Source: Bacteroidia bacterium
GTDB taxonomy: Bacteria; Bacteroidota; Bacteroidia; UKL13-3
NCBI GenBank assembly: GCA_018058135.1
Contig: JAGPCK010000008.1
Span: 1 to 64,000, forward strand
Direction of reading: 5' to 3'
Length of the DNA stretch: 64,000 nucleotides
Under the pieces are notes generated by a model that saw only the letters and a list, made by a program, of their open reading frames with translations, was not told the DNA's origin and searched no databases. Positions 1 to 64,000 of the stretch are shown here, one piece after another. Position numbers and translations under genes: made by a program. How positions within the stretch are numbered: the first letter of the stretch is position 1; every line of letters begins with the position of its first letter.

Positions 1-1
1 A

Positions 2-301
2 TTTCACCACGCAAGGGTTTCCGGTCAAGAAATTTGGATAGACAATGTTCCGCCACTTGACATTATTCAGGAAAACGCATCAGTATTCACAGAACCGGGC
101 GAAGTTGTATTTGGTCCGGCAAAGCCCGTAAGAACAAAAACTGCCAACTGTTTTGGAATATATTATGGTGAAGGTAAAGGGCTGGATGCCTGCAATATTT
201 TCGCTAGGGTAGTCGAAAGTGACAAACAAAAGTTGATTGACCTTGGAAATAGCATTTGGAAAAGCGGGTCACAAGATTTGACCATTTCAGTAATAGAATA
301 A
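2..301 (+). CDS. DUF3830-like protein, 3' part only
   Basis: The left edge of the window cuts this gene, so only the last 99 codons and the TAA stop are visible. The translated end contains HARVSGQEIWID, a proline-rich stretch, an EPGEVVFGP segment and a GIYYGEGKGLDACNIFARV block. This pattern resembles the small cyclophilin-like DUF3830 family, whose function is unknown. The reading frame is open from base 2. The next gene begins four bases after the stop, so the two may be co-transcribed. The family call is from pattern memory and the start is not visible. Confidence 0.55.
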   Translation, partial: FHHARVSGQEIWIDNVPPLDIIQENASVFTEPGEVVFGPAKPVRTKTANCFGIYYGEGKGLDACNIFARVVESDKQKLIDLGNSIWKSGSQDLTISVIE

Positions 302-305
302 CAAA

Positions 306-749
306 ATGACCAGAAAAATTAGTAAGTACTCCCTGGTAACAGTTGCTTTCATATTTCTTATGTCGGCAATTATGAGTTGTAATTCCGAGACCAAAACAGC
401 AACCAAAACCGGTTCAACGGCAACAGCAGAAAAAGAAGTTGTACCTGACTCAGTTGTTCAGTTTTTAATTGCTTCGGCTGCTAATGATTTTCGTAATCAT
501 CAACCACCTACACCACTTGATTTTCGTAACGTAAAAATTGGTTACATAAACTCATCAAACAACGAGAAGATTTATGTTTTATGTGGGGAGTTTCTGTCAA
601 AAGAGAATAAGGAGTGGGTAGAGTTTACCACTATTAAAACATCGGGCTACGAACAATACCTGGGAAAAACACACTATTGCGGAGATGCAACACTTGTTTT
701 GACGGATGAAAAACTGTTGGTCGAATTAAAGACTAAATTTACAGAGTGA
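306..749 (+). CDS. Small hypothetical lipoprotein (147 aa)
   Basis: The N-terminus has a basic start, a hydrophobic segment and a lipobox ending in MSC at about residues 23-25, so this is probably a membrane-anchored lipoprotein. After a threonine/alanine-rich linker (residues 30-45) comes a compact domain of about 100 residues with the sequence HYCGDATLVLTDE near the end and a second cysteine at VLCGEF. I do not recognise the family. It starts four bases after the upstream DUF3830-like gene and is followed by a 110-base spacer. It lies in a run of unrelated small genes, which suggests accessory DNA. Confidence 0.7.
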   Translation: MTRKISKYSLVTVAFIFLMSAIMSCNSETKTATKTGSTATAEKEVVPDSVVQFLIASAANDFRNHQPPTPLDFRNVKIGYINSSNNEKIYVLCGEFLSKENKEWVEFTTIKTSGYEQYLGKTHYCGDATLVLTDEKLLVELKTKFTE

Positions 750-859
750 AGCTTAGCTTCCGTCAGTTGTTGGCGCCACGTCCGGCTACATTGAATTTAA
801 AATGTATAGATTTGAACCTTACACTTAAATTTAAGGGTACAAATAATTAGAAGTATAGT

Positions 860-1054
860 ATGAACAAAGAAACCAATTACTTTTTCCTTTCAGGACTTTT
901 TTTCGTGGTATGGCTAGTGGTAGAGTTTACTGATATTTATGGTGACTCAGGGTGGTTTAAAGCTTTTCTGTTGATTCTTTCTGCCACATATTTAATGAGT
1001 GGAATTGCCGGCAGAAAGAAGGAAAACAAAAACAACGAACCGACACATAAATAA
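860..1054 (+). CDS. Small two-helix membrane protein (64 aa)
   Basis: This short protein has two hydrophobic segments (about residues 8-24 and 33-48) and a very basic, asparagine-rich tail (GRKKENKNNE). I recognise no family. The strongest support that it is a real gene is that its second half is duplicated 1.3 kb downstream (2257-2352) with most changes conservative at the protein level (KAFLLILSATYLMSG versus KAFLLILTATYLMSG). The propeller lipoprotein gene lies between the two copies. A function cannot be assigned. Confidence 0.6.
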   Translation: MNKETNYFFLSGLFFVVWLVVEFTDIYGDSGWFKAFLLILSATYLMSGIAGRKKENKNNEPTHK

Positions 1055-1086
1055 CTGATGTTAGCGACAACTATAAGACCAACAAT

Positions 1087-2193
1087 ATGTCAATTATAGA
1101 AAGTAAGATAATAGCTATTCTAAGAAGCTTAATGTTAATTGTTTTGACATTTCAATTATCATCTTGCTTACGTCAAGCGAAAGAACAACCGGTTAATGAT
1201 AGAACAGCGAAAGGAATAACCAACCAGCCAATCAATTTTAAAAAAAGTACAACGTTTCCGCAAATCCATACCAATTTGAATGGAATGGTTACAGAGTTTG
1301 TAAGGGCAATATATCAAGACAAAAAAGGTAACTATTGGTTTGGAACCAATACAAACGGGATTATACGTTACGATGGTGATACACTTGAAAATGTCACCAT
1401 CGAACAAAAACAAAAGGGGATATCAGTCAGAGAAATTGTTGAAGATAAAGTTGGCAATATCTGGTTTGCGACCTCTTCAGGACTTGTAAAATATGATGGT
1501 GAAAAGTTTGCTGTATTCTCAACAGAAGCTGGTTTGCAGAATGAAGAAATTTGGGGGCTTACAATTGACAAAAACGGGCTTATTTGGGTTGGGTCAAGTG
1601 GCGGGGTTAGTCACTTTGATGGGAAAAAGTTTACACCTTTTTTGTTGCCGGAAACAAAAGTTGAAAATCAGCAGGCTATGCTTTCCGATAAATTGGTTTT
1701 TAAGTTTATGGAAGACAAAAATGGAACGATGTGGCTTGTAACTGATGGAAACGGTATTTTCAAATACAAAAATGGCGCGTTTACGCATTTAACAACTAAG
1801 AATGGACTAACCGATAATAATACTGCAGATATATTGGAAGACAAGCAAGGGAATATTTGGATTGGAACTTTCAATGGAGGTGTAAGTAAGTATGATGGGA
1901 GAATCTACACTAATTTCACTAAAGAAGGAATTATTGAAGGTGATGAAACTTATAACTTTTGTGAAGATAAGCAAGGGAATATTTGGTTTTCTGCAGAAGG
2001 TTATGGTGTTTACAGCTATAATGGAGCTAATTTCACGCAATTCACCACTCAAAAAGGTTTAACCACCAATGTTGTTCAAAGCATCTATGAGGATAACAAA
2101 GGACAGGTTTGGTTTGGTACTTGGCAAGGAATATGTGTGTATGATGGACAAAAAATGGTGAATGCTAAAGACAAAGAACCATGGACGAAGTGA
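1087..2193 (+). CDS. Two-component-regulator-type beta-propeller lipoprotein
   Basis: The 368-residue protein starts with a signal sequence and lipobox (LSSC, Cys27), so it is probably a lipid-anchored exported protein. The rest is a run of about seven repeats of roughly 40 residues, each with an EDKxGNIWFGT-type strand followed by YDGxxFTxFTxxxGL. This is the Reg_prop pattern known from the periplasmic sensor half of hybrid two-component proteins. There is no transmembrane helix, histidine kinase or regulator domain, so it is a stand-alone propeller. A second protein of the same length and design lies at 39919-41025. The ligand is unknown. The copied end of the preceding small gene follows immediately downstream. 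Confidence 0.85.
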   Translation: MSIIESKIIAILRSLMLIVLTFQLSSCLRQAKEQPVNDRTAKGITNQPINFKKSTTFPQIHTNLNGMVTEFVRAIYQDKKGNYWFGTNTNGIIRYDGDTLENVTIEQKQKGISVREIVEDKVGNIWFATSSGLVKYDGEKFAVFSTEAGLQNEEIWGLTIDKNGLIWVGSSGGVSHFDGKKFTPFLLPETKVENQQAMLSDKLVFKFMEDKNGTMWLVTDGNGIFKYKNGAFTHLTTKNGLTDNNTADILEDKQGNIWIGTFNGGVSKYDGRIYTNFTKEGIIEGDETYNFCEDKQGNIWFSAEGYGVYSYNGANFTQFTTQKGLTTNVVQSIYEDNKGQVWFGTWQGICVYDGQKMVNAKDKEPWTK

Positions 2194-2220
2194 AGGTAAC
2201 TGTTGTTAACAGGGTACTGA

Positions 2221-2352
2221 ATAGCTTCAATTGCACGCTTGTTTAAAGTGGAGATTAAAGCATTTCTGTTGATTCTTACCGCCACATATTTAATGAGCGG
2301 AGTTGCCGGCAGAAAGAAACCAAATAAAAACACTGAAAAAAAGGAAGTATGA
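2221..2352 (+). pseudogene. Remnant copy of the 3' end of the 64-aa membrane protein gene
   Basis: From about 2257 this stretch reads KAFLLILTATYLMSGVAGRKKPNKN before a TGA stop, matching residues 33-57 of the small membrane protein encoded at 860-1054. At DNA level about six of the first 65 bases differ. The frame is open from 2221 and has no ATG; a GTG at 2248 could start a 34-residue product. The TGA stop (2350-2352) overlaps the ATG of the DinB-like gene at 2349. It looks like a truncated paralogue, though translation as a short leader for the next gene cannot be excluded. Confidence 0.7.
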
Positions 2353-2921
2353 CAAACGATTATTTAGATAGTGTAAGAAAGCAGTTTGAGTATTACAAAA
2401 TGCTGGGCGATAAAACTTTTTTACAAGTGCCGGACGACAAGTTGTTTTGGCAATACAATGAAGACGCTAACAGCATCGCAATAATCGTTAAACACCTTTG
2501 GGGCAATATGCTTTCCCGCTGGACAGACTTTTTGACTTCAGACGGTGAAAAAGAATTTCGTGACAGAGATGCTGAATTTGAAAACGACATCAAAAGCAGA
2601 GCTGAGCTTTTGGATAAATGGAACGAAGGCTGGAACTGTCTTTTCAGCGCAATCAATTCGTTAACACCTGAAGATCTTGAAAAAATTATTTACATACGCA
2701 ACCAGGGCCACACGGTAACTGAAGCTATTAACCGTCAACTGGCACATTATCCCTACCACATAGGGCAAATTGTATTTTTAGGAAAAATGCTTAGCGAAAG
2801 CGGTTGGTCGTCCCTGTCCATTCCAAAAGGAAATTCTCAGGCCTTTAACAACGACAAGTTTTCAAAACCAAAACAGCGAGGACATTTTACAGACGATTTT
2901 TTAAAAGACAAGAAAGAATAA
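2349..2921 (+). CDS. DinB-superfamily protein, DUF1572 type
   Basis: This 190-residue protein has the layout of DUF1572, a branch of the DinB/YfiT four-helix bundle superfamily of metal-dependent proteins. Three histidines sit where that family binds a divalent metal: one in IVKHLWGN (about residue 50) and two in LAHYPYHIGQ (about residues 135-139). The C-terminal 40 residues are polar and contain the family-typical PKGNSQAFN stretch. The substrate is unknown; related proteins are thiol-dependent transferases or stress proteins. Its ATG overlaps the stop of the upstream gene remnant, and a 130-base spacer follows. Confidence 0.8.
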   Translation: MTNDYLDSVRKQFEYYKMLGDKTFLQVPDDKLFWQYNEDANSIAIIVKHLWGNMLSRWTDFLTSDGEKEFRDRDAEFENDIKSRAELLDKWNEGWNCLFSAINSLTPEDLEKIIYIRNQGHTVTEAINRQLAHYPYHIGQIVFLGKMLSESGWSSLSIPKGNSQAFNNDKFSKPKQRGHFTDDFLKDKKE

Positions 2922-2949
2922 AACACGTAGCACATACATCCTTTATCCG

Positions 2950-2990
2950 GTCCGCGCTTTGCGTCCTATTCTAAATTGCACAAGTTCACT
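2950..2990. repeat. Spacer motif shared with the 3899-3957 spacer
   Basis: The spacer after the DinB-like gene contains GTCCGCGCTTTGCGTCCT followed by AAATTGCACAAGTTCACT. The spacer after the methyltransferase gene has the related blocks GTCCGTGGTTGGCGTCCT and AAGTTGCACAGATTCACT in the same order. The two blocks end upstream of a TATATTTG promoter box in both cases. This may be a gene-cassette recombination site or a simple duplicated spacer. Confidence 0.4.
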
Positions 2991-2994
2991 TTTG

Positions 2995-3023
2995 TTTGGT
3001 GTTCTCAAATAAGGCTATATTTG
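2995..3023 (+). promoter_or_regulatory. Bacteroidota-type promoter (TTTG-N17-TATATTTG)
   Basis: TTTG at 2995-2998 and TATATTTG at 3016-3023 match the Bacteroidota -33/-7 consensus with a 17-base spacer. The box falls inside the longest possible frame of the methyltransferase gene, so it argues that translation starts at the ATG at 3053 and not at the TTG at 2996. Confidence 0.6.
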
Positions 3024-3052
3024 AGCGGGTCTCGTTCGTTATTTGTTCGTTT

Positions 3053-3868
3053 ATGTTTCATCCCATCAGAAAAATATATTATGCGCTTCCGGTTCAGTTG
3101 CGGTTTCTGTGCAGGCGACTTCTTTATTTACCATTGGATCTGTTAACCTATACCAACAGAAAAAAGAAAATACTACCTCCCGCAGGTTTACTGTTTATCG
3201 GTTCAGGCGATTTTGAGTTAACCGGTAATCGTTTTGCCCAGCGTTTAAAACAGTATGCGAATTTGCATTCAGGGTCAAGGGTACTAGATATAGGTTGCGG
3301 TATAGGTCGTCTGGCCAGGCCGCTTACAGGCATATTACAACCACCCGGAACCTACAAAGGGTTTGATGTGGTAAAAACAGGAATTGATTGGTGTAACAAA
3401 AACATAGCAGTCAGGTACCCGCATTTTGAGTTTGCTCATGTTTCGCTATCCAATGACCTGTACAACAACCAAGGTGAAAATGCAGCCGAGTTTATATTTC
3501 CATATACCAATAACAGCTTTACAGTTATTGCGGCTATTTCAGTTTACACGCATTTGCTCCCGCATGAAACAAAAAGGTATTTAGCAGAAACGGCCCGTGT
3601 TATGGAAAGCGGTGGGATAGCTTTTTTTACTTTTTTTATACACGATGAACAAACGCAGTTACCCCGAAACTTTGATTTTCCGGTAAAGCTGGATGGTTAC
3701 GCATTAATGGACGAGCGAGTGAGCAGAGCGAATGTGCTGTATAACCGCTCATTTTTATTTGAGATGATAGCACAGCAAGGACTGGAAATAAAAGAATGGG
3801 TAAGGGGGCGCTGGATTGACCCCTTAGGTACAGACTTGCAGGACACGCTTGTATTAACAAAAAAGTAA
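3053..3868 (+). CDS. Class I SAM-dependent methyltransferase
   Basis: The 271-residue protein has methyltransferase motif I as VLDIGCGIGRLARPL (about residues 77-91), an acidic motif II region (YKGFDVVKTGIDWC) and a motif IV/post-I stretch IAAISVYTHLLPHE, the usual order of a Rossmann-fold SAM-dependent methyltransferase. The N-terminal 30 residues are basic and hydrophobic (YYALPVQLRFLCRRLLYLPLDLL) and may associate with the membrane. The substrate is unknown. ATG 3053 is preferred because a good promoter box lies at 3016-3023. Spacers on both sides carry related motifs. Confidence 0.8.
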   Translation: MFHPIRKIYYALPVQLRFLCRRLLYLPLDLLTYTNRKKKILPPAGLLFIGSGDFELTGNRFAQRLKQYANLHSGSRVLDIGCGIGRLARPLTGILQPPGTYKGFDVVKTGIDWCNKNIAVRYPHFEFAHVSLSNDLYNNQGENAAEFIFPYTNNSFTVIAAISVYTHLLPHETKRYLAETARVMESGGIAFFTFFIHDEQTQLPRNFDFPVKLDGYALMDERVSRANVLYNRSFLFEMIAQQGLEIKEWVRGRWIDPLGTDLQDTLVLTKK

Positions 3869-3898
3869 TTGGTTCATTACTGTGTGTAGTTCACTTGT

Positions 3899-3957
3899 CC
3901 GTGGTTGGCGTCCTCGCCATACCACACCAAAGTTGCACAGATTCACTACGCTTGCTT
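3899..3957. repeat. Imperfect palindrome in spacer, possible cassette site
   Basis: Within this spacer GTGGT-TGG pairs with CCA-T-ACCAC around the loop CGTCCTCG, giving a stem with one unpaired base. An outer GTAGT (just before 3899) pairs with ACTAC near its end. Imperfect stems with extrahelical bases are typical of integron attC sites, but no clear RYYYAAC/GTTRRRY core pair could be identified. The spacer shares two blocks with the one at 2950-2990. Confidence 0.3.
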
Positions 3958-3992
3958 CTCTTACGTACACATCGTCATTTACTAAATAATGT

Positions 3993-4000
3993 TATATTTG
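3993..4000 (+). promoter_or_regulatory. -7 promoter box TATATTTG
   Basis: TATATTTG matches the Bacteroidota -7 consensus TAnnTTTG. It lies 20 bases before the TTG start of the DUF2157-like gene, which supports that unusual start codon. No clear -33 element is seen. Confidence 0.5.
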
Positions 4001-4020
4001 GTTAAACATTCCACTACCCA

Positions 4021-5010
4021 TTGCCATACGAAAAACACATAGCGGAACAACTTCTTCGGGAAGAGGTGCTTTCTGAGAGCGAATTCCATCAGATAGACCA
4101 ACACCTGAGTAAGCAAAAAATTTCCCTGCACTGGGAACTGCGTATGTTGCTTTACATCGGCATTACACTTTTCACTTCAGGCTTAGGTGTGTTTATATAC
4201 AACAACATCGGTTCAGTGGGGCACCTGCTGTTGGTGTTGCTTATGTTTGCCGGCTGTGCGGGGAGTTATTATTATGCCTTTAAAAATGCACTTCCGTTTA
4301 ACAAAGAAGCTGTTCAACATGCGAATCCGTTTTACGATTACACCGTACTTTTGGCCTCACTGCTGTTCGTTTCGGCATTGGGGTATTTGCAATATCAGTT
4401 TAATGTATTTGGTACGTACATCAGTTTGCCCACGTTGTTTTCTTCGCTGGTGTTGTTTTATACGGCATTCAGGTTTGATCACAAAGGAGTGCTCACCCTT
4501 GCCATCAGTTTGCATGCAGCTTACTGGGGTTTAATCGTTTCACCTATGGAGGTATTAAACAACCCCGGAATATTTGACGGAGGGGAGCGTTACATCTGGA
4601 TTTCAATAGGTGTAGCAGCGTTGTTTTATGGTTATGCGTGGATTTGCAGAGGGTATAAAGTAAAAATTCATTTTGTACCTGTGCTGCTCCATTTCTCCAT
4701 CAACATCATGTTGCTGGCTTTGGTTACTGCTGTGTTTACTTTGCCGTTTAAAGGGCTCTATTTTGTTTTACTTTTATTGGTCTCTGTGCTTTGGTTTGTG
4801 GAGTCGCGCAGGGAGCGGTCGTTTGCACTTTTTATCAGTCTGGTGTTGGCCAATTACATTGTTATAAGCTATTACATATTAAAAGCAATATTTGATCGGA
4901 TTGATGGAGATGGCATTACAGCAGCGTTGTTTTACCTTATGGGAAGTACAGTAGGTATTATTTACATTTTACGTAACCATAAAAAATTTACCGGCCATGA
5001 TGTACAGTAA
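4021..5010 (+). CDS. DUF2157-like multi-pass membrane protein (329 aa)
   Basis: A 40-residue helical, charged N-terminus (LLREEVLSESEFHQIDQHL) precedes about nine or ten hydrophobic segments, the layout of DUF2157-type integral membrane proteins of unknown function. The frame begins with TTG. The next Met (residue 42) would remove the conserved cytosolic segment, and the TATATTTG box at 3993-4000 fits the TTG start. It overlaps the next gene by 14 bases; that gene encodes a second protein with the same helical-N-terminus-then-membrane design, so the two probably form a functional pair. Confidence 0.75.
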   Translation: MPYEKHIAEQLLREEVLSESEFHQIDQHLSKQKISLHWELRMLLYIGITLFTSGLGVFIYNNIGSVGHLLLVLLMFAGCAGSYYYAFKNALPFNKEAVQHANPFYDYTVLLASLLFVSALGYLQYQFNVFGTYISLPTLFSSLVLFYTAFRFDHKGVLTLAISLHAAYWGLIVSPMEVLNNPGIFDGGERYIWISIGVAALFYGYAWICRGYKVKIHFVPVLLHFSINIMLLALVTAVFTLPFKGLYFVLLLLVSVLWFVESRRERSFALFISLVLANYIVISYYILKAIFDRIDGDGITAALFYLMGSTVGIIYILRNHKKFTGHDVQ

Positions 5011-6139
5011 AGAAAAACTGGACGCGGCCCGTAAGTTAAGGGCACTTACCGGGTGGTTAAAAAATCAGTTGATTTCAGAAGACAGTTTCCATCGCGCACA
5101 GATTAACCCGGGTGAGTTGTACAAAAGTTACAGCTTGCTCAAACGCATAGGTTTGTATGTGCTAGCCATTGTTGCGGGTCAATCTGCATTTTCTCTTTTT
5201 GGTATAATGATGTTTGGTGATTTAGGTTGGAAGCTGATGTCATTAGTTATTGGCACGGGTACTTTTTTTGTGCTCCGGCTTTTTATTCAAAACAACCACA
5301 CGTATAAACAAGGCACCGATGATGCTTTGTTACACATGGCAGTGGGTTATATTGCCGGAGGGTTTATCTCTATTTTATCGCCCGATTTTTCAGGTATTCA
5401 GCTGTCACTTACACTGCTGTTGTTGCTGGGAATTCTTCTGTTTGCAGTATACCTGTTTGCTGATGCATTTCTTGCCGTACTGGCCACACTTGTTTTGTTT
5501 TTTATTCCATTGCACCTGGTTTCGATGGCAAGCAAAGAGTTACTCTTTTTTTCATTCGCTCTGCTGTTGCCCGGGAGTTATATCATCACCCGTTTAATTA
5601 AACAATATGATACCCTGCGTTACCACTACTGGCATTCCTGTTTTCAGGCGGTGCGCTATACGGTGGGGGTGTTGGCGTATTGCAGCATCAATTTATTTGT
5701 AGTAAAAACACTGGCCTATCAATTAATGGGTGCAGAAGAGATTCCTTTGCAAATGGCATTTCTGGTTACCACTGTTCTTTTTCCGTTGGCCTTACTTGTT
5801 ATGGGTTTATACTACAAGCAGAAATATTTACTGCATACCGGTTTGTTTTTATTTCTTCCCGCGGTGGCCACCATCAGGTATTACTATTCCGTGATGCCTA
5901 TAGAAGCAGCGCTCATGTTGGGAGGTTTGCTCATCATCGCGGTAAGTTATTTTGCTATCACCTTTCTGAAAAGAAAAGATACGGCCTTCACCTTTGAACC
6001 TGATGAAGACGAAGACCTGTCAACCGCAGAAACGTTGATGTTGCTTAATCAATTTGCTCCCAGAGCCATAGCCACAGAAGAGAAAAAAATATTTGGTGGC
6101 GGAGACTTTGGCGGTGGTGGTGCAGAAGGGAAGTTTTGA
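4997..6139 (+). CDS. Polytopic membrane protein with glycine-rich tail (380 aa)
   Basis: It begins with a charged helical segment of about 50 residues, followed by about ten hydrophobic helices to residue 320, and ends with an acidic stretch (PDEDEDLS) and the tail FGGGDFGGGGAEGKF. Gly-rich tails of this kind are familiar from TPM-domain membrane proteins. The start overlaps the DUF2157-like gene by 14 bases, implying translational coupling. It may be a distant DUF2157/DUF4401-like paralogue. The function is unknown. Confidence 0.75.
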   Translation: MMYSKEKLDAARKLRALTGWLKNQLISEDSFHRAQINPGELYKSYSLLKRIGLYVLAIVAGQSAFSLFGIMMFGDLGWKLMSLVIGTGTFFVLRLFIQNNHTYKQGTDDALLHMAVGYIAGGFISILSPDFSGIQLSLTLLLLLGILLFAVYLFADAFLAVLATLVLFFIPLHLVSMASKELLFFSFALLLPGSYIITRLIKQYDTLRYHYWHSCFQAVRYTVGVLAYCSINLFVVKTLAYQLMGAEEIPLQMAFLVTTVLFPLALLVMGLYYKQKYLLHTGLFLFLPAVATIRYYYSVMPIEAALMLGGLLIIAVSYFAITFLKRKDTAFTFEPDEDEDLSTAETLMLLNQFAPRAIATEEKKIFGGGDFGGGGAEGKF

Positions 6140-6150
6140 ATAAAAATTAC

Positions 6151-6158
6151 TATTTTTG
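6151..6158 (+). promoter_or_regulatory. -7 promoter box TATTTTTG
   Basis: TATTTTTG fits TAnnTTTG and lies 15 bases before the ATG of the 50-residue gene at 6174, giving the small-protein/nucleotidyltransferase pair its own promoter just after the preceding membrane-protein operon ends. Confidence 0.5.
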
Positions 6159-6173
6159 TGTTGCCTTAAACAC

Positions 6174-6326
6174 ATGAATAATCACGATAACACTAAATCA
6201 TTGGTAAACGAAGAAGAAATCAGGTATGCGCGAAAGAACCTGACCTACACGCAGCGCTTTGATTTGCTGATGAAATTGGTGCGACTCAATAAATTGATGA
6301 AGTCGGCAAAAATCATCAAGCCGTAA
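6174..6326 (+). CDS. 50-aa protein, putative partner of the nucleotidyltransferase
   Basis: The frame runs from an ATG behind a -7 box to TAA and encodes 50 residues, starting MNNHDNTKSLVNEEEIRYA and ending KSAKIIKP. The middle (RFDLLMKLVRLNKLMK) is predicted to be a basic amphipathic helix. The stop is six bases before the nucleotidyltransferase gene, so they form a two-gene operon. Small helical proteins placed directly before nucleotidyltransferase-fold proteins are often antitoxins, and that is my inference here. No sequence family was recognised. Confidence 0.65.
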   Translation: MNNHDNTKSLVNEEEIRYARKNLTYTQRFDLLMKLVRLNKLMKSAKIIKP

Positions 6327-6332
6327 ATTCGC

Positions 6333-6803
6333 ATGGATGTTTTAGATGAAGATATTCTAAGCATTTGGCGTAGCCTGCATCACTTTAATGTTCAATACAT
6401 CATGGTAGGCGGTTTTGCCACCAACATGCATGGCTTCAGTCGTATTACTGCTGATTTGGATATTTGGATAAAAGATACTCCGGAGAACAGAAAAAATTTC
6501 AGAGCTGCACTGAAAGAAGCGCAAATGGGCGATTTGGAAGAGATTGAAACTACTGATTTTATTCCCGGTTGGACCTCGATTTACCTGAGTTCAGGTATGG
6601 AGTTAGATATAATGACGTACTTAAAAGGTTTTCCGGAAGAACGTTTTGATGAGTGTTATGCTATAGCCCCGGTGGCAGAAATTCATGATATTCCTATTCG
6701 ATTTTTACACCTGAATCATTTGCTGGAAGCTAAAAAGGCTACAGCACGTCCGAAAGATTTATTAGATATTGAAGAGCTAAATAAAATCAATAAACCCTTA
6801 TAG
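6333..6803 (+). CDS. Minimal nucleotidyltransferase (DUF6036/AbiEii-like)
   Basis: The 156-residue protein has the nucleotidyltransferase-fold signature: MVGGFA at residues 24-29 (the GG motif), DLD at 41-43 (two metal-binding aspartates) and a third aspartate at 92 in MELDIM. It matches the single-domain nucleotidyltransferases related to MNT toxins and AbiEii/DUF6036 proteins, which can transfer nucleotides to tRNA or to partner proteins. A 50-residue protein is encoded directly upstream, which suggests a toxin-antitoxin module. All catalytic positions look intact. The target is not known. Confidence 0.8.
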   Translation: MDVLDEDILSIWRSLHHFNVQYIMVGGFATNMHGFSRITADLDIWIKDTPENRKNFRAALKEAQMGDLEEIETTDFIPGWTSIYLSSGMELDIMTYLKGFPEERFDECYAIAPVAEIHDIPIRFLHLNHLLEAKKATARPKDLLDIEELNKINKPL

Positions 6804-6825
6804 ATATTCTCAAAGATGTTGGTTA

Positions 6826-6845
6826 GGGAGGATATTTATCCTCCC
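6826..6845. repeat. Palindrome GGGAGGATA-TT-TATCCTCCC
   Basis: This is a 9-bp stem with a two-base centre (or an 8-bp stem with a four-base loop). Its core GGATATTTATCC is shared with a second palindrome 37 bases downstream. No T-tract follows, so it is not a typical terminator. It looks like a REP-type element. Confidence 0.75.
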
Positions 6846-6882
6846 TTCTTCCTTGGAGTATTCAACAAAGCAAAATCTTAGT

Positions 6883-6900
6883 GCAGGATATTTATCCTGC
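6883..6900. repeat. Palindrome GCAGGATA-TT-TATCCTGC
   Basis: This 8-bp stem has the same GGATATTTATCC core as the palindrome at 6826-6845 but different outer base pairs (GCA/TGC instead of GGGA/TCCC). The paired change keeps the stem intact, which suggests selection for the hairpin and not for the exact sequence. Confidence 0.75.
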
Positions 6901-7013
6901 TAGCACCCACCACAACAAAACCGTTGCACTGCACACTTCTCTCTACACACGGGATAACTTCTTTTTCACCTTTCTGCAAAAAGCCCTAAACTTGATTCAC
7001 TAAATCACCGCGC

Positions 7014-8447
7014 ATGGCACTCAGCAGATTCTGGTCTTACATCATCGTACTCAGCGTTATCTTCATTTTTTACCTGCTCGCTTCAGGCGGTATGTATTCC
7101 ATAGGGCATGTGGTAAACGGCAAACAAAACGATGCGTTGGTAATTGCCGAGTTCCCAGTTGATAACATCAAAACAAGCGACACCACGTTTTATGCGCAAT
7201 TGCTGGCAGCAAAAACTACAGGCCTGGCCATAGGAGACAGCACATACGTATTGCAGGACAACGGCATTATTCAGGTGTGCCACGGTAAACAAGCCGCTGA
7301 CGGTATTTTTGCTACCTGTAAAAATACCATCATGGACATTTGGCTACCGCTTATCGGTTACCTCACTTTTTTTTGCGGACTCTTGCATTTGCTCAACGAT
7401 TCCAATGCTATAGAAAAACTGGCCCGTGTGCTGGCTCCTTTTTTTGTGCGTGTATTTCCAGAGTTACCCAAAGGGCATTCAGCCTACGGATTTATGACCA
7501 TGAATTTTGCCGCCAACTTTCTGGGGTTAGACAATGCTGCCACACCCTTTGGTTTAAAAGCCATGGAAAGTATGCAGGAGGTAAATGCCGATAAAGACCG
7601 CGCCTCCAACAGCCAGATTATGTTTCTGTGCCTGCATGCTGCGGGTTTAACATTAATTCCTACCTCAATTATCGGCTACCGTGCGGCACAACACGCCACC
7701 AACCCTGCTGATATTATGTTGCCCTGCATCATTACTTCTTTTGTGGGAACCATTGCGGCATTACTTTTTGTAAGCATAAAACAACGCATCAATTTACTTA
7801 ACGGGGTTGTAATAGGTTTTGTAACCGGTGTGAGTGCTATCATCAGTCTTTTATTGTTTTACGTAAATAAGCTGAGTGGCATAGAGAAATTTCATTTCAC
7901 GGGCAACCTGAGCAACGGTGTGCTGCTCTTTATCATTTTGCTTATAGTGGCTTATTGCATTTGGCAAGAAAAAATATTTAAGCAAAACAACACCAACATT
8001 TTTGACTCGTTTGTAACCGGAGCAAAAGACGGGTTTACCACCGGCTTGCGTGTTTTGCCTTACATGGTAGCCATGCTGGTAGCGCTTAGTATATTCCGCA
8101 ACTCAGGGTTAATGAACATCATTATGGACGGCCTTTCAGCTACGCTGAATGTGTTTGGCGTTGATCCGCAGATTATTCAGGCCATTCCCGTAGCATTGAT
8201 GCGGCCTTTCAGCGCGGGTGGTTCACGCGGTTTTATGCTCGATGCCATGAAAACCTACGGTCCTGATAGTTTGGCCGGACAGCTCAGTTGCCTGTTTCAG
8301 GGAGCTGCAGAAACCACCTTTTATGTAATTGCCCTGTACTTCGGTTCAGTAAACGTAAAAGAAACACGCTACACGCTCAGCATCATGCTGCTGGTAGATC
8401 TGGTGTGTGTGCTTACCGCCATTGTGGTTTGCCGGCTCTATTTCTAG
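7014..8447 (+). CDS. SpmA/SpmB-type nucleoside-recognition membrane protein
   Basis: The 477-residue protein carries two copies of the Gate (nucleoside recognition) membrane domain. The first half has the SpmA-like stretch NFAANFLGLDNAATPFGLKAM, and the second, after residue 325, has the SpmB-like GAKDGFTTGLRVLPYMVAML and LMRPFSAGGSRGF. In endospore formers SpmA and SpmB are separate proteins; here they are fused, as is common in Gram-negative bacteria that do not sporulate. A signal or first helix is followed by an exported region at residues 25-105. It is likely a transporter of unknown substrate. It is followed by a weak hairpin at about 8477-8495 and a new transcription unit. Confidence 0.85.
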   Translation: MALSRFWSYIIVLSVIFIFYLLASGGMYSIGHVVNGKQNDALVIAEFPVDNIKTSDTTFYAQLLAAKTTGLAIGDSTYVLQDNGIIQVCHGKQAADGIFATCKNTIMDIWLPLIGYLTFFCGLLHLLNDSNAIEKLARVLAPFFVRVFPELPKGHSAYGFMTMNFAANFLGLDNAATPFGLKAMESMQEVNADKDRASNSQIMFLCLHAAGLTLIPTSIIGYRAAQHATNPADIMLPCIITSFVGTIAALLFVSIKQRINLLNGVVIGFVTGVSAIISLLLFYVNKLSGIEKFHFTGNLSNGVLLFIILLIVAYCIWQEKIFKQNNTNIFDSFVTGAKDGFTTGLRVLPYMVAMLVALSIFRNSGLMNIIMDGLSATLNVFGVDPQIIQAIPVALMRPFSAGGSRGFMLDAMKTYGPDSLAGQLSCLFQGAAETTFYVIALYFGSVNVKETRYTLSIMLLVDLVCVLTAIVVCRLYF

Positions 8448-8545
8448 GCTGAGTTCCAACCAAATAATAAAAAGCACAGGTTTACTGTGTGCATAGCGTT
8501 TTTTGCAATAAATTCGCAGTTTAAGCAACAATAAAATTAGACCCC

Positions 8546-8914
8546 ATGGCCTTAGAATTAACAGGAAAAATCGTTCAGAAGCTGAACAAAACAGAAGGCG
8601 TTAGTAAAGCCGGAAAAAACTGGAGCAAACAAGAATTCGTTATTGAGACACAGGAAACCTATCCGAAGAAAGTTTGTCTGAGTGTAATGAATGAAAAAGT
8701 GAGTGAGCTGGAGAAGTTCTCTCCCGGAACAGTAGTGACCGCTTCACTCAACATTGAATCACGCGAGTATAACGGTAAATGGTATACAGATGTGAGAGCA
8801 TGGAGAATTCAACCCGTTAGCGGTGGAGGCTCATCTGCTCCCGATGATACTTTTTATCCTGATGCTGAACCTCCGTTTGCAGCAGATGAAGCAACGGATG
8901 ATTTACCGTTTTAA
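8546..8914 (+). CDS. DUF3127 protein with SSB-like acidic tail
   Basis: The 122-residue protein has a beta-rich domain at residues 1-92 (ELTGKIVQKL, SKQEFVIETQ, GTVVTASLNI, WYTDVRAWRI) that matches DUF3127, which I judge to be OB-fold-like from the strand order. A flexible Gly/Ser/Pro/Asp linker follows, and the protein ends in ATDDLPF. Bacterial single-stranded-DNA-binding protein has the same plan: OB fold, disordered linker, acidic tip ending D-D-I/L-P-F that recruits repair proteins. The stop is three bases before cysS. I infer a nucleic-acid-binding role; this is not established for the family. Confidence 0.85.
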   Translation: MALELTGKIVQKLNKTEGVSKAGKNWSKQEFVIETQETYPKKVCLSVMNEKVSELEKFSPGTVVTASLNIESREYNGKWYTDVRAWRIQPVSGGGSSAPDDTFYPDAEPPFAADEATDDLPF

Positions 8915-8917
8915 TGC

Positions 8918-10384
8918 ATGAGCAGCGAGCTTAAAATTTACAATACACTTAGCAGAGTAACCGAAAAATTTACTCCCCTGCACAACGGCCATGTAGGTAT
9001 GTACGTATGCGGTCCCACGGTATACAGCAACGCCCACTTGGGCAATGCACGCACCTTTATTTCATTTGATGTTATTTTCAGGTATTTTCTTCATTTGGGT
9101 TACAAGGTACGTTACGTAAGAAACATTACCGATGCCGGACATTTGGAAAGTGATGCTGATGAAGGGGAAGATAAAATCAGTAAAAAGGCCAAACTCGAAC
9201 AACTGGAGCCGATGGAAATTGTGCAGCGGTACACCATCGATTTTCATAATGTGATGAGCGCATTCAATGCACTTCCTCCCAGCATTGAACCCACAGCTAC
9301 CGGGCATATCATGGAACAGATAGAGATGACCAAAAAAATCATCGCCAACGGATATGCATATGAATCTAACGGAAGTGTTTATTTTGACGTAGCTAAGTTT
9401 GCAGCAGAATACAACTACACCGTACTCACCGGCAGAAACCTGGATGATTTGCTCAACAACACCCGAGAGTTAGATGGACAGGAAGAGAAGAAAGGACGAT
9501 TGGATTTTGCGCTTTGGATAAAAGCGAAACCTGAACACATCATGCGTTGGCCAAGTCCGTGGGGAGAAGGTTTTCCCGGTTGGCACCTCGAGTGTTCGGC
9601 CATGAGTTCTAAATACCTGGGAGAAAAATTTGATATACATGGTGGCGGTATGGATTTGGCACCTACGCACCACACCAATGAAATTGCACAGAACATTGCC
9701 TGCAACCACAGCTCACCGGCCAACTATTGGATGCATACCAACATGCTTACCGTAAACGGACAAAAAATGAGTAAGAGTTTAGGTAACTCGTTTTTACCGT
9801 TTGAACTTTTTGCCGGAACGCATCAACTGTTGGAGAAAGGTTACAGCCCCATGGCAGTTCGTTTCTTTATGCTGCAGGCGCACTACCGCAGTACGCTTGA
9901 TTTCAGCAATGAGGCATTACAGGCCGCAGAGAAAGGTTTTGCCCGGTTGATGAATGCGGTGAAACTAATTGCAGGATTAAAAACTTCAGCACAATCAACG
10001 TCTGACATTACCCAACTATCGGCTAATGTGTATGCTGCCATGAATGATGACTTCAACACACCTATTGCCTTGTCGCATTTGTTTGAAGGTGTGCGCATCA
10101 TCAACAGTGTGAACGATGGAAAGGAAACTATTACGGAGGAAGACAAGGCAACATTGCAAAAGCTGATGTTTGATTTTGTGTTCGATATTTTAGGTTTGAA
10201 AGAAGAACAAGCTGCAAACAGCGATAAGGTAGACGGTTTGATGCAGATGATTTTGCAACAACGCGTGGATGCCAAAGCCAGAAAAGATTATGCAGCTTCT
10301 GACCTCATTCGCGATAGGTTGAAAGAACTGGGATTCGAAATAAAAGACGGAAAAGAAGGAACTACTTACACCTTTTCAGGCTAA
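8918..10384 (+). CDS. cysS: Cysteine--tRNA ligase
   Basis: CysS charges tRNA-Cys with cysteine in the cytoplasm. All class I features are present: the zinc ligand Cys31 (YVCGPTVY), the HIGH-like AHLGNAR at 39-45, further zinc ligands Cys226 (LECS), His251 and Glu255 (HHTNE), and KMSKS at 283-287. The length (488 residues) is normal for the family. It starts three bases after the DUF3127 gene and is followed ten bases later by the M28 peptidase gene, so the three are probably co-transcribed. Confidence 0.97.
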
Positions 10385-10394
10385 ATTTTTAGGG

Positions 10395-11414
10395 ATGAAA
10401 ACACTACCAGACATTTTTACTTTAGCTACAGCAGGTGCGCTGCTCATTTTTTCATCCTGTGCAAGTGACAGCAAACAACCGTCAGCTGATACAATAGCTG
10501 AAACAAACGGCACAACCAAAGAAGTGGTATATGCCGCACCTGCATTTAATGCTGATTCAGCGTATTATTTTGTAGAAAAGCAGGTGAGTTTCGGTCCGCG
10601 TAATACCAACAGCCAAGGGCACAAGGCCTGTGCGCAATGGTTAAGTGTGGAGTTAAAAAAATATGCCGATAATGTAATTGAACAACGTGCCCTGCTTAAA
10701 GCGTTTGATGGCACGATGTTAAATGCAGTTAACTTTATTGCAGAATTTAATCCCGAAAACAAAAAGCGTATTTTGCTTTGCGCACACTGGGATACCCGCC
10801 CCTTTGCCGACCAGGACAGCAGCAGAGAAAAGGAGCCCATATTGGGCGCTAATGACGGAGGTAGCGGTGTTGGGGTATTGCTCGAAGTAGCCCGTCAGTT
10901 AAGAGCAAAAAATCCGGGTGTTGGGGTAGACATTATTCTGTTTGATGCCGAAGATTACGGACAGCCGGATGATAGTCCTTTGCCACGTGTACCGGATTCG
11001 TATTGTTTAGGTTCGCAATACTGGGGAAAAAATAAGCACCGCAAAGATTACGCAGCTAACTACGGCATATTGCTCGACATGGTAGGTGGTAAAGGAGCAA
11101 AATTTGTGTGGGAAGCTACCTCCATCAACTTTGCTCAATCCGTTTTAAGTAAGGTATGGGGAATTGGCAATGAACTGGGTTACGGAGGGTATTTTAACTA
11201 TTTCCAAAAATCAGGAATAACGGATGATCATTTGTATGTGAACCAACTTACAGGTATTCCTACCATTGATATCATTGAACACAACACAAGTTCACAATCA
11301 GGTACTTTCCATCCCGCCTGGCACACTCACCACGATGATATGGATGTGATTGATGCGCAAACACTCAAAGCAGTTGGACAAACCTTATTAGAGGTTATTT
11401 ACCGCGAGAAATAA
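10395..11414 (+). CDS. M28-family lipoprotein peptidase / glutaminyl cyclase-like
   Basis: A lipobox (FSSC, Cys22) marks this 339-residue protein as an exported lipoprotein. The catalytic domain has the M28 zinc ligands in order: AHWDTRP, GANDGGSGVG, FDAEDYG and the final THHDDMDV. The combination of GANDGGSGV with the FDAEDYG and THHDDMDVID stretches is shared by aminopeptidases and animal-type glutaminyl-peptide cyclotransferases, and Bacteroidota proteins of this layout are often annotated as either. It follows cysS by ten bases. The substrate is therefore peptide N-termini, but hydrolysis versus cyclisation is undecided. Confidence 0.85.
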   Translation: MKTLPDIFTLATAGALLIFSSCASDSKQPSADTIAETNGTTKEVVYAAPAFNADSAYYFVEKQVSFGPRNTNSQGHKACAQWLSVELKKYADNVIEQRALLKAFDGTMLNAVNFIAEFNPENKKRILLCAHWDTRPFADQDSSREKEPILGANDGGSGVGVLLEVARQLRAKNPGVGVDIILFDAEDYGQPDDSPLPRVPDSYCLGSQYWGKNKHRKDYAANYGILLDMVGGKGAKFVWEATSINFAQSVLSKVWGIGNELGYGGYFNYFQKSGITDDHLYVNQLTGIPTIDIIEHNTSSQSGTFHPAWHTHHDDMDVIDAQTLKAVGQTLLEVIYREK

Positions 11415-11486
11415 TTTCCTGAAATCAATTTTATCGTTTGTAAAAATCAACTTACGTATTAAGTAGCTTATGCGTATTTTTATGCA

Positions 11487-14400
11487 TTGAAAACACATAA
11501 GGTTTTTCTTGTTTTTGCATTACTGTGTTGTGTTGTAAAACAAACATCAGCACAAAGTCCGTTTATGTGGCACCTTACAGATGCGGAAGGGCTGCCCAGC
11601 ATGGAAGTATACAATATGCTGCAGGATAAAAAAGGGTTCATGTGGCTGGGTACAGATAACGGAGTTTGCCGGTATGATGGAAAACGTTTTACCACTTTTT
11701 TTCATCCTAAACAAAGAGGTAAAGCATTCTCTTTTTTGAGGGAGGATATAAAAGGGCGCATTTGGTTTGTGAATTTCTCCGGTCAGATTTTTTACATAGA
11801 GAATGACAAGATGAATCTGTTCACGCTATTTGAGAAAGAATTTAAATCCAGCTTTCCTGTTATTGAGTTTGATTCAAAAGGGAATTTATGGATAGCCTCA
11901 ATGGGAAATCCGCTGTATTGTTATAAAGAAACGCCATCCGGTTGGGTAAAAATTAAAACGCTTGCATTAGGAACAAGTAATGGCAACATGTCTATTGATG
12001 AGAATGACAACCTGTTGTTGGTAGATTTTACAAGAGGTTACACCTACATTTCAGCGAAGGGAAAAATTGTTAATGAGGGCCGGAATCCTGAACATCTTGG
12101 TTTGGTTAGGTTTATACCACAACTCAATTCTTTTTGTTCGTTCAAACGCTCAGTACCCAGAGTGTTTAATATTACACAAAATCAACCCCTCGATATAGTA
12201 TCAAAAGCAGATGTGAACAATAAGGAGGATTTTATCAGTGATATCTTTATTCCTGATACCACGCAGCTTTGGATTACTACCTACAATGGTGTAAACATAT
12301 ACAAAAAACAAAACAATAAGTATACACAACAGATTTCCCTTTTACCGGATCATGCCGTGTCGGGAGTGCTTAAAGACAGGGAGGGAAACTATTGGATCAG
12401 TACACTAAAAAGCGGCATCTATATTTTACCCTCATTGCAGTTGTGGGCAGCTACCAAAGAAAACTCTTCCATGTCTGACAGCCGCGTGTTTCGCATGGCT
12501 GTAACCAACAACGGAGACCTCTTTTTAGCACACGGAAACGGAAGCATTTCTGTATTTGATACCCGCACGAAACGGTTTGTAAAACAAATAGTTTTTCCAC
12601 TTAAAAAAGACATAGAAGATATTCGATTTAACTCACGCAACAATGATTTATATGTGAGTTGTGTGAAGACATTCGTTTACGGTATCTCTTCGGGTAAAGT
12701 GGTAAACCCCGGACTTAGCCATTCTTCAGTAAAGCGTTATGATTTTGATGAGGCAGGAAACATACTTATTGCTACTTCTTTTGGTACGTATTTGCTGGAT
12801 TATCAAAACAGTTTGCAAAAAAGCCCCTGGTATGTGAAGTATTCCCAAGGTATTACCCGCGAGGGTAATCAGCGTATGATTCAGTTTACAACACAGCGTT
12901 CAACTTCATGTCTCATCAATAAGCAAGATACAACCATATGGACGGGTACAACCAATGGATTGCTTTTTTACCATAACAACATTGCTCAGGAGCTGCTGTG
13001 GAAAGGTACCGATAAAGTTTTTGCCACTGATATGGAACAATCTAAAGACGGTACTATATGGGTAAGTACAGTTCAACAGGGTTTGTTCGCTATACGAAAC
13101 AGAAGGGTTGTGTTACACCTTACCAAAAATAATGGTCTGCGTTCAGATTTTATACGCACACTATCTGTATCAGGTAACCAGCTGTGGTTTGCCACAGAGC
13201 GCGGTGTACAAAGTTACAATGAAGGCAATGGGAAAATAACTTCTTTTACCACCGATGACGGACTTATTACCAATGATGTATTGGACATATTACAACATGA
13301 CGGGGTTGTGTATTTGGCTACATCAAAAGGCTTTCAATGGTTTGATACCGACAAGGTGCAACCCAATAAAGTGCGTCCGCTTATTTACATCACCGGGTTT
13401 GCTATTCAGGACAAGGACACACAACTGAAAAACAATTTTGTGTTACCTTATCTTCAAAACAACATCACATTCAGGTTTAATGGTTTTTCATTCAAAAGTG
13501 GCAAGGCTTTGCGATACAGTTATCGCCTGCTGGGCCTTGATACCAACTGGTTCAATGCAAGTTCTGAAGTTACCTTTGCCCGCTACCCGTCTCTACCCGC
13601 AGGTGATTATACCTTTGAGGTGAAAGCAGTAAATGCTGATGGTTATGAAAGTGAAAAACCAAGTTCGCTTTCATTTGCAGTTGAAAAACCTTATTGGCAA
13701 AGCTGGTGGTTTTATTTGCTTGCCTTATTGTTTACCTCAGGTATTGTTAGCGGCATATTTTTAATTCGGATACGCAGCATTCGTAAAAGAAATGAAGATG
13801 AACGTATCAAAGCCGACCTGGCTCTGGAAAAAAGTAAAGTGGAACAAGACCTGCGAAGTTCTCAGCTGGTTTCGTTAAAAGCACAAATGAACCCCCACTT
13901 TGTATTTAATGCGCTTAACTCCATTCAGGAGTATATAATGCTCAATGAAAAAACATTAGCTAATACCTATTTAGGGAAATTTGCCGATTTGATGCGCATG
14001 ACCCTCGATATATCAAGTCGGCAGGAGGTGAGTTTACAGGAAGAGGTAAAGTTGCTTAATTTATATCTGGAATTGGAGGCGCTCAGGTTTGAAGAAAAGT
14101 TTTCCTACTCCATAAGTATTGAAAATAATGTGGAGCAATCGTCTATTTATTTGCCGCCCATGCTTATTCAACCATACATTGAAAATGCTATTAAACACGG
14201 GCTGTTGCACATCAAAAATAACCGTATACTTCAGGTAAAATTTGCCATGAAATCAGAAGGTTTGCTCTTGGCCACCATCGAAGATAATGGTATAGGAAGA
14301 AAGCGTTCAGTTGAGATGAAAAAATTCAGGCAACCCATGCATAAATCATTTGCTACGGGGGCCACTCAAAAACGATTGGAACTGCTGAATTATAAACGCC

Positions 14401-14498
14401 CGAATGAGATTGTGGTGAAATATACCGACATGACCGATGGAAACGGTTTTGCATCAGGCACACGGGTGGAGTTAAGTATTCCCGTAAATGTAGAATAG
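11487..14498 (+). CDS. Beta-propeller sensor histidine kinase (LytS type)
   Basis: The 1003-residue protein starts with a signal peptide (residues 1-22). Two seven-bladed Reg_prop propellers fill most of residues 25-635, followed by a Y_Y_Y domain (about 645-735), one transmembrane helix (about 739-760), a coiled segment and a LytS-type histidine kinase. The kinase has AQMNPHFVFNALNSIQEY with the likely phospho-His804, then PYIENAIKHG and an ATPase end with DNGIGR. The start codon is TTG; later ATGs would remove the signal peptide. The LytTR regulator gene follows 78 bases downstream and is the obvious partner. The ligand is unknown. Confidence 0.9.
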   Translation: MKTHKVFLVFALLCCVVKQTSAQSPFMWHLTDAEGLPSMEVYNMLQDKKGFMWLGTDNGVCRYDGKRFTTFFHPKQRGKAFSFLREDIKGRIWFVNFSGQIFYIENDKMNLFTLFEKEFKSSFPVIEFDSKGNLWIASMGNPLYCYKETPSGWVKIKTLALGTSNGNMSIDENDNLLLVDFTRGYTYISAKGKIVNEGRNPEHLGLVRFIPQLNSFCSFKRSVPRVFNITQNQPLDIVSKADVNNKEDFISDIFIPDTTQLWITTYNGVNIYKKQNNKYTQQISLLPDHAVSGVLKDREGNYWISTLKSGIYILPSLQLWAATKENSSMSDSRVFRMAVTNNGDLFLAHGNGSISVFDTRTKRFVKQIVFPLKKDIEDIRFNSRNNDLYVSCVKTFVYGISSGKVVNPGLSHSSVKRYDFDEAGNILIATSFGTYLLDYQNSLQKSPWYVKYSQGITREGNQRMIQFTTQRSTSCLINKQDTTIWTGTTNGLLFYHNNIAQELLWKGTDKVFATDMEQSKDGTIWVSTVQQGLFAIRNRRVVLHLTKNNGLRSDFIRTLSVSGNQLWFATERGVQSYNEGNGKITSFTTDDGLITNDVLDILQHDGVVYLATSKGFQWFDTDKVQPNKVRPLIYITGFAIQDKDTQLKNNFVLPYLQNNITFRFNGFSFKSGKALRYSYRLLGLDTNWFNASSEVTFARYPSLPAGDYTFEVKAVNADGYESEKPSSLSFAVEKPYWQSWWFYLLALLFTSGIVSGIFLIRIRSIRKRNEDERIKADLALEKSKVEQDLRSSQLVSLKAQMNPHFVFNALNSIQEYIMLNEKTLANTYLGKFADLMRMTLDISSRQEVSLQEEVKLLNLYLELEALRFEEKFSYSISIENNVEQSSIYLPPMLIQPYIENAIKHGLLHIKNNRILQVKFAMKSEGLLLATIEDNGIGRKRSVEMKKFRQPMHKSFATGATQKRLELLNYKRPNEIVVKYTDMTDGNGFASGTRVELSIPVNVE

Positions 14499-14530
14499 CT
14501 GTGCTGCTTCATGAGCATCAAATCTCACTA

Positions 14531-14555
14531 CATGAAACAGGAACATTATTTCATG
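14531..14555. promoter_or_regulatory. Inverted repeat CATGAAA-N11-TTTCATG
   Basis: A perfect 7-bp inverted repeat with an 11-base centre lies between the sensor kinase and LytTR genes, ending nine bases before the -7 box of the regulator gene. The position suits an operator, but it could also act as an attenuator. No T-tract follows. No LytTR direct-repeat consensus was identified. Confidence 0.4.
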
Positions 14556-14563
14556 TTATAGCT

Positions 14564-14571
14564 TAGTTTTG
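14564..14571 (+). promoter_or_regulatory. -7 promoter box TAGTTTTG, nearly abutting the start codon
   Basis: TAGTTTTG fits TAnnTTTG and ends five bases before the ATG of the LytTR gene. If it is used, the transcript would begin at or within a base or two of the start codon. Confidence 0.45.
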
Positions 14572-14576
14572 TAAGA

Positions 14577-15329
14577 ATGCTGAACTGTGTTATCATAGAC
14601 GATGAAGGAAAGGCCCGGAGGATTCTTGAGGCTATATTAAAGGAACACTGTCCGGAGTTGCAGGTGGTTGCCACAGCTGAAGATGTACCCTCTGGTGTAA
14701 AGATAATTCAGAAACACAACCCCGACATTATTTTTCTCGACATTGAAATGCCCGGTTATACCGGATTTCAACTGCTTGAATTTTTTGAAAACCCCGGCTT
14801 TGAGGTTATTTTCACCACAGCATACAGCGAATATGCTTTGCAGGCCTTTCAGGTTTCTGCTGTTGATTATTTACTTAAACCCATACAGATTAATCAACTG
14901 AAAATTGCTGTTGAAAAGGCCATACGCATGCACGGCAATTCTCAGGTAATTGAACGCCTTTCAGCACTTAAAGAGAATATTGAAGAAAAAACACTTCAAA
15001 AAATTGCTTTACCCGTTTCAGATGGTTTGCGGTTTGTTCCGCTTAAAGATATTCTCTACCTTAAAGCAGATGGTTCGTATACCAATATTTTTCTGACAGA
15101 CGGAAGCCGCATTTTAATCAGTAAAAAAATTAAAGAATTTGAGAACATACTTTCACCACGGAATAATTTCTACCGTACCCATCGGTCCTATATTGTGAAT
15201 TTGGCGCGTATTAAAAATTACATCCGGCAGGATGGCGGATACATTGTAATGGAAAACGGAGAGGAGGTTGATCTCTCCCGCGAGCGTAAAGAGGAGTTTC
15301 AACAACTCATTGAGCACAATAAAATTTGA
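14577..15329 (+). CDS. LytTR-family response regulator
   Basis: The 250-residue protein has a receiver domain with acidic residues D8/D9, phospho-acceptor D55 (FLDIEMPG), T81 and K101 (LLKPI), then a LytTR DNA-binding domain from about residue 148 to the end (FVPLKDILYLKADGSYTNIF, FYRTHRSYIVNL). It is the probable partner of the propeller histidine kinase encoded 78 bases upstream. The gene has its own -7 box and an inverted repeat upstream, so it may be transcribed separately. It converges with the arginase-fold gene at 15378. Confidence 0.93.
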   Translation: MLNCVIIDDEGKARRILEAILKEHCPELQVVATAEDVPSGVKIIQKHNPDIIFLDIEMPGYTGFQLLEFFENPGFEVIFTTAYSEYALQAFQVSAVDYLLKPIQINQLKIAVEKAIRMHGNSQVIERLSALKENIEEKTLQKIALPVSDGLRFVPLKDILYLKADGSYTNIFLTDGSRILISKKIKEFENILSPRNNFYRTHRSYIVNLARIKNYIRQDGGYIVMENGEEVDLSRERKEEFQQLIEHNKI

Positions 15330-15377
15330 TTTATTCTTGTACTTTTTAGCTTCGGTTCATTTTCTCATGAACCATCT

Positions 15378-16544
15378 TCAAATCAACTTATAGTACGTTT
15401 TTAACCACCTGTCGGGCACTTCATCGTTGCAGGCTGTTTCGTAGTCTTTGTAAGAGCAGGGAACTAAGTAGCTTCCTTTTTTAGCTGATTTTTCTACCGG
15501 ATAAGGTACTTCCATCCACCAGCGGTCGCTCTTCAGGCTTTTGAAAAACACTACCTCGTGGCTGCTGTTGTTAAACGTAATGCGGTAGGTTTGAAAATCA
15601 TTGCTCTCTGCAGCAGGGTAATCGTATTTGCGGCTGTGCACTCCGTCAACAAAATACCAAAGCATTTGTGCAATCAGTTTAGCGGTTTGTTGTTGCCGGT
15701 CAAGGTGAGGAATTAAACCATACAGGCCAAAAGAACTTAACTCATTGCTGATGCCTGCATAGCGGGCCAGTTGGCAGGCTTCGTCTCCGCCAATCCCATT
15801 GGGCGAACCGTTCTCCTGAGCCGGAGCATCAGGTAAACGGATGGCGGAAAGGTTAAAAATACCTATGTCGGCATCACGGAACAAAGGTTCTGCCTCTTCA
15901 CTGTTTTTACGCAGATTACCCAGTCGCATGGCATCAAAGTTCATGCGGTTAAAGGTGGCCACACTTTCCTCTTCGCAAAAGTACGACTGGTAACCTAAAT
16001 GGCAAATGTTAAACAGGTAGTTGGGCTCGTGTAAAATGATATTGCCTAAATAAGGAACAGCTTCCTCGTTGTGTTCCGGTGCGCTCAGTTCAATCCGTGA
16101 ATCAACACTTACTAAACGCAGGGTGCGGGTATGTTTTTCATAAGCCCGGTATTGGGCGTAGGCCAAATCAACTGAACCACCCAGCACTACCAATACTTTT
16201 TTCTTTTCCAAGGCCTCTTTGGTAAGCTCACACAAGGCATAATGTGTATCGTTGATGCTTTCTCCGGCCTCAATGTTTCCCAAATCGGCCACGCTCAGGT
16301 GTTCCTGGTGGTTAATGAGTCGGTACAATTCAGCGCGAATAGCATCAGGGCCTTGGGAAGCCCCTTTCATGTAGTCGGTACCGCGGTCATCTTTCACCCC
16401 TACCAGCCATATTTTGCAGCTGTCGGTATCAGGAAAAGTTTCACCATGTATCTGTGCGCCCCTAAACCAGCTGCGGGGTGAAGTTGTGTCGAGTTGGCTT
16501 AAGAGAGTTGACGGAACGGGTTTTAAGAATTCAGCACTGTTCAT
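15378..16544 (-). CDS. Arginase-fold protein (formimidoylglutamase-like) with lost metal ligands
   Basis: Length (388 residues) and overall order of motifs place this in the ureohydrolase fold, where Bacteroidota members are usually labelled formimidoylglutamase. The three manganese motifs are altered. The GGxH motif is LGGSVDLAYAQ (residues 121-131), DAHxD is VDSRIEL (147-153), and SxDxD is IFNLSAIRLPDAP (229-241). Most canonical His and Asp ligands are therefore missing, so ordinary di-manganese hydrolysis is doubtful. The ATG at 16544 is preferred to one ten codons upstream because there is more room for a promoter before the divergent epimerase gene. It stands alone. Confidence 0.75.
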   Translation of the reverse strand: MNSAEFLKPVPSTLLSQLDTTSPRSWFRGAQIHGETFPDTDSCKIWLVGVKDDRGTDYMKGASQGPDAIRAELYRLINHQEHLSVADLGNIEAGESINDTHYALCELTKEALEKKKVLVVLGGSVDLAYAQYRAYEKHTRTLRLVSVDSRIELSAPEHNEEAVPYLGNIILHEPNYLFNICHLGYQSYFCEEESVATFNRMNFDAMRLGNLRKNSEEAEPLFRDADIGIFNLSAIRLPDAPAQENGSPNGIGGDEACQLARYAGISNELSSFGLYGLIPHLDRQQQTAKLIAQMLWYFVDGVHSRKYDYPAAESNDFQTYRITFNNSSHEVVFFKSLKSDRWWMEVPYPVEKSAKKGSYLVPCSYKDYETACNDEVPDRWLKTYYKLI

Positions 16545-16581
16545 GGAAAAGTAGTTTACGGTATTTAAAGGCAAATAAGCC

Positions 16582-16589
16582 TATTTTTG
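16582..16589 (+). promoter_or_regulatory. -7 promoter box TATTTTTG
   Basis: TATTTTTG matches TAnnTTTG and lies 36 bases before the ATG of the epimerase gene, in the divergent gap with the arginase-fold gene. Confidence 0.5.
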
Positions 16590-16625
16590 CGCGGTTTCAG
16601 AGTATAAGAAATCAACTAATCAACA

Positions 16626-17651
16626 ATGATTCTAGTAACGGGAGGAACAGGTTTTTTGGGTGCACATGTAGTGTGCGAACTGCTGGAAAACAACCGGCAG
16701 GTAAGGGCCATAAAGCGCGCCACATCTACGTTACAGGAATTCAATTATATTTTTAATATCCGCTTTGCCCGACTTACGGAACAGGAAAAAGCACAAAAAC
16801 TCGCTCTGCTAAATTGGACACCTGCTGATTTGCTCGATGTTCCTTCACTCGAAGAAGCAATGCAGGGAATTGAACAGGTATATCACGTAGCTGCTATGGT
16901 TTCTTTTGTGGCCAAACACGCAGAAGAGATGCAGCGGGTTAATGTACAGGGCACTACTAATGTTGTTAATGTGGCGCTTTATGCCGGTGTGAAAAAGTTG
17001 TGTTATTGCAGTTCCATTGCCGCTCTTGGAAGAGCCGAAAGCGGGATGACCATTGATGAAAAAACTGCCTGGACCGATTCATTACTAAATACCAATTATG
17101 CCATCAGCAAGTACCGTGCGGAGTTGGAGGTGTGGCGTGCCGGAGAGGAGGGGCTCAATATAGTGATGGTGAACCCGGGAGTAATTATAGGCGAAGGAGA
17201 TTGGAGCAAAGGCTCTTGTAAGATGATGGCAACAGCAGCCAAAGGAGTTCCAGTTTATACGGAAGGTATAAACGGTTATGTGGATGTGCGCGATGTGGCC
17301 AAAGCCATGTTTTTACTAGCTGAAAGCAACATCAGTTTTGAACGTTTTGTGTTGGTATCAGCCAACATTTCTTTCAAGGAGTTTTTCTCCATTACAGCTA
17401 AAGCAACAGGTAAAAAAGAGCCAAAAATAAATGCACCGAAATGGTTGGTCAACATTGCTGTAATGGCGGATGCTCTGCGTGCTCTTGTTTCTGCAAATTC
17501 GCCTCTGCTCACACGTGAAACCGCCCGTGGTATGTACAACCGTTTTTTTTACAAAAGCGACAAGTTTGCCCACGCATTCAACTTCCGATTCACCCCCATA
17601 GAAGAAACCATTATTCGCAGCAGCAAGGCCTGCGTGCAGGATAAAGTTTAA
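16626..17651 (+). CDS. NAD-dependent epimerase/dehydratase (extended SDR)
   Basis: The 341-residue protein begins with the nucleotide-binding motif VTGGTGFLGAHV (residues 4-15) and has the catalytic pair in NYAISKYRAE (Tyr and Lys at YxxxK, about residues 158-162) with an upstream serine in CSSIAALG. These define the extended short-chain dehydrogenase/reductase family, close to dihydroflavonol reductase/NAD-epimerase proteins. The substrate is unknown. It is transcribed away from the arginase-fold gene and followed by the MbnP operon, which has its own promoter. Confidence 0.88.
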   Translation: MILVTGGTGFLGAHVVCELLENNRQVRAIKRATSTLQEFNYIFNIRFARLTEQEKAQKLALLNWTPADLLDVPSLEEAMQGIEQVYHVAAMVSFVAKHAEEMQRVNVQGTTNVVNVALYAGVKKLCYCSSIAALGRAESGMTIDEKTAWTDSLLNTNYAISKYRAELEVWRAGEEGLNIVMVNPGVIIGEGDWSKGSCKMMATAAKGVPVYTEGINGYVDVRDVAKAMFLLAESNISFERFVLVSANISFKEFFSITAKATGKKEPKINAPKWLVNIAVMADALRALVSANSPLLTRETARGMYNRFFYKSDKFAHAFNFRFTPIEETIIRSSKACVQDKV

Positions 17652-17683
17652 TCTTAGTGTATTACAAAACGAGCTTAAATTCG

Positions 17684-17691
17684 TATATTTG
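17684..17691 (+). promoter_or_regulatory. -7 promoter box TATATTTG of the mbnP operon
   Basis: TATATTTG matches TAnnTTTG and ends 18 bases before the ATG at 17710. It overlaps an in-frame TTG at 17689, so that TTG cannot be the start if this promoter is used. Confidence 0.55.
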
Positions 17692-17709
17692 ATTATCTAT
17701 TCAGCAAGT

Positions 17710-18486
17710 ATGCGCAGTCGTTTTATTGAGCAATCATTCTTTCTTTACACAGTAGTTGCTGTGCTAAGTATATCTTGTAAAAAAGATACACCAGACACAA
17801 GAACAACCCCTCTGCCTCCTTCGGGTAAAGTAAAGGTCAACATTGCAGCATACGCAGGAGAGGTTCCGTTGACGTACGGTGACGTTTACACGAATGCAGC
17901 CAATGAAAAATTTAAAGTGAGTTTATTCCGATATTACCTTACTAACCTGGTACTGGAAGGCGAAGGCAATACTCCCGATTATGTACAACCGGAAAGTTAT
18001 TACCTGATAGACCATTCAGGGTCTGACGGTGTTTACAATTTCGTATTGAACAATGTTCCATCCGGAAAATACAGATCAATCCGCTATACCATAGGGGTGG
18101 ATAGTTTGCGCAATGTTTCAGGAGCACAAACAGGGGCACTTGATCCGGCTGCCGGAATGTTTTGGACCTGGAGCAGCGGATACATTCAGTTTAAGGTGGA
18201 GGGCACTCTTGTTAACCCGACCGGAGAATTTATTTACCATGTGGGTGGATTTCATGGGCCTTTTAATCCGTTAAGTACATCCGTTACAAGTTTCAATCAG
18301 ACGCTCAGCATTTCTAAAGGTGTCACAAAAAAACTTAACCTGAAGGCCGATGTGCTGGAAGTGTTTAATACACCCGCAGTTTGGGAAATATCTTCTGTAC
18401 TTACCATAATCAACAGTGATGCAAACTCAAAACAGCTGGCTAATAACTATGCTGACATGATTAAGTTTATTTCTATAACCGACTAA
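17710..18486 (+). CDS. MbnP-family lipoprotein, copy 1
   Basis: MbnP-family proteins are exported copper-binding proteins in which a tryptophan is oxidised to kynurenine by the partner di-haem enzyme MbnH. This 258-residue copy has a lipobox (SISC), a beta-rich body and the family block GVDSLRN-SGAQTGALDP followed by MFWTWSSGYIQFKVEG, whose tryptophans are candidates for modification. The end has NNYADMIKF. It is first in a three-gene operon with a second MbnP and an MbnH-like peroxidase. Assignment is from motif recognition; the copper role here is inference. Confidence 0.82.
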   Translation: MRSRFIEQSFFLYTVVAVLSISCKKDTPDTRTTPLPPSGKVKVNIAAYAGEVPLTYGDVYTNAANEKFKVSLFRYYLTNLVLEGEGNTPDYVQPESYYLIDHSGSDGVYNFVLNNVPSGKYRSIRYTIGVDSLRNVSGAQTGALDPAAGMFWTWSSGYIQFKVEGTLVNPTGEFIYHVGGFHGPFNPLSTSVTSFNQTLSISKGVTKKLNLKADVLEVFNTPAVWEISSVLTIINSDANSKQLANNYADMIKFISITD

Positions 18487-18497
18487 TTTTTTTGAAT

Positions 18498-19247
18498 ATG
18501 AAGTACCCTATAATTGCCTTCATTTTATTGTTAAGCGTATCGTCTTGCCGTCAGAAAGAAGTAGAAGAAACAATTGCTCCTGCTTATAACGGAAGGCTCA
18601 ATATTAACCTGAGTCATTTGGTGGATACCAACACTTTGCACTTGGATACAACCTGGTATGTAAATGCCGCAGGTGATAGTATGCGGGTAAGTTTATTTCG
18701 TTACTATATTTCAAATATTGTGTTGTTAAAGGGCACACAGAGGTGGAAAGTAAGAAACAGCTATTTTTTAGTGGATGAATCTATGCCGCTAAGTAAAACC
18801 ATTCAGTTAAAATATTTACCGGAGACGGAGTATGACGGCATTGAATTTATCATAGGTGTTGATAGTGCGAGAAATATGTCGGGAGCACAAACAGGGGCAC
18901 TCGACCCGCAAAATGATATGTTCTGGGGTTGGGCCTCAGGATATATATTCTTAAAGGCTGAAGGATATTATATGGACGCAATTGAAAGAGGATTTAGTGT
19001 GCACATTGGAGGTTATAAGTACCCCAACAATGCCATTCGTAAAGCAACTGTTTCATTTGGATCACAGAAACTATACCTGGGCGCTGGTTTAAAACAACTC
19101 AATTTAAAAGCAGATTTGAACCAGATGTTTAAAACCCCGCTTACACTTTCATTAAAGAATATTAATAGTATTCATGAACCCGGAGCAAATGCAGTGAAAT
19201 ACGCAGATAACTTTGCCGACATGTTCAGCTTTGGATCCATTCAATGA
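18498..19247 (+). CDS. MbnP-family lipoprotein, copy 2
   Basis: This 249-residue paralogue has a lipobox (SVSSC), the same SGAQTGALDP block, MFWGWASGYIFLKAEG and the C-terminal DNFADMF. The two copies share the motif core but differ widely elsewhere: copy 2 has a longer early strand region and the HIGGYKYPNNA stretch where copy 1 has HVGGFHGPFNP. The ATG at 18498 is preferred to an in-frame TTG two codons upstream. The stop overlaps the start of the MbnH-like gene (ATGA), so translation is probably coupled. Confidence 0.82.
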   Translation: MKYPIIAFILLLSVSSCRQKEVEETIAPAYNGRLNINLSHLVDTNTLHLDTTWYVNAAGDSMRVSLFRYYISNIVLLKGTQRWKVRNSYFLVDESMPLSKTIQLKYLPETEYDGIEFIIGVDSARNMSGAQTGALDPQNDMFWGWASGYIFLKAEGYYMDAIERGFSVHIGGYKYPNNAIRKATVSFGSQKLYLGAGLKQLNLKADLNQMFKTPLTLSLKNINSIHEPGANAVKYADNFADMFSFGSIQ

Positions 19248-20245
19248 GCAAATGGTTTGCGTTACTTTTACTTATAGTTGCTACAGCCTGTGAGGAAAAG
19301 GTTCATTCACCTCAGTACACAACGCTTGCATTACCTGCACATTTCCCTAAACCGGTGTATTCTTTTCAGGATAATCCGGTCTCAATAGAAGGTGTATCAT
19401 TAGGCAAACAGCTTTTTTACGATCCTTTGTTTTCATCAGACAGTACAATCGCCTGCGCCTCATGTCATCACCTTGAATTAGCGTTTAGTGACGGAGGAAA
19501 AAAGTTTAGTACAGGTGTTAACGGTAAACAGGGAAGACGTAATGCCCCCGGTATTTTTAATGTGTTATGGCATCCGCATTTTATGGCTGACGGAGGTGTG
19601 AATCACCTGGAAGTAATGCCCCTGGCTCCTATTACGGATACGCTGGAGATGAACGAAAAAATAAGTACGGTGAACCAAAAAATTCAACGCAGTAAAATTT
19701 ATCCGGCCCTGTTTAAAAAGGCCTTTGGCAGCGACAGTATTACTACCCGTAAAGTGATGTTGGCACTGGCCCAGTTTATGGGCAGTATCATTTCAGCTGA
19801 TGCAAAGTATGATCAGGTAAAAACGCGTAAAGCAAAATTTACACCGGAAGAAGAACAAGGGGAAAAACTGTTTATGCAACAATGTTCAGGTTGCCACGGA
19901 GGGGTTTTGTTTACTGATTTTAGTTTTCGCAACAACGGACTCAGCAGTGATTTTTCTGATTTGGGAAGAGCACGCGTAACCAGTGACGAAAGTGATAAAG
20001 GAAAATTTAAGGTACCTTCATTACGCAATGTTGCCCTAACAGCTCCCTATATGCACGATGGGCGTTTCGCGTCATTAAGTGAAGTGTTAAATCATTACCG
20101 AAGCCCCATGAAACAATCGGCTACGTTAGATAAAGAGCAACTCAGTAAGATTAATCTATCTGATAAGGAGTCAAAAGCAGTAATTTCATTTTTACATACA
20201 CTTACCGATTCGGGCTTTATTCGCAACCGCGCTTTTTTACCTTAG
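19244..20245 (+). CDS. MbnH/MauG-like di-haem cytochrome c peroxidase family protein
   Basis: This 333-residue lipoprotein (lipobox ATAC, Cys16) has two c-type haem sites, CASCH at 71-75 and CSGCH at 214-218, and the family's C-terminal PYMHDGRFASL. These are features of the bacterial cytochrome c peroxidase/MauG family. The position directly after two MbnP genes identifies it as MbnH-like, the enzyme that oxidises an MbnP tryptophan to kynurenine. It would act in the periplasm. Its last bases overlap by four with the convergent gene at 20242. Confidence 0.88.
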   Translation: MSKWFALLLLIVATACEEKVHSPQYTTLALPAHFPKPVYSFQDNPVSIEGVSLGKQLFYDPLFSSDSTIACASCHHLELAFSDGGKKFSTGVNGKQGRRNAPGIFNVLWHPHFMADGGVNHLEVMPLAPITDTLEMNEKISTVNQKIQRSKIYPALFKKAFGSDSITTRKVMLALAQFMGSIISADAKYDQVKTRKAKFTPEEEQGEKLFMQQCSGCHGGVLFTDFSFRNNGLSSDFSDLGRARVTSDESDKGKFKVPSLRNVALTAPYMHDGRFASLSEVLNHYRSPMKQSATLDKEQLSKINLSDKESKAVISFLHTLTDSGFIRNRAFLP

Positions 20246-20631
20246 TTAGAGGTTAACCGAACCTCTTCAATTTTTTGTGTCAGTTGATTGATGCGGAAGG
20301 CAACAAAGTAAATGGGGATTTCATCTGCATCATATACGCCAAAAGTTTGTGAGTAACCGTGGTTGGTTTCTGATGCATGAGCAATCATATATTTTTTCGG
20401 CAACTTCATATTACTTTTTAATGCTCTGTTTACCTGTGCAGGGGTATACGAATTATCAGTACCATCAAACACAAACAACACCTCATCGGCCAGAAAGGGT
20501 GTTAAATCAAATTTTTTCAGTGCGCTTAACAACTGAGGTGTTTTATTGTAATTCTCAAATTCTTTGATTTTATCTTGTGCACCGGCAGCAAAAGCAATGA
20601 GCATAAAAGAAAAAAGGAGCCATTTTTTCAT
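20242..20631 (-). CDS. Hypothetical secreted protein (129 aa)
   Basis: A clear signal peptide (residues 1-18, ending AAGAQ) is followed by a compact 110-residue domain with LADEVLFVFDGTDNSYTPAQVNRAL in two parts and a C-terminal beta-strand EEVRLTS. I do not recognise the family. It is encoded opposite to and overlaps by four bases with the end of the MbnH-like gene, so it is not in that operon. It lies divergent to the lytic transglycosylase gene. Confidence 0.7.
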   Translation of the reverse strand: MKKWLLFSFMLIAFAAGAQDKIKEFENYNKTPQLLSALKKFDLTPFLADEVLFVFDGTDNSYTPAQVNRALKSNMKLPKKYMIAHASETNHGYSQTFGVYDADEIPIYFVAFRINQLTQKIEEVRLTSN

Positions 20632-20748
20632 AAGGAAAGATTAAATTTAGTGCAATTATGCAGAGAATTAACGCAGGAAGTCAAGCGGGAGTGTTACAAA
20701 AAATTGACATATTCCAGAATTTGCTTGCTTATTGTTCAAAAACAGGAG

Positions 20749-20779
20749 TTTGCATTGTTAATTCCGGGCCTGAAATTTG
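20749..20779 (+). promoter_or_regulatory. Possible promoter (TTTG-N19-GAAATTTG)
   Basis: TTTG at 20749-20752 and GAAATTTG at 20772-20779 lie 19 bases apart and 14 bases before the ATG at 20794. The -7 box has GA instead of TA. It supports a start at 20794 for the transglycosylase gene. Confidence 0.4.
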
Positions 20780-20793
20780 CCAACATTACCGTT

Positions 20794-21960
20794 ATGCGTT
20801 TATACAAGGCTAAAATTATTTCACTCGGAGTGCTTTTGTTGTCGTTGGGACTGTTGCAGTTATTTACCTTCAGCAGCCCTACAGAGCAAGATAAGTTTCA
20901 GGGGGAATTCAACAAACATTACCGCATTTTCTCCATTAATCTGCCGCAGAATATTGATTTTGCAGGTGAACGTTTACCCATGCATGATTTTGAAGTGCGT
21001 GAAAGATTGGACAAAGAATTATTGGTGAATACCTATTGGCAGTCCAACACATTATTAATGCTCAAAAAAGCCAACCGTTATTTTCCGGCCATTGAGCGTT
21101 CTCTCAAAAAGCACGGTATTCCTGAAGATTTTAAATACCTCTGTCTGGCAGAAAGCGGGTTGAGTATTGTTACGTCTCCAGCAGGCGCACAAGGCTACTG
21201 GCAGTTTATGGAAGAGACGGGTAAAAAATTCGGATTAGAAATTACGGAGGAAATTGACGAACGCAACCATTTGGAAAAGGGCACTGAGGCTGCTTGCAGG
21301 TACCTTAAAGAAGCCTACCGCGAATTCGGTAACTGGACCCTGGTGGCAGCTTCGTACAATATGGGCATCACAGGACTGCGCAAACAACTCAACAACCAGG
21401 GAGTAGATTCTTATTATGATTTATACCTTAACACAGAGACCTCGCGCTATGTGTTGCGTTTAATGGCGATAAAAGAAATTTGTTCCAATCCGCGCAAGTA
21501 TGGGTATTATGTGAGAAAGTCGCACCTGTATTTTGAAGTTCCTACCATTAAAGTGGAAATAGATTCCGGCATCAGCAACCTGGCAGATTTTGCGTTGAAA
21601 AACGGTACCACATATAAAATGCTCAAACAACTTAATCCGTGGTTGCGTAAACCCTACCTTACCAATGCTGAAGGGAAGAAATATTTTATAGAATTGCCCA
21701 AAGAAAAAAATGTGGATTTAGCCGGTCATTACCTGACAGGTGATTCAGCAGATTTAGAAGAAGAGTTTATTCTGGAAGAAGAACCGACCAAACCTTACGA
21801 AGAGTTCATTATGATTGAATACACCGTAGAGAAGAATGAAGACATAAATGATGTGGCCAAGAAATTTAATGTGAGTGTGCCCGATGTGATGAAGTGGAAC
21901 CAGATGACAGAAACCTACATTAAAAAAGGACAGAAGATACGTATACTACAGCACCGCTAA
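20794..21960 (+). CDS. Membrane-bound lytic transglycosylase with LysM (MltD-like)
   Basis: This enzyme would cleave peptidoglycan glycan strands in the periplasm. The 388-residue protein has an N-terminal signal or anchor (residues 7-26), an SLT domain with the catalytic glutamate E120 in YLCLAESGLS, then AQGYWQFMEETGK, and AASYNMG. One LysM peptidoglycan-binding domain fills residues 340-386 (YTVEKNEDINDVAKKF, VSVPDVMKWN). A longer frame open from 20575 was rejected, since its extra part is basic and has no signal and a promoter-like sequence precedes 20794. The GNAT gene converges from the other side. Confidence 0.9.
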   Translation: MRLYKAKIISLGVLLLSLGLLQLFTFSSPTEQDKFQGEFNKHYRIFSINLPQNIDFAGERLPMHDFEVRERLDKELLVNTYWQSNTLLMLKKANRYFPAIERSLKKHGIPEDFKYLCLAESGLSIVTSPAGAQGYWQFMEETGKKFGLEITEEIDERNHLEKGTEAACRYLKEAYREFGNWTLVAASYNMGITGLRKQLNNQGVDSYYDLYLNTETSRYVLRLMAIKEICSNPRKYGYYVRKSHLYFEVPTIKVEIDSGISNLADFALKNGTTYKMLKQLNPWLRKPYLTNAEGKKYFIELPKEKNVDLAGHYLTGDSADLEEEFILEEEPTKPYEEFIMIEYTVEKNEDINDVAKKFNVSVPDVMKWNQMTETYIKKGQKIRILQHR

Positions 21961-21961
21961 A

Positions 21962-22480
21962 CTACTTCAGTTTTATACGCATTAAAAAATCATCTTCTAT
22001 CTTACTTCCCAGTTGAAATTTGCGGGTGTCAAAAATTTCCCAGCCAAACTGTTTGTAGAAGTCAATGGCTTTGGTGTTGTGTTGCCACACACCCAAACAC
22101 ATCCAGTCAAATTTCTCGTGTACGGCAGCAACAATACTTTGCTGCATCAGTTTTTTACCCACGCCTTTACCAAGGTAATCCTGCAACACATAAATTTTTT
22201 CCATTTCCATTACACGGTCACCTTTCATTTGCTCCACAGGTACGTCCAGCAATAGTTTGGCATAACCCACGGCTGTGTTATTGAATTCAGCGAGGTAATA
22301 AAACACATCGGGCTTTTCAAGATTAGCCTTTACTTTTTCAGGAGTGTACGTAGAGCTAAGGTACTTACTCATGTCTTCTTCCGTTTGAAATGTGTGGAAG
22401 GTGTCGTAGAATGTTTTGGCTCCAAGTTCTGCTAAAGCAGCCGCATCGGCTACATTCGCTTGTCGGATGTGCAATTCCAT
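21962..22480 (-). CDS. GNAT-family N-acetyltransferase
   Basis: The 172-residue protein has the GNAT acetyl-CoA-binding pattern with VGYAKLLLD, EMEKIYVLQDYLGKGVGKKLMQQ (the Q/RxxGxG/A loop as YLGKGVGKK) and NTKAIDFYKQFGWEIF. It probably acetylates an amine substrate that cannot be inferred. Its start overlaps the nadD stop by one base, so it is the last gene of the eamA-yicC-gmk-nadD-GNAT operon. Confidence 0.88.
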   Translation of the reverse strand: MELHIRQANVADAAALAELGAKTFYDTFHTFQTEEDMSKYLSSTYTPEKVKANLEKPDVFYYLAEFNNTAVGYAKLLLDVPVEQMKGDRVMEMEKIYVLQDYLGKGVGKKLMQQSIVAAVHEKFDWMCLGVWQHNTKAIDFYKQFGWEIFDTRKFQLGSKIEDDFLMRIKLK

Positions 22481-23052
22481 TATAAGTAATACTTGTGTTG
22501 AATAATTTTTTCTTCAATCATCCACGGTACCAGGTAGCGGATGGACTTCCCTTTTTTAACTGCTCTGCGAATAAAGGTGGAGGAGATGTTCAGCAGGGGT
22601 ACATCAAATACCTGTACGTTGGGGTGGTCGGCCAGTTCTGAGCTGTCAAAACCCTCTCTGCGGTAAACAAACACAGGGTAATCGTTCAACAGTTTTTCGT
22701 ACTCTTTCCACAGGTGCAAAGATTGTAAATTATCTGCCCCCATAATTAAAGTGAAGGTATGCTCAGGGTAGGCTTTGTGCAGGGCGTCCATAGTCAGTAT
22801 GGTGTAAGAAGGACGTTCCAGTGCAAATTCAAAATCGGAGGCTTCAAAGCGGTCATCATACTTAATAGCATCACGCACCATTTCCAAACGAATGTGTTCA
22901 TCCAGTAAATCGCCCTTTGCTTTCAGCGGGTTGTGCGGAGATACCATAAACCACACCTTGTCAATAGAACTGTATTCTACCATGTGGCTGGCAATAATGA
23001 GGTGTCCGCAATGCAAAGGATTGAATGAGCCGAAAAATAAACCGATATGCAT
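22480..23052 (-). CDS. nadD: Nicotinate-nucleotide adenylyltransferase
   Basis: NadD converts nicotinate mononucleotide and ATP to deamido-NAD in NAD synthesis. The 190-residue protein has the nucleotidyltransferase signature GSFNPLHCGHLIIA (H-x-G-H) at residues 8-21, GADN (about 105), and the C-terminal ISSTFIRRAVKKGKSIRYLVP, all standard for the family. It starts one base after the gmk stop codon and overlaps the GNAT gene start by one base. Confidence 0.95.
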   Translation of the reverse strand: MHIGLFFGSFNPLHCGHLIIASHMVEYSSIDKVWFMVSPHNPLKAKGDLLDEHIRLEMVRDAIKYDDRFEASDFEFALERPSYTILTMDALHKAYPEHTFTLIMGADNLQSLHLWKEYEKLLNDYPVFVYRREGFDSSELADHPNVQVFDVPLLNISSTFIRRAVKKGKSIRYLVPWMIEEKIIQHKYYL

Positions 23053-23053
23053 T

Positions 23054-23626
23054 TTAGTTGGGGTTGATAAATGTATGAACCATTTGCTCCGCTTCTTTTA
23101 ATGTATCCTTCAGCACGTCATTCACCAGCACTAAATCAAACGCACTTTCAAATTTCAGCTCCTGAATGGATTTTTCTACTCTGCGTTCTACATCGGCAGG
23201 TGTGTCGGTGGCGCGGGCTTGCAGACGTTGTCTTAATACTTCTACAGAGGGTGGCTTTACAAATATGGCCAGTGCCCTTTCACCCAATATTTTTTTCAGG
23301 TGCAACCCGCCTACCACATCTACATCAAACACCACCACTTTCCCCTCGTCCCATTTTTTTTCCACTTCACTGCGAAGTGTACCGTAAAATGTACCGGCAT
23401 ACACTTCCTCGTATTCTATAAAATCTCCTGTTTGTACTTTTTGTTCAAACGCTTCTTTACTCAAAAAATAATAATCTTTTCCGTGCTCTTCCTTTCCTCT
23501 GCAAGAGCGGGTAGTGGCTGAAACAGAAAACGCGAGCTGAGGGTTAACCGATAATAAATGTTTAACTACGGTAGTTTTACCGGAGCCTGACGGAGCAGAA
23601 AAAATAACAACCTTTCCTTCTTTCAT
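23054..23626 (-). CDS. gmk: Guanylate kinase
   Basis: Gmk phosphorylates GMP to GDP. The 190-residue protein has the P-loop APSGSGKTT (residues 11-19), the GMP-binding region SATTRSCRGKEEHGKDYYF with downstream YYGTLRSEVE-type sequence (FYGTLRSE), and FVKPPSVEVLRQRL. Length and motif order are normal. The start codon shares one base with the stop of the yicC gene, a pairing of yicC with gmk that is common in bacteria. Confidence 0.96.
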   Translation of the reverse strand: MKEGKVVIFSAPSGSGKTTVVKHLLSVNPQLAFSVSATTRSCRGKEEHGKDYYFLSKEAFEQKVQTGDFIEYEEVYAGTFYGTLRSEVEKKWDEGKVVVFDVDVVGGLHLKKILGERALAIFVKPPSVEVLRQRLQARATDTPADVERRVEKSIQELKFESAFDLVLVNDVLKDTLKEAEQMVHTFINPN

Positions 23627-24498
23627 TAAATGATATTGCTGAGTTGTTCTTTAATTTTTTCAAGTTCGTCTTTCATTTGCACAATCAGTTTTTGAATGGC
23701 AAAGTAGTTAGCCTTTGACCCCATGGTATTAATCTCTCTTCCCATTTCCTGTGAAATAAAGCCAAGTTTTTTACCGGAAGAATCTTCTTTCATGGTTTGC
23801 AAAAAATAATTGCAATGATTATTCAAACGCAACTTCTCTTCAGCAATATCAATTTTTTCAATGTAGTAAATCAGCTCTTGTTCAAAGCGCGTAGCATCAA
23901 TTTGTGATTTTTCTACAAAGGCTTCCACATCACTGTTTATTTTCTGACGTATGTGATTCATGCGCTCCGGTTCCAAAGCGGCCACTTCATCAGCCATCTT
24001 GTTTATTTTGCCTACCAATTCACTTATCTCTCTTTCGGTTTCTTTACCTTCTTGTTTTCTGAATGAATCAAAGTTAATGTAGGCTTTTTGCAGCACCTCT
24101 TTAATTTGTAACCACTCTTCATCACTCAGCTCTTTTTCGCTCAACTGAAGGGCATTTGGTATGTTAAACAAAGAGCCGGTAAGGGTACCCTGTGAAATGC
24201 TGAGGCGCTCTTCGATGTGACGAATTTCATCCAGGTAAAAATTAACTACCTCCTTGTTGATGGGCTGCAGAAGATCGGCAGTATTTTTAAGCTCCACAGA
24301 AATATTCAGCGTTACCGAACCGCGTTCAAGTAACTTCTGGTACTGGTTGCGGATTTCAATTTCTTTTGATTGCAGCAACTTGGGCATGCGCAGGTTTACG
24401 TCAAGAAATTTTCCGTTTAAACTTTTGAATTCAGCTTTTACACTGAACTTGTCATAGTCTCCTGTTGCCTGGCCATAGCCTGTCATTGATTTAAGCAT
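23626..24498 (-). CDS. yicC: YicC-family endoribonuclease
   Basis: The 290-residue protein begins LKSMTGYGQATGDY, the hallmark of the YicC family, and ends QKLIVQMKDELEKIKEQLSNI. YicC-type proteins have been described as endoribonucleases acting on small or structured RNA. Charged helical segments fill the middle (EKELSDEEWLQIKEVL). It overlaps the upstream eamA gene by eight bases and the downstream gmk gene by one, indicating tight co-transcription. Confidence 0.93.
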   Translation of the reverse strand: MLKSMTGYGQATGDYDKFSVKAEFKSLNGKFLDVNLRMPKLLQSKEIEIRNQYQKLLERGSVTLNISVELKNTADLLQPINKEVVNFYLDEIRHIEERLSISQGTLTGSLFNIPNALQLSEKELSDEEWLQIKEVLQKAYINFDSFRKQEGKETEREISELVGKINKMADEVAALEPERMNHIRQKINSDVEAFVEKSQIDATRFEQELIYYIEKIDIAEEKLRLNNHCNYFLQTMKEDSSGKKLGFISQEMGREINTMGSKANYFAIQKLIVQMKDELEKIKEQLSNII

Positions 24499-25381
24499 GT
24501 TGTCGTGTTGGTTTACTTACTAAATAAACTCCGGCAAATATCAGCATTGTAAAGCTAAATTTGGCTATGGTTAATTCATCGCGCTGTGAAAGGATGGCAA
24601 TAAAGGTTGCCAGAACAGGTTGTAGGTAGATGTATGAGCCCACCAGCGAGGGGGTAGCATGTCGCAGTGCCCAGGCATTGAGCAGGTAGGTGAGGAAAGT
24701 GGTTCCTATAGCAACAAAGGCAATGTAGAGCATTATTTTTGTCGGCATATCGGCCCAGTTAATTTCAGTAAACTGGTTAAATCCAAAGGGTAAAACCAAA
24801 AGTGTTCCCATCAAAAAGGTCCATTTGCTTACAGTAAACGGATGGTACTTTTGCATCAGCGGTTTGGCATACACCAGATAAAACGAATAAATAATAGCGT
24901 TGATGGTGACCATTAAATCGCCAAAGGCGGTAGAGGAACTGAAGTCAAACTGTGTGCCGCCAATAAGCATGGCCGCACCTGATGCTGCAAGGAAAACACC
25001 ACTCCCTCGCGTAAGTGTTATTCTCTCCTTGAGTAGCCAGGCCGCAAACACCACTACAAAAATGGGAGTACAGGTCATGAGCACAGCTCCGTTGATGGGT
25101 GTGGTTAATTTGAGTCCGTTAAAAAACAACAGCATATTAAAACCCACCCCGAATACGCTGCATAATGCAAGTTTGTACAAATCTTTTTTGTCGTGTACCT
25201 TTTCTTTGATGAACAGGGAATGAAAAAGCAGAAACAAGGCAGCAGCTGTACCCACACGAAGCAATATGAAAGCAGACGGCCCCACATACCCGTTCATTAC
25301 CTCTTTGGCAATGGTGAATGTAGCCCCGTACAATGCGGATACTGTAAAAAGAGCAAGGTGAACCTGCACGTTTTTATTCAT
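24491..25381 (-). CDS. EamA-family drug/metabolite exporter
   Basis: The 296-residue protein has ten hydrophobic helices in two EamA repeats, with TPINGAVLMTCTPIFVVVFA in the first half and GSYIYLQPVLATFIAIL in the second, a layout typical of the DMT superfamily. It would export a metabolite across the inner membrane; the substrate is unknown. It is the first gene of the yicC-gmk-nadD-GNAT operon and overlaps yicC by eight bases. The gene on the other side (25504) runs divergently. Confidence 0.9.
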   Translation of the reverse strand: MNKNVQVHLALFTVSALYGATFTIAKEVMNGYVGPSAFILLRVGTAAALFLLFHSLFIKEKVHDKKDLYKLALCSVFGVGFNMLLFFNGLKLTTPINGAVLMTCTPIFVVVFAAWLLKERITLTRGSGVFLAASGAAMLIGGTQFDFSSSTAFGDLMVTINAIIYSFYLVYAKPLMQKYHPFTVSKWTFLMGTLLVLPFGFNQFTEINWADMPTKIMLYIAFVAIGTTFLTYLLNAWALRHATPSLVGSYIYLQPVLATFIAILSQRDELTIAKFSFTMLIFAGVYLVSKPTRQHA

Positions 25382-25503
25382 GGGCGCGAAGGTAAGGTTT
25401 TGAAGATATATGCTGCATTGCCGAAAAGTGTAGTTTGCGACTTACATTAGCCGCCATTTTCAGCTCTTAATGTGATTGCTGATTTTAACAAGAAACTAAA
25501 CGC

Positions 25504-25935
25504 GTGACTAAAACAACAAACAGCCAACTTACAATGGACGTTCCCGAATCTGATTATTTATACATCAGCCCTTCGCAGCTAACATCTTCGGGTAACGGAT
25601 TATATACAGCCATCAACATTTACAAGGATGAAGTAATTGCTGTTTTTAAAGGTGAAGTATTAACCCAGCGGCAAGCAGTAAACAGGGCTGTTAAAGGCAA
25701 CGACAGATACTTTATCAACCTGCCCGATGGAACTATTCTGGATTCGAGAAAGGTAAAGTGTTTTGCCAAGTATGCAAATGATGCCACAGGTTTTGCGCAT
25801 TCAGGCTTTAAAAACAATTCTGAAATTTCTTTGGATGAAAACAGCGAAGTATGTATTGTAGCTATTCGGAATGTTGAAGCAGGGGAAGAGTTGTTTTGCA
25901 GCTACGGTAAAAGGTACTGGCAAAAACACGGCTAA
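25504..25935 (+). CDS. SET-domain protein (143 aa)
   Basis: The single SET domain starts with SGNGLYTAINIYKDEVIAVFKGE (residues 30-52) and has the pseudoknot parts AKYANDA (about 86-92, in place of RFxNHS) and NVEAGEELFCSYGKRYW at the end. SET proteins methylate protein lysines with SAM as donor. Bacterial SET proteins are uncommon and often linked to transfer from eukaryotes or to giant viruses. The frame opens with GTG at 25504; an ATG at 25534 would also keep the full domain. It stands alone between divergent and parallel genes. Confidence 0.82.
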   Translation: MTKTTNSQLTMDVPESDYLYISPSQLTSSGNGLYTAINIYKDEVIAVFKGEVLTQRQAVNRAVKGNDRYFINLPDGTILDSRKVKCFAKYANDATGFAHSGFKNNSEISLDENSEVCIVAIRNVEAGEELFCSYGKRYWQKHG

Positions 25936-26014
25936 ACAGAGTAGTGCAAAATGACAGACCACCGGATAAAGAGCCGCATTTTTTCATCTGTTTGATTTAC
26001 CCGTTCTTTGCGTA

Positions 26015-27382
26015 ATGCCATTAATAACACAGGCCGTTGTTGTTCTGTATTTATGCTTTTTGTTGCTTTCGGTGTTTATTCCCTCCTGGAAGGCCAACAG
26101 TTCAGCAGAGTATATCTCAGCAGGACGAAAACTTACCTTGTTTCCGTTTGTCGCCACACTGGTCACTACCATGTACGGCTGGATCAACGGCATTGGCCAG
26201 CTGTATGCGGAGTATGGAGTATCGGCCTGGTTGTTTTTGAGTTTACCTTATTCTCTGTTTGCCGTGGTGTTTGCATTTTGGTATGCTGCCAAAGCACGCA
26301 ACAGCAGTTTTCAAACCTTACCTGATTTACTCGATTTTCATTACGGCAAAAAAGTAGCAGGCCTGGGAGCCTTGCTTATTGTGGTGTTTACCGCACCCGC
26401 CATGTACCTGCTCATGACCATGCAGATTCTGCATTTTATATGGCCGGTAAATAAAATAGTACTTATTGTAATCGTCACCCTGATTTCTACGCTGTACATT
26501 TTACGGGGAGGATTAAAGGCTGTAGTGAAATCAGACGTAATACAATTTGTACTCATGTTCGGAGGTTTTGTACTGGTACTGTATCAACTTTACACAACTT
26601 ATGGAACGGCCCCTTTGAATTCTCTACCCGCAGATAAAACAGCCTTCACTTCCGGTCCCTCGGGTTGGTATGTGGGCTCCTGGTTTTTATTTGCAGCAGT
26701 GGTGCTTATTGACCCCAATTATTACCAACGGGTTTATTCCGCACAATCTGTTGCCACAGCCAAATACGGTTTGCTGTTAAGTGTGCTGTGCTGGACCATA
26801 TTTGATTTTTTAGCAGCCACCACCGCGTTGTACGCCATTCATATTTTACCCGCTGATACCGATACTTCTTCTATCTACCTGTCGCTTGGTTCACTCGCAC
26901 TTTCTCCTTTAGCTGCCGGTATTTTTTTTACTGCGATACTGGCTACGGTTATCTCCACCGCCAACGGATTTTTATTTACCTCCTCCATCAGCATTTCCAA
27001 AGATTTGTTGCATCGAAACGGTTGGTTCAGTTCACAAACTATTGAGCAACTCACGCACAAAGTTATTCTGTTTGTTGCTTTTGTAAATGCAGCCGTGTGT
27101 GTAGTATATCGAAACAACACAGCCGTAGACTTATTTTTTGATTTAGCTCCGTATGCGGTTAGCGCACTGTTGCTTCCGGTACTGCTTTCATATACACGGT
27201 TTAAACTTTCCGGCAGAGCGGTTTTGGTGCAAAGTCTTCTCAGTCTGATCGGGGCATTTCTGGCCAATGTGTACACTATACAGTATTACGGTGCACAGTT
27301 TACTTATGCAGTTGTGTATATCGGCTTAACAATTTCTTTACTTTGCCACATCGTTTTATACCACATTGGCCCACGCACCTAA
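26015..27382 (+). CDS. Sodium:solute symporter family protein
   Basis: The 455-residue protein has about 13 hydrophobic helices and the SSS-family pattern: AEYISAGRKLTLFPF near the start, YGWINGIGQLYAEYG, and LRGGLKAVVKSDVIQFVLMF (the family's GGxxAVxxTDxxQ motif) at about residue 165. It uses sodium to take up an organic solute that I cannot name. The end overlaps the CapA-like gene by 17 bases, suggesting a shared operon. Confidence 0.9.
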   Translation: MPLITQAVVVLYLCFLLLSVFIPSWKANSSAEYISAGRKLTLFPFVATLVTTMYGWINGIGQLYAEYGVSAWLFLSLPYSLFAVVFAFWYAAKARNSSFQTLPDLLDFHYGKKVAGLGALLIVVFTAPAMYLLMTMQILHFIWPVNKIVLIVIVTLISTLYILRGGLKAVVKSDVIQFVLMFGGFVLVLYQLYTTYGTAPLNSLPADKTAFTSGPSGWYVGSWFLFAAVVLIDPNYYQRVYSAQSVATAKYGLLLSVLCWTIFDFLAATTALYAIHILPADTDTSSIYLSLGSLALSPLAAGIFFTAILATVISTANGFLFTSSISISKDLLHRNGWFSSQTIEQLTHKVILFVAFVNAAVCVVYRNNTAVDLFFDLAPYAVSALLLPVLLSYTRFKLSGRAVLVQSLLSLIGAFLANVYTIQYYGAQFTYAVVYIGLTISLLCHIVLYHIGPRT

Positions 27383-28736
27383 AATATCTCCTGTACTGCC
27401 GGTAACATTTAAAGGATGGCTGCTCACCTCTGTGCTTAAATGTTTATTCGGCATACTGCATCTTTTTAAAAAGAAAGAATGGAGCTTACCGGTAAAAAAC
27501 TTTGAAGAAAATCCGTTCAGCATGACGGATATGGACGCAGTGTATCTGGGGTACAAGTACTATTACCGCCCGCACCAGGAGCCGGAGGAGGGTTTTGATG
27601 CCCGTACTTTTTTTAAACAACAGCAATTAGATTTTTCAGTCAACGATAATTTTAAAATTACACAGTCCATTACCCTGCACGCAGGTGGAGATTTGATGCC
27701 GTACAAGTGGCTCAACCGCGAATCAACCAAATACCTGTGGGACGAAACGGGTGACTTTTTCTTCGGGGCAGATTTGGTTTTTGCTAATCTGGAAACTCCT
27801 GTTAATACACGTAAACCATTGCAGGCCGTTCCTGAAGTAATGTTGAATGACATGTACTTCAACGGTTCGGAAGAGTTGTTTCACATTTTTAGCGGTAACG
27901 GAAAACACAAAGGATACGATGTGCTCAGTATTGCCAATAACCATTCTTTGGACATGGGCAAAAAAGGCATTGTGCGTACGATGGAATTTTTACGCGAGCA
28001 GGGCGTGGAGTATTGCGGTGCAGCATTGTCTGAAGCACACTTAAATAAATTCCCCATTATTGAACGCAAAGGAATTCGTACCGCATTTTTGTCCTATACC
28101 TATTCGCTCAACAAATTACTTACTCCGGTAGACAAGCCCTGGCTGGTGAATTTATTGCCGCTCAACAACCCCGATGCAGATATTGATCTGATTAAACAGC
28201 AATGTAAAATGGCCCGCAAAAAAGGGGCTGATTTTATTGTGGTCTCTGTGCACTGTGGCAATGCCTACCAAACCTATCCTTCCAAAAACACCACAGAGTT
28301 ATTTCAACGCATATTTACTACCTGTGGAGCGGATATCATCCTGGGCGGACATCCGCACAACGCACAGCCCATGCAGTCGCTGGAATTTACCGATCCAATT
28401 ACAGGTAAACACAAAAAGGGTTTTGCAATTTATTCCCTGGCTGATTTTGTGGCCTACGATATTTTTACCTGGTGCCACATGCCCGTGATGCTGGAGTTAA
28501 AACTGAGCCGCGGTCTTAAAAATGATTTACACGAAACCCGCATTACAGGAATAAAAGTGTTGCCGGTTTATAATTACTACAACAAACAACAGGATAAGTT
28601 TCGCTTTGTGCCACTGGAGCAAGCCTACACCTCACGAAACAGTTATACCAACAGGCAAAAGCAGGAGATAGAACACCTGCATTATTTCTGTCACCACTAT
28701 TTTCTTCCGGAGAATTCATCCGGGTTGTTGCTGTAA
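27366..28736 (+). CDS. CapA-family protein (metallophosphatase-like)
   Basis: CapA proteins have a calcineurin-like fold and are linked to poly-gamma-glutamate capsule and cell-envelope processes. This 456-residue protein has the signature HAGGDLMPYKWLN, ADLVFANLETPV, LSIANNHSLDMGKKG and VSVHCGN...GGHPHNAQP, which hold the metal-binding Asp, Asn and His residues. The frame opens with TTG at 27366 inside the end of the symporter gene; an ATG at 27522 would also leave the catalytic domain whole. No signal peptide is obvious. Function beyond the family is unknown. Confidence 0.85.
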   Translation: MAHAPKISPVLPVTFKGWLLTSVLKCLFGILHLFKKKEWSLPVKNFEENPFSMTDMDAVYLGYKYYYRPHQEPEEGFDARTFFKQQQLDFSVNDNFKITQSITLHAGGDLMPYKWLNRESTKYLWDETGDFFFGADLVFANLETPVNTRKPLQAVPEVMLNDMYFNGSEELFHIFSGNGKHKGYDVLSIANNHSLDMGKKGIVRTMEFLREQGVEYCGAALSEAHLNKFPIIERKGIRTAFLSYTYSLNKLLTPVDKPWLVNLLPLNNPDADIDLIKQQCKMARKKGADFIVVSVHCGNAYQTYPSKNTTELFQRIFTTCGADIILGGHPHNAQPMQSLEFTDPITGKHKKGFAIYSLADFVAYDIFTWCHMPVMLELKLSRGLKNDLHETRITGIKVLPVYNYYNKQQDKFRFVPLEQAYTSRNSYTNRQKQEIEHLHYFCHHYFLPENSSGLLL

Positions 28737-28824
28737 ACTTTCCCGTTCACCGACCCGAACCCCACTTTAACCTTCAGCACAAACTTTTGGCCTTTTTGGG
28801 TGTATTTACCAGATAAACTTAACC

Positions 28825-28832
28825 CACTTTTG
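28825..28832 (+). promoter_or_regulatory. Possible -7 box CACTTTTG abutting the start codon
   Basis: CACTTTTG fits the -7 box with CA in place of TA and ends four bases before the ATG at 28837. If used, the transcript would be leaderless. The nearest TTTTTG lies 26 bases upstream of the box, longer than usual. Confidence 0.3.
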
Positions 28833-28836
28833 CAGC

Positions 28837-29946
28837 ATGTTGCCTCAACGCAAAAAACGTATGATTATTTTCCTTTCCATTTTAACAGTACTTGTACTTT
28901 TAGTTCTGCTGTTTTTTAACCAGAAACAGTTTGGTCGCTTACCCACAAGTAAAAGACTCGAACGAATAAAACAATCACCCAACTACCGCGATGGCAGTTT
29001 TCAGAACTTATCTCACACCCCCGATTTAGCTGAAGGAGCCAATACCCTGAAAATTCTTAAAGCCTTTTTGTTTGATGCAAAAGACAGGGAGCCTTCAGGA
29101 GCCGTGCCCTTTGTTAAAACAGATTTGAAAAACCTGAGTGATACTGCCCCGCAAATTGTTTGGTTTGGCCACTCATCTTACTTATTAAAAATAGAAGGTA
29201 AAAACATATTGATAGATCCGGTGTTCAGCGGCAACGCCTCTCCCGTGTCTTTTTTTGCCAGAAGTTTTACCGGCAGTAATGAATACAGCATAGATGATTT
29301 TCCATTTATAGATGTGGTTATTATTACGCACGATCACTATGATCATTTAGACTACAAAACCATTTTGCAGCTCAAAGACAAAGCACATCATTTTTATACT
29401 TCGCTGGGTGTGGGCGAACACCTCAGCTATTGGGGAATTGATGAAAGCCGCATAACAGAATTCGACTGGTGGGACAGCATTAAGGTTACCTCTTCTATAC
29501 AACTTACCGCTGCACCCGCCCGACATTTTTCCGGTCGCAGGTTCAAAAGAGGACAGTCTCTTTGGTCATCTTTTATTGTGCAAACACCTGAGCACACCAT
29601 TTACCTTGGTGGTGACAGCGGATATGATACTCACTTTAAAACAATCGGAGAAAAGTATGGTCCTTTTGATTTAGCTATTTTGGAATGCGGACAATACAAT
29701 GCCTGGTGGCCTTACATTCACATGATGCCGGAACAAACGGTACAGGCGGCCAAAGACTTAAATACCAAAGTATTGATGCCTGTGCACTGGGGAAAATTTA
29801 CTTTAGCTTTACACGATTGGAACGAATCGGTGGAGCGGGTAACCAAAGCAGCTAAGGAAAATGATGTTACATTAACTGTTCCCATGATAGGGCAAACTGT
29901 TACCGTTGCCGCACATTACCCCGATAGTGTGTGGTGGAGTTTCTGA
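28837..29946 (+). CDS. Membrane-anchored MBL-fold hydrolase
   Basis: The 369-residue protein has one N-terminal transmembrane helix (residues 10-28) and then a metallo-beta-lactamase fold with the zinc motif THDHYDHLD (about 166-174), a further His in APARHFSG, GGDSGYDTHF and the late MPVHWGKF. The layout resembles UlaG and NAPE-hydrolysing phospholipase D-like proteins. The metal-binding motif is complete. The substrate is unknown but could be a phosphodiester or lactone. The ATG at 28837 is used; a second ATG follows eight codons later. Confidence 0.87.
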   Translation: MLPQRKKRMIIFLSILTVLVLLVLLFFNQKQFGRLPTSKRLERIKQSPNYRDGSFQNLSHTPDLAEGANTLKILKAFLFDAKDREPSGAVPFVKTDLKNLSDTAPQIVWFGHSSYLLKIEGKNILIDPVFSGNASPVSFFARSFTGSNEYSIDDFPFIDVVIITHDHYDHLDYKTILQLKDKAHHFYTSLGVGEHLSYWGIDESRITEFDWWDSIKVTSSIQLTAAPARHFSGRRFKRGQSLWSSFIVQTPEHTIYLGGDSGYDTHFKTIGEKYGPFDLAILECGQYNAWWPYIHMMPEQTVQAAKDLNTKVLMPVHWGKFTLALHDWNESVERVTKAAKENDVTLTVPMIGQTVTVAAHYPDSVWWSF

Positions 29947-29952
29947 TGCAAC

Positions 29953-29960
29953 TATATTTG
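29953..29960 (+). promoter_or_regulatory. -7 promoter box TATATTTG
   Basis: TATATTTG matches TAnnTTTG and lies 25 bases before the ATG at 29986, providing a promoter for the two-gene oxidoreductase unit. Confidence 0.55.
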
Positions 29961-29985
29961 TACTTATTCAATTAATACTATATCC

Positions 29986-30633
29986 ATGAAAAAAATAGGA
30001 ATTATCGGCTCAGGTATTGTAGCCCAAACACTCGGCAAAGGATTTATTCAACACGGTTACGAGGTAAAGCTGGGCACCCGTGATGCCGCAAAACTAAACG
30101 ACTGGGTAAGTCAGAACGGAGCGAACGCATCAGTTGGTTCTATGGAAGATACAGCTGCATTTGGTGAGTTGGTGGTGTTGGCCATAAAAGGCGATGTTGC
30201 CGAAAATCTGGTTAAACAAATGGCACCTCACCTCTCTTCCAAAGTGGTGATTGATGCCACCAATCCCATTGACCACACAAAGGCTCCCGTAAACGGAGTG
30301 TTGCCCTTTTTTACTGATTACAATGAATCACTGATGGAGCGTTTACAAAAGATTGCCCCTTCAGCCATGTTTGTAAAAGCATTCAGTTGTGTGGGCAATC
30401 CTTTTATGGTGAACCCCAATTTTGCTGACGGCACACCTTCCATGTTCATTTGTGGTAATGATACAGCAGCCAAACAAAGTGTGACAGAAATACTAACTAA
30501 GTTCGGTTGGGAAACAGAAGACATGGGCATGATGGAAGCCGCCCGTGCCATTGAGCCGTTGTGCATATTGTGGTGCATTCCGGGTTTTATCCGCAACCAA
30601 TGGACACACGCTTTTAAGATGGTTAAAAAGTGA
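29986..30633 (+). CDS. NAD(P)-binding oxidoreductase, F420-dependent NADP reductase-like
   Basis: The 215-residue protein begins KKIGIIGSGIVAQTLGKGF, a Rossmann GxGxxA motif (residues 6-11), followed by KLGTRD, which suggests NADP preference because of the Arg after the second strand. DATNPID and AFSCVGNPFM are as in the F420_oxidored family. It probably transfers hydride between NADP(H) and an unknown partner. No F420 synthesis genes were seen in the window, so the flavin-like partner is not assumed. The stop overlaps the GTG start of the next dehydrogenase. Confidence 0.83.
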   Translation: MKKIGIIGSGIVAQTLGKGFIQHGYEVKLGTRDAAKLNDWVSQNGANASVGSMEDTAAFGELVVLAIKGDVAENLVKQMAPHLSSKVVIDATNPIDHTKAPVNGVLPFFTDYNESLMERLQKIAPSAMFVKAFSCVGNPFMVNPNFADGTPSMFICGNDTAAKQSVTEILTKFGWETEDMGMMEAARAIEPLCILWCIPGFIRNQWTHAFKMVKK

Positions 30634-31472
30634 AAACAGCCATTGTAACCGGTGCGAGTAGCGGCATGGGAAAAGTAACAGCGAAAGCATTAGCTCAGAA
30701 AGGATATGAGGTTATACTGGTTTGTCGTAGCAAGGAGAAAGGTGAACTTACGTTAAAGGAACTACAATCACTTTACCCGCAAGCTTCACTGCATTTATTT
30801 TTGTGTGATTTATCATCGGTTAAAGCGGTAAAAAATTTAGCCGAAGAAATCACCAAGAGCTTTACTAAGATAGATGTGCTCATCAACAACGCGGGAGCTT
30901 ACATTGCGGAAAGACATACCTCGGTTGACGGATATGAACTCACCTTGGCCACCAATCACCTGGCATATTTTCAGTTGGCCAACTTACTGTTGCCTTTATT
31001 AAAAAATGCTCCCGAAGCACGTATTGTTAATGTGGCCAGTGAAGCTTCCAAATTGGGCAAACTGAATTGGGATGATTTGAATCTGGAGAAAAAATACAGT
31101 GGCATACTGGCGTACAGCAACAGTAAACTCTACAACATCATGTTCACGTACCAATTGGCTGAAGAACTTAAGGGAACCCACATCACCGTAAACGCCATGC
31201 ACCCGGGCGGTGTGAACACCAATTTTGGTAATGGAGTGGATGGCCTGCTGGGTATAGCATTCCGGCAATTCGGTTGGCTCATGCGCACACCTCAAAAAGG
31301 AGCAGAGACCATCATCTGGCTGGCTACATCACCTGAAGCAGCTCAATACAGCGGATTGTACTTTAAGGATAAAAAACCCATTGCCTCAATTGCATTATCT
31401 CTTGACAAAACAGCACAACAACACTTGTGGGAGGCGACACAAAATTTGATAGACAAAGCACTCTCCAAGTGA
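30630..31472 (+). CDS. Short-chain dehydrogenase/reductase
   Basis: The 280-residue protein has TGASSGMGKVTAKAL (residues 6-20), LINNAGAYI (about 85-93) and the catalytic AYSNSKLYN (YxxxK), all standard for the classical SDR family, with an N-terminal layout like retinol dehydrogenase/WW-domain oxidoreductases. The start codon is GTG and overlaps the stop of the upstream gene by three bases (GTGA), so the two are coupled. The substrate is probably an alcohol or ketone, not identified. Confidence 0.9.
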   Translation: MKTAIVTGASSGMGKVTAKALAQKGYEVILVCRSKEKGELTLKELQSLYPQASLHLFLCDLSSVKAVKNLAEEITKSFTKIDVLINNAGAYIAERHTSVDGYELTLATNHLAYFQLANLLLPLLKNAPEARIVNVASEASKLGKLNWDDLNLEKKYSGILAYSNSKLYNIMFTYQLAEELKGTHITVNAMHPGGVNTNFGNGVDGLLGIAFRQFGWLMRTPQKGAETIIWLATSPEAAQYSGLYFKDKKPIASIALSLDKTAQQHLWEATQNLIDKALSK

Positions 31473-31547
31473 ACAAAGTTTTTATGCAAACGTAAAAGGT
31501 GAGCTACACATACTTTTTTTATTTCACAAATGGGATTACCTTGTGTT

Positions 31548-33218
31548 ATGAAAAAGCACGTTTTCAGTTTACTGCACACACTGTTTTGCCTCGCGCTTTT
31601 TGCGCAGCAACCCACTGCCCTGGTTAGTGGGATAGAAATTAAAAAGATACTTACTGTTAAAACCAATGCAGTTCGTGTGGCTTTTGACAGCACCACGGGC
31701 TTCCTGCATTACAACACCGCAGAAGGTAATATTTACCGCATTGTTGCATCGGGTAATACTTACAAAGACTCGTTGGTTTATACTGCCTCAGATCATGGCG
31801 TTGATTACCTTATGGGAATGGTGTTTAGTGATAGTACGCTTTATCTGAGTGGCAATACCGGCAATTACACACCCTACACCATTTGCAAAGTAGTAAAAGG
31901 TAAGCTGAATAATACAGGTAACCGCACATGGACTACGGTGGCTTATACCGACTCACTTCCCACTGCCGATCGATTTGACCATTTGCTGAGCGGTACAGTA
32001 TTGAACCCTAAAGGAGACAGCATTTTGTTTTGCATCGGTTCAAGGGGAGACCACGGAGAAGTGCAAAACCGTTACGGTCAGTTTGCGGGATTGCGCAATT
32101 TGCCCCTCACTACAGTTGTGCTCAGAGTTCCCGTGAGTGCAAACAACCTGCAGCTAAAAAATGATTCTTTATGGTTGGCACAAAGCGGTTTTTTGTACGC
32201 TTCGGGTGCCAGAAATTATTTTGATATGGCCTACGATGCAGGTGGAAACTTGTTTGCTTTAGAAAACTCTGGCGATCGCGACCACAACGAAGAGATGAAC
32301 TGGCTGCGGGCTGGCAGACATTATGGTTTTCCCTGGGTAATGGGTGAAACGTTAAACGTCATGCAGTTTCCGGGATACAATATTACTACCGACAAACTGC
32401 TACCCAAAAACAGCTGGGGGAGGCAGTTGGGTATTTTTCATAATGACTCTACATTCCCACCTCCACCGGCAGGCTTAGTGTTTGAATATCCTGTGGAAAA
32501 TCTGGGGCCTGATGCTGATCGTTTCAAAGACAGTACCGGTGCCATACATGATGCCAGTGATGAAGGAAAAGGCATTCGAAGTTTTACGGCCCATCGCTCT
32601 CCCTTGGGTTTGGTGTTTGACAACAAACAGGTACTTGATAATCCGTTTAAGGGAGACGCATTTATGTTGAGCTATACCAAAGGCAATACAGATTCAACAA
32701 AAGTGTTTTTTCCCGAAAACTATTCAGGTCCGTTTCTTGACCCGAGTGAAGACCTTTGTCACTTGCAGCTGCAATATCATGCAGGCTCAGATAATTTTCA
32801 GGTACACACTACCCGAATTGTTAGCGGTTTCAGAGCTCCCACTGATGCAGAATTAGTAGGCAAATCAATGTATGTAATCGAAAACCACTACGACTCAACA
32901 ATGCAACCAGCTTTGTGGGAAATTACCTTCACCAATACCAGTGGTATTGTTTCACTAAGCCCAACAACAGTATTGTTATATCCCAACCCAACACACAATA
33001 GCTGTGACCTTCAATTGGTAAGCAACACAGCAAAGGTTGTGGTTAAAATTACTGATATAACAGGGAAAGAAATGGGACACTACTCATTTGATACAAAAGC
33101 CGGACAGCAGCAAACTCTTCAGTTACCGTTGCACAATTTGCCTAACGGAGTGTATGCTTGCACCGTAATTAATGGTGATTTCATCCGTGTGATTAAGCTG
33201 CTGGTTCAGGGCAAGTAG
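31548..33218 (+). CDS. Secreted glucose/sorbosone dehydrogenase-like protein with T9SS tail
   Basis: The 556-residue protein has a signal peptide, a beta-propeller region with FALENSGDRDHNEEMNWLRAG and YGFPWVMGE, typical of the GSDH (PQQ-dependent sugar dehydrogenase) fold, and a type IX secretion sorting domain of about 75 residues at the end (LLYPNPTHNSCDLQL, GVYACTV, IKLLVQ). The sorting tail directs it to the cell surface through the type IX system. Whether it binds PQQ or is only a propeller is uncertain. ATG 31548 gives a good signal peptide; an ATG 18 bases upstream is less likely. Confidence 0.8.
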   Translation: MKKHVFSLLHTLFCLALFAQQPTALVSGIEIKKILTVKTNAVRVAFDSTTGFLHYNTAEGNIYRIVASGNTYKDSLVYTASDHGVDYLMGMVFSDSTLYLSGNTGNYTPYTICKVVKGKLNNTGNRTWTTVAYTDSLPTADRFDHLLSGTVLNPKGDSILFCIGSRGDHGEVQNRYGQFAGLRNLPLTTVVLRVPVSANNLQLKNDSLWLAQSGFLYASGARNYFDMAYDAGGNLFALENSGDRDHNEEMNWLRAGRHYGFPWVMGETLNVMQFPGYNITTDKLLPKNSWGRQLGIFHNDSTFPPPPAGLVFEYPVENLGPDADRFKDSTGAIHDASDEGKGIRSFTAHRSPLGLVFDNKQVLDNPFKGDAFMLSYTKGNTDSTKVFFPENYSGPFLDPSEDLCHLQLQYHAGSDNFQVHTTRIVSGFRAPTDAELVGKSMYVIENHYDSTMQPALWEITFTNTSGIVSLSPTTVLLYPNPTHNSCDLQLVSNTAKVVVKITDITGKEMGHYSFDTKAGQQQTLQLPLHNLPNGVYACTVINGDFIRVIKLLVQGK

Positions 33219-33255
33219 ATGCTTTATTGCTACTTAGAGAAAAGGTACTTGGAGC

Positions 33256-33861
33256 TCATATTTTCAACAACGCAGTAATTTCTTTTACCAATTCCTCTGA
33301 ACGGTTTTTAGCATACCACAAGTGTAATTGTTCAGCATAGTTATCTACTGTTTCAGCATTTGCTTTTAACTCCATTACTAAATTTTGTGCAACCTCAGGT
33401 CGCGGTCCCCAGGTACTCATTACCTCCCATGCTTCATTCAATTGAATCAGCTTAGGGATGCTTCTTCCTCCATTGGTTAAGAAGGCATCCATCAACTCAA
33501 GATTTTCATCTCTGAAAACAATACTCAAATCTATTTTTCCTTTTGAAGCCTGAGCAATAGCTGCCAGCACGGGAACATTCTGTGCCGCATCTCCGCACCA
33601 GTATTCACTGATAATTAACCAGCGCAGGGGTTGCTTCAACCCCTCTACCATTGCGGTTAATTCAGCATCGGGCTTAAAGGTGGTGTTTAAGCGGTTTGCG
33701 CGGTGCAGGTTGAGTTCAATGTAATGCAAGTAGTGGTCTTGTTCCGCAGCAGGCAGTAAATGCTCTGCAGAAATTTTGGCCACGTGCCCGTCATAATATT
33801 CCGCATAGGTGAGTCCGCGGGTAAAGTAAAATTCGAAATTTAATTCTGCTGCTTTGCTCAT
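33256..33861 (-). CDS. Thioredoxin-family protein lacking the CxxC pair
   Basis: The 201-residue protein has a thioredoxin-like core: LIISEYWCGDAAQNVPVLAAIA (about 93-114), a strand IDLSIVFRDEN, and the cis-proline loop GGRSIPKLIQL. The active site is WCGDA and contains only the first cysteine, as in other Bacteroidota members of this uncharacterised group, so a normal dithiol exchange is unlikely. It may act as a reductase with one Cys or bind a partner. It is divergent from the sigma factor gene. Its promoter leaves only four bases before the start codon. Confidence 0.82.
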   Translation of the reverse strand: MSKAAELNFEFYFTRGLTYAEYYDGHVAKISAEHLLPAAEQDHYLHYIELNLHRANRLNTTFKPDAELTAMVEGLKQPLRWLIISEYWCGDAAQNVPVLAAIAQASKGKIDLSIVFRDENLELMDAFLTNGGRSIPKLIQLNEAWEVMSTWGPRPEVAQNLVMELKANAETVDNYAEQLHLWYAKNRSEELVKEITALLKI

Positions 33862-33865
33862 GCTT

Positions 33866-33898
33866 CAAAGCTAATACTTGTCAGTTACTTTCTTCAAA
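33866..33898 (-). promoter_or_regulatory. Promoter (TTTG-N21-TAGCTTTG), minus strand
   Basis: On the minus strand TTTG (33898-33895) and TAGCTTTG (33873-33866) are separated by 21 bases, a full match to the Bacteroidota promoter consensus. Only four bases separate the box from the ATG, so the transcript is likely leaderless. Confidence 0.6.
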
Positions 33899-33940
33899 AG
33901 CAAAAATAAAGTACACAAAAACAGGTATTTACATAAATAT

Positions 33941-33973
33941 TTTGTGGCCGGGCAACTTTTACCTGCACCTTTG
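33941..33973 (+). promoter_or_regulatory. Promoter (TTTG-N21-CACCTTTG) of the sigma factor gene
   Basis: TTTG at 33941-33944 and CACCTTTG at 33966-33973 are 21 bases apart and lie before the ATG at 33995. The -7 box differs from the consensus at one position. Confidence 0.5.
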
Positions 33974-33994
33974 CATTTTAGCAGTTGAAAGGAC

Positions 33995-34555
33995 ATGAAA
34001 CCATTTAACCAACATCAGATTGAACAATGCAAAAAGGGCGACAGGGCCGCGCAAAAGTACCTGTTCGAAAGCCTGTATGCTCCCATGTTCAGAGTATGTC
34101 AGCGTTATGTGGTTAACACAGCCGAAGCAGAAGATTGTTTGATGCGGGGCATGATGAAAGTTTTTCAACAGATGCACACGTTTAATTACACCGGTGAGCA
34201 CAGCCTGTTTATGTGGGTGAGAAAAGTGATGGTGAACGAATCGCTGATGGAGTTGCGCAAGAAGAATAACTTTTACCTGATGCCGGAAGAAACCGTGCAT
34301 GAGTTGCCCGACCAAAGTGATGTGCTGCAACAAATGGCCGCTGAAGATTTGTACCGGCTCATATTGCAATTGCCCGAAGGTTACCGCACAGTACTCAACC
34401 TGTTTGTGGTGGAAGGGTATTCGCACAAAGAGATTGCAGAGTTGCTCAACATACAGGAGAGCACCAGCAAAACACAGTACATGAAAGCAAAGGCCCGTTT
34501 AAAAGATTTGATTTCAATTAATGACAAAGAAATGTATGGAACTCTTGGAAAATAA
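33995..34555 (+). CDS. ECF-type RNA polymerase sigma factor
   Basis: The 186-residue protein has region 2 (RAAQKYLFESLYAPMFRVCQRY and ADDCLM-like EAEDCLMRGMMKVFQ) and region 4 (LPEGYRTVLNLFVVEGYSHKEIAELLNIQESTSKTQYMKAKARL, quoted here in parts), with no region 1.1 or 3. This is the compact ECF layout. Its 3' end overlaps the gene at 34536 by 20 bases, and that product has a single membrane helix; this sigma/membrane-protein pairing suggests signal-dependent control at the membrane. Confidence 0.93.
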   Translation: MKPFNQHQIEQCKKGDRAAQKYLFESLYAPMFRVCQRYVVNTAEAEDCLMRGMMKVFQQMHTFNYTGEHSLFMWVRKVMVNESLMELRKKNNFYLMPEETVHELPDQSDVLQQMAAEDLYRLILQLPEGYRTVLNLFVVEGYSHKEIAELLNIQESTSKTQYMKAKARLKDLISINDKEMYGTLGK

Positions 34556-35174
34556 TATCATTCAGCAAAAGCTTAACAGCCTCGATACCTTGCCTGAGGG
34601 TTATGCTCCTTCCATGTCATCCAAGTTCGAGTTGTTGATGACCGCTGCACCTGCTGAGAAGAAACAAAGCAAGTGGCTGTATTTTATTCCTGCTGGTATT
34701 GCCGCTACCATTGCACTGCTAGTTTTAGTGCAACCTGATAATACCTCTCTTGATTTTAACACACAACACTACGCAGGCCGTTTACAACATACTGCAGTAA
34801 TTGCTGCTCCGATTCAGATTACAGAAACACCGGCAGTTGCAGTAAAACAAATACGCACCAAAAGAACTAAACAGGTTTCGCCTGCGGTACAACTGGCTGT
34901 TGCCCCTGCATCGGTTCCTGTTTACCATGAAGAAGAAGTAGTTCTTGCAACAGATACCACCACCTTACATTTAGCATCAGCTCCCGTAGAGCAGCAAAAG
35001 AAAATCCGCTTTATTGAGGTGGACTTTGATGATACCCCGCTAAACGCACCCGTAGTTGTGCAACAAACTACCACTGGCAAACAAAAATTCTCGTTCAGGT
35101 TCAACTTATATTCTACCGCGGCACAATCACCCGGTAAACAACCAACACCCGTTCAGTTTCGAAAAAACTTTTAA
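34536..35174 (+). CDS. Single-helix membrane protein, putative anti-sigma factor
   Basis: The 212-residue protein has about 45 cytosolic residues, one membrane helix (about 46-62, YFIPAGIAATIALLVLV) and a long low-complexity periplasmic part rich in Ala, Val, Thr and Gln. The layout and its 20-base overlap with the sigma gene fit an anti-sigma factor, but no zinc-binding anti-sigma motif (HxxxCxxC) is seen. The ATG at 34536 is preferred to one five codons upstream. It could also be an unrelated membrane protein. Confidence 0.65.
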   Translation: MELLENNIIQQKLNSLDTLPEGYAPSMSSKFELLMTAAPAEKKQSKWLYFIPAGIAATIALLVLVQPDNTSLDFNTQHYAGRLQHTAVIAAPIQITETPAVAVKQIRTKRTKQVSPAVQLAVAPASVPVYHEEEVVLATDTTTLHLASAPVEQQKKIRFIEVDFDDTPLNAPVVVQQTTTGKQKFSFRFNLYSTAAQSPGKQPTPVQFRKNF

Positions 35175-35200
35175 TTTACTAACCCTTAAATAACATACCC

Positions 35201-36226
35201 ATGAAAAACATGTTTAACACATGCAGGCTCATTATTGCCCTTACTTTTCTAAGCGCCTTTACTGCTCAGGCAGAAGATGAACCCAAATCCATGCGCGATA
35301 CATTGATTATTCGCCTGGAAGGAAACAACCAGGTGCGCATTGTCGCTCCCTCTTTCGGGCAACTGAGTACCTACAAAAAAGCCGACTCTTTGCTTACCCT
35401 TTTTGTGGCCGATGTACAACGGGCCAATGCCGGAAAAGAATACAGCAACTGGCCGCAAACTATGCACTACCTGGTACAGGCCGAAGGTAAACGCAGGTTA
35501 AAAATGCAGAACAATGAATTTACCGAGCAAGAGTTTGACCTGAGCAAGGAGACTTACCGTTTAGACGAGAACCTGCCGGCTTACCACTACACGGTATATG
35601 ATTTGGGAGCTGCGCTGGAACTACATGTGTATTTAGAAAGTGCCGATAAAATTACGCTCCTGCAACAACACAGCGTTGATAGTGCAGTGAAGGCGCTGCT
35701 GAAAATGAAAAAGGAAAGAAGACGGTATTACCGCATGGAGCTTAACAGGGAAAACACAGTTTATACTTTAGGTAAAACAAAAAGTGCAAGGCAAGATGCG
35801 ATTGAAATCTCTCCCGACATTAATGCCTACCTCATAGGCAACCAGTGGACACCCACCATAGGTTTTGAGGCTAAGTTAACCTTTAGAAATAAATACGGTG
35901 TTCCGAATATTTCTGTTGGCGGTGCCATGATGAGTTATGTGTTCAGTGATTTTAGTGCGGGAAAATTCAACGGCTTTACGCACAACATTGGTTACGATGG
36001 CCGCGTAGCATTTAACATGAACAGCACAGGCAGTAAACCCTATTGGTTTGGAATAGAAGGGGGTGTTATTGTGGGCCCCGAAAAAGGATATACCGAAGGC
36101 TTTAAAGGAACGGCTTACAGGTATGCTTTGATTACAGAACTACACGGTTTAGGTTTTAGCTTTGGTGCCATCCGCGATTCTTACAAAAGAAGCATTCCTA
36201 CCATCGGTATCCGTTTGCCGTTTTAA
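35201..36226 (+). CDS. Hypothetical secreted or outer-membrane protein (341 aa)
   Basis: A signal peptide (residues 1-24, ending AQAEDE) leads into an N-terminal mixed region with a basic segment (LLKMKKERRRYYRMEL) and a C-terminal half with alternating hydrophobic strands (GFEAKLTFRN, VSVGGAMMSYVF) that ends in a phenylalanine-terminated IGIRLPF. This end is typical of an outer-membrane beta-barrel. I do not recognise the family. It follows the sigma operon at 26 bases and is followed by a strong terminator, so it is probably the last gene of the operon and a candidate sigma-regulated envelope protein. Confidence 0.75.
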   Translation: MKNMFNTCRLIIALTFLSAFTAQAEDEPKSMRDTLIIRLEGNNQVRIVAPSFGQLSTYKKADSLLTLFVADVQRANAGKEYSNWPQTMHYLVQAEGKRRLKMQNNEFTEQEFDLSKETYRLDENLPAYHYTVYDLGAALELHVYLESADKITLLQQHSVDSAVKALLKMKKERRRYYRMELNRENTVYTLGKTKSARQDAIEISPDINAYLIGNQWTPTIGFEAKLTFRNKYGVPNISVGGAMMSYVFSDFSAGKFNGFTHNIGYDGRVAFNMNSTGSKPYWFGIEGGVIVGPEKGYTEGFKGTAYRYALITELHGLGFSFGAIRDSYKRSIPTIGIRLPF

Positions 36227-36248
36227 AGTTAATCTTTTGTGATTGCTA

Positions 36249-36277
36249 AACGCGCTGAGGTTTCAGCGCGTTTTTTT
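36249..36277 (+). terminator. Rho-independent terminator
   Basis: AACGCGCTGA (36249-36258) pairs perfectly with TCAGCGCGTT (36263-36272) across a four-base loop, followed by a run of T. It ends the sigma factor operon and marks the left edge of the accessory island. Confidence 0.9.
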
Positions 36278-36468
36278 GTGCATAGGGGCTTGGATTGATA
36301 ACCGCTGCACACTAGCTATTTGATTTCTTTATCAAAAGTATTGTCGTTCTAGCGCCAAAATAAGCAAGTGAGGAGAGGGTCATGTGCAAATGTTTTTCAA
36401 TTACTTGTTAATTGTTTAAATTTTATATATAATTGTAAAGTATTGATATATAATGGCATTATAATTAA

Positions 36469-36495
36469 TTGTGTTAATTCATCATTTTATATTTG
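36469..36495 (+). promoter_or_regulatory. Promoter (TTG-N16-TATATTTG) of the fic gene
   Basis: TTG at 36469-36471 and TATATTTG at 36488-36495 lie 16 bases apart, close to the Bacteroidota consensus, and 26 bases before the ATG at 36522. The 220 bases upstream are very AT-rich and hold nothing else I can name. Confidence 0.5.
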
Positions 36496-36521
36496 TCAAA
36501 TCAGGTAAGTAATAAATTCAA

Positions 36522-37685
36522 ATGTCCGAGGCAGAGTTTTTACATTATGATTTAAAATTGATAGAGCCATCTTTTGGCTCCTCATTAACGGATTTAATTA
36601 TAGAATTAGATTACCTCCGTAAAAGACCGCTGGGTGGTTCAACACACCCGAAAGTTTTTTTTCAGTTAAAGCATATCTTTCATACGCTTGAAAGTATTGG
36701 GTCAGCAAGAATAGAGGGGAACAATACAACCATAACAGAATACATTGAAACAAAACTTACAGAAACTAAAAATGTTTCGCCAAGCATAAAGGAAATTCAG
36801 AACATTGAGAAGGCGATGGCATTCATTGAAGAGACTGTAAAGGATTATCCAATCAACAAGACTTTTTTATGTGAGCTGCACAAAATGATTGTTGATGGAT
36901 TATTGCCTCCACCTGACGGGGAGGGAGATGTGACCCCGGGAGAATACAGAAAAGTAAACTTGAGAATAAATAAAGCAACACACCGGCCGCCCGAATGGTT
37001 AAGCGTTGATAGTTACATGAATGAATTAATAACTTTTGTGAACAGAGAAGATAGTCCCAAATATGATTTGCTCAAAGCAGCAATAGCGCACCATCGATTT
37101 GTTTGGATTCACCCTTACGGCAACGGCAACGGTAGAACTGTTCGTTTGTTTACCTACGCTATGCTTGTCAAAACAGGATTTAATATTAATGTTGGAAGAA
37201 TCATAAATCCTACTGCGGTGTTTTGCAGTAACAGAAATGACTATTATACTAACTTGTCAGAGGCAGATAAAGGAACTGAGGAGGGAATAATTACCTGGAT
37301 TGAATATGTTTTAAAAGGCTTGAAAGAAGAAATAGAAAAAATTGACAGACTTTCAGATTACGAATTTTTAAAAAGGGAAATTCTTATTCCTTCAATTAGT
37401 CATTCCTTAGAGAGAAAACATATTACTGATGTAGAAGCAAAGATTTTGAGAAAGGCTGTTGACAGGCAAGTTATTCAAGCTGGTGATGTTAAAGAATTTT
37501 TTGCCGGAAAAGCTGATGCTGAAGTATCAAGACAAATCAGAAAATTGATTGACAAAAAAATGCTTTTGCCCGAGAAGGATGGTACAAGAAAATATATCTT
37601 GCGTTTTGATAACAACTATCTTCTCAGAAGTATAATAAAGTCATTGGGTGAAAAAGGTTTTCTTCCGGTTCGTGATGAGATTTAG
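36522..37685 (+). CDS. Fic-domain protein with N-terminal inhibitory motif
   Basis: Fic proteins usually transfer AMP from ATP to hydroxyl side chains of target proteins. This 387-residue protein has the self-inhibition motif SARIEG at residues 61-66 (S/T-x-x-x-E-G/N), a Fic core HPYGNGNGRTVR at 197-208, and a C-terminal winged-helix-like region (KADAEVSRQIRKLIDKKML). The canonical acidic residue after H-P-F-x (D/E, metal ligand) is Asn201 here, so activity or metal use may differ. It is the first gene of an AT-rich accessory island and converges with a GH18-like gene. Confidence 0.88.
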   Translation: MSEAEFLHYDLKLIEPSFGSSLTDLIIELDYLRKRPLGGSTHPKVFFQLKHIFHTLESIGSARIEGNNTTITEYIETKLTETKNVSPSIKEIQNIEKAMAFIEETVKDYPINKTFLCELHKMIVDGLLPPPDGEGDVTPGEYRKVNLRINKATHRPPEWLSVDSYMNELITFVNREDSPKYDLLKAAIAHHRFVWIHPYGNGNGRTVRLFTYAMLVKTGFNINVGRIINPTAVFCSNRNDYYTNLSEADKGTEEGIITWIEYVLKGLKEEIEKIDRLSDYEFLKREILIPSISHSLERKHITDVEAKILRKAVDRQVIQAGDVKEFFAGKADAEVSRQIRKLIDKKMLLPEKDGTRKYILRFDNNYLLRSIIKSLGEKGFLPVRDEI

Positions 37686-37693
37686 TTATTCGA

Positions 37694-37780
37694 AGCATGT
37701 TATTGAGTTTCGGTGCAGTGTAGCTACAAGCTACATAAATGAAAAGAATAGGCACAACCTACGTAAGTTTAGATATAGGG
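37694..37780. repeat. Two-hairpin repeat, copy A
   Basis: The copy starts with AGCATGTTATTG, then hairpin 1 GTAGCT-ACA-AGCTAC (37720-37734), the linker ATAAATGAAAAG, and hairpin 2, degenerate here as TAGG-CACAA-CCTA (37749-37761). It lies in the gap between the convergent fic and GH18-like genes and runs on into the end of the GH18 gap. Confidence 0.85.
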
Positions 37781-37785
37781 ATAAA

Positions 37786-39261
37786 TTATTTTTTTGACCT
37801 CAGTTTACCTCTGTTTGCCTTATTGCGGTTAACTTTTAAAAGAGCCACCAACAATGTAAAAAGAATTAAAAATATAATAAGGCCCGCAGAATATGGATTT
37901 TCCTTGATAAGTTTAATAATGGTTCTTGCAATCGTACTATCTTCATCTATTCCAACAACCTTAAAACTATTCTGCGAATTCAATTTATCAGTAGTTCTAT
38001 AAAACTTTTGATTTATAATGTTCCATAAATCATTTGTCCCATAATCAAAACTTAAAGCAAAAATGGCCACCCCTTTAAGCTTTTTATTCATCGCAAAATC
38101 GTATTTTGAACTAATTGAGTAAGGGGTTTCCATCCAGTAATGCCTGAATGTTTTATTGACGGTTTCATAAGAAAAATAACTTGCCCCAATTACACTATCG
38201 TTTATGAATTTATTTTCAATGTCAATTAGGTTAATTGCTGAACTATAACTTCTATACCCCAAAAAGTTAATCGTTTTACCCGGAATTCCACGCCCATTTA
38301 CCTCCCAAATACCTCCAAAATAAGGAACGCCTAAAATCAACATAGAATCAGGTATGGTCTTTAAGTAAAAATTCACAGAGCTCGCCACGCTGCTTTGTAT
38401 CCATTCAGGGTTATTGACGCTTACATTTAATGGTGCAATTGGACCATCGAATCCGTTTGTAAACCCACCAAAGTAATCATAAGCTAAAATAATCAAAGCA
38501 TCTGTATTAGCTACCAGTGTTTTAAAATCAGGGTTTGACCCTTTGGGTTGTACTGAAGGTAAAGTAATAAACACCAACAAATTGTTTTTTTTAAATTGCT
38601 TGTTGAGCTTGGAGATAAAACTTTCGTAATAGGCCTGCATTTCTGGTTTTATATTTTCGAAATCAATACAAACACCATCTGCATTTTTGTTTACTATACT
38701 GTTATAAAGATGCTGAATTAGCGTATTCTGTTTTTGCTGACTTTTCAGAAAAGTCGAAGTTTCAACACTCCCCAGGCAGGTTACAGTCAGTAAAACTTTG
38801 CACCCGGGATTTTGATGTTTTGCGTATGAAATAATTTTTGAATTTTCCCATCTTTCTTCATCTTTTAGTTTACCTGTTAAAGTATCAACATCACATGAAA
38901 AATACGCGATGTGACTTAATAGTTTGTAATTATAATTCTGATAACACTCTTCACTCCAGTATGGGTGCCACCCGAAAACAATTTTACTTTTACCCTCATA
39001 ACTTGGAAGAGCATTAGGCTTTACCTGTATACTGTTAGGATCCTGTGCCGGAATTGAGTTTTTAGTTAAAAGACTATCATGATATTTTCTCGAAAAGATA
39101 ACTTCTTCATACTTTTTTATTTTATTGAAAAAAAAATGCCCCACACTTGAGTCAAGTTTGTTCCACTTCTGACCAAAACATGTATTACTACAGACTGTGA
39201 GTATAATTGCCAGAAGTAAAGTGTGCCTTAATTTAATTTTTGTTGTTTCAATTCTAACCAT
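37786..39261 (-). CDS. GH18-like glycosidase or peptidoglycan-binding protein with C-terminal anchor
   Basis: The 491-residue protein has a signal peptide (residues 1-30), a TIM-barrel region with the GH18 signature DGVCIDFE (195-202) holding Asp200 and the catalytic Glu202, and a C-terminal membrane helix (about 460-475) followed by a basic tail. The usual third acidic residue (DGxDxDxE) is Cys198 here. Sequence such as ILAYDYFGGF and VPYFGGIWEVNGRGIPG is of the spore-germination/YaaH-like branch. It may hydrolyse amino-sugar polymers at the membrane surface, but activity is not assured. Confidence 0.82.
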   Translation of the reverse strand: MVRIETTKIKLRHTLLLAIILTVCSNTCFGQKWNKLDSSVGHFFFNKIKKYEEVIFSRKYHDSLLTKNSIPAQDPNSIQVKPNALPSYEGKSKIVFGWHPYWSEECYQNYNYKLLSHIAYFSCDVDTLTGKLKDEERWENSKIISYAKHQNPGCKVLLTVTCLGSVETSTFLKSQQKQNTLIQHLYNSIVNKNADGVCIDFENIKPEMQAYYESFISKLNKQFKKNNLLVFITLPSVQPKGSNPDFKTLVANTDALIILAYDYFGGFTNGFDGPIAPLNVSVNNPEWIQSSVASSVNFYLKTIPDSMLILGVPYFGGIWEVNGRGIPGKTINFLGYRSYSSAINLIDIENKFINDSVIGASYFSYETVNKTFRHYWMETPYSISSKYDFAMNKKLKGVAIFALSFDYGTNDLWNIINQKFYRTTDKLNSQNSFKVVGIDEDSTIARTIIKLIKENPYSAGLIIFLILFTLLVALLKVNRNKANRGKLRSKK

Positions 39262-39330
39262 ATGACTAACATACTTATACTTTTGAATAAAAGCATCAAT
39301 AAAAATGTATTTTTTCTTTAAGCCGGCTTT

Positions 39331-39391
39331 GTGCGTTTGTAGCTACAAGCTACATAAATGAAAAGCGTAGGCGCAACCTACGTCTTTTTAT
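39331..39391. repeat. Two-hairpin repeat, copy B
   Basis: This is the most regular copy. GTAGCT-ACA-AGCTAC (39339-39353) is followed by the linker and CGTAGG-CGCAA-CCTACG (39366-39382), both perfect 6-bp stems. It lies between the GH18-like gene and the membrane protein gene at 39409-39873. Confidence 0.9.
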
Positions 39392-39408
39392 GTACTTGAT
39401 TTTTGAAA

Positions 39409-39873
39409 TCAATCTCTATCAGGCCAAGGTGTGTCTTGCCAGATAAAAACATATCCGGTTTGCAATATTTTCCAATCATAATTTCTTTTTAAGTGAAACA
39501 CGGGATTTGATGTGCTAACTAAAATGACAAAACCAATAGCTAATAACAGCGCCAATGACCAAACCGGCTTTAAAAGTAACTTACTCACGTTAGTAGTCGA
39601 AAACCTTTTAGAAATGAGATAGAACAAACATACCCAACCTAAAAAGTAAACAATGAAATCGGCAACAAATTCTAACACAAAAAATTGAAACGACATAGAG
39701 GTATGAAATCCTTGACCTAAAAAAGGGAAAGGAAATCCCCAATAAAGTTTGTCGGGTCCGTCAATCGGTAAGGCAAACCACCACTTTGTTATCAGAAACA
39801 TGGAGATGACGGCTAGCGGTAGAGTTAATTTTATTGTCAGTAGCTTCATATCGGAATCAGGTAACTTTACCAT
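39409..39873 (-). CDS. Hypothetical membrane protein (154 aa)
   Basis: The protein has a short charged N-terminus and about three hydrophobic helices (about 14-32, 64-84 and 105-124). It ends with a tryptophan-rich, non-membrane tail (GYVFIWQDTPWPDRD). I do not recognise the family. A second possible start lies eight codons later at 39849. Both neighbouring gaps hold copies of the two-hairpin repeat, and it lies within the accessory island. Confidence 0.65.
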   Translation of the reverse strand: MVKLPDSDMKLLTIKLTLPLAVISMFLITKWWFALPIDGPDKLYWGFPFPFLGQGFHTSMSFQFFVLEFVADFIVYFLGWVCLFYLISKRFSTTNVSKLLLKPVWSLALLLAIGFVILVSTSNPVFHLKRNYDWKILQTGYVFIWQDTPWPDRD

Positions 39874-39910
39874 TGGCTATAACGGCAGAGTGTGAAAAAC
39901 TCATTCGGTT

Positions 39911-39941
39911 CTGTGTAGCTACAACCTACGCTTAGATGGGG
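39911..39941. repeat. Two-hairpin repeat, copy C (internally deleted)
   Basis: The left arm of hairpin 1 (GTAGCTACAA) is joined directly to the right arm of hairpin 2 (CCTACG), with the middle of the repeat missing, and followed by CTTAGATGGG as in copy D. A GTAG/CTAC pair can still form. It lies in the short gap between the membrane protein and propeller genes. Confidence 0.75.
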
Positions 39942-41025
39942 GATTAAATTTTTCAAATGTATTTCCGTTGAATTTAAATGTTCCATTGTCAGGTGTCCCA
40001 AGCCAAAGGTCGCCTTGATTGTCCTTATACATTGAAACTAAATTTACGTCTTTCGTGCCGTCTTTAACTGAATAATTTATAATGGTTTTTCCATCATATT
40101 TATAAACTCCCTTGTCCCAAGTGGTCAGCCAGATATTTCCGTTATTGTCCTCTATGATGTATGAATAGTAAACGTATTCGTCTCCGCCAAAAACTTTTGC
40201 GTTTCCAATACCGTTTGTCTTTTGATATTGAAGTCTGTCGCTTTTTATTGTCTTTTCAAAATCGAAAATATACTTGTGCCGGGTATTGCATATCCAAAAA
40301 CTACCTTCCTTATCTTCAAAAATGGAACGAATACCAAAGCTCCCACCAGCAGGAACTATTGTCAAATCTCTTTCATACATCCACTTGATAGATTTTCCGT
40401 CAAAACGGCAGGCACCAAAAACAGAAGTGCCAAACCACATAGCACCTTTGCGGTCTTTGTAGATGGAATAAACTTCATAAGGACTGAAAAATGGATTGAT
40501 GCCCTGTGCATACATTTCATCGTGTAAATAATGTCTCGGAAATTCTAATTGATACAGATTTTTTCCGTCAAAGCGGTAAGGTCCGTTTTCGTTTCTTTTG
40601 CCCAGTATGTTAAACCATAAATCATTTGTTTCTGATTTCCAGTCTTTACTTTTTACAGGTTGTAAAGTTGTGAATTGTTTCCCGTCAAATTTATTGATGC
40701 CCGTTAGCGTTGAGAAATATATATTTCCAAATTTGTCTTCTTGAATTTGTCTTATACTGTCGTTGCAAAGACCGTCTTTGGTGGTGAAATTGACAATGGT
40801 TTTGCCGTCATAACGATATACTCCTTCGCCATTACTCCCAAACCAATAGTTGTTTTTTTTGTCTTGAAACACATACCATAAATGATCTCCAAGTTTATTT
40901 ACAGTGTCACCTTTTGCAATGTGCTGACTTAAATCATCTGCCTTGTATGCGTTATTTTTTGACTGTCCGTTGCACGATGTCAGTAGGATCAGAATGTTAA
41001 AAAATAAGAATAATCTTAAAATCAT
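39919..41025 (-). CDS. Two-component-regulator-type beta-propeller lipoprotein, second copy
   Basis: The 368-residue protein has a lipobox (LLTSC, about Cys18) and about seven repeats of the Reg_prop type (YWFGSNGEGVYRYDGK, IWLTTWDKGVYKYDGK). Length and design match the lipoprotein at 1087-2193, although the sequences differ widely. It lacks a membrane helix and kinase. A start at 41025 is preferred because it gives a typical lipoprotein signal; a start at 41040 adds five residues. It belongs to the accessory island and is flanked by repeat copy C. The ligand is unknown. Confidence 0.83.
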   Translation of the reverse strand: MILRLFLFFNILILLTSCNGQSKNNAYKADDLSQHIAKGDTVNKLGDHLWYVFQDKKNNYWFGSNGEGVYRYDGKTIVNFTTKDGLCNDSIRQIQEDKFGNIYFSTLTGINKFDGKQFTTLQPVKSKDWKSETNDLWFNILGKRNENGPYRFDGKNLYQLEFPRHYLHDEMYAQGINPFFSPYEVYSIYKDRKGAMWFGTSVFGACRFDGKSIKWMYERDLTIVPAGGSFGIRSIFEDKEGSFWICNTRHKYIFDFEKTIKSDRLQYQKTNGIGNAKVFGGDEYVYYSYIIEDNNGNIWLTTWDKGVYKYDGKTIINYSVKDGTKDVNLVSMYKDNQGDLWLGTPDNGTFKFNGNTFEKFNPPSKRRL

Positions 41026-41199
41026 TGTCTGTCTATTCAAAGTTTGCTCTTTTGTAATAAAGTTGCCGCTAATTGAAAAAACTCATTTCAGTTGGCAGTG
41101 TAAAAATGGCGATAAAAGGCGGCATAATCAAGTATAAAGAAAGAATCCTTAGTCGCTGACTAAGGATAGCAGAGGTGAGGTCGGTCATTAATTCAAATA

Positions 41200-41721
41200 T
41201 TATTGAGTCCATCTCACATAGTTACTAATGATGTCAAAGTCCTTCCACATTATTTTTAATGTGTCTTTGTCAACAGAAATTATTTTGCCTTCTTGAATAA
41301 AGTCGTTGTAATATATCTTCAGTTTATTTTCTTTCAGCTCGTATGGCATATCACCGTCTCCATCATAGTCAACTACAAAAAATGATTTATTTGTCAGCCA
41401 AAAGTCTGCATGCGGACCATCGGGATCATTTGTCCAAATGCCAAACAGTAAGGCAGTGTCAAGGTTAGTTGAAACTATAGAAACACTTGGTCTGTCAATG
41501 TTTTTAATTTCTTTGTTGTCTGTGTTAAAGTCTGAAATTGTAAAAGACTTTCTATTGTTTGGATTTGCAAGTTCGTTGTACCCGTGATTGATAGTATCTG
41601 AAACAATTGGCTTTTCAGAATTGTTAATTGTCGGCTTGTATTGATAGCCACAAGCTGTTACAAAAACAGTCAAAAATCCAGTCACAAATTGTATAATATA
41701 TTGTTTTCCTTTTTTCTTCAT
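41200..41721 (-). CDS. Hypothetical lipoprotein (173 aa)
   Basis: A basic N-terminus (MKKKGKQY), a hydrophobic helix and VTACG at residues 21-25 mark it as a lipoprotein. A polar linker precedes a small beta-rich domain with GIWTNDPDGPHADFWLTN and DYDGDGDMPYELKENKLKIYY, which recalls lipocalin-like or stress-type small lipoproteins, but no family was recognised. DYDGDGD could bind calcium. It is separated from the propeller gene by 174 bases without a recognisable feature. Confidence 0.7.
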   Translation of the reverse strand: MKKKGKQYIIQFVTGFLTVFVTACGYQYKPTINNSEKPIVSDTINHGYNELANPNNRKSFTISDFNTDNKEIKNIDRPSVSIVSTNLDTALLFGIWTNDPDGPHADFWLTNKSFFVVDYDGDGDMPYELKENKLKIYYNDFIQEGKIISVDKDTLKIMWKDFDIISNYVRWTQ

Positions 41722-41882
41722 TTTTGTTCAATGAAATACTGTTGGTTCCTTTGTCATTCGCTTACTGCTTAAGTCAAACTGTGAAAAAACTCCTCCACAC
41801 TTTGCCCTGTAAAACTGGTGTTAAAAAGCTGTAAAAGCAAATTAAATTGGGTAGTTCAAAAGGCTTTGAAGTTGCGTTTAAG

Positions 41883-41974
41883 AGCATGTTATTGTGGTTT
41901 AGTACTGTGTAGCTACAAGCTAGATAAATGAAAAGCCTAGGTGCAACCTACGCATAGATGTGGGCACTATACTT
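41883..41974. repeat. Two-hairpin repeat, copy D
   Basis: It begins with AGCATGTTATTG like copy A, has hairpin 1 with one arm changed (GTAGCT-ACA-AGCTAG), the same ATAAATGAAAAG linker and hairpin 2 as CCTAGG-TGCAA-CCTACG (TAGG/CCTA stem), and ends with CATAGATGTGGG, as in copy C. It lies in the 289-base gap between the small lipoprotein and the subtilisin gene; the rest of that gap (41722-41882) shows nothing I can name. Confidence 0.85.
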
Positions 41975-42010
41975 TCGGATTATTCCACATTGGCTTTATT
42001 TGATACTAAA

Positions 42011-44518
42011 TTAAACCTCTTGTTCTGGTTCAATTTCAACTTGTGCCTGTGCTAACAATTCATAGATATTCATTTCTGCATCCATAACCTCAAAGGAAAC
42101 ACATAGTGCATAAGGTGTTTCGTTTTCAAGATTCCTGTCCCAACCCGAATGTCCAATTATTGCAATGCTAAATTCATCAGCAAATTGTTGTGGTTCTATA
42201 ATAGCCCAACTTTTCTGAACAGTCGAATTATTTCTACTCATTCCTTTTGTTCCCCATTTTGGATTCTCTCTGATAATCCATTTGATTACATCAACACCTT
42301 CATCAATTTCTCCTGCTTCAGGTTGTTCGGCTGATTCTAAATATTCTAAAGTTCGGTTTCTAAAACTACTAAAGCTCTCATTGTATTTTGAAGATTGCCA
42401 ATCAAGCCAATTTGCCAAATAGGAGTGAGAACCCTTTCTCGTCAATCTTGTCTTAGCAGTGAAAGAAAGAGTTACCTCAACTAAAATTCTAAATTCTTTG
42501 CCTTCTCCTTTTAACTCGTTTGGGATTTTGATGCGATAAATGTCTGCTCTTTTAGCGCCAACTTTTCCGTCTTGAATGAATGTGATTCTTGATTGAGAAT
42601 TATTTAATGCTCTGTTTACATCAGGTATTCCGTAACCATAATAACTGAAATCTTTTGCTGTCGGATTGTGAAAACAATGTTCAGGTAATCTTGCACTCTG
42701 AATAATTAAAGCCCGATACATTTGTGCTGATTCAGTTGGATGTTCTGTTTGCAATCTTGAAGCAATGTAACTTACTTTAGGTGTGCTGAAAGAAGTTCCG
42801 AAAGAATCTTTCCCAACTGCACTTGCTTTGTGCATAGTTGAGTTCACTAATTCAGGCGATGTGGTTTCATTTGTTATCAGTTCTTCTGATAATTTATTTT
42901 TCATTAAGTCACCACCGAATTCAACAACATCAGGTTTAATGCAACCCCACATTCCAAATCCTGTTCTTGAAAAAGGTGAAACATAATTCTGACCAGCAAG
43001 TGCTTTGTAATCGTCATCCTCAAAATTTTCTCTTGCGATTGAACCAACTGTTATTGCAAAATAACTAACTGATGGGTTAGCAATTTTTGATTTGTCATTG
43101 TCTAAATATGTGGGATAATTAGCTCCACTCTTTAAATAATCTGTGATGTTCGCCTTGGTTAAATTTCCAGCAGCAACGATAAAGAGAATATCATTTTCGT
43201 TTGTTAGTTTGTCAATTGATGCTGCCAGAGATGGCATGTGAGTTCCAAGATAAGCAGCATCTTCTGCAACAGACAAATTGAAAATTTTTGTCTCTGAATA
43301 ATCGGAAATTATTTGCTCTAACAAAGAAGGGGCAAAATTCGCATCGCTAATTCTATTGTCTTTGTCAAGGATTCTTGCGTTCTGAATTATGCTTTCCAAT
43401 TTATACTGTCCGTTCTTAGGAATTGAAACGGGATACAATACTGCACCTGCGACTTTAGTTCCATGTCCGCTTAATTTAACGAAGTCAGCAGTAGAACTAT
43501 CTCCGTCCACATAAGAACGGGAATTTGCACTATCAATTGAAGGTTCAATTAGCCGATGATTTTCTTGAATCCCACTATCAATCACACAAACCTTTGCAGC
43601 ATTTGCATCGGGAGCAATAACTTCAACTTCATAATCATCATCAATGTTTGTGTAGTCATGTTCCAAACCAAATTTTGCATCCAACTTTACTTCATACAAA
43701 TATTGGTATGTCTGAACTAAATCCTTTAACCCTTTTCCGCTGATTGAAATTTTGAAATAGATAGCATCAACTTCGTTATCCCAAATGTCGTGCAAAGTGC
43801 CACCGTAAATTTGAATATAGTTTTCAATTTCAGTTTCTCTTGTAATTTGCTTCTTATCTCTTTCAATAAAAATATCATTTTCATGAGAATTGAACTCTGC
43901 AACCTTCTCTTGAAATTTTATTTCAGAATCAAAATCTTCTGCGTTAGGATATTTTTTATTACTGGGGATATAACATGATATTCCAATTTCAATTGTGTAG
44001 AGTACATCATTTTGAATGTCTCCCCAAATATTACTAATCTCTCCTTTGAGAAGTTCTTTTACTCGCCAACTATCATCGGTTATTAGTTCCCAAATTTGAG
44101 CTGCTTTATCTTTTCGTTGTCCTTTTTCATTCAAAAAATCATCTATGTTTTCATTGAATGCTCTTAGGTTATCGTTAGATGCTCCTATTATGTAACCGTT
44201 TTCTTCTTCTGCAATTAGTTCAATTCCCCAAAGTTTTAAACTATCAATGTCAAAAACTTGTGTATCAACTTTAAGAAAAACGGGAATATCATTTTCGTTT
44301 GGTAATACAATTCCTTCGGACTTCTTCTCCTCTTTTATTTTGTTCCAATTATCAAGTAATTGATTGACCGATGCTCCCAAATATTCGCCATGTCCTTTCC
44401 TATTTTCACGGTTCTTGGCTGTAATAGCTTCCGCCTCGGTGTTCCTACTACCACCGAATTTGACTTTAGCCAACCCTCTTACTTTGAAGGGTAATTTTAA
44501 ATGAGGAAAGTCAGGCAT
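42011..44518 (-). CDS. ietS: S8 (subtilisin) peptidase, IetS-type defence protein
   Basis: The 835-residue protein has a long N-terminal region (about 300 residues) without a known domain and then a subtilisin domain. The catalytic triad is Asp314 (VIDSG), His352 (SGHGTKVAG) and Ser576 (FGTSFSTP), with the oxyanion Asn452 (AAGN). There is no signal peptide, so it acts in the cytosol. The gene starts three bases after the AAA ATPase stop. The ATPase-plus-S8-protease pair is the architecture of the published IetAS anti-phage system, first described as a plasmid stability locus. All catalytic residues look intact. Confidence 0.85.
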   Translation of the reverse strand: MPDFPHLKLPFKVRGLAKVKFGGSRNTEAEAITAKNRENRKGHGEYLGASVNQLLDNWNKIKEEKKSEGIVLPNENDIPVFLKVDTQVFDIDSLKLWGIELIAEEENGYIIGASNDNLRAFNENIDDFLNEKGQRKDKAAQIWELITDDSWRVKELLKGEISNIWGDIQNDVLYTIEIGISCYIPSNKKYPNAEDFDSEIKFQEKVAEFNSHENDIFIERDKKQITRETEIENYIQIYGGTLHDIWDNEVDAIYFKISISGKGLKDLVQTYQYLYEVKLDAKFGLEHDYTNIDDDYEVEVIAPDANAAKVCVIDSGIQENHRLIEPSIDSANSRSYVDGDSSTADFVKLSGHGTKVAGAVLYPVSIPKNGQYKLESIIQNARILDKDNRISDANFAPSLLEQIISDYSETKIFNLSVAEDAAYLGTHMPSLAASIDKLTNENDILFIVAAGNLTKANITDYLKSGANYPTYLDNDKSKIANPSVSYFAITVGSIARENFEDDDYKALAGQNYVSPFSRTGFGMWGCIKPDVVEFGGDLMKNKLSEELITNETTSPELVNSTMHKASAVGKDSFGTSFSTPKVSYIASRLQTEHPTESAQMYRALIIQSARLPEHCFHNPTAKDFSYYGYGIPDVNRALNNSQSRITFIQDGKVGAKRADIYRIKIPNELKGEGKEFRILVEVTLSFTAKTRLTRKGSHSYLANWLDWQSSKYNESFSSFRNRTLEYLESAEQPEAGEIDEGVDVIKWIIRENPKWGTKGMSRNNSTVQKSWAIIEPQQFADEFSIAIIGHSGWDRNLENETPYALCVSFEVMDAEMNIYELLAQAQVEIEPEQEV

Positions 44519-44521
44519 AAA

Positions 44522-45517
44522 TTATTTTAGGTAAAGCAGATTCTCGTTTAATGACTTTTCAATGTGAGATTGCTGCAAAACATTTTCGTTGCCGATAACA
44601 GCAATTTTTGCTGCATCATTAGCAACCTTCACAACAATTGCAGAACTGAAACCAATCATTCTATCGACCATAGAACTCCAGTTGATGTCTTTTGATTTTT
44701 CAATTGAAGAAAGTGTCAATTTAGTTAAACGTAAAATTTCTTCCTTACTTGGCTTTGGCATTTCAATGATGTCGTCAAAGCGTCTGAAAAGTGCTTGGTC
44801 AAGTGCATTTTCAATATTGGTTGTTGCAATCAAAATACCTTTTGAATTATACTGTTCTAAAAGGGTCAATAGGATATTTACCACTCTATGCATCTCACCA
44901 ACATCTTGTGAATTGGTTCTCGTCTTACCTACAATATCAAACTCATCAAATAACAAAACACAAGGGTAGTTCTTAATGCCATCAAACAATCTTGTGAGGT
45001 TGCTTGCTGTCTCTCCAAGGAAAGAAGAAATTATAACATCAAAACGGACTTTCAAAAATGGAAGCCCTAAATTCCAAGCAATTCTTTCTGCACTCATGCT
45101 CTTGCCGCAACCAGGTGCTCCGTAAATCAAAATTTTCTGTCTGTATTGTAAGCCGTGGTGTGCAAGTCGTTCTTTAGCTGCAAACTCTTTTTCAATTCGT
45201 CTGATTTTTTCCTCAGTTTCTGATGGTAATACCATTTCATGTCGCAACTCATCTCGGTCAATAGAAGTTGCAAGTGGGAAATTATTTCGTTTGTCTGTCG
45301 GAATAGAAATTCCGCTTGGAAGAATCTTTTTTAATTCCCCTTTGAAATTTTGGCTTGCCGAAATATTTTTGTCCAAGATAAATTTCAGTTTGTCTGCCAG
45401 TTTCTCATGTCCTTTTTTCTTCTCGTCCTCAATGATAAGAGATGCAACCTTGACAACGTCATCTTCCTTATTTCCTTCAATGGAACGGAATAATCGAAGC
45501 ATCAAATCTTGATTCAT
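44522..45517 (-). CDS. ietA: AAA ATPase, IetA-type defence protein
   Basis: The 331-residue protein has an N-terminal region of about 100 residues with no recognised domain and one AAA module: Walker A GAPGCGKS (133-140), Walker B LLFDEFD (188-194), sensor 1 ATTN (231-234) and Arg finger in LFRRFDD (245-246). It is the upstream gene of the ietAS operon, with the protease following after three bases. In the described system the ATPase is needed to control or deliver to the protease; how phage is sensed is not known. A palindrome and -7 box lie upstream. Confidence 0.85.
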   Translation of the reverse strand: MNQDLMLRLFRSIEGNKEDDVVKVASLIIEDEKKKGHEKLADKLKFILDKNISASQNFKGELKKILPSGISIPTDKRNNFPLATSIDRDELRHEMVLPSETEEKIRRIEKEFAAKERLAHHGLQYRQKILIYGAPGCGKSMSAERIAWNLGLPFLKVRFDVIISSFLGETASNLTRLFDGIKNYPCVLLFDEFDIVGKTRTNSQDVGEMHRVVNILLTLLEQYNSKGILIATTNIENALDQALFRRFDDIIEMPKPSKEEILRLTKLTLSSIEKSKDINWSSMVDRMIGFSSAIVVKVANDAAKIAVIGNENVLQQSHIEKSLNENLLYLK

Positions 45518-45566
45518 TTTTTATTTTATTAGTTAGATTAAACTTAAAAGTAATGCTGCAAAGTAA

Positions 45567-45574
45567 CAAAAATA
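45567..45574 (-). promoter_or_regulatory. -7 box TATTTTTG for ietA (minus strand)
   Basis: Read on the minus strand, TATTTTTG fits TAnnTTTG and lies 49 bases before the ietA ATG. A second, partial box lies nearer the gene. No clear -33 element is seen. Confidence 0.4.
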
Positions 45575-45599
45575 AGCGGGCTTCTGATAGTGTAAAACG

Positions 45600-45613
45600 A
45601 AGTGTTAACACTT
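45600..45613. promoter_or_regulatory. Perfect 14-bp palindrome AAGTGTTAACACTT
   Basis: The 14-base perfect palindrome lies 83 bases upstream of ietA and 25 bases upstream of the -7 box, where a dimeric regulator could bind. Its sequence has no known owner. It may be an operator for the defence operon or be fortuitous. Confidence 0.5.
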
Positions 45614-45825
45614 GTAATCTTTTGCTTTTTGGTTTGCTTGAGAGTTGACTGGCAAAAGCTTTTTTGAAATTTACATTTATTTTTTATATTCTACATTTTC
45701 TATATTAGCTTTAAAATAGTGTTATAGTCAAATATGGAGAGTATTGACTAAAAGTATGTTAAACCTCCAATTTTGGGCAAACATGCGAAGATTTCCTTCG
45801 TTTCGCATTAAAAAAATATTGATGG

Positions 45826-45881
45826 ATTGTGCAGCCATTCCCGATAAATTTTAAGTAAAAGTAATGGCTGCAGGGCACAAT
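45826..45881. repeat. Long inverted repeat ATTGTGCAGCCATT / AATGGCT-GCAGG-GCACAAT
   Basis: The left arm pairs with a right arm that carries five extra bases (GCAGG), with a 23-base centre. It lies between the end of the branched-chain dehydrogenase gene and the ietAS promoter. There is no T-tract, so it is not a simple terminator. It could be a transcript 3'-end structure or an element boundary. Confidence 0.6.
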
Positions 45882-45945
45882 TGCAAACGGGCGTAATTAT
45901 GGCCGGTGCAATCAGGTCACGTATTAAAACAGTAGTAGTAAAGTC

Positions 45946-48354
45946 TTACATAAACCTGGGGTAACGGCCCGGGTGGTGCTCGTGCATCAGGTCGGTTACC
46001 AGTTCAAACAACTGCTCAGCATTTGATTTAGAGAAGTAGTCGCCATCAGTACCGTAAGCAGGGCGGTGGTCATTGGCGGTAAGTGTTCGCGGGGCGCTGT
46101 CTAACCAGCGGTAGCCTTCTTGTTTTTCGAGTACCTGTTGCAGCATAAAGGCGCTGGCCCCTCCCTGTACATCCTCGTCTAAGAAAACAACCTTATTGGT
46201 TTTTTTGAGTGATTCCACAATGCTGTGGTTAAGGTCAAACGGCAATAAACTTTGCACATCAATCAGCTCGCAGCTTATGCCGGCATCAGCCAGTTGTTTA
46301 ATGGCTTCTTCTGCCACGCGCACGCACGAGCCGTAAGTTACTATGGTTACATCGTTACCTTCTATAAGTGTTTCAGGCACTCCCAGCGGTACGGTAAACT
46401 CGCCAATGTTGTCGGGCATTTTTTCTTTTAAGCGGTACCCGTTCAGGCATTCAATAACCAGGGCCGGTTCATCGCTTTGCAAAAGGGTGTTGTAAAAACC
46501 TGCAGCCTGAGTCATGTTGCGCGGGGTAAGTACGTGCATGCCCCGCAGGGAATTAATGATCATACCCATAGGCGAGCCCGAGTGCCATATACCTTCTAAG
46601 CGGTGTCCGCGGGTACGTACAATCAACGGGGCCTTTTGTCCGCCTTTGGTGCGGTATTGCAAGGTGGCTAAGTCATCGCTTAGCGGTTGCAGGCCGTAAA
46701 GTAAATAATCCAAGTACTGTATTTCGGCAATAGGGCGCAGGCCGCGCATGGCGGCACCCAATCCCTGGCCAATGATGGTGAGTTCACGTATGCCCGTATC
46801 AAAAATGCGGCTCTCCCCGTATTTTTCCTGCATACCGGCAAACCCTTGGTTCACGTCACCAATTTTTCCTACGTCTTCACCAAAGGCATACACGCGCGGG
46901 TCGCGGGCAAGGGCAGCATCAAAGCAAGCCTGTACCACCTCGCGTCCGTCAACGGTTTTACTTTCTTCTGAGTACACCGGTTTAACCTCTGTAACACTCA
47001 AGGCAGCTTGTGGCGATTGGCTGTGAAGGTAGCTGCTGTAACGCTCCTTGTTCACCGAGAGGAAATTGTTTTTGTACTGTATAAGCGTATCGCGTTGTGC
47101 AGAGGTTTCTCCGTAAGTCAGGCGCAGCACCGCGTTAACTGCCACCGCAATATCTTTACGAATGGGTTCAGCAATTTTGCGCAGCATGTTGGCGTGTTGC
47201 AAAACAGCATCAGTATGTGCACTGGCAGCAGCTACCTGTTCCAGGTATCCGCAGGCCTCGGCCACGTCTTGTTTTATGGGGCTCAGGTAAGCTTCCCAGG
47301 CTTCTTTTTTGGCTACGTTTACCGCAATTTTGGCGTCTTCTTCCAGCTTGTTCAGTTCCTCTTCCGTGGCTAAAGATTTCTCTGTAATCCAGTGCCTGAA
47401 TTTAAGTACACAATCGTGGTCGAGTTCCCACTGCAAGCGCTCTTTGCTTTTGTAACGCTCATGCGAACCGGAGGTAGAATGCCCCTGCGGTTGGGTTAAC
47501 TGCACCACATGAATAATGGCAGGTATATGTTTTTCGCGGGCTTGTTTGGCTGCCTCTTCGTAAACGCGCACCAGCTCAGGGTAATCCCAGCCGTTTACAC
47601 GGTACATGTTAAAGCCGTCTCCGTTTTCATCCAGGGCATATCCTTTCAGAATTTCAGAGAGGTTTTGTTTGGTGGTTTGGTATTTGGCGTGAACGGAAAT
47701 ACCGTATTCATCGTCCCATATAGAAACCACCATAGGTATTTTAAGTACACCGGCTGCGTTGAGCGATTCAAAAAAGTGCCCTTCGGAAGAAGAAGCATTG
47801 CCAATGGTACCCCAGGCAATTTCGTTGCCGTTATCGGAAAATTGATTTTCGCCTATGAGTGAAGCATTGTCGCGGTAGTATTTAGAGGCATGGGCCAATC
47901 CCACCAAACGCAACATTTGTCCGGCTGTGGGCGATATATCGGCTGAGGAGTTTTTAAGGTTTTTAAGGTCTTTCCAACTGCCGTCAGCATTAATGGTGCG
48001 GGTTGAAAAGTGTCCGTTCATCATGCGCCCGGCCGAGGCGGGTTCAGCTACAACATCGGTATTGGCATACAGCTGGGCAAAAAATTCCTGCGTGCTGTGC
48101 AGGCCCGAAGCCATCATAAAGGTTTGGTCGCGGTAGTAGCCTGATCGGAAGTCTCCGGCACGGAAAGCCTTGGCCATAGCCACCTGCGGCAACTCTTTTC
48201 CATCGCCAAAAATTCCGAACTTGGCCTTACCCGTAAGCACCTCTTTTCGGCCCAACAGACTGGCCTGTCGGCTTTCATAACAAATGCGGTAATCTTCCAG
48301 CACGGCAGTTTTAAACTGCTCAATAGTTAGGTTCTGTGTTTCCGTTGCACTCAT
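45946..48354 (-). CDS. Fused alpha-beta E1 of a 2-oxoacid (branched-chain) dehydrogenase
   Basis: The protein (802 residues) contains the E1 alpha domain (GSYYRDQT-like SGYYRDQTFMMASG, thiamine diphosphate motif GNASSSEG and downstream DDEYGISVHA) followed by E1 beta (GEDVGKIGDVNQGFAG, then FDTGIRELTIIGQGLGAAMRG in two parts). It would perform thiamine-dependent decarboxylation of branched-chain 2-oxoacids for the multienzyme complex, giving acyl-CoA for branched fatty acids. No E2 or E3 gene lies in the window. The start codon at 48354 (ATG) is preferred over GTG two codons upstream. Confidence 0.93.
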   Translation of the reverse strand: MSATETQNLTIEQFKTAVLEDYRICYESRQASLLGRKEVLTGKAKFGIFGDGKELPQVAMAKAFRAGDFRSGYYRDQTFMMASGLHSTQEFFAQLYANTDVVAEPASAGRMMNGHFSTRTINADGSWKDLKNLKNSSADISPTAGQMLRLVGLAHASKYYRDNASLIGENQFSDNGNEIAWGTIGNASSSEGHFFESLNAAGVLKIPMVVSIWDDEYGISVHAKYQTTKQNLSEILKGYALDENGDGFNMYRVNGWDYPELVRVYEEAAKQAREKHIPAIIHVVQLTQPQGHSTSGSHERYKSKERLQWELDHDCVLKFRHWITEKSLATEEELNKLEEDAKIAVNVAKKEAWEAYLSPIKQDVAEACGYLEQVAAASAHTDAVLQHANMLRKIAEPIRKDIAVAVNAVLRLTYGETSAQRDTLIQYKNNFLSVNKERYSSYLHSQSPQAALSVTEVKPVYSEESKTVDGREVVQACFDAALARDPRVYAFGEDVGKIGDVNQGFAGMQEKYGESRIFDTGIRELTIIGQGLGAAMRGLRPIAEIQYLDYLLYGLQPLSDDLATLQYRTKGGQKAPLIVRTRGHRLEGIWHSGSPMGMIINSLRGMHVLTPRNMTQAAGFYNTLLQSDEPALVIECLNGYRLKEKMPDNIGEFTVPLGVPETLIEGNDVTIVTYGSCVRVAEEAIKQLADAGISCELIDVQSLLPFDLNHSIVESLKKTNKVVFLDEDVQGGASAFMLQQVLEKQEGYRWLDSAPRTLTANDHRPAYGTDGDYFSKSNAEQLFELVTDLMHEHHPGRYPRFM

Positions 48355-48374
48355 GGGCACTGCTTTTAAAGGTC

Positions 48375-48382
48375 CAAAAATA
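48375..48382 (-). promoter_or_regulatory. -7 promoter box TATTTTTG (minus strand)
   Basis: Read on the minus strand this is TATTTTTG, 20 bases before the E1 start at 48354, consistent with TAnnTTTG. Confidence 0.5.
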
Positions 48383-48418
48383 CGGGTATCTGAGGTATTG
48401 AGGAAATGATTTTTATGG

Positions 48419-48450
48419 TTTGCTTTTTGCCCGGGCAGCCTTTACATTTG
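48419..48450 (+). promoter_or_regulatory. Promoter (TTTG-N20-TACATTTG) of the DUF1573 gene
   Basis: TTTG at 48419-48422 and TACATTTG at 48443-48450 match the Bacteroidota consensus with a 20-base spacing. It lies 64 bases before the DUF1573 gene and is the most canonical plus-strand promoter in the window. Confidence 0.6.
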
Positions 48451-48514
48451 TGTTTTGGTATCATTGGAACAGTTATTGTTTAGTTTGACCTAACAAAAAT
48501 TTTAAAACATATAC

Positions 48515-48973
48515 ATGATGAAAAAGTTATTCCTTTCAGCCGTTTTTGCAGTAGCAGCCAGCTTTGCGTCAATGGCCCAAACGACTCCTACCGTTCAGCC
48601 GGCAGCTGAAAACAAGAACCAGGCTGAGATTCAGTTCGAAGTGGAAACCCACGACTTTGGTACGTTCAAAGAAGGTGTGATGGCTACTTACGAGTTCAAA
48701 TTCAAAAACGTAGGTAAAGAGCCGTTGATTCTCACCAACGTTTCAGCATCTTGTGGTTGCACCACCCCTGAGTGGCCTAAAGAGCCCATCAAACCGGGTC
48801 AAACAGCTGTAATCAAAGCAGTTTACAACTCAACAGGCCGTCCGGGTACATTTGTTAAAAACATTACCGTACAATCCAATGCTAAATCAGCGATGAAAAT
48901 GCTTACCATTAAAGGTAATGTAGAGTCACCTAATGCTCAACCTGCCTCACCGGTAGTTGTTCCACAGCACTAA
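48515..48973 (+). CDS. DUF1573 exported protein
   Basis: A signal peptide (residues 1-21, ending SMAQ) is followed by the DUF1573 domain: VETHDFGTFKEG, TYEFKFKNVGKEPL, SASCGCTTPEWP and the late KNITVQSNAKSAMKMLTIKGNV. DUF1573 proteins are immunoglobulin-like periplasmic proteins common in Bacteroidota and of unknown function. The gene is preceded by a canonical promoter and closed by a strong terminator, so it is probably expressed alone at a high level. Confidence 0.93.
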   Translation: MMKKLFLSAVFAVAASFASMAQTTPTVQPAAENKNQAEIQFEVETHDFGTFKEGVMATYEFKFKNVGKEPLILTNVSASCGCTTPEWPKEPIKPGQTAVIKAVYNSTGRPGTFVKNITVQSNAKSAMKMLTIKGNVESPNAQPASPVVVPQH

Positions 48974-48994
48974 GATTACAATTAACACATACTT

Positions 48995-49031
48995 AAAAAG
49001 TCCCCTTTGCTAAGCACAGGGGACTTTTTTT
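48995..49031 (+). terminator. Rho-independent terminator
   Basis: AAAAAGTCCCC (48995-49005) pairs with GGGGACTTTTT (49019-49029) across a 13-base loop, followed by further T. The symmetric A and T runs could let it serve both the DUF1573 gene and the convergent gene on the minus strand. Confidence 0.9.
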
Positions 49032-49047
49032 GTGCTTTAAGTTTTCA

Positions 49048-51021
49048 TTATTTTAAAGGGATAGGTCCGGTCATTTCCTGCTCGCTCATCCACTTGGCAC
49101 ATTGCACCAAGCTGAAAGCGTAACTTTTCATGGCTGCAGCTTTTTCTTTTTCTGAATGAGCAAGGTTAGAAGGATTTTGTTTAACGTAATCGTACAGGGT
49201 TTCTTCGCCTTGCTGGCGCCATACAAAAAAGCGGGAGCTATCCAGGCAACCTATTTTATCATCAGCCGAGAAGGTGATGTAGGGCCTGCTTTCACGCAGC
49301 AAATCCATACCAAAAGTATTGTTTACGTAAGAGAAACCCATAAGCCCCATCACGGTAGGAAACACATCAATCTGCCCGCCTACCGCCCCAAAGGAGCGAG
49401 GTTGTAAAACAGCCGTATCAGGCGAGTGAATAATAAAGGGTGAGTGGTGGTAGCTTAGTGGCATGTCATACACATTGTTGCCTACAATGCCTCCGTGGTC
49501 GGCTACAAAAACAAAAATGGTGTTGTCATACCAGCTTTGGCGGGAGGCCAATTCCATAAAATGTTTAATGGACCAATCGGCATATTCAATTACCTGTTGT
49601 TTGATGTCTCCTTCCCGGGGTTGGAAAGGAATATTATCAGGCACCATGTAAGGTCCGTGGTCGCTGGTGGTGAGTAGAGTGGCAAAAAAGGGCTGCTCGT
49701 TTTTGCTCAATCGGTTAAGTTGGGGGATGGCATATTCAAACAGGTAATGATCGGGCACACCAAAAATGTTGTGTATTTTATCTTTGGGATAATCTTTTTG
49801 CGAAACAATGCGGTCAAAGTGATTGTGCAATAAAAATCCACCGGCATTGTCAAAGGTTTCAAAATGGGTGGTGAAATAAATGTTGTAGTATCCGTTTTGT
49901 TTAAGTACCCAAGGGAACCCGCTGTAGGTATTGATTTTGATGTTGCTCATGGGGTGCTCGCGCAAAAATGCGGGGTACGAGAACAGGGTGGAATAAATGC
50001 CGTTGAATGTGTGTTTTCCCGCAGAGTAGGTGCGGTCAAAACTCCAGGAAATATTGGCCAGACTATCCAGTGCAGGAGTAAGGTTAAGGGTATTGCCAAA
50101 GCGTCCCATTTTTTCAGCGCTCATACTTTCCATCAGCACCAGTACAATGTTTTTCTTTAACGGTGCATGTGCAGCGGTTACATTACGGGCAACGGGTGAG
50201 GCATAGCCGTTGTGCTCTGTTTTGTAGTAGGCACGTACCAGTTGCTCAGCCTGTTTTACGTCCATCAGTTCGGTTTTGTCCAGGTAGCTCACCAGCAAAG
50301 TAAAAACCGGATTTAAACCCAATTGATTGGTAAAGGCATAGTTGGTGGTAAAGGCATTTTCAATACGAATGGGTGCCTGTGTTCGCCCGCGGATGCCTAA
50401 AAAAACCACGAACAAAAAAAGTAAACTGATACCCGCACGTTGCCAAAGCGGGGAGGTTGTTTGCTGAAAATATTCAGGCGTTAATTGGCTGAAGTGTTTT
50501 TTGATTTTGAGGAGGTAAAAAACAGTAACCGCAACAAACAGAAAAAAGTACAGGTAATAAGAAGGTTCCTGTGCAATCATCTGTATGCCGAAATCAAGGT
50601 TGTTCATCCAACTGAAAATAACTGCCGTAAGTCGGGAGAAGTTGTATAGGAAAAACGGAATGTCAGCCGCACAGGCAAAAAAGGACAACGAGAAAACAAT
50701 ACCTGTAAACCACAATAGTGAGCTGCGCAAGGTGTACGAAAACCGAATTTTGCCCACATACATTACCGCATAGATTAATGCAGGCAGGGCAAGTAAATAA
50801 CAACTGATAACCGTATCAAACCGAAAGCCTTTTTGAAATGACCACCACGTAAAAAGTATTCTTCCGTATACTTTTTTTATTTCATACAGTTGTTCGAAAG
50901 AGGCGATGAGCAGCGCAATGCGGAACACTAAAAAAATGAGCATACCCCACAGGTAAACAGGAAGCAAGGCCCTGAGTGGTAGTGGCAGTTGATGAAAAAA
51001 GCGGTTCAGGTATTTGAGCAT
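49048..51021 (-). CDS. LTA synthase family phosphoglycerol/phosphoethanolamine transferase, copy 1
   Basis: The 657-residue protein has five membrane helices (about 20-210) and an alkaline-phosphatase-superfamily domain. The probable metal ligand Glu298 lies in VLMESMSAEKMG and the nucleophile is Thr338 in AGKHTFNGIYS, the position of the LtaS threonine. HGPYMVPDN and FVADHGG follow. It would transfer a phosphoglycerol or phosphoethanolamine group at the cell envelope. It converges with the DUF1573 gene. A second family member is encoded at 60839-62719. Confidence 0.87.
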   Translation of the reverse strand: MLKYLNRFFHQLPLPLRALLPVYLWGMLIFLVFRIALLIASFEQLYEIKKVYGRILFTWWSFQKGFRFDTVISCYLLALPALIYAVMYVGKIRFSYTLRSSLLWFTGIVFSLSFFACAADIPFFLYNFSRLTAVIFSWMNNLDFGIQMIAQEPSYYLYFFLFVAVTVFYLLKIKKHFSQLTPEYFQQTTSPLWQRAGISLLFLFVVFLGIRGRTQAPIRIENAFTTNYAFTNQLGLNPVFTLLVSYLDKTELMDVKQAEQLVRAYYKTEHNGYASPVARNVTAAHAPLKKNIVLVLMESMSAEKMGRFGNTLNLTPALDSLANISWSFDRTYSAGKHTFNGIYSTLFSYPAFLREHPMSNIKINTYSGFPWVLKQNGYYNIYFTTHFETFDNAGGFLLHNHFDRIVSQKDYPKDKIHNIFGVPDHYLFEYAIPQLNRLSKNEQPFFATLLTTSDHGPYMVPDNIPFQPREGDIKQQVIEYADWSIKHFMELASRQSWYDNTIFVFVADHGGIVGNNVYDMPLSYHHSPFIIHSPDTAVLQPRSFGAVGGQIDVFPTVMGLMGFSYVNNTFGMDLLRESRPYITFSADDKIGCLDSSRFFVWRQQGEETLYDYVKQNPSNLAHSEKEKAAAMKSYAFSLVQCAKWMSEQEMTGPIPLK

Positions 51022-51111
51022 ATTAAAGAATGGTTGCTAAAATATTAATTTTAATGCACTCATTCACATAAAAATACTCACGGGCAGGCACAACAGCCAA
51101 AATCTAATGCG

Positions 51112-51119
51112 TAAATTTG
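51112..51119 (+). promoter_or_regulatory. -7 promoter box TAAATTTG, nearly abutting the start codon
   Basis: TAAATTTG fits TAnnTTTG and ends four bases before the GTG at 51124, suggesting a leaderless transcript. Confidence 0.45.
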
Positions 51120-51123
51120 ATGC

Positions 51124-51693
51124 GTGCACGATATAGAACCATTTTACAACTGGCGCGAACTGTACAGGGCAGAAGATGATGCTGCGTCTCCTTTTTATGA
51201 GCGGGAGTACAGTGAGTTTGAATTTACTAACCGGGTGTATAACTATTTAATACATCCGCAATGGGATGAGTTTGGTTCCCCTACTTTATACATCAAAATC
51301 CTGTATGCAGATTACAAGGAAGGTTTTGCCATTATTGAAATGATGGGAGAATGGAACGATGCCATCAATAACGATGTGATGTTATTGAAACGTGATGTGG
51401 TGGAGCTTATTCTGGATGAAGGCATCAATAAATTTATTCTTATCGGAGAAAACGTGCTCAACTTCCATGCGTCAGACGACAGCTATTACGAAGAGTGGTT
51501 TCAGGATGTGGAGGACGGCTGGTTGGCGGCCATCAATTTTCAACCACATGTGCTGGAAGAGTTCAAACACGAAAACATTGATTACTACTTTAATTTTGGT
51601 GGTGAACTGGATGAATTGTACTGGCGAAAATTATCGCCTGTGCAATTGTATGCTAAGGTAAAAGAAATACTTGGCCGTAGGCTGGGAGCCTAA
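51124..51693 (+). CDS. Acidic cytosolic hypothetical protein (189 aa)
   Basis: The 189-residue protein is strongly acidic (EDDAASPFYEREYSEFE near the start) and has no signal or membrane helix. The C-terminal part reads YYFNFGGELDELYWRKLSPVQ. I do not recognise the family. The start is GTG, close behind a -7 box; the first ATG would be at about residue 73 and would delete the conserved start. The last 30 codons are duplicated at 52430-52522, beyond an intervening lipoprotein gene. Confidence 0.75.
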   Translation: MHDIEPFYNWRELYRAEDDAASPFYEREYSEFEFTNRVYNYLIHPQWDEFGSPTLYIKILYADYKEGFAIIEMMGEWNDAINNDVMLLKRDVVELILDEGINKFILIGENVLNFHASDDSYYEEWFQDVEDGWLAAINFQPHVLEEFKHENIDYYFNFGGELDELYWRKLSPVQLYAKVKEILGRRLGA

Positions 51694-51757
51694 CTCAGTA
51701 AAGACTTCAATACAGCAGAGGCAAGAACAAAATAAGGTTGTTTCATATATATAAATT

Positions 51758-52300
51758 TTACATGGTTACATCAAATCTGCCTGACTTTACTTCTACCTTG
51801 CGTGAAAAATTATTTTGATCAAACAGCGTAAACTCAAATGTACCGGAAACAATGCGGTTAACTGAGTCGAGTCGTGTAATGGTGAAGTAGGCCTGGCCAC
51901 CTTTGTTAATGGGGTCATTTGAGAAATAGTATATGTCATTATGTTTAATATTAACTGTACCTTTACTTGTATCCTTGAATGGGAATATATAAATCCCGGG
52001 TTTATATATATTTCTTATGCCGAAATTTATTGCACCTATCGCAGGTAGCCAAGAAGGACCATCATCATCAATTTCATATTCCACAGTTAACTCTCCATTG
52101 TAATACATTGCCAAATAGCTTTTATCACCGTCTATGCTATTGGGCCAAGCCATGCCGTTCATTAAGCAACCAAATGTTCCGGCACCAACAGAGGTAGCAT
52201 CGGGCAGTTTGTCAATCTCCCGCTCTTTCTTGCATTGAATGTTTAAGCTGCAAAAAGCTGTAAACAGTAAAAGGAGGTAGTATTTGTTTTTCTTATTCAA
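51758..52300 (-). CDS. Hypothetical lipoprotein (180 aa)
   Basis: The lipobox NIQC (about Cys23) and signal helix are clear. The body is beta-rich with TFGCLMNGMAWPNSI near the start and IVSGTFEFTLFDQ near the end, a pattern reminiscent of small Bacteroidota lipoproteins with an insertion-type beta domain (DUF6252-like, tentative). It lies on the opposite strand to the acidic gene and sits between that gene and the copied end of that gene, so it may have been inserted there. Confidence 0.75.
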   Translation of the reverse strand: MNKKNKYYLLLLFTAFCSLNIQCKKEREIDKLPDATSVGAGTFGCLMNGMAWPNSIDGDKSYLAMYYNGELTVEYEIDDDGPSWLPAIGAINFGIRNIYKPGIYIFPFKDTSKGTVNIKHNDIYYFSNDPINKGGQAYFTITRLDSVNRIVSGTFEFTLFDQNNFSRKVEVKSGRFDVTM

Positions 52301-52429
52301 ATGTTTTGGTTATTCGAAATAAGACAAAAAATTTGAATATACAAGACCTCTTATAATTTTTAGGATAGAATCCGAAGTTACGACTTAGCAAAGCAATCTG
52401 ATGAACGCAATGAATAAACTCCGGAAAGC

Positions 52430-52522
52430 GGTGGTGAACTGGATGAATTGTACTGGAGAAAATTATCGCCTGTGCAATTGTATGAAAAAGTAAATCATAT
52501 TCTCCAACGCAGATTAATGTAA
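52430..52522 (+). pseudogene. Duplicated 3' end of the acidic hypothetical gene
   Basis: From 52430 the frame reads GGELDELYWRKLSPVQLY and then EKVNHILQRRLM before TAA, matching the last 30 codons of the gene at 51124. Over the first 54 bases only one base differs. The remainder is diverged but keeps the same protein pattern (KVxxILxRRL). A stop codon in the same frame just upstream (52415) and no start codon show that the copy is a fragment. The lipoprotein gene lies between the copies. Confidence 0.9.
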
Positions 52523-52526
52523 GTGA

Positions 52527-53654
52527 CTACTTTTCGCCTGAAAGTTTTTCATATACCGTATCAATAAAATCAAAACCAGGTTCTTTCCACGTAACTTCAG
52601 AATGAATTAGTAGAAGGTAGTCACAGTCGAATAAAATATCCCAATAAGTTTTTTCTTCATTTACCAATCTGTATTTTTTACGCCCATTGCTGTATGCCGT
52701 ATTATGGTAATACCAGTAGTTGAAGGCAAACAGTGAATCAGCTGTTCCGGTATGAATAAATTTCTGAAAATAACTGTCACCCACACAAAGCAATTTTACT
52801 TTTTGTTGCGGTGTACCTGTGAAGTTGATGGTGGGATACGAGTAAGTTTGGTACTTGGGTTTTATCATCAGGTTAAGTACGGGTTCAGTATCATTATCAC
52901 CCATTTCGGGGATGTTGGTTTTTCTTATACCAGTAATTACTGGGCTGCGGTGCGGCAATGGTTTCAGTTGTTCAAGTGATTGACACAACGTATCCAGTAC
53001 CAGTGCTTGAGCGTATACACTCCAGTGAATGCCCAGTTTGGTCATTAGCAAATGAACTGAAGTATCTTTGATTAAGCTGAACCAGTGATGATAGTCTACA
53101 TAAGGAATACCACTTTCGCGAAGTGTGTGGCTGAGCCAGTAATAATTGGTACGTGTTTTTTCAGCAGGGGAATAAGGCATGGGCAGGTCCTGCGGGTAGA
53201 GATTAGCTTTACCAGGAGCAATTACAATCAACATTGGAATGCCTCTACGGGCCATCGAATCATGAATTATTTTGAGCTTTGCAAAGCGGTTGAGGTAGTT
53301 TTCTTTTCCGGTAAAATCATCACCTGTAACAGAACGGATGTTGTTTAGTGAAAATACGTTTCCATTTTTGCCGATTAAGAAATCTTTTTCACCAGATTCA
53401 TCAAACAACACTTTGAGCCATTGATTGCGAAGTCGAATAAGCATTGAGCGCAATCCTGTTTTACTATCAAGCCAGGCAGCAGCTTCATCCTGAAAAACGT
53501 TGTTTCCCCAATTGTATATTGTAAACTTAGGTTGTTTGATTTCTGTAACAGCACCATGAAGTGTTTCTTCGGGCAGCACTCTTGTAAGTGTTTGCACAAA
53601 AGGCAGCCACAGCAGCAGTATAAAAAACAGGGCTATATAGTGTGGCAGTCGCAT
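52527..53654 (-). CDS. SGNH/AlgJ-AlgX-like O-acetylation protein
   Basis: The 375-residue protein has an N-terminal membrane helix (about 6-22) and an SGNH-hydrolase-like domain. The pieces are YVDYHHW (Asp-His pair, about 184-190), KLGIHWSV and the CVGDSYFQKF near residue 284, whose serine is the likely nucleophile. Such proteins (AlgJ, AlgX) pass acetyl groups to an exported sugar polymer. It starts at the base where the MBOAT gene stop ends, so it forms an O-acetylation operon with the AlgI-like gene. The acceptor polymer is not known. Confidence 0.82.
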   Translation of the reverse strand: MRLPHYIALFFILLLWLPFVQTLTRVLPEETLHGAVTEIKQPKFTIYNWGNNVFQDEAAAWLDSKTGLRSMLIRLRNQWLKVLFDESGEKDFLIGKNGNVFSLNNIRSVTGDDFTGKENYLNRFAKLKIIHDSMARRGIPMLIVIAPGKANLYPQDLPMPYSPAEKTRTNYYWLSHTLRESGIPYVDYHHWFSLIKDTSVHLLMTKLGIHWSVYAQALVLDTLCQSLEQLKPLPHRSPVITGIRKTNIPEMGDNDTEPVLNLMIKPKYQTYSYPTINFTGTPQQKVKLLCVGDSYFQKFIHTGTADSLFAFNYWYYHNTAYSNGRKKYRLVNEEKTYWDILFDCDYLLLIHSEVTWKEPGFDFIDTVYEKLSGEK

Positions 53655-55075
53655 CAGAAACGGAAGTAAATAAACGGATTAAAACCTGAAGACAAAACCT
53701 CACTGAAACTCCAAACGCATAAAAATAAAATGATCAGCGATTGAAAAACTAGTTTACCCCGGTGGGTTGCAGCCTCATAAAGTCTAGGAGCATTTTTTTC
53801 AATCAGAGGGAAGGCTCCTGCAAAACAGAACAACGCTGCCGTTATTAGTATAGAAGTTTGTTTTATCGAAAGTTGATCAAAGAGAGTAAAATCACGAATG
53901 GAACTCATAAGTTTCAACATATGAATGGCTGATGATAAATCAGGAGCACGAAAGAATACCCACCCAATCAAAGCAAGAGTGAAAGTGAGCAATAGGCGTG
54001 TTGGTTTACCTATGTGTGATGTTAACCTGTTCAGAAATAAACGTTCAGCCACCAGGAAAAAACCGTGGTAAGCCCCCCATACTAAAAAAGTCCACTCGGC
54101 ACCGTGCCAGAATCCTGAAATCAGGAAGACCAGCCACAGATTAAAGTACATGCGGGTAGTTGATACACGATTTCCACCTAAAGGAATATACATGTAGTCG
54201 CGCATCCAGTTACCTAGCGAGATATGCCATCTGCGCCAAAATTCTGTAATACTTTGTGCGATGTATGGATAGTTAAAATTCTCAGGGAAGCGAAATCCCA
54301 TCAGCATTGCGAGCCCTATGGCCATGTCACTGTAACCGCTGAAGTCAAAATAAATCTGAAAGGTGTATGCGATGGCCGCTACCCAGGCTAGAGAAGGTGT
54401 AATGTCAGCAGCAGGTAAAGCATAGATGAGATCAACTTCTTCACCCAATACATTGGCAATGAGAACTTTTTTTGAGAGTCCGATGATGAAGCGAAAAAAG
54501 CCTGAAAGATAATGGTGCACATTTTCCTGATGCTTTCGATCCAGAATCTGATCGGCTATTTCATTGTAGCGCACAATAGGTCCGGCAATCAACTGTGGAA
54601 AGAGCAATATGTACAGCAGATAATCGCTCAATCGTTCAAAAGGAGACTTGGTTTGACGGTACACATCAATCAGGTAGCTCAACTTGTGAAACGTAAAAAA
54701 AGAAATGCCAATTGGCAATGCCACCTTGGTCCAGTGTAAAGCTTGAAATCCAGCAACCGTTAACGCTGAGTTGAGGTTGTCAATAAAAAAGTTGGCATAT
54801 TTGAAGTAGAGCAGCAAACCCACATTAAGCACTACACCTGCCCACAACCGAAGTGTTTGTTGTGAGTAGGAAAGTTGCCTGATGTTTTTCATCAAATAAA
54901 AATCCGCACATATGCCGGCCAGTAGTACCAGCACAAACAGGGGTGCCCCCCAGGTGTAGAAGAGCAAGCTAGCTGCGGCTATCAGCACATTTCTGCGCTG
55001 TAACGGGAAAAGGTAGTTGAGGAGCAGAAAGACGGGGAGAAAATAAAATAGAAAGAGACTGCTGCTGAAAACCAT
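53654..55075 (-). CDS. MBOAT O-acyltransferase (AlgI-like)
   Basis: The 473-residue protein has about twelve membrane helices and the MBOAT signature. The conserved histidine lies in FLISGFWHGAEWTFLVWGAYHG, and the family block YFDFSGYSDMAIGLAMLMGFRFPENFNYPY is present in parts. MBOAT proteins such as AlgI move acetyl groups across the membrane. The downstream AlgJ-like gene overlaps or abuts it by one base. Together they most likely acetylate an extracellular polysaccharide. No synthase for that polymer is encoded in the window. Confidence 0.9.
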   Translation of the reverse strand: MVFSSSLFLFYFLPVFLLLNYLFPLQRRNVLIAAASLLFYTWGAPLFVLVLLAGICADFYLMKNIRQLSYSQQTLRLWAGVVLNVGLLLYFKYANFFIDNLNSALTVAGFQALHWTKVALPIGISFFTFHKLSYLIDVYRQTKSPFERLSDYLLYILLFPQLIAGPIVRYNEIADQILDRKHQENVHHYLSGFFRFIIGLSKKVLIANVLGEEVDLIYALPAADITPSLAWVAAIAYTFQIYFDFSGYSDMAIGLAMLMGFRFPENFNYPYIAQSITEFWRRWHISLGNWMRDYMYIPLGGNRVSTTRMYFNLWLVFLISGFWHGAEWTFLVWGAYHGFFLVAERLFLNRLTSHIGKPTRLLLTFTLALIGWVFFRAPDLSSAIHMLKLMSSIRDFTLFDQLSIKQTSILITAALFCFAGAFPLIEKNAPRLYEAATHRGKLVFQSLIILFLCVWSFSEVLSSGFNPFIYFRF

Positions 55076-55084
55076 AGAAGGCCT

Positions 55085-55534
55085 TTAGTTCAGTAGGGAC
55101 TTTAGGAGGGTTGAAATTATTTTTCCGTCAGCCTTACCCGCCAGGGCTTTCATGGCCAATGGCATTACTTTACCAAAGTCGGCTGAAGTTGTTGCTCCCG
55201 CATCTGCCACCACTTGTTGTAAAATGGTTTTGATTTCGGCCTCGCTCATTTGTTGCGGCAGGTAACGTTCAATTACATCAATCTCTTCTTTTTCTTTTTG
55301 AGCCAGTTCATCGCGCCCGTTTTGCAGGTAAATGTCCATAGACTCTTTACGTTGCTTGGCCAGTTTCTGAAATATTTTAATGGCCTGTTCGTCCTCCACC
55401 TTATCGCCTGCTCCTTCAGCAGTGGCTGCAAGTAAAAGCGCTGATTTAAGTGCACGCAAGGCGCGTAAAGAAGCCTCGTCACGGGCTTTCATGGCCGTTT
55501 TGATATCCTCGTTAATTTGTTCTGCTAATGTCAT
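55085..55534 (-). CDS. GatB/YqeY-domain protein
   Basis: The 149-residue protein is a single GatB/YqeY domain, with IKTAMKARDEASLRALRALKSAL near the start, EIDVIERYLPQQMSEAEI in the middle, and the ending GKVMPLAMKALAGKADGKIISTLLKSLL. This fits the tRNA-amidotransferase-related YqeY family, which may act on aminoacyl-tRNA. It lies ten bases before the MBOAT gene and 41 bases after the ComA homologue. Confidence 0.92.
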   Translation of the reverse strand: MTLAEQINEDIKTAMKARDEASLRALRALKSALLLAATAEGAGDKVEDEQAIKIFQKLAKQRKESMDIYLQNGRDELAQKEKEEIDVIERYLPQQMSEAEIKTILQQVVADAGATTSADFGKVMPLAMKALAGKADGKIISTLLKSLLN

Positions 55535-55575
55535 GAGTAAAAATTTTCTGTGTTAATAGTAAAAACAGGCAGGTA

Positions 55576-56355
55576 CTATTCCATCATTGCCTGGTCCTTG
55601 TTCAGAAAGAAAGAGAACGTATCGCCTCTTAAACCCAAACGAAGTGTTTCCAACGGAATAACATCGTTGGTGGCAATGTTACCGAGATTCACATTTGAAC
55701 CAATCAGTTTAATAAAATATACCTGCTGCGCTTTTTGAGGTGCTTCCCAAATAATGGTTTCTTCCGGTATTTTGGTAAGTATTTCCTGTACCAAACCTTC
55801 CCTCACTTCACCTGTTCCTCTGAATATGCCTACATTACCTGCTTCACGTGCTTCTGCTATTACCTTCCATACACCGGCTTCAATTTCTTTTTGCATCAGC
55901 TCTATCCATTTGTACGGTGGAATAATTTTTTCAGCATCTTTTGATCCTACCTCTGAAAGCACGGTAAAGTGTTTGGCCAGTGTGCGGATGTATTCACATT
56001 TTTTTTCGTGGTTAAGTGTGATGGAACCATCACTTACCTCCACATGTTGCAGTTTATATTTTTCTAAAATGCGCATGTATTCTTCCAGTTGGTTGCGCAC
56101 TATAAAAGCTTCAAATAAAGTTCCGCCAAAGTATACGGGAATACCCGCAGCGCGATACACTTCAATTTTACTGTCCAGATTTCCGGTAACAGCCGAGGTG
56201 CCGAAGCCCAGTTTTACAATATCAATATGTTTGGAAGAGGTAGACAAAAGATCTTCGGCTTCACGCACACTAAGTCCTTTATCCATCATCATGGTAATGC
56301 CTGATTGACGTGGTTTGGCAATACGATCGGGTAACTGATTCAATTTAAAATTCAT
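55576..56355 (-). CDS. Phosphosulfolactate synthase (ComA) homologue
   Basis: ComA adds sulfite to phosphoenolpyruvate, giving phosphosulfolactate, the first step of coenzyme M synthesis in methanogens. This 259-residue protein has the family blocks ITMMMDKGLSVREAEDLL, VYFGGTLFEAFIVRNQLEEY, VEVSDGSITL and the ending GSNVNLGNIATNDVIPLETLRLGLRGD (in parts). Bacteria with this gene do not make coenzyme M, so a role in sulfolactate or sulfonolipid-type sulfur metabolism is inference. It is flanked by GatB/YqeY and TPR genes; no ComB or ComC homologue was seen. Confidence 0.85.
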   Translation of the reverse strand: MNFKLNQLPDRIAKPRQSGITMMMDKGLSVREAEDLLSTSSKHIDIVKLGFGTSAVTGNLDSKIEVYRAAGIPVYFGGTLFEAFIVRNQLEEYMRILEKYKLQHVEVSDGSITLNHEKKCEYIRTLAKHFTVLSEVGSKDAEKIIPPYKWIELMQKEIEAGVWKVIAEAREAGNVGIFRGTGEVREGLVQEILTKIPEETIIWEAPQKAQQVYFIKLIGSNVNLGNIATNDVIPLETLRLGLRGDTFSFFLNKDQAMME

Positions 56356-56360
56356 GCTGC

Positions 56361-57758
56361 TTATTTGCGGTACAGTTCTATTAATTCGGTAATTTCATTG
56401 GCATTGTTGAGGTAGGGTGCAAACTCATACAAAAGAATGTGTTCGCTGAAATCAATCTTCAACGCGCTTTCCAGATAATATTTTGCCTCGTTCATTTTTC
56501 CGGCTTCATACAGGTAGTTAACCAACCGGTAATAAAGCTGCGGAGTATCTGGATTTATTTTAATGGCTTCTTTGAGCAAATCGGTGGCGTTGTCCAAGTC
56601 ATCTTTTTCATAACAAACAAATGACCAGTCGAGCCAGGCCTCTTCCATGGTAGGGTCCAGCTCAGTCAGTTTCTGATAAGCTTCAATGGCTGCTTCATCA
56701 TTGCCCACTTTGTATTCAGCATCAGCTAACGCCAATAGGTATTCAGTGTTTTCAGGATCCAGCTCCACGGCACGTTTGATGTAATTGAGCGCTTCGTGGT
56801 AACGACCTTCTTCGTCATAAGAAATGCTGATGCCAAACCAACCTTCGGCAAAGGCAGGGTTTAACTTCACCGCTTTTTTGTAATACTCCCGTGATTTGTT
56901 AAACTGAAGTAGCTTGTCGTAACAGCCTGCAATATTGCAATACGTTATCGGATCGGGGCCTTCCAGTTCAATGGTTTGCACATACTCTTCAATGGCCTCT
57001 TTGTAGCGGTCAAGTTCTACCAGTGTGTTGGCTTTGTTGAAGTGAGCCGATGAAAAACTTTCATGAATGATGATGGCATAATCGTAGGCCTCCAGTGCTT
57101 TTTCGAACAGGCCGAGTTTGTTGTATACCGCGCCAATGTTGTACCAGGCTGAAGAGGAATAGGGGTGTGCATCAATCAGTCGTTGGTAGTACTTGATGCT
57201 CATTTCCAAATCGTCCATCATGTCATAACAGAAGGCAATTTCATAAAGCGCCTCCGGGTTATCTGCATCTTTTTCCAGCACCCGCTCCAGCAAAGCTATG
57301 GCCGTGCCGAAGGCATGATTGGTTTGCAGAATAAAGGAAATGGTAAACGTGAGTTCGTTGGGGTCCTCGGCAATGGCAATGGCGTGTTCGAAAGCATCTT
57401 CAGCCAGTTTCATGTCTTCCAGGTGAATGTAAATTTCACCCTTCAACACCTGTACCTCTTCATTGCTGGGCTCCAGTACTTCAGCACGTTCAGCCAGTTC
57501 AAGCGCCTCATCGTAATTGCCTGATAGCAATGCAATGTGCGATTTCTTGATAATAAACGTAACGGAGTAGGGATGTTGCTCCTGAGCAAATTCAACAACA
57601 GAAGAAGCCTTTTTCAGCTTATCGTCAGTGATGTAGAAGTCAATAATGTTCTCCAGTTCTTCGGGGTCGAAAAACTGCCAGTCCTTGTTCTTCACCATCT
57701 CCTCATACTTCTCAACCGATGAGGTAATGTCCTCATCCCGAAAGTCATCTGCTTCCAT
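56361..57758 (-). CDS. Tetratricopeptide-repeat protein
   Basis: The 465-residue protein is made of about 12 TPR-type helix pairs, for example YNIGAVYNKLGLFEKALEAYDYAI, and PAFAEGWFGISISYDEEGRYHEAL (in parts). It has no signal peptide or membrane helix and is acidic, so it is cytosolic and probably a scaffold. The partner is unknown. A promoter-like box lies upstream. It is followed five bases later by the ComA homologue. Confidence 0.9.
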   Translation of the reverse strand: MEADDFRDEDITSSVEKYEEMVKNKDWQFFDPEELENIIDFYITDDKLKKASSVVEFAQEQHPYSVTFIIKKSHIALLSGNYDEALELAERAEVLEPSNEEVQVLKGEIYIHLEDMKLAEDAFEHAIAIAEDPNELTFTISFILQTNHAFGTAIALLERVLEKDADNPEALYEIAFCYDMMDDLEMSIKYYQRLIDAHPYSSSAWYNIGAVYNKLGLFEKALEAYDYAIIIHESFSSAHFNKANTLVELDRYKEAIEEYVQTIELEGPDPITYCNIAGCYDKLLQFNKSREYYKKAVKLNPAFAEGWFGISISYDEEGRYHEALNYIKRAVELDPENTEYLLALADAEYKVGNDEAAIEAYQKLTELDPTMEEAWLDWSFVCYEKDDLDNATDLLKEAIKINPDTPQLYYRLVNYLYEAGKMNEAKYYLESALKIDFSEHILLYEFAPYLNNANEITELIELYRK

Positions 57759-57785
57759 AGGCTGTGTTTGTTAGTGTATCCGAAA

Positions 57786-57793
57786 CAAAAGTA
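57786..57793 (-). promoter_or_regulatory. -7 box TACTTTTG (minus strand) for the TPR gene
   Basis: Read on the minus strand, TACTTTTG matches TAnnTTTG and lies 27 bases before the TPR gene start at 57758. Confidence 0.45.
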
Positions 57794-57828
57794 ATATAAC
57801 GCACGCACAAATTCTGCGGGAATAGTCC

Positions 57829-57836
57829 CATATTTG
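57829..57836 (+). promoter_or_regulatory. Possible -7 box CATATTTG of the M1 peptidase gene
   Basis: CATATTTG differs from TAnnTTTG at one position. It ends two bases before an in-frame ATG at 57838, so that ATG cannot be well translated if this promoter is used; the ATG at 57880 fits better. Confidence 0.4.
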
Positions 57837-57879
57837 AATGCGTTTCTTTAAACAGTTGTTTACAAGACATATTGTAAAA

Positions 57880-60837
57880 ATGAAAAAAATATTGTTACTA
57901 TTGTTCTCCTTTGTTTCAGGAGAGTTTTTATCTGCTCAACCAACTGCTGAAAACATTCGTCAGTCACTCTGGCAGCAACAGGTTAATTACAACATCCGTG
58001 CTACTTTAAACGATCAAACGCACACCCTTAGTGCTTTTGTTGAGATGGAGTACATCAACAACTCTCCCAATGCACTCACGGAAATTTATATACACCTGTG
58101 GCCCAATGCTTACAAAGACAATTCAACGGCATTTGCACGACATGAACTGGAGGGTGGTTCAACAGATTTTTATTTTGCCAAACCTGAAGAACGCGGTTAT
58201 ATTGACTCTTTAACCTTTAAAGTGGACGGTAATGTTGTCAGTTGGAACTACCTGAAAGACACCATTGATATTTGCAGGATACAGTTAGCAAAACCGCTAC
58301 AGCCGGGCGACCGCATCACAGTATCCACACCCTTTAAAGTGAAGTTTCCTAAAGTGTTTTCGCGCATGGGCCACAAAGATCAGTTTTACGCGGCCACGCA
58401 ATGGTACCCCAAACCGGCAGTGTATGACGTAAACGGGTGGAACTATATGCCGTACCTTAATCAGGGAGAGTTTTATTCTGAGTTTGGCAACTTTACTGTA
58501 ACCTTAACTGTGCCTGCTCACTACAGAGTGGCGGCCAGCGGAGAATTGCAAACACCGGCAGAGCAAGAATGGATAAACCAATTGAATGGTTCAGGTGCTT
58601 CAGCTCGGGCCGATTCCGGTTCAGCAAAAACCATCGTATATCAACTCGACAAAGCACATGATTTTGCCTGGTTTGCTGCCGATAAGGGCTATTTTGCCCA
58701 AAGTAAAGTAACACTCAAAAGTGGCAAAGAAGTACGTCTTCAAACGTTTAGTGTTACCGCTCCACCTACTCAGGGACTTGAATTTTTGGCGAATGCAATC
58801 ACCTATTACAGCATAGAAATAGGAGAATATCCTTACAGCATTTGCACCGCTGTTGATGGTCCGCTGGAAGCTGGTGGAGGCATGGAATATCCCACTATAA
58901 CCATTTGCAACGGGCTGAATGAAACGGTGGTATTGCATGAGGTGGGCCACAACTGGTTTTACGGAATACTGGGCAGTAATGAACGCAAGTATCCGTGGAT
59001 GGATGAAGGATTGAATTCATTTTATGAAAACAGTTACTTTGCTCACCGGCCCATGATTAAGGTGTTTCAGGGAAAACGCGACCCGTTTGATTTGAATCGC
59101 TACACCATAAATGATCAGGCTCACTTTGCCTATCTGCTCACTGCCCGTAGAAACGAGGACCAGAAAATTAACGAGCAGGCATCAGCTTATTCCTTGCTTA
59201 ATTACGGAGCAATTGTATACATGAAAAGTTATCTGGTATTTGATCACCTGCGTGCTTATCTAGGTAAACCTCTGTTTGACTCCTGTATGAAAACATATTA
59301 TGAAACCTGGAAATTTAAACATCCCTTACCGGGAGATTTCAGAAATATTTTTGAGCAGGTATCTGGCAAAAACCTGGATTGGTTTTTTGATACTTACCTC
59401 AACACAACGCAACGCAATGACTATGAAATTATCTCCTGCAAAAAACGCAACGGGAACTATACCATTAAAATTAAAAACAATACAGGCTTAGCTGTACCCC
59501 TTTCATTTTCTACAGTAAAAAACGGAGAGATTACACTTACCCAGTGGAGCCCCGGATTTAAACAGAAACAAACCTTTACATTACCTGATAATGGTGCAGA
59601 TAGGGTGGTGATAGATGCTATAAGGACTACACCGGATTACAACAGGAGCAACAACAGCATTAAAACATCTGGGTTATTTAAAAAGAGTAAGCCTGTTCAG
59701 TTACAGCTATTGGGTAGTTTGGAAAACACCGAGCGGCAACAGATTTTTTACTCCCCATTGGTGGGCTGGAATGAGCACAACCGCTGGATGTTGGGGATGG
59801 CCTTTTACAATTCATTACTGCCGCAAAAATCATTTCAGTACACCATAGCGCCCCTGTACAGTTCAACCAGCAATGATTTGAACGGATACATTAATTTGAA
59901 AAAAATATGGTCAACCACCACAGGTATAAAGAATATTGATGTGGGGTATGATGCCGCCCGTTTTCGTACAACAACATTTGGTCAACAAAGTGCATTTTAC
60001 CAAAAGCAGGCGCCTTATGTTACATTTCATTTGCGCTCAGGAGCACGTTCAAAAGTTAACCGCTTTGTTCGGCTGCGCGGAGTGTTTGTATATGAGGAAG
60101 AAGATAGCGAGGGAATGGATTACGATGTAAGCTATTATACCAGTCGGTTTTTACAGGCACAATATGCTTTTGCCAATAACAAAGCGTTAAACCCGTGGGG
60201 TTTCAGAATGCAATTGGAGAAAGGTAAAGATTATTATGTGAGGTTTGATAAGATAACAGCAGAATGGAAATCGCGCTACAACCTGGGCATGAAGAAAAAG
60301 AATTTTGATGTGCGGGTATTTGCCGGCAAAATGTTTATGCAAAGATTAAATAAACTGAGCGGACTGGAAGGACGCTATTTCTTGCGCTTGAGCGATAACA
60401 CAGGATGCATAGACTATACCTACGACCAAACTTTGATGGGCAGGGGAGCAAGCAACGGCATTTTTGCGCAACAGATATTACCCCGTGAAGGAGGTTTTAA
60501 AACACTGGCAGGAATAGGCAGTACTAATGATTGGTTGGTAGCAGCCAATTTGCGTTGTGATATCCCCGGCATTTTACCCATTAAACTTTTTGCTGATTTT
60601 GGGACTTATTCCAATGCTAAAAGTGCGTTTCCCGGCTCTCAGGCTTTAGTGTATAATGCAGGAGTGATATTGAAAGTGAAGGAGAATATTTTTGAGGTGT
60701 ACTTCCCTGTGGTGGCCAGCAGCGATATCGAACAATACTGGGAACTCAACAAGGTAAAATACGCACAACGCATCACCTTTTTGTTCAACCTTAACAGTTT
60801 GAATCCGCTGGATATTGTAAAAGATATAGGGTTCTGA
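57880..60837 (+). CDS. M1-family metallopeptidase with C-terminal region
   Basis: The 985-residue protein has a signal peptide (residues 1-20) and an aminopeptidase-N-type catalytic region: substrate-binding GGGMEYPTI (GxMEN-like), zinc motif HEVGH (His353, Glu354, His357) and the third ligand Glu376 in MDEGLNSFYEN. After about residue 550 comes a long C-terminal region rich in aromatic strands (YSYTIAPLYSS-like), as in Bacteroidota members of this family, perhaps an outer-membrane part. The ATG at 57880 is chosen over 57838 because of the signal peptide and promoter. It converges with the LTA-synthase-type gene. Confidence 0.88.
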   Translation: MKKILLLLFSFVSGEFLSAQPTAENIRQSLWQQQVNYNIRATLNDQTHTLSAFVEMEYINNSPNALTEIYIHLWPNAYKDNSTAFARHELEGGSTDFYFAKPEERGYIDSLTFKVDGNVVSWNYLKDTIDICRIQLAKPLQPGDRITVSTPFKVKFPKVFSRMGHKDQFYAATQWYPKPAVYDVNGWNYMPYLNQGEFYSEFGNFTVTLTVPAHYRVAASGELQTPAEQEWINQLNGSGASARADSGSAKTIVYQLDKAHDFAWFAADKGYFAQSKVTLKSGKEVRLQTFSVTAPPTQGLEFLANAITYYSIEIGEYPYSICTAVDGPLEAGGGMEYPTITICNGLNETVVLHEVGHNWFYGILGSNERKYPWMDEGLNSFYENSYFAHRPMIKVFQGKRDPFDLNRYTINDQAHFAYLLTARRNEDQKINEQASAYSLLNYGAIVYMKSYLVFDHLRAYLGKPLFDSCMKTYYETWKFKHPLPGDFRNIFEQVSGKNLDWFFDTYLNTTQRNDYEIISCKKRNGNYTIKIKNNTGLAVPLSFSTVKNGEITLTQWSPGFKQKQTFTLPDNGADRVVIDAIRTTPDYNRSNNSIKTSGLFKKSKPVQLQLLGSLENTERQQIFYSPLVGWNEHNRWMLGMAFYNSLLPQKSFQYTIAPLYSSTSNDLNGYINLKKIWSTTTGIKNIDVGYDAARFRTTTFGQQSAFYQKQAPYVTFHLRSGARSKVNRFVRLRGVFVYEEEDSEGMDYDVSYYTSRFLQAQYAFANNKALNPWGFRMQLEKGKDYYVRFDKITAEWKSRYNLGMKKKNFDVRVFAGKMFMQRLNKLSGLEGRYFLRLSDNTGCIDYTYDQTLMGRGASNGIFAQQILPREGGFKTLAGIGSTNDWLVAANLRCDIPGILPIKLFADFGTYSNAKSAFPGSQALVYNAGVILKVKENIFEVYFPVVASSDIEQYWELNKVKYAQRITFLFNLNSLNPLDIVKDIGF

Positions 60838-60838
60838 T

Positions 60839-62719
60839 TTATTTCATCAAAGCATTATCGCGCAGGCGCTGATGATACGATTGAACGGCTGCTTTGATTT
60901 GCAGTTCGAGTTGTTTTTTCTCTTTTTCAGGTAAGGTACTCAGTACATTTTCACGCATCAGTTCATCTTTCGGATAATGATAAACGGCACTAAGTTGTTG
61001 TCCGTTAAAATGCACTACATAATGCTGTGTGATTAACTGATACATTCCGTTATCGAAATGCAAAGCGAAATGCTGCGCATTGCTGTCAAAAGCAGCGTTG
61101 CCAAAAGCATAGAATGGTTTGGCATAATGCAGGTAATGCAGGACAGTGGGTGCAATATCGGCATGGGAAACTACGGTGGAGTCAAGCTGTTTTTTAGCGT
61201 TTTGTGGTTCAAACAACAATAATGGCACTGCATATCTTCCGGCCAGAGTCTGGTATTTCCATTCCATATTTTCAGCACTGTGGTCGGCAGTTATTACAAA
61301 TAGAGTGTTGTTGTACCAGGGCTGTTTTTTTGCCGTTTCAAAAAACTGCTGCAAGGCAAAATCAGCATAACGTATGCTGCGGTGAATGGGCAATTTTCCT
61401 TTAGGGAATCGCTCTTTGTACTGTTGCGGAATAGGATAGGGATGGTGAGATGATAAAGTAAAAACAGCTGCACAAAACGGTTCTTTGGTTTGGGTAAGTT
61501 GTTGGGCAAAATAGTTCAGGTAGGGCTCATCAAAAATACCCCAGTGACCATCAAAATCTTTTTCACTCCGGTATTCGTTGAGTCCGTAATAATCACCAAA
61601 ACCTGATGCACCTATAAATCCGTCAAACCCCATGGTGCCGTTTCGCGAACCGTGATAAAAGGCCGAACTGTATCCTTCAGCACGCAATGTTTTTCCTAAC
61701 CCGGGCAATTGGTTGGTTTGGTATGGAGAGTTGATAAGCGGTATATCTAGTAAAGACGGAATGGAGGACAAAATGGAGGGCAATGCTTCGATAGATTTTT
61801 TTCCGTTGGCATAGGCATTCACAAACACATAACTGTTGTGGCACAGTGAATCCAGAAAGGGAGTATAACCCATTCCTCCGTTAAAAAAACCGACATACTC
61901 TTTCCCGAAACTTTCGAGTATGATGACCACAACATTTTTTTGTTCGAAGGGTAATGTGTTGGTATAGTGTTTAACGTAAGGGGCATTTTTGTTCAGGTCT
62001 TCATTGTTCAGCCATTGGGGTACTTCAGCAGTTTTGTTGCCCACAGTGGCCATCATTTGAAAGGGCGTGTTGATGGTGAGCGGAATCAATTCAGCCTGTA
62101 CAAAACGTGTGGCATCAAAAGGTCGGATAGGTTTCAGGTAAAAGCCACCGCGTGCTGAAACAACCCACACACCCGCAAAAAGCAAGAAGAGTGCTGTGTG
62201 TTGCAGGTAACGTTTAATGCTGTATTTGTTTTCATCGTACCTGCTCATGTCGGGGTACAACTTCCACATGGTCCAGGCCGCCACAGGCAACAGCAAAGCC
62301 AGGTACCAGTAATCTTTCACATAGTCGGCCCACAATGCGCCTATATCATTTTGTGTGGTGAACAACTCGGTACCTGTGCGTTTGGAAGTGAATTTGAAAT
62401 ATTCTACATCAATAATATTAACAACAAACGCAGCAAAATTGGTTAACACAAAAACTACTTTTAACACTGCCTGGTAATACGAGTGCGATCGGAAAGGTAA
62501 GGGTACAATGCTGAAAAAAACCAGCAGAATATTTACATAAGCTATAGCAGAAACGTCAAACAACAGCCCGTAAAAAAAAGTACTTAAAACAGGTAAAAAT
62601 CCGTATTGTGCAAATGAAGGGGCATTCAGTAAAAAGAACAGCAATCTTGCTAACTGAAAAAATATCAGGGCCAACGCCAGGCGATGAAGAAGTAATCGGA
62701 TATGGCCGGTAAGGCGCAT
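60839..62719 (-). CDS. LTA synthase family phosphotransferase, copy 2 (Ser nucleophile)
   Basis: The 626-residue protein has five to six membrane helices (about 5-190) and a sulfatase-type domain. The metal ligand lies in VVVIILESFGKEYVG and the nucleophile position in YANGKKSIEALPS is Ser309 instead of Thr, with HHPYPIP and ITADHSAENMEW following. It is similar in plan to the gene at 49048-51021. The start at 62719 overlaps the GH3 gene stop (ATGA), so the two are coupled, and a start at 62761 inside GH3 is rejected. The transferred group is unknown. Confidence 0.86.
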   Translation of the reverse strand: MRLTGHIRLLLHRLALALIFFQLARLLFFLLNAPSFAQYGFLPVLSTFFYGLLFDVSAIAYVNILLVFFSIVPLPFRSHSYYQAVLKVVFVLTNFAAFVVNIIDVEYFKFTSKRTGTELFTTQNDIGALWADYVKDYWYLALLLPVAAWTMWKLYPDMSRYDENKYSIKRYLQHTALFLLFAGVWVVSARGGFYLKPIRPFDATRFVQAELIPLTINTPFQMMATVGNKTAEVPQWLNNEDLNKNAPYVKHYTNTLPFEQKNVVVIILESFGKEYVGFFNGGMGYTPFLDSLCHNSYVFVNAYANGKKSIEALPSILSSIPSLLDIPLINSPYQTNQLPGLGKTLRAEGYSSAFYHGSRNGTMGFDGFIGASGFGDYYGLNEYRSEKDFDGHWGIFDEPYLNYFAQQLTQTKEPFCAAVFTLSSHHPYPIPQQYKERFPKGKLPIHRSIRYADFALQQFFETAKKQPWYNNTLFVITADHSAENMEWKYQTLAGRYAVPLLLFEPQNAKKQLDSTVVSHADIAPTVLHYLHYAKPFYAFGNAAFDSNAQHFALHFDNGMYQLITQHYVVHFNGQQLSAVYHYPKDELMRENVLSTLPEKEKKQLELQIKAAVQSYHQRLRDNALMK

Positions 62720-64000
62720 CAGGAAATGGTTTGTGCGTGTTGTTCCAGGTATTTCACCCACTCTTCATACAACTCCATTTTCATAACTCTCGGAAATTTA
62801 TTCTGACCACCTTCTTTGCCTCTCTTACGCATAAAATCAAGAAATACTTCTGAGGGATACACATCTACCTTGATATCTTTAAGTGCATGTTTCCGCTCTA
62901 CGGCATAATCATCATTCAGGTCTTTGAGTAAATCATCTATGCGTTGTTTGATGTGGGCTTTGCTCACATTCACTTGTTCATTTAAACTAATGAACCAGTG
63001 GTGACCGAATAATCCTTCGTGACGTATGCCCGCTACACTAAATTCATTAATGGGTTGTTGTAATTCATCGGCTAATTTTACAATAGCAGTATTCATGTTG
63101 TCAACCGATAGGTGTTCACCGCACAAACTGAGAAAGTGTTTTGTTCTTCCGGTAATTTTGATTTCGAGGTTACGTTTACTTACAAATTTAATGGTGTCAC
63201 CAATCATGTATCTCCACGCACCTGAGCAGGTACTGATGAGCAGTGCATATTCTTCTCCCTGACGCACATCTTCCAGCCATACCACTTCAGGGTTTTCTTT
63301 CAGCTCACCGTCTTCTGTAAAGTTTTTTTCATTGAAGGGAATAAACTCATAGAAGATGCCGTTTTTTACCAACAGCTTCATGCCTTTGGCTTCATCACTG
63401 GTTTGTTGAGCAATAAATCCTTCAGACGCTAAATACGTTTCGTAGTAATATACTTTTTGTCCGAAGAGTTTCTCCAGACTTTTTTTATAGGGATCAAGTG
63501 AAACGCCTCCGTGGATGTATACCTTGAGGTTGGGCCACAAATCGTGAATGGTGTTGAGGTTGTACTTTTCAATAATGCGTTCAAAAATAATCTGTACCCA
63601 GGCCGGTACACCGGCTACCATACCCACATCCCAATTGGGAGCTTCGTTTACAATTTCATCAATCTTTTCCTGCCAGTTACGTTTTTTGCGTGTTTCGTTA
63701 TCGGGTTTGGAAAAAGGCTCAAACCAAAACGGCACATTGCCGGTAGTAATACCACTGAGGTCACCACTGTAATTGGTACCGTTGTAATGCAAATCGGTGC
63801 TTCCGCCAATCATGAGGGAGTGTTTGGAAAGCGTGTTTCGTGGTATGTTTTTACTGCGGCCAATGTGAATGATTTGTTTCAAACTTGCACGCGTAAGTCG
63901 CTTGCGCATGTCGTTCGAAACGGGAATGTATTTGCTGGCACTATCCGTTGTGCCTGAGCTTAGAGCAAAGTAGGAAGTTTTCCCGGGCCAGCAAACAGAT
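62719..64000 (-). CDS. GH3-family acyl-adenylate enzyme, 5' end beyond the window
   Basis: The frame stays open through the right edge, so the start lies outside; at least 427 codons are visible. The edge holds FALSSGTTDSASKYIPVS, the ATP-binding motif of the GH3 family, and the middle has EVVWLEDVRQGEEYALLIST and LSLCGEHLS. GH3 enzymes in plants conjugate amino acids to auxin or jasmonate through an acyl-adenylate; Bacteroidota homologues have unknown substrates. It overlaps the LTA-synthase-type gene by one base at the stop, so an envelope-related role is possible. Confidence 0.88.
   Translation of the reverse strand, partial: SVCWPGKTSYFALSSGTTDSASKYIPVSNDMRKRLTRASLKQIIHIGRSKNIPRNTLSKHSLMIGGSTDLHYNGTNYSGDLSGITTGNVPFWFEPFSKPDNETRKKRNWQEKIDEIVNEAPNWDVGMVAGVPAWVQIIFERIIEKYNLNTIHDLWPNLKVYIHGGVSLDPYKKSLEKLFGQKVYYYETYLASEGFIAQQTSDEAKGMKLLVKNGIFYEFIPFNEKNFTEDGELKENPEVVWLEDVRQGEEYALLISTCSGAWRYMIGDTIKFVSKRNLEIKITGRTKHFLSLCGEHLSVDNMNTAIVKLADELQQPINEFSVAGIRHEGLFGHHWFISLNEQVNVSKAHIKQRIDDLLKDLNDDYAVERKHALKDIKVDVYPSEVFLDFMRKRGKEGGQNKFPRVMKMELYEEWVKYLEQHAQTIS

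Follow-up and report, generated by a model that had tools for sequence, protein, structure and literature searches.

Canonical bacterial SSB is a homotetramer or a two-OB dimer. In the E. coli protein, Trp40, Trp54, Phe60 and Trp88 stack on single-stranded DNA (ssDNA), and the C-terminal tip has RecO, PriA, RecQ, primase and others as partners. The phage proteins T7 gp2.5 and T4 gp32 are also OB-fold ssDNA-binding proteins and use an acidic C-terminal tail for protein contacts, but they are unrelated in sequence to DUF3127, the family studied here, and their tails do not end in D-D-L-P-F. Bacterial SSB (PF00436, including E. coli SSB and S. aureus SsbA) and DUF3127 have in common an SSB-type OB fold, a disordered linker and an acidic-hydrophobic-Pro-Phe tip; the Pro-Phe end is a known docking element of SSB (PMC5531588), and the function of the SSB tip is also treated in PMC5872125. 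DUF3127 differs from SSB in that it is shorter, falls under the PF00436 cut-off and coexists with SSB in the chromosome. PriB also has an SSB-derived OB fold and a similar size, but it lacks a C-terminal interaction tail (PMC8509808), whereas both tail and tip are conserved in DUF3127. The SsbB and SsbC paralogues likewise are second ssDNA-binding proteins beside a main SSB, yet they belong to PF00436, of which tail-less paralogues also occur in these Bacteroidota genomes, and DUF3127 is a separate sequence family.

The phage SSBs gathered in phrog_4932 (gp13 of Cellulophaga phage phi13:2, gp21 of phi10:1 and proteins of Flavobacterium phages) are members of the same family over their full length, tip included. 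They differ in being phage-encoded and apparently the sole SSB, under an annotation ("single strand DNA binding protein" in PHROGs and in RefSeq phage records) that is based on similarity; no experiment on them was found in the literature searched. For a Pantoea phage SSB, matches to the SSB domain as well as to DUF3127 have been reported (PMC8004638), and the equation of DUF3127 with SSB is indeed already latent for phages. For the chromosomal protein, a full-text literature search returned no study; the name DUF3127 turned up in a single paper, PF11325 and phrog_4932 in none, and NCBIfam has no model matching the protein of the window; the mobile-element ssb product of a Bacteroidales overexpression study is not identified as DUF3127 in the part of that study that was available. 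An earlier note on this DNA had given the family no assigned function, which holds for the chromosomal family, without an NCBIfam match, and fails for the phage copies. What is added here is a chromosomal copy that is near-universal in its class, a strongly conserved tip, coexistence with SSB and reciprocal tip losses. We propose that DUF3127 is probably an accessory ssDNA-binding protein of the SSB superfamily, which would share the tip-binding partners of SSB and act in parallel to it.

The gene and its predicted fold

The window is the whole stretch of DNA that was analysed, 64,000 nt of a Bacteroidia bacterium contig (JAGPCK010000008.1), and the features of its DUF3127 gene are collected in Table 1. 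ORF, Pfam and AlphaFold2 (AF2) agree with the earlier description of a 122-aa protein built of a beta-rich domain, a disordered Gly/Ser/Pro/Asp tail and the ending ATDDLPF: residues 3-90 are ordered, residues 91-122 are of low confidence, and the C-terminus reads AADEATDDLPF. PF11325 covers residues 4-89 with 106.6 bits against a curated cut-off of 27, and residues 3-122 match positions 1-117 of the 117 in the phrog_4932 profile (3.1e-24). Profile matches to IF3_C, FosB and copper-ATPase were set aside as chance. The gene does lie three bases 5′ of cysS, as had been noted, since its stop ends at 8914 and the ATG of cysS (PF01406, 2e-99) is at 8918. A cysS operon was nevertheless discarded as a functional clue because the linkage is not conserved: only 1 of ~170 chromosomal relatives (L163) has cysS within a few kb, ~2 kb off and on the opposite strand. 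The genome of the window, 84% complete, contains this sole DUF3127 gene and two canonical SSB genes, one encoding a tail-less protein and the other a protein that ends in GGDDLPF, with its last five residues identical to those of DUF3127. Elsewhere in the window, at 6174-6803, a 50-aa ORF is immediately followed by a DUF6036-like nucleotidyltransferase (E 0.00098, below cut-off), an arrangement resembling a small two-gene nucleotidyltransferase module.

Table 1. Features of the DUF3127 gene and its product, in window coordinates.
Feature	Position	Strand	Basis
DUF3127 gene, 122 aa	8546..8914, stop included	+	ORF (ATG start); Pfam PF11325, E 7.6e-31; PHROG phrog_4932, E 3e-24
OB domain, residues 1-90, predicted pI 9.1	8546..8815	+	AF2 pLDDT ~97, five-strand OB topology; Foldseek SSB/PriB
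Beta4-beta5 hairpin REYNGKWY, residues 73-80, candidate ssDNA-contact residues	8762..8785	+	Alignment, conservation counts
Disordered Gly/Ser/Pro/acidic linker, residues 91-117	8816..8896	+	pLDDT 53-67; diverged pairs ~9% identical by position
SSB-type C-terminal tip DDLPF, residues 118-122	8897..8911	+	PF end in 162/164 chromosomal copies; 81% tip identity at <40% OB identity

With the family alignment as input, AF2 returned a model with a mean pLDDT of 86 (~97 over residues 1-90, 53-67 in the tail), in which strands at residues 3-12, 16-19, 25-35, 42-48, 63-75 and 78-90 and a helix at 50-55 make up an OB fold. Foldseek against the PDB gave 132 matches at E ≤ 0.001, the best with E 6.4e-6, and all of the 50 listed are bacterial or mitochondrial SSB or PriB, with TM-scores by target mostly of 0.5-0.74; SSB and PriB are therefore the closest solved relatives among the matches listed. 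The presence of PriB chains (1woc, 4apv, 2ccz) among the top structural matches brings in the main rival explanation, in which DUF3127 would be a primosome adaptor of the PriB kind, with an OB fold derived from SSB; at stalled forks it would link PriA to the replicative helicase, touching ssDNA weakly and using its tip mainly to hold PriA. Grafting the SSB C-terminus onto PriB yields a chimera with improved ssDNA binding that stimulates PriA (PMC8509808), so that the architecture is workable under either reading. Natural PriB, however, has no tip (PMC8509808), and we regard the adaptor role as unlikely, also in view of the gene neighbourhoods described below.

How much of the relation to SSB can be read from sequence? 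A 92% full-length hhalign match was rejected as proof of homology, since it leaned on the tip and dropped to ~11%, within shuffled nulls, once the tail was removed. The OB profile of the whole family does not rise above column-shuffled nulls against SSB in hhalign, whereas that of an SSB-like subtype, characterized by a longer beta4-beta5 hairpin with GREWxNPQGExKYF, matches SSB at 86% with a score of 35-37, the shuffled maximum being 29 in 150. Because only this subtype beats the null, the claim is carried by the fold and the tip and not by the sequence, from which alone homology of DUF3127 to SSB would be a weak case. The profile alignment with SSB begins only at DUF3127 residue 44, and the N-terminal motifs of SSB have no visible counterpart. 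PF00436 does not match the window protein and matches 2 of 76 members weakly (best 0.024, under cut-off). In four phage records weak matches to this profile (E 1.8e-4 to 5e-3, below cut-off) fall only on the DUF3127 gene itself, as does likewise the weak match in one chromosome (G290). A search of PDB sequences with the family profile produced weak matches only, the best being a replication factor A-related OB protein with E 0.4.

The same profile alignment places Y75 on the equivalent of SSB Trp88, which is one of the four ssDNA-stacking residues of E. coli SSB and is replaced by tyrosine in S. aureus SsbA (PMC5531588), and this position is aromatic in 72 of 76 members. Aromatic residues are also conserved at positions 79 (76/76; W79 in the window), 39 (75/76) and 80 (73/76; Y80), and R73 is conserved in 73 of 76. 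These residues bear on a second rival, according to which the OB domain would bind no ssDNA (or would bind RNA or protein instead) and the tip would act merely as a decoy that titrates or regulates SSB partners. Such a decoy agrees with the whole-family OB similarity to SSB lying within the null and with the versatility of OB folds, to which weak IF3_C matches in 7 of 76 members can be added. We nevertheless find it very improbable, because aromatic and arginine residues are conserved on the SSB-like DNA face, the nearest folds among the matches listed are SSB and PriB only, and DUF3127 lies amid recombination genes in phages where canonical SSB is not recognisable.

Conservation of the C-terminal tip

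The acidic tip is kept at the C-terminus across the family. A Pro-Phe end is present in 162 of the 164 distinct chromosomal DUF3127 members from genomes of the phylum Bacteroidota, and in 159 it is preceded by the acidic and hydrophobic residues, whereas a PF end occurs in only 4 of the 509 control ORFs (200 aa or longer) from the same loci, one of the four encoding an SSB. Just five columns of the 76-sequence alignment are conserved at 90% or more, namely G7, G61, R73, P121 and F122. In diverged pairs, those whose OB domains are less than 40% identical (32% on average), identity is 81% over the final five residues and ~9% over the preceding 15 when compared by position, which indicates a strongly constrained tip beside a free linker; SSB has the same pattern of constrained tip and freely varying linker. 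Among phage and plasmid copies, 46 of 57 distinct sequences end in PF, and a few phage copies are entirely without a tail.

A tail of this kind might instead serve autoinhibition only, folding onto the OB domain and tuning DNA binding with no partner docking. The charges of the window protein would suit such a role, with an OB pI of 9.1 (family median 7.8) and a tail net charge of -8, and a Klebsiella SSB structure has part of the C-terminal region in the ssDNA-binding site (PMC8509808). However, autoinhibition requires charge, and the invariant part of the tail is the specific Pro-Phe end by which SSB is known to dock (PMC5531588), so that we give this reading very little credence, as the least probable of those considered.

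Chromosomal, phage and plasmid copies

DUF3127 occurs in 222 of the 395 sampled genomes of the phylum. Within the window's own class it was found in 95 of 97 among the genomes listed, and outside the class it is patchier; of 14 named control genomes, only Bacteroides has it. Two near-complete genomes of the class have no DUF3127 gene, and thus the protein is not essential in every host. Canonical SSB is also present in 36 of the 37 DUF3127-bearing genomes checked. The idea that DUF3127 could be the sole SSB of one family (f19), raised by a genome in which SSB is missing (G024), was abandoned, as SSB is present in 22 of the 23 f19 genomes checked; the absence in G024 is probably an assembly gap.

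The neighbours of the chromosomal gene vary by family. In one large family DUF3127 is preceded by a flavin-reductase-like gene and followed by a leucyl/phenylalanyl-tRNA-protein-transferase-like gene, and in two related genomes (L182, L183) a divergent gene resembling dnaN (beta clamp) lies beside it together with a DnaQ-type exonuclease-like gene, all of these identities being read from the sequences. No DNA-repair operon or consistent primosome operon was found around chromosomal DUF3127, and the differing neighbours point to a stand-alone housekeeping gene. With regard to a PriB-like adaptor, the dnaN-like gene that divergently adjoins DUF3127 in these two genomes speaks for it, whereas the lack of a consistent primosome operon speaks against it, as do the phage copies, which are found as often with annealases or exonucleases as with primases. 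In one genome (G077, L310) DUF3127 is split across two overlapping frames, by a recent frameshift or a sequencing error.

The gene is also encoded in 123 phage records and, where a host is named, this is nearly always a member of the Bacteroidota. It lies near RecT, an SMC-like ATPase and an MBL-fold hydrolase in Cellulophaga phages phi13:2 and phi19:3, near YqaJ exonuclease and NinG in phi10:1 and Nekkels_1, near RecT and NinB in Freya_1 and Danklef_1, near Erf, YqaJ and a primase in P12024L, and near Erf, exonuclease VIII and a primase/helicase in Panino; in one further context, a primase/helicase with NinG stands beside it. Canonical SSB (PF00436 over cut-off) was detected in none of 37 DUF3127-bearing records, which comprise 17 phage records, 1 plasmid and 19 viral contigs, the contigs possibly being fragments. 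Because canonical SSB does occur elsewhere among the phages of this host group (80 Flavobacterium phage records), its absence beside DUF3127 is meaningful.

Some mobile copies depart from the general architecture. In the Runella plasmid pRUNSL03 (L298), DUF3127 is located downstream of traK-traO in the conjugative transfer region and reads into a different, degenerate and tip-less C-terminus, for a total of 189 aa, as if fused or truncated. The copies of the Polaribacter phages Freya and Danklef and of Flavobacterium phage 1/32 (L290, L291, L295) have no tail at all, and in Freya and Danklef NinB lies close upstream.

A proposed role beside SSB

The tip conservation, the predicted OB fold and the phage context support what the earlier note had proposed, a further single-stranded-nucleic-acid-binding protein with access to the SSB interaction network. 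Of the two outcomes that the note had named as refuting its proposal, a tip not conserved in the family and a predicted structure lacking an OB fold, neither was observed. Computation establishes the fold, the conserved tip, the coexistence with SSB and the phage context, and it is from these that we infer ssDNA binding, the choice of tip partners and the process that the protein would serve. In the mechanism that we envisage, the basic OB domain would hold ssDNA through the conserved aromatic and arginine residues of the beta4-beta5 hairpin, and the disordered acidic linker would present the C-terminal DDLPF, which would dock in the SSB-tip pockets of genome-maintenance enzymes such as RecO, PriA, RecQ and primase. 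DUF3127 may in this way coat a subset of ssDNA and recruit the SSB interactome beside canonical SSB; in Bacteroidota phages it appears to act as the phage's own SSB.

Should this hold, two SSB-superfamily proteins would operate side by side in most Bacteroidota, major gut and environmental bacteria among them, and would compete for or share the same repair and restart enzymes; reports of SSB effects in the phylum would then have to weigh both. An unassigned Pfam family would also gain a function, and it would be explained how phages with no detected canonical SSB may coat replicating DNA.

Textbooks hold that SSB cannot do without a tip of its own. If SSB and DUF3127 share partners and one of them must carry the tip, reciprocal tip loss is to be expected, and lineages with the tip on one protein only do exist. 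In all five genomes of genus g3 of family f3 (G007, G414-G417; L139, L324-L327), the only canonical SSB is without Pro-Phe and ends in LNPEDNE, LNPEDNG, LNPEDHT, LNPEDND or SADEEED, its acidic tail being kept. DUF3127 ends in GDDLPF or EDDLPF in four of four of these genomes, the fifth being an 89%-complete draft with no DUF3127 match. The reverse is seen in family f14 (L110, L114, L322, L323), where in all four DUF3127 proteins the OB domain is kept and the C-terminus remains acidic but ends in VDDE, VDDD or DEEDEA, without Pro-Phe, and SSB retains DDDLPF or NDDLPF in 4/4. These events are few and could be coincidence. Tentatively, we suggest that SSB and DUF3127 might share one tip-dependent network in which the hub role passes between them, so that in some lineages a tip-less SSB would coat the DNA and DUF3127 would be the sole DDLPF-bearing hub; we hold this possible, with doubt prevailing. 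If DUF3127 shares the partners of SSB as proposed, lineages with the tip on one protein only would be a natural experiment on why the SSB tip is indispensable.

A near-complete genome (G012; L317/L342) is a possible third case with the tip on DUF3127 only. In its relatives (L344, L345) a mutY-like/ssb/gldE-like cluster encodes a tailed SSB, which was not found in G012; a divergent second SSB could have escaped detection there. Its only detected PF00436 protein is tail-less, with 114 aa and the ending LLLGGK, and its DUF3127 ends in DDDDDLPF.
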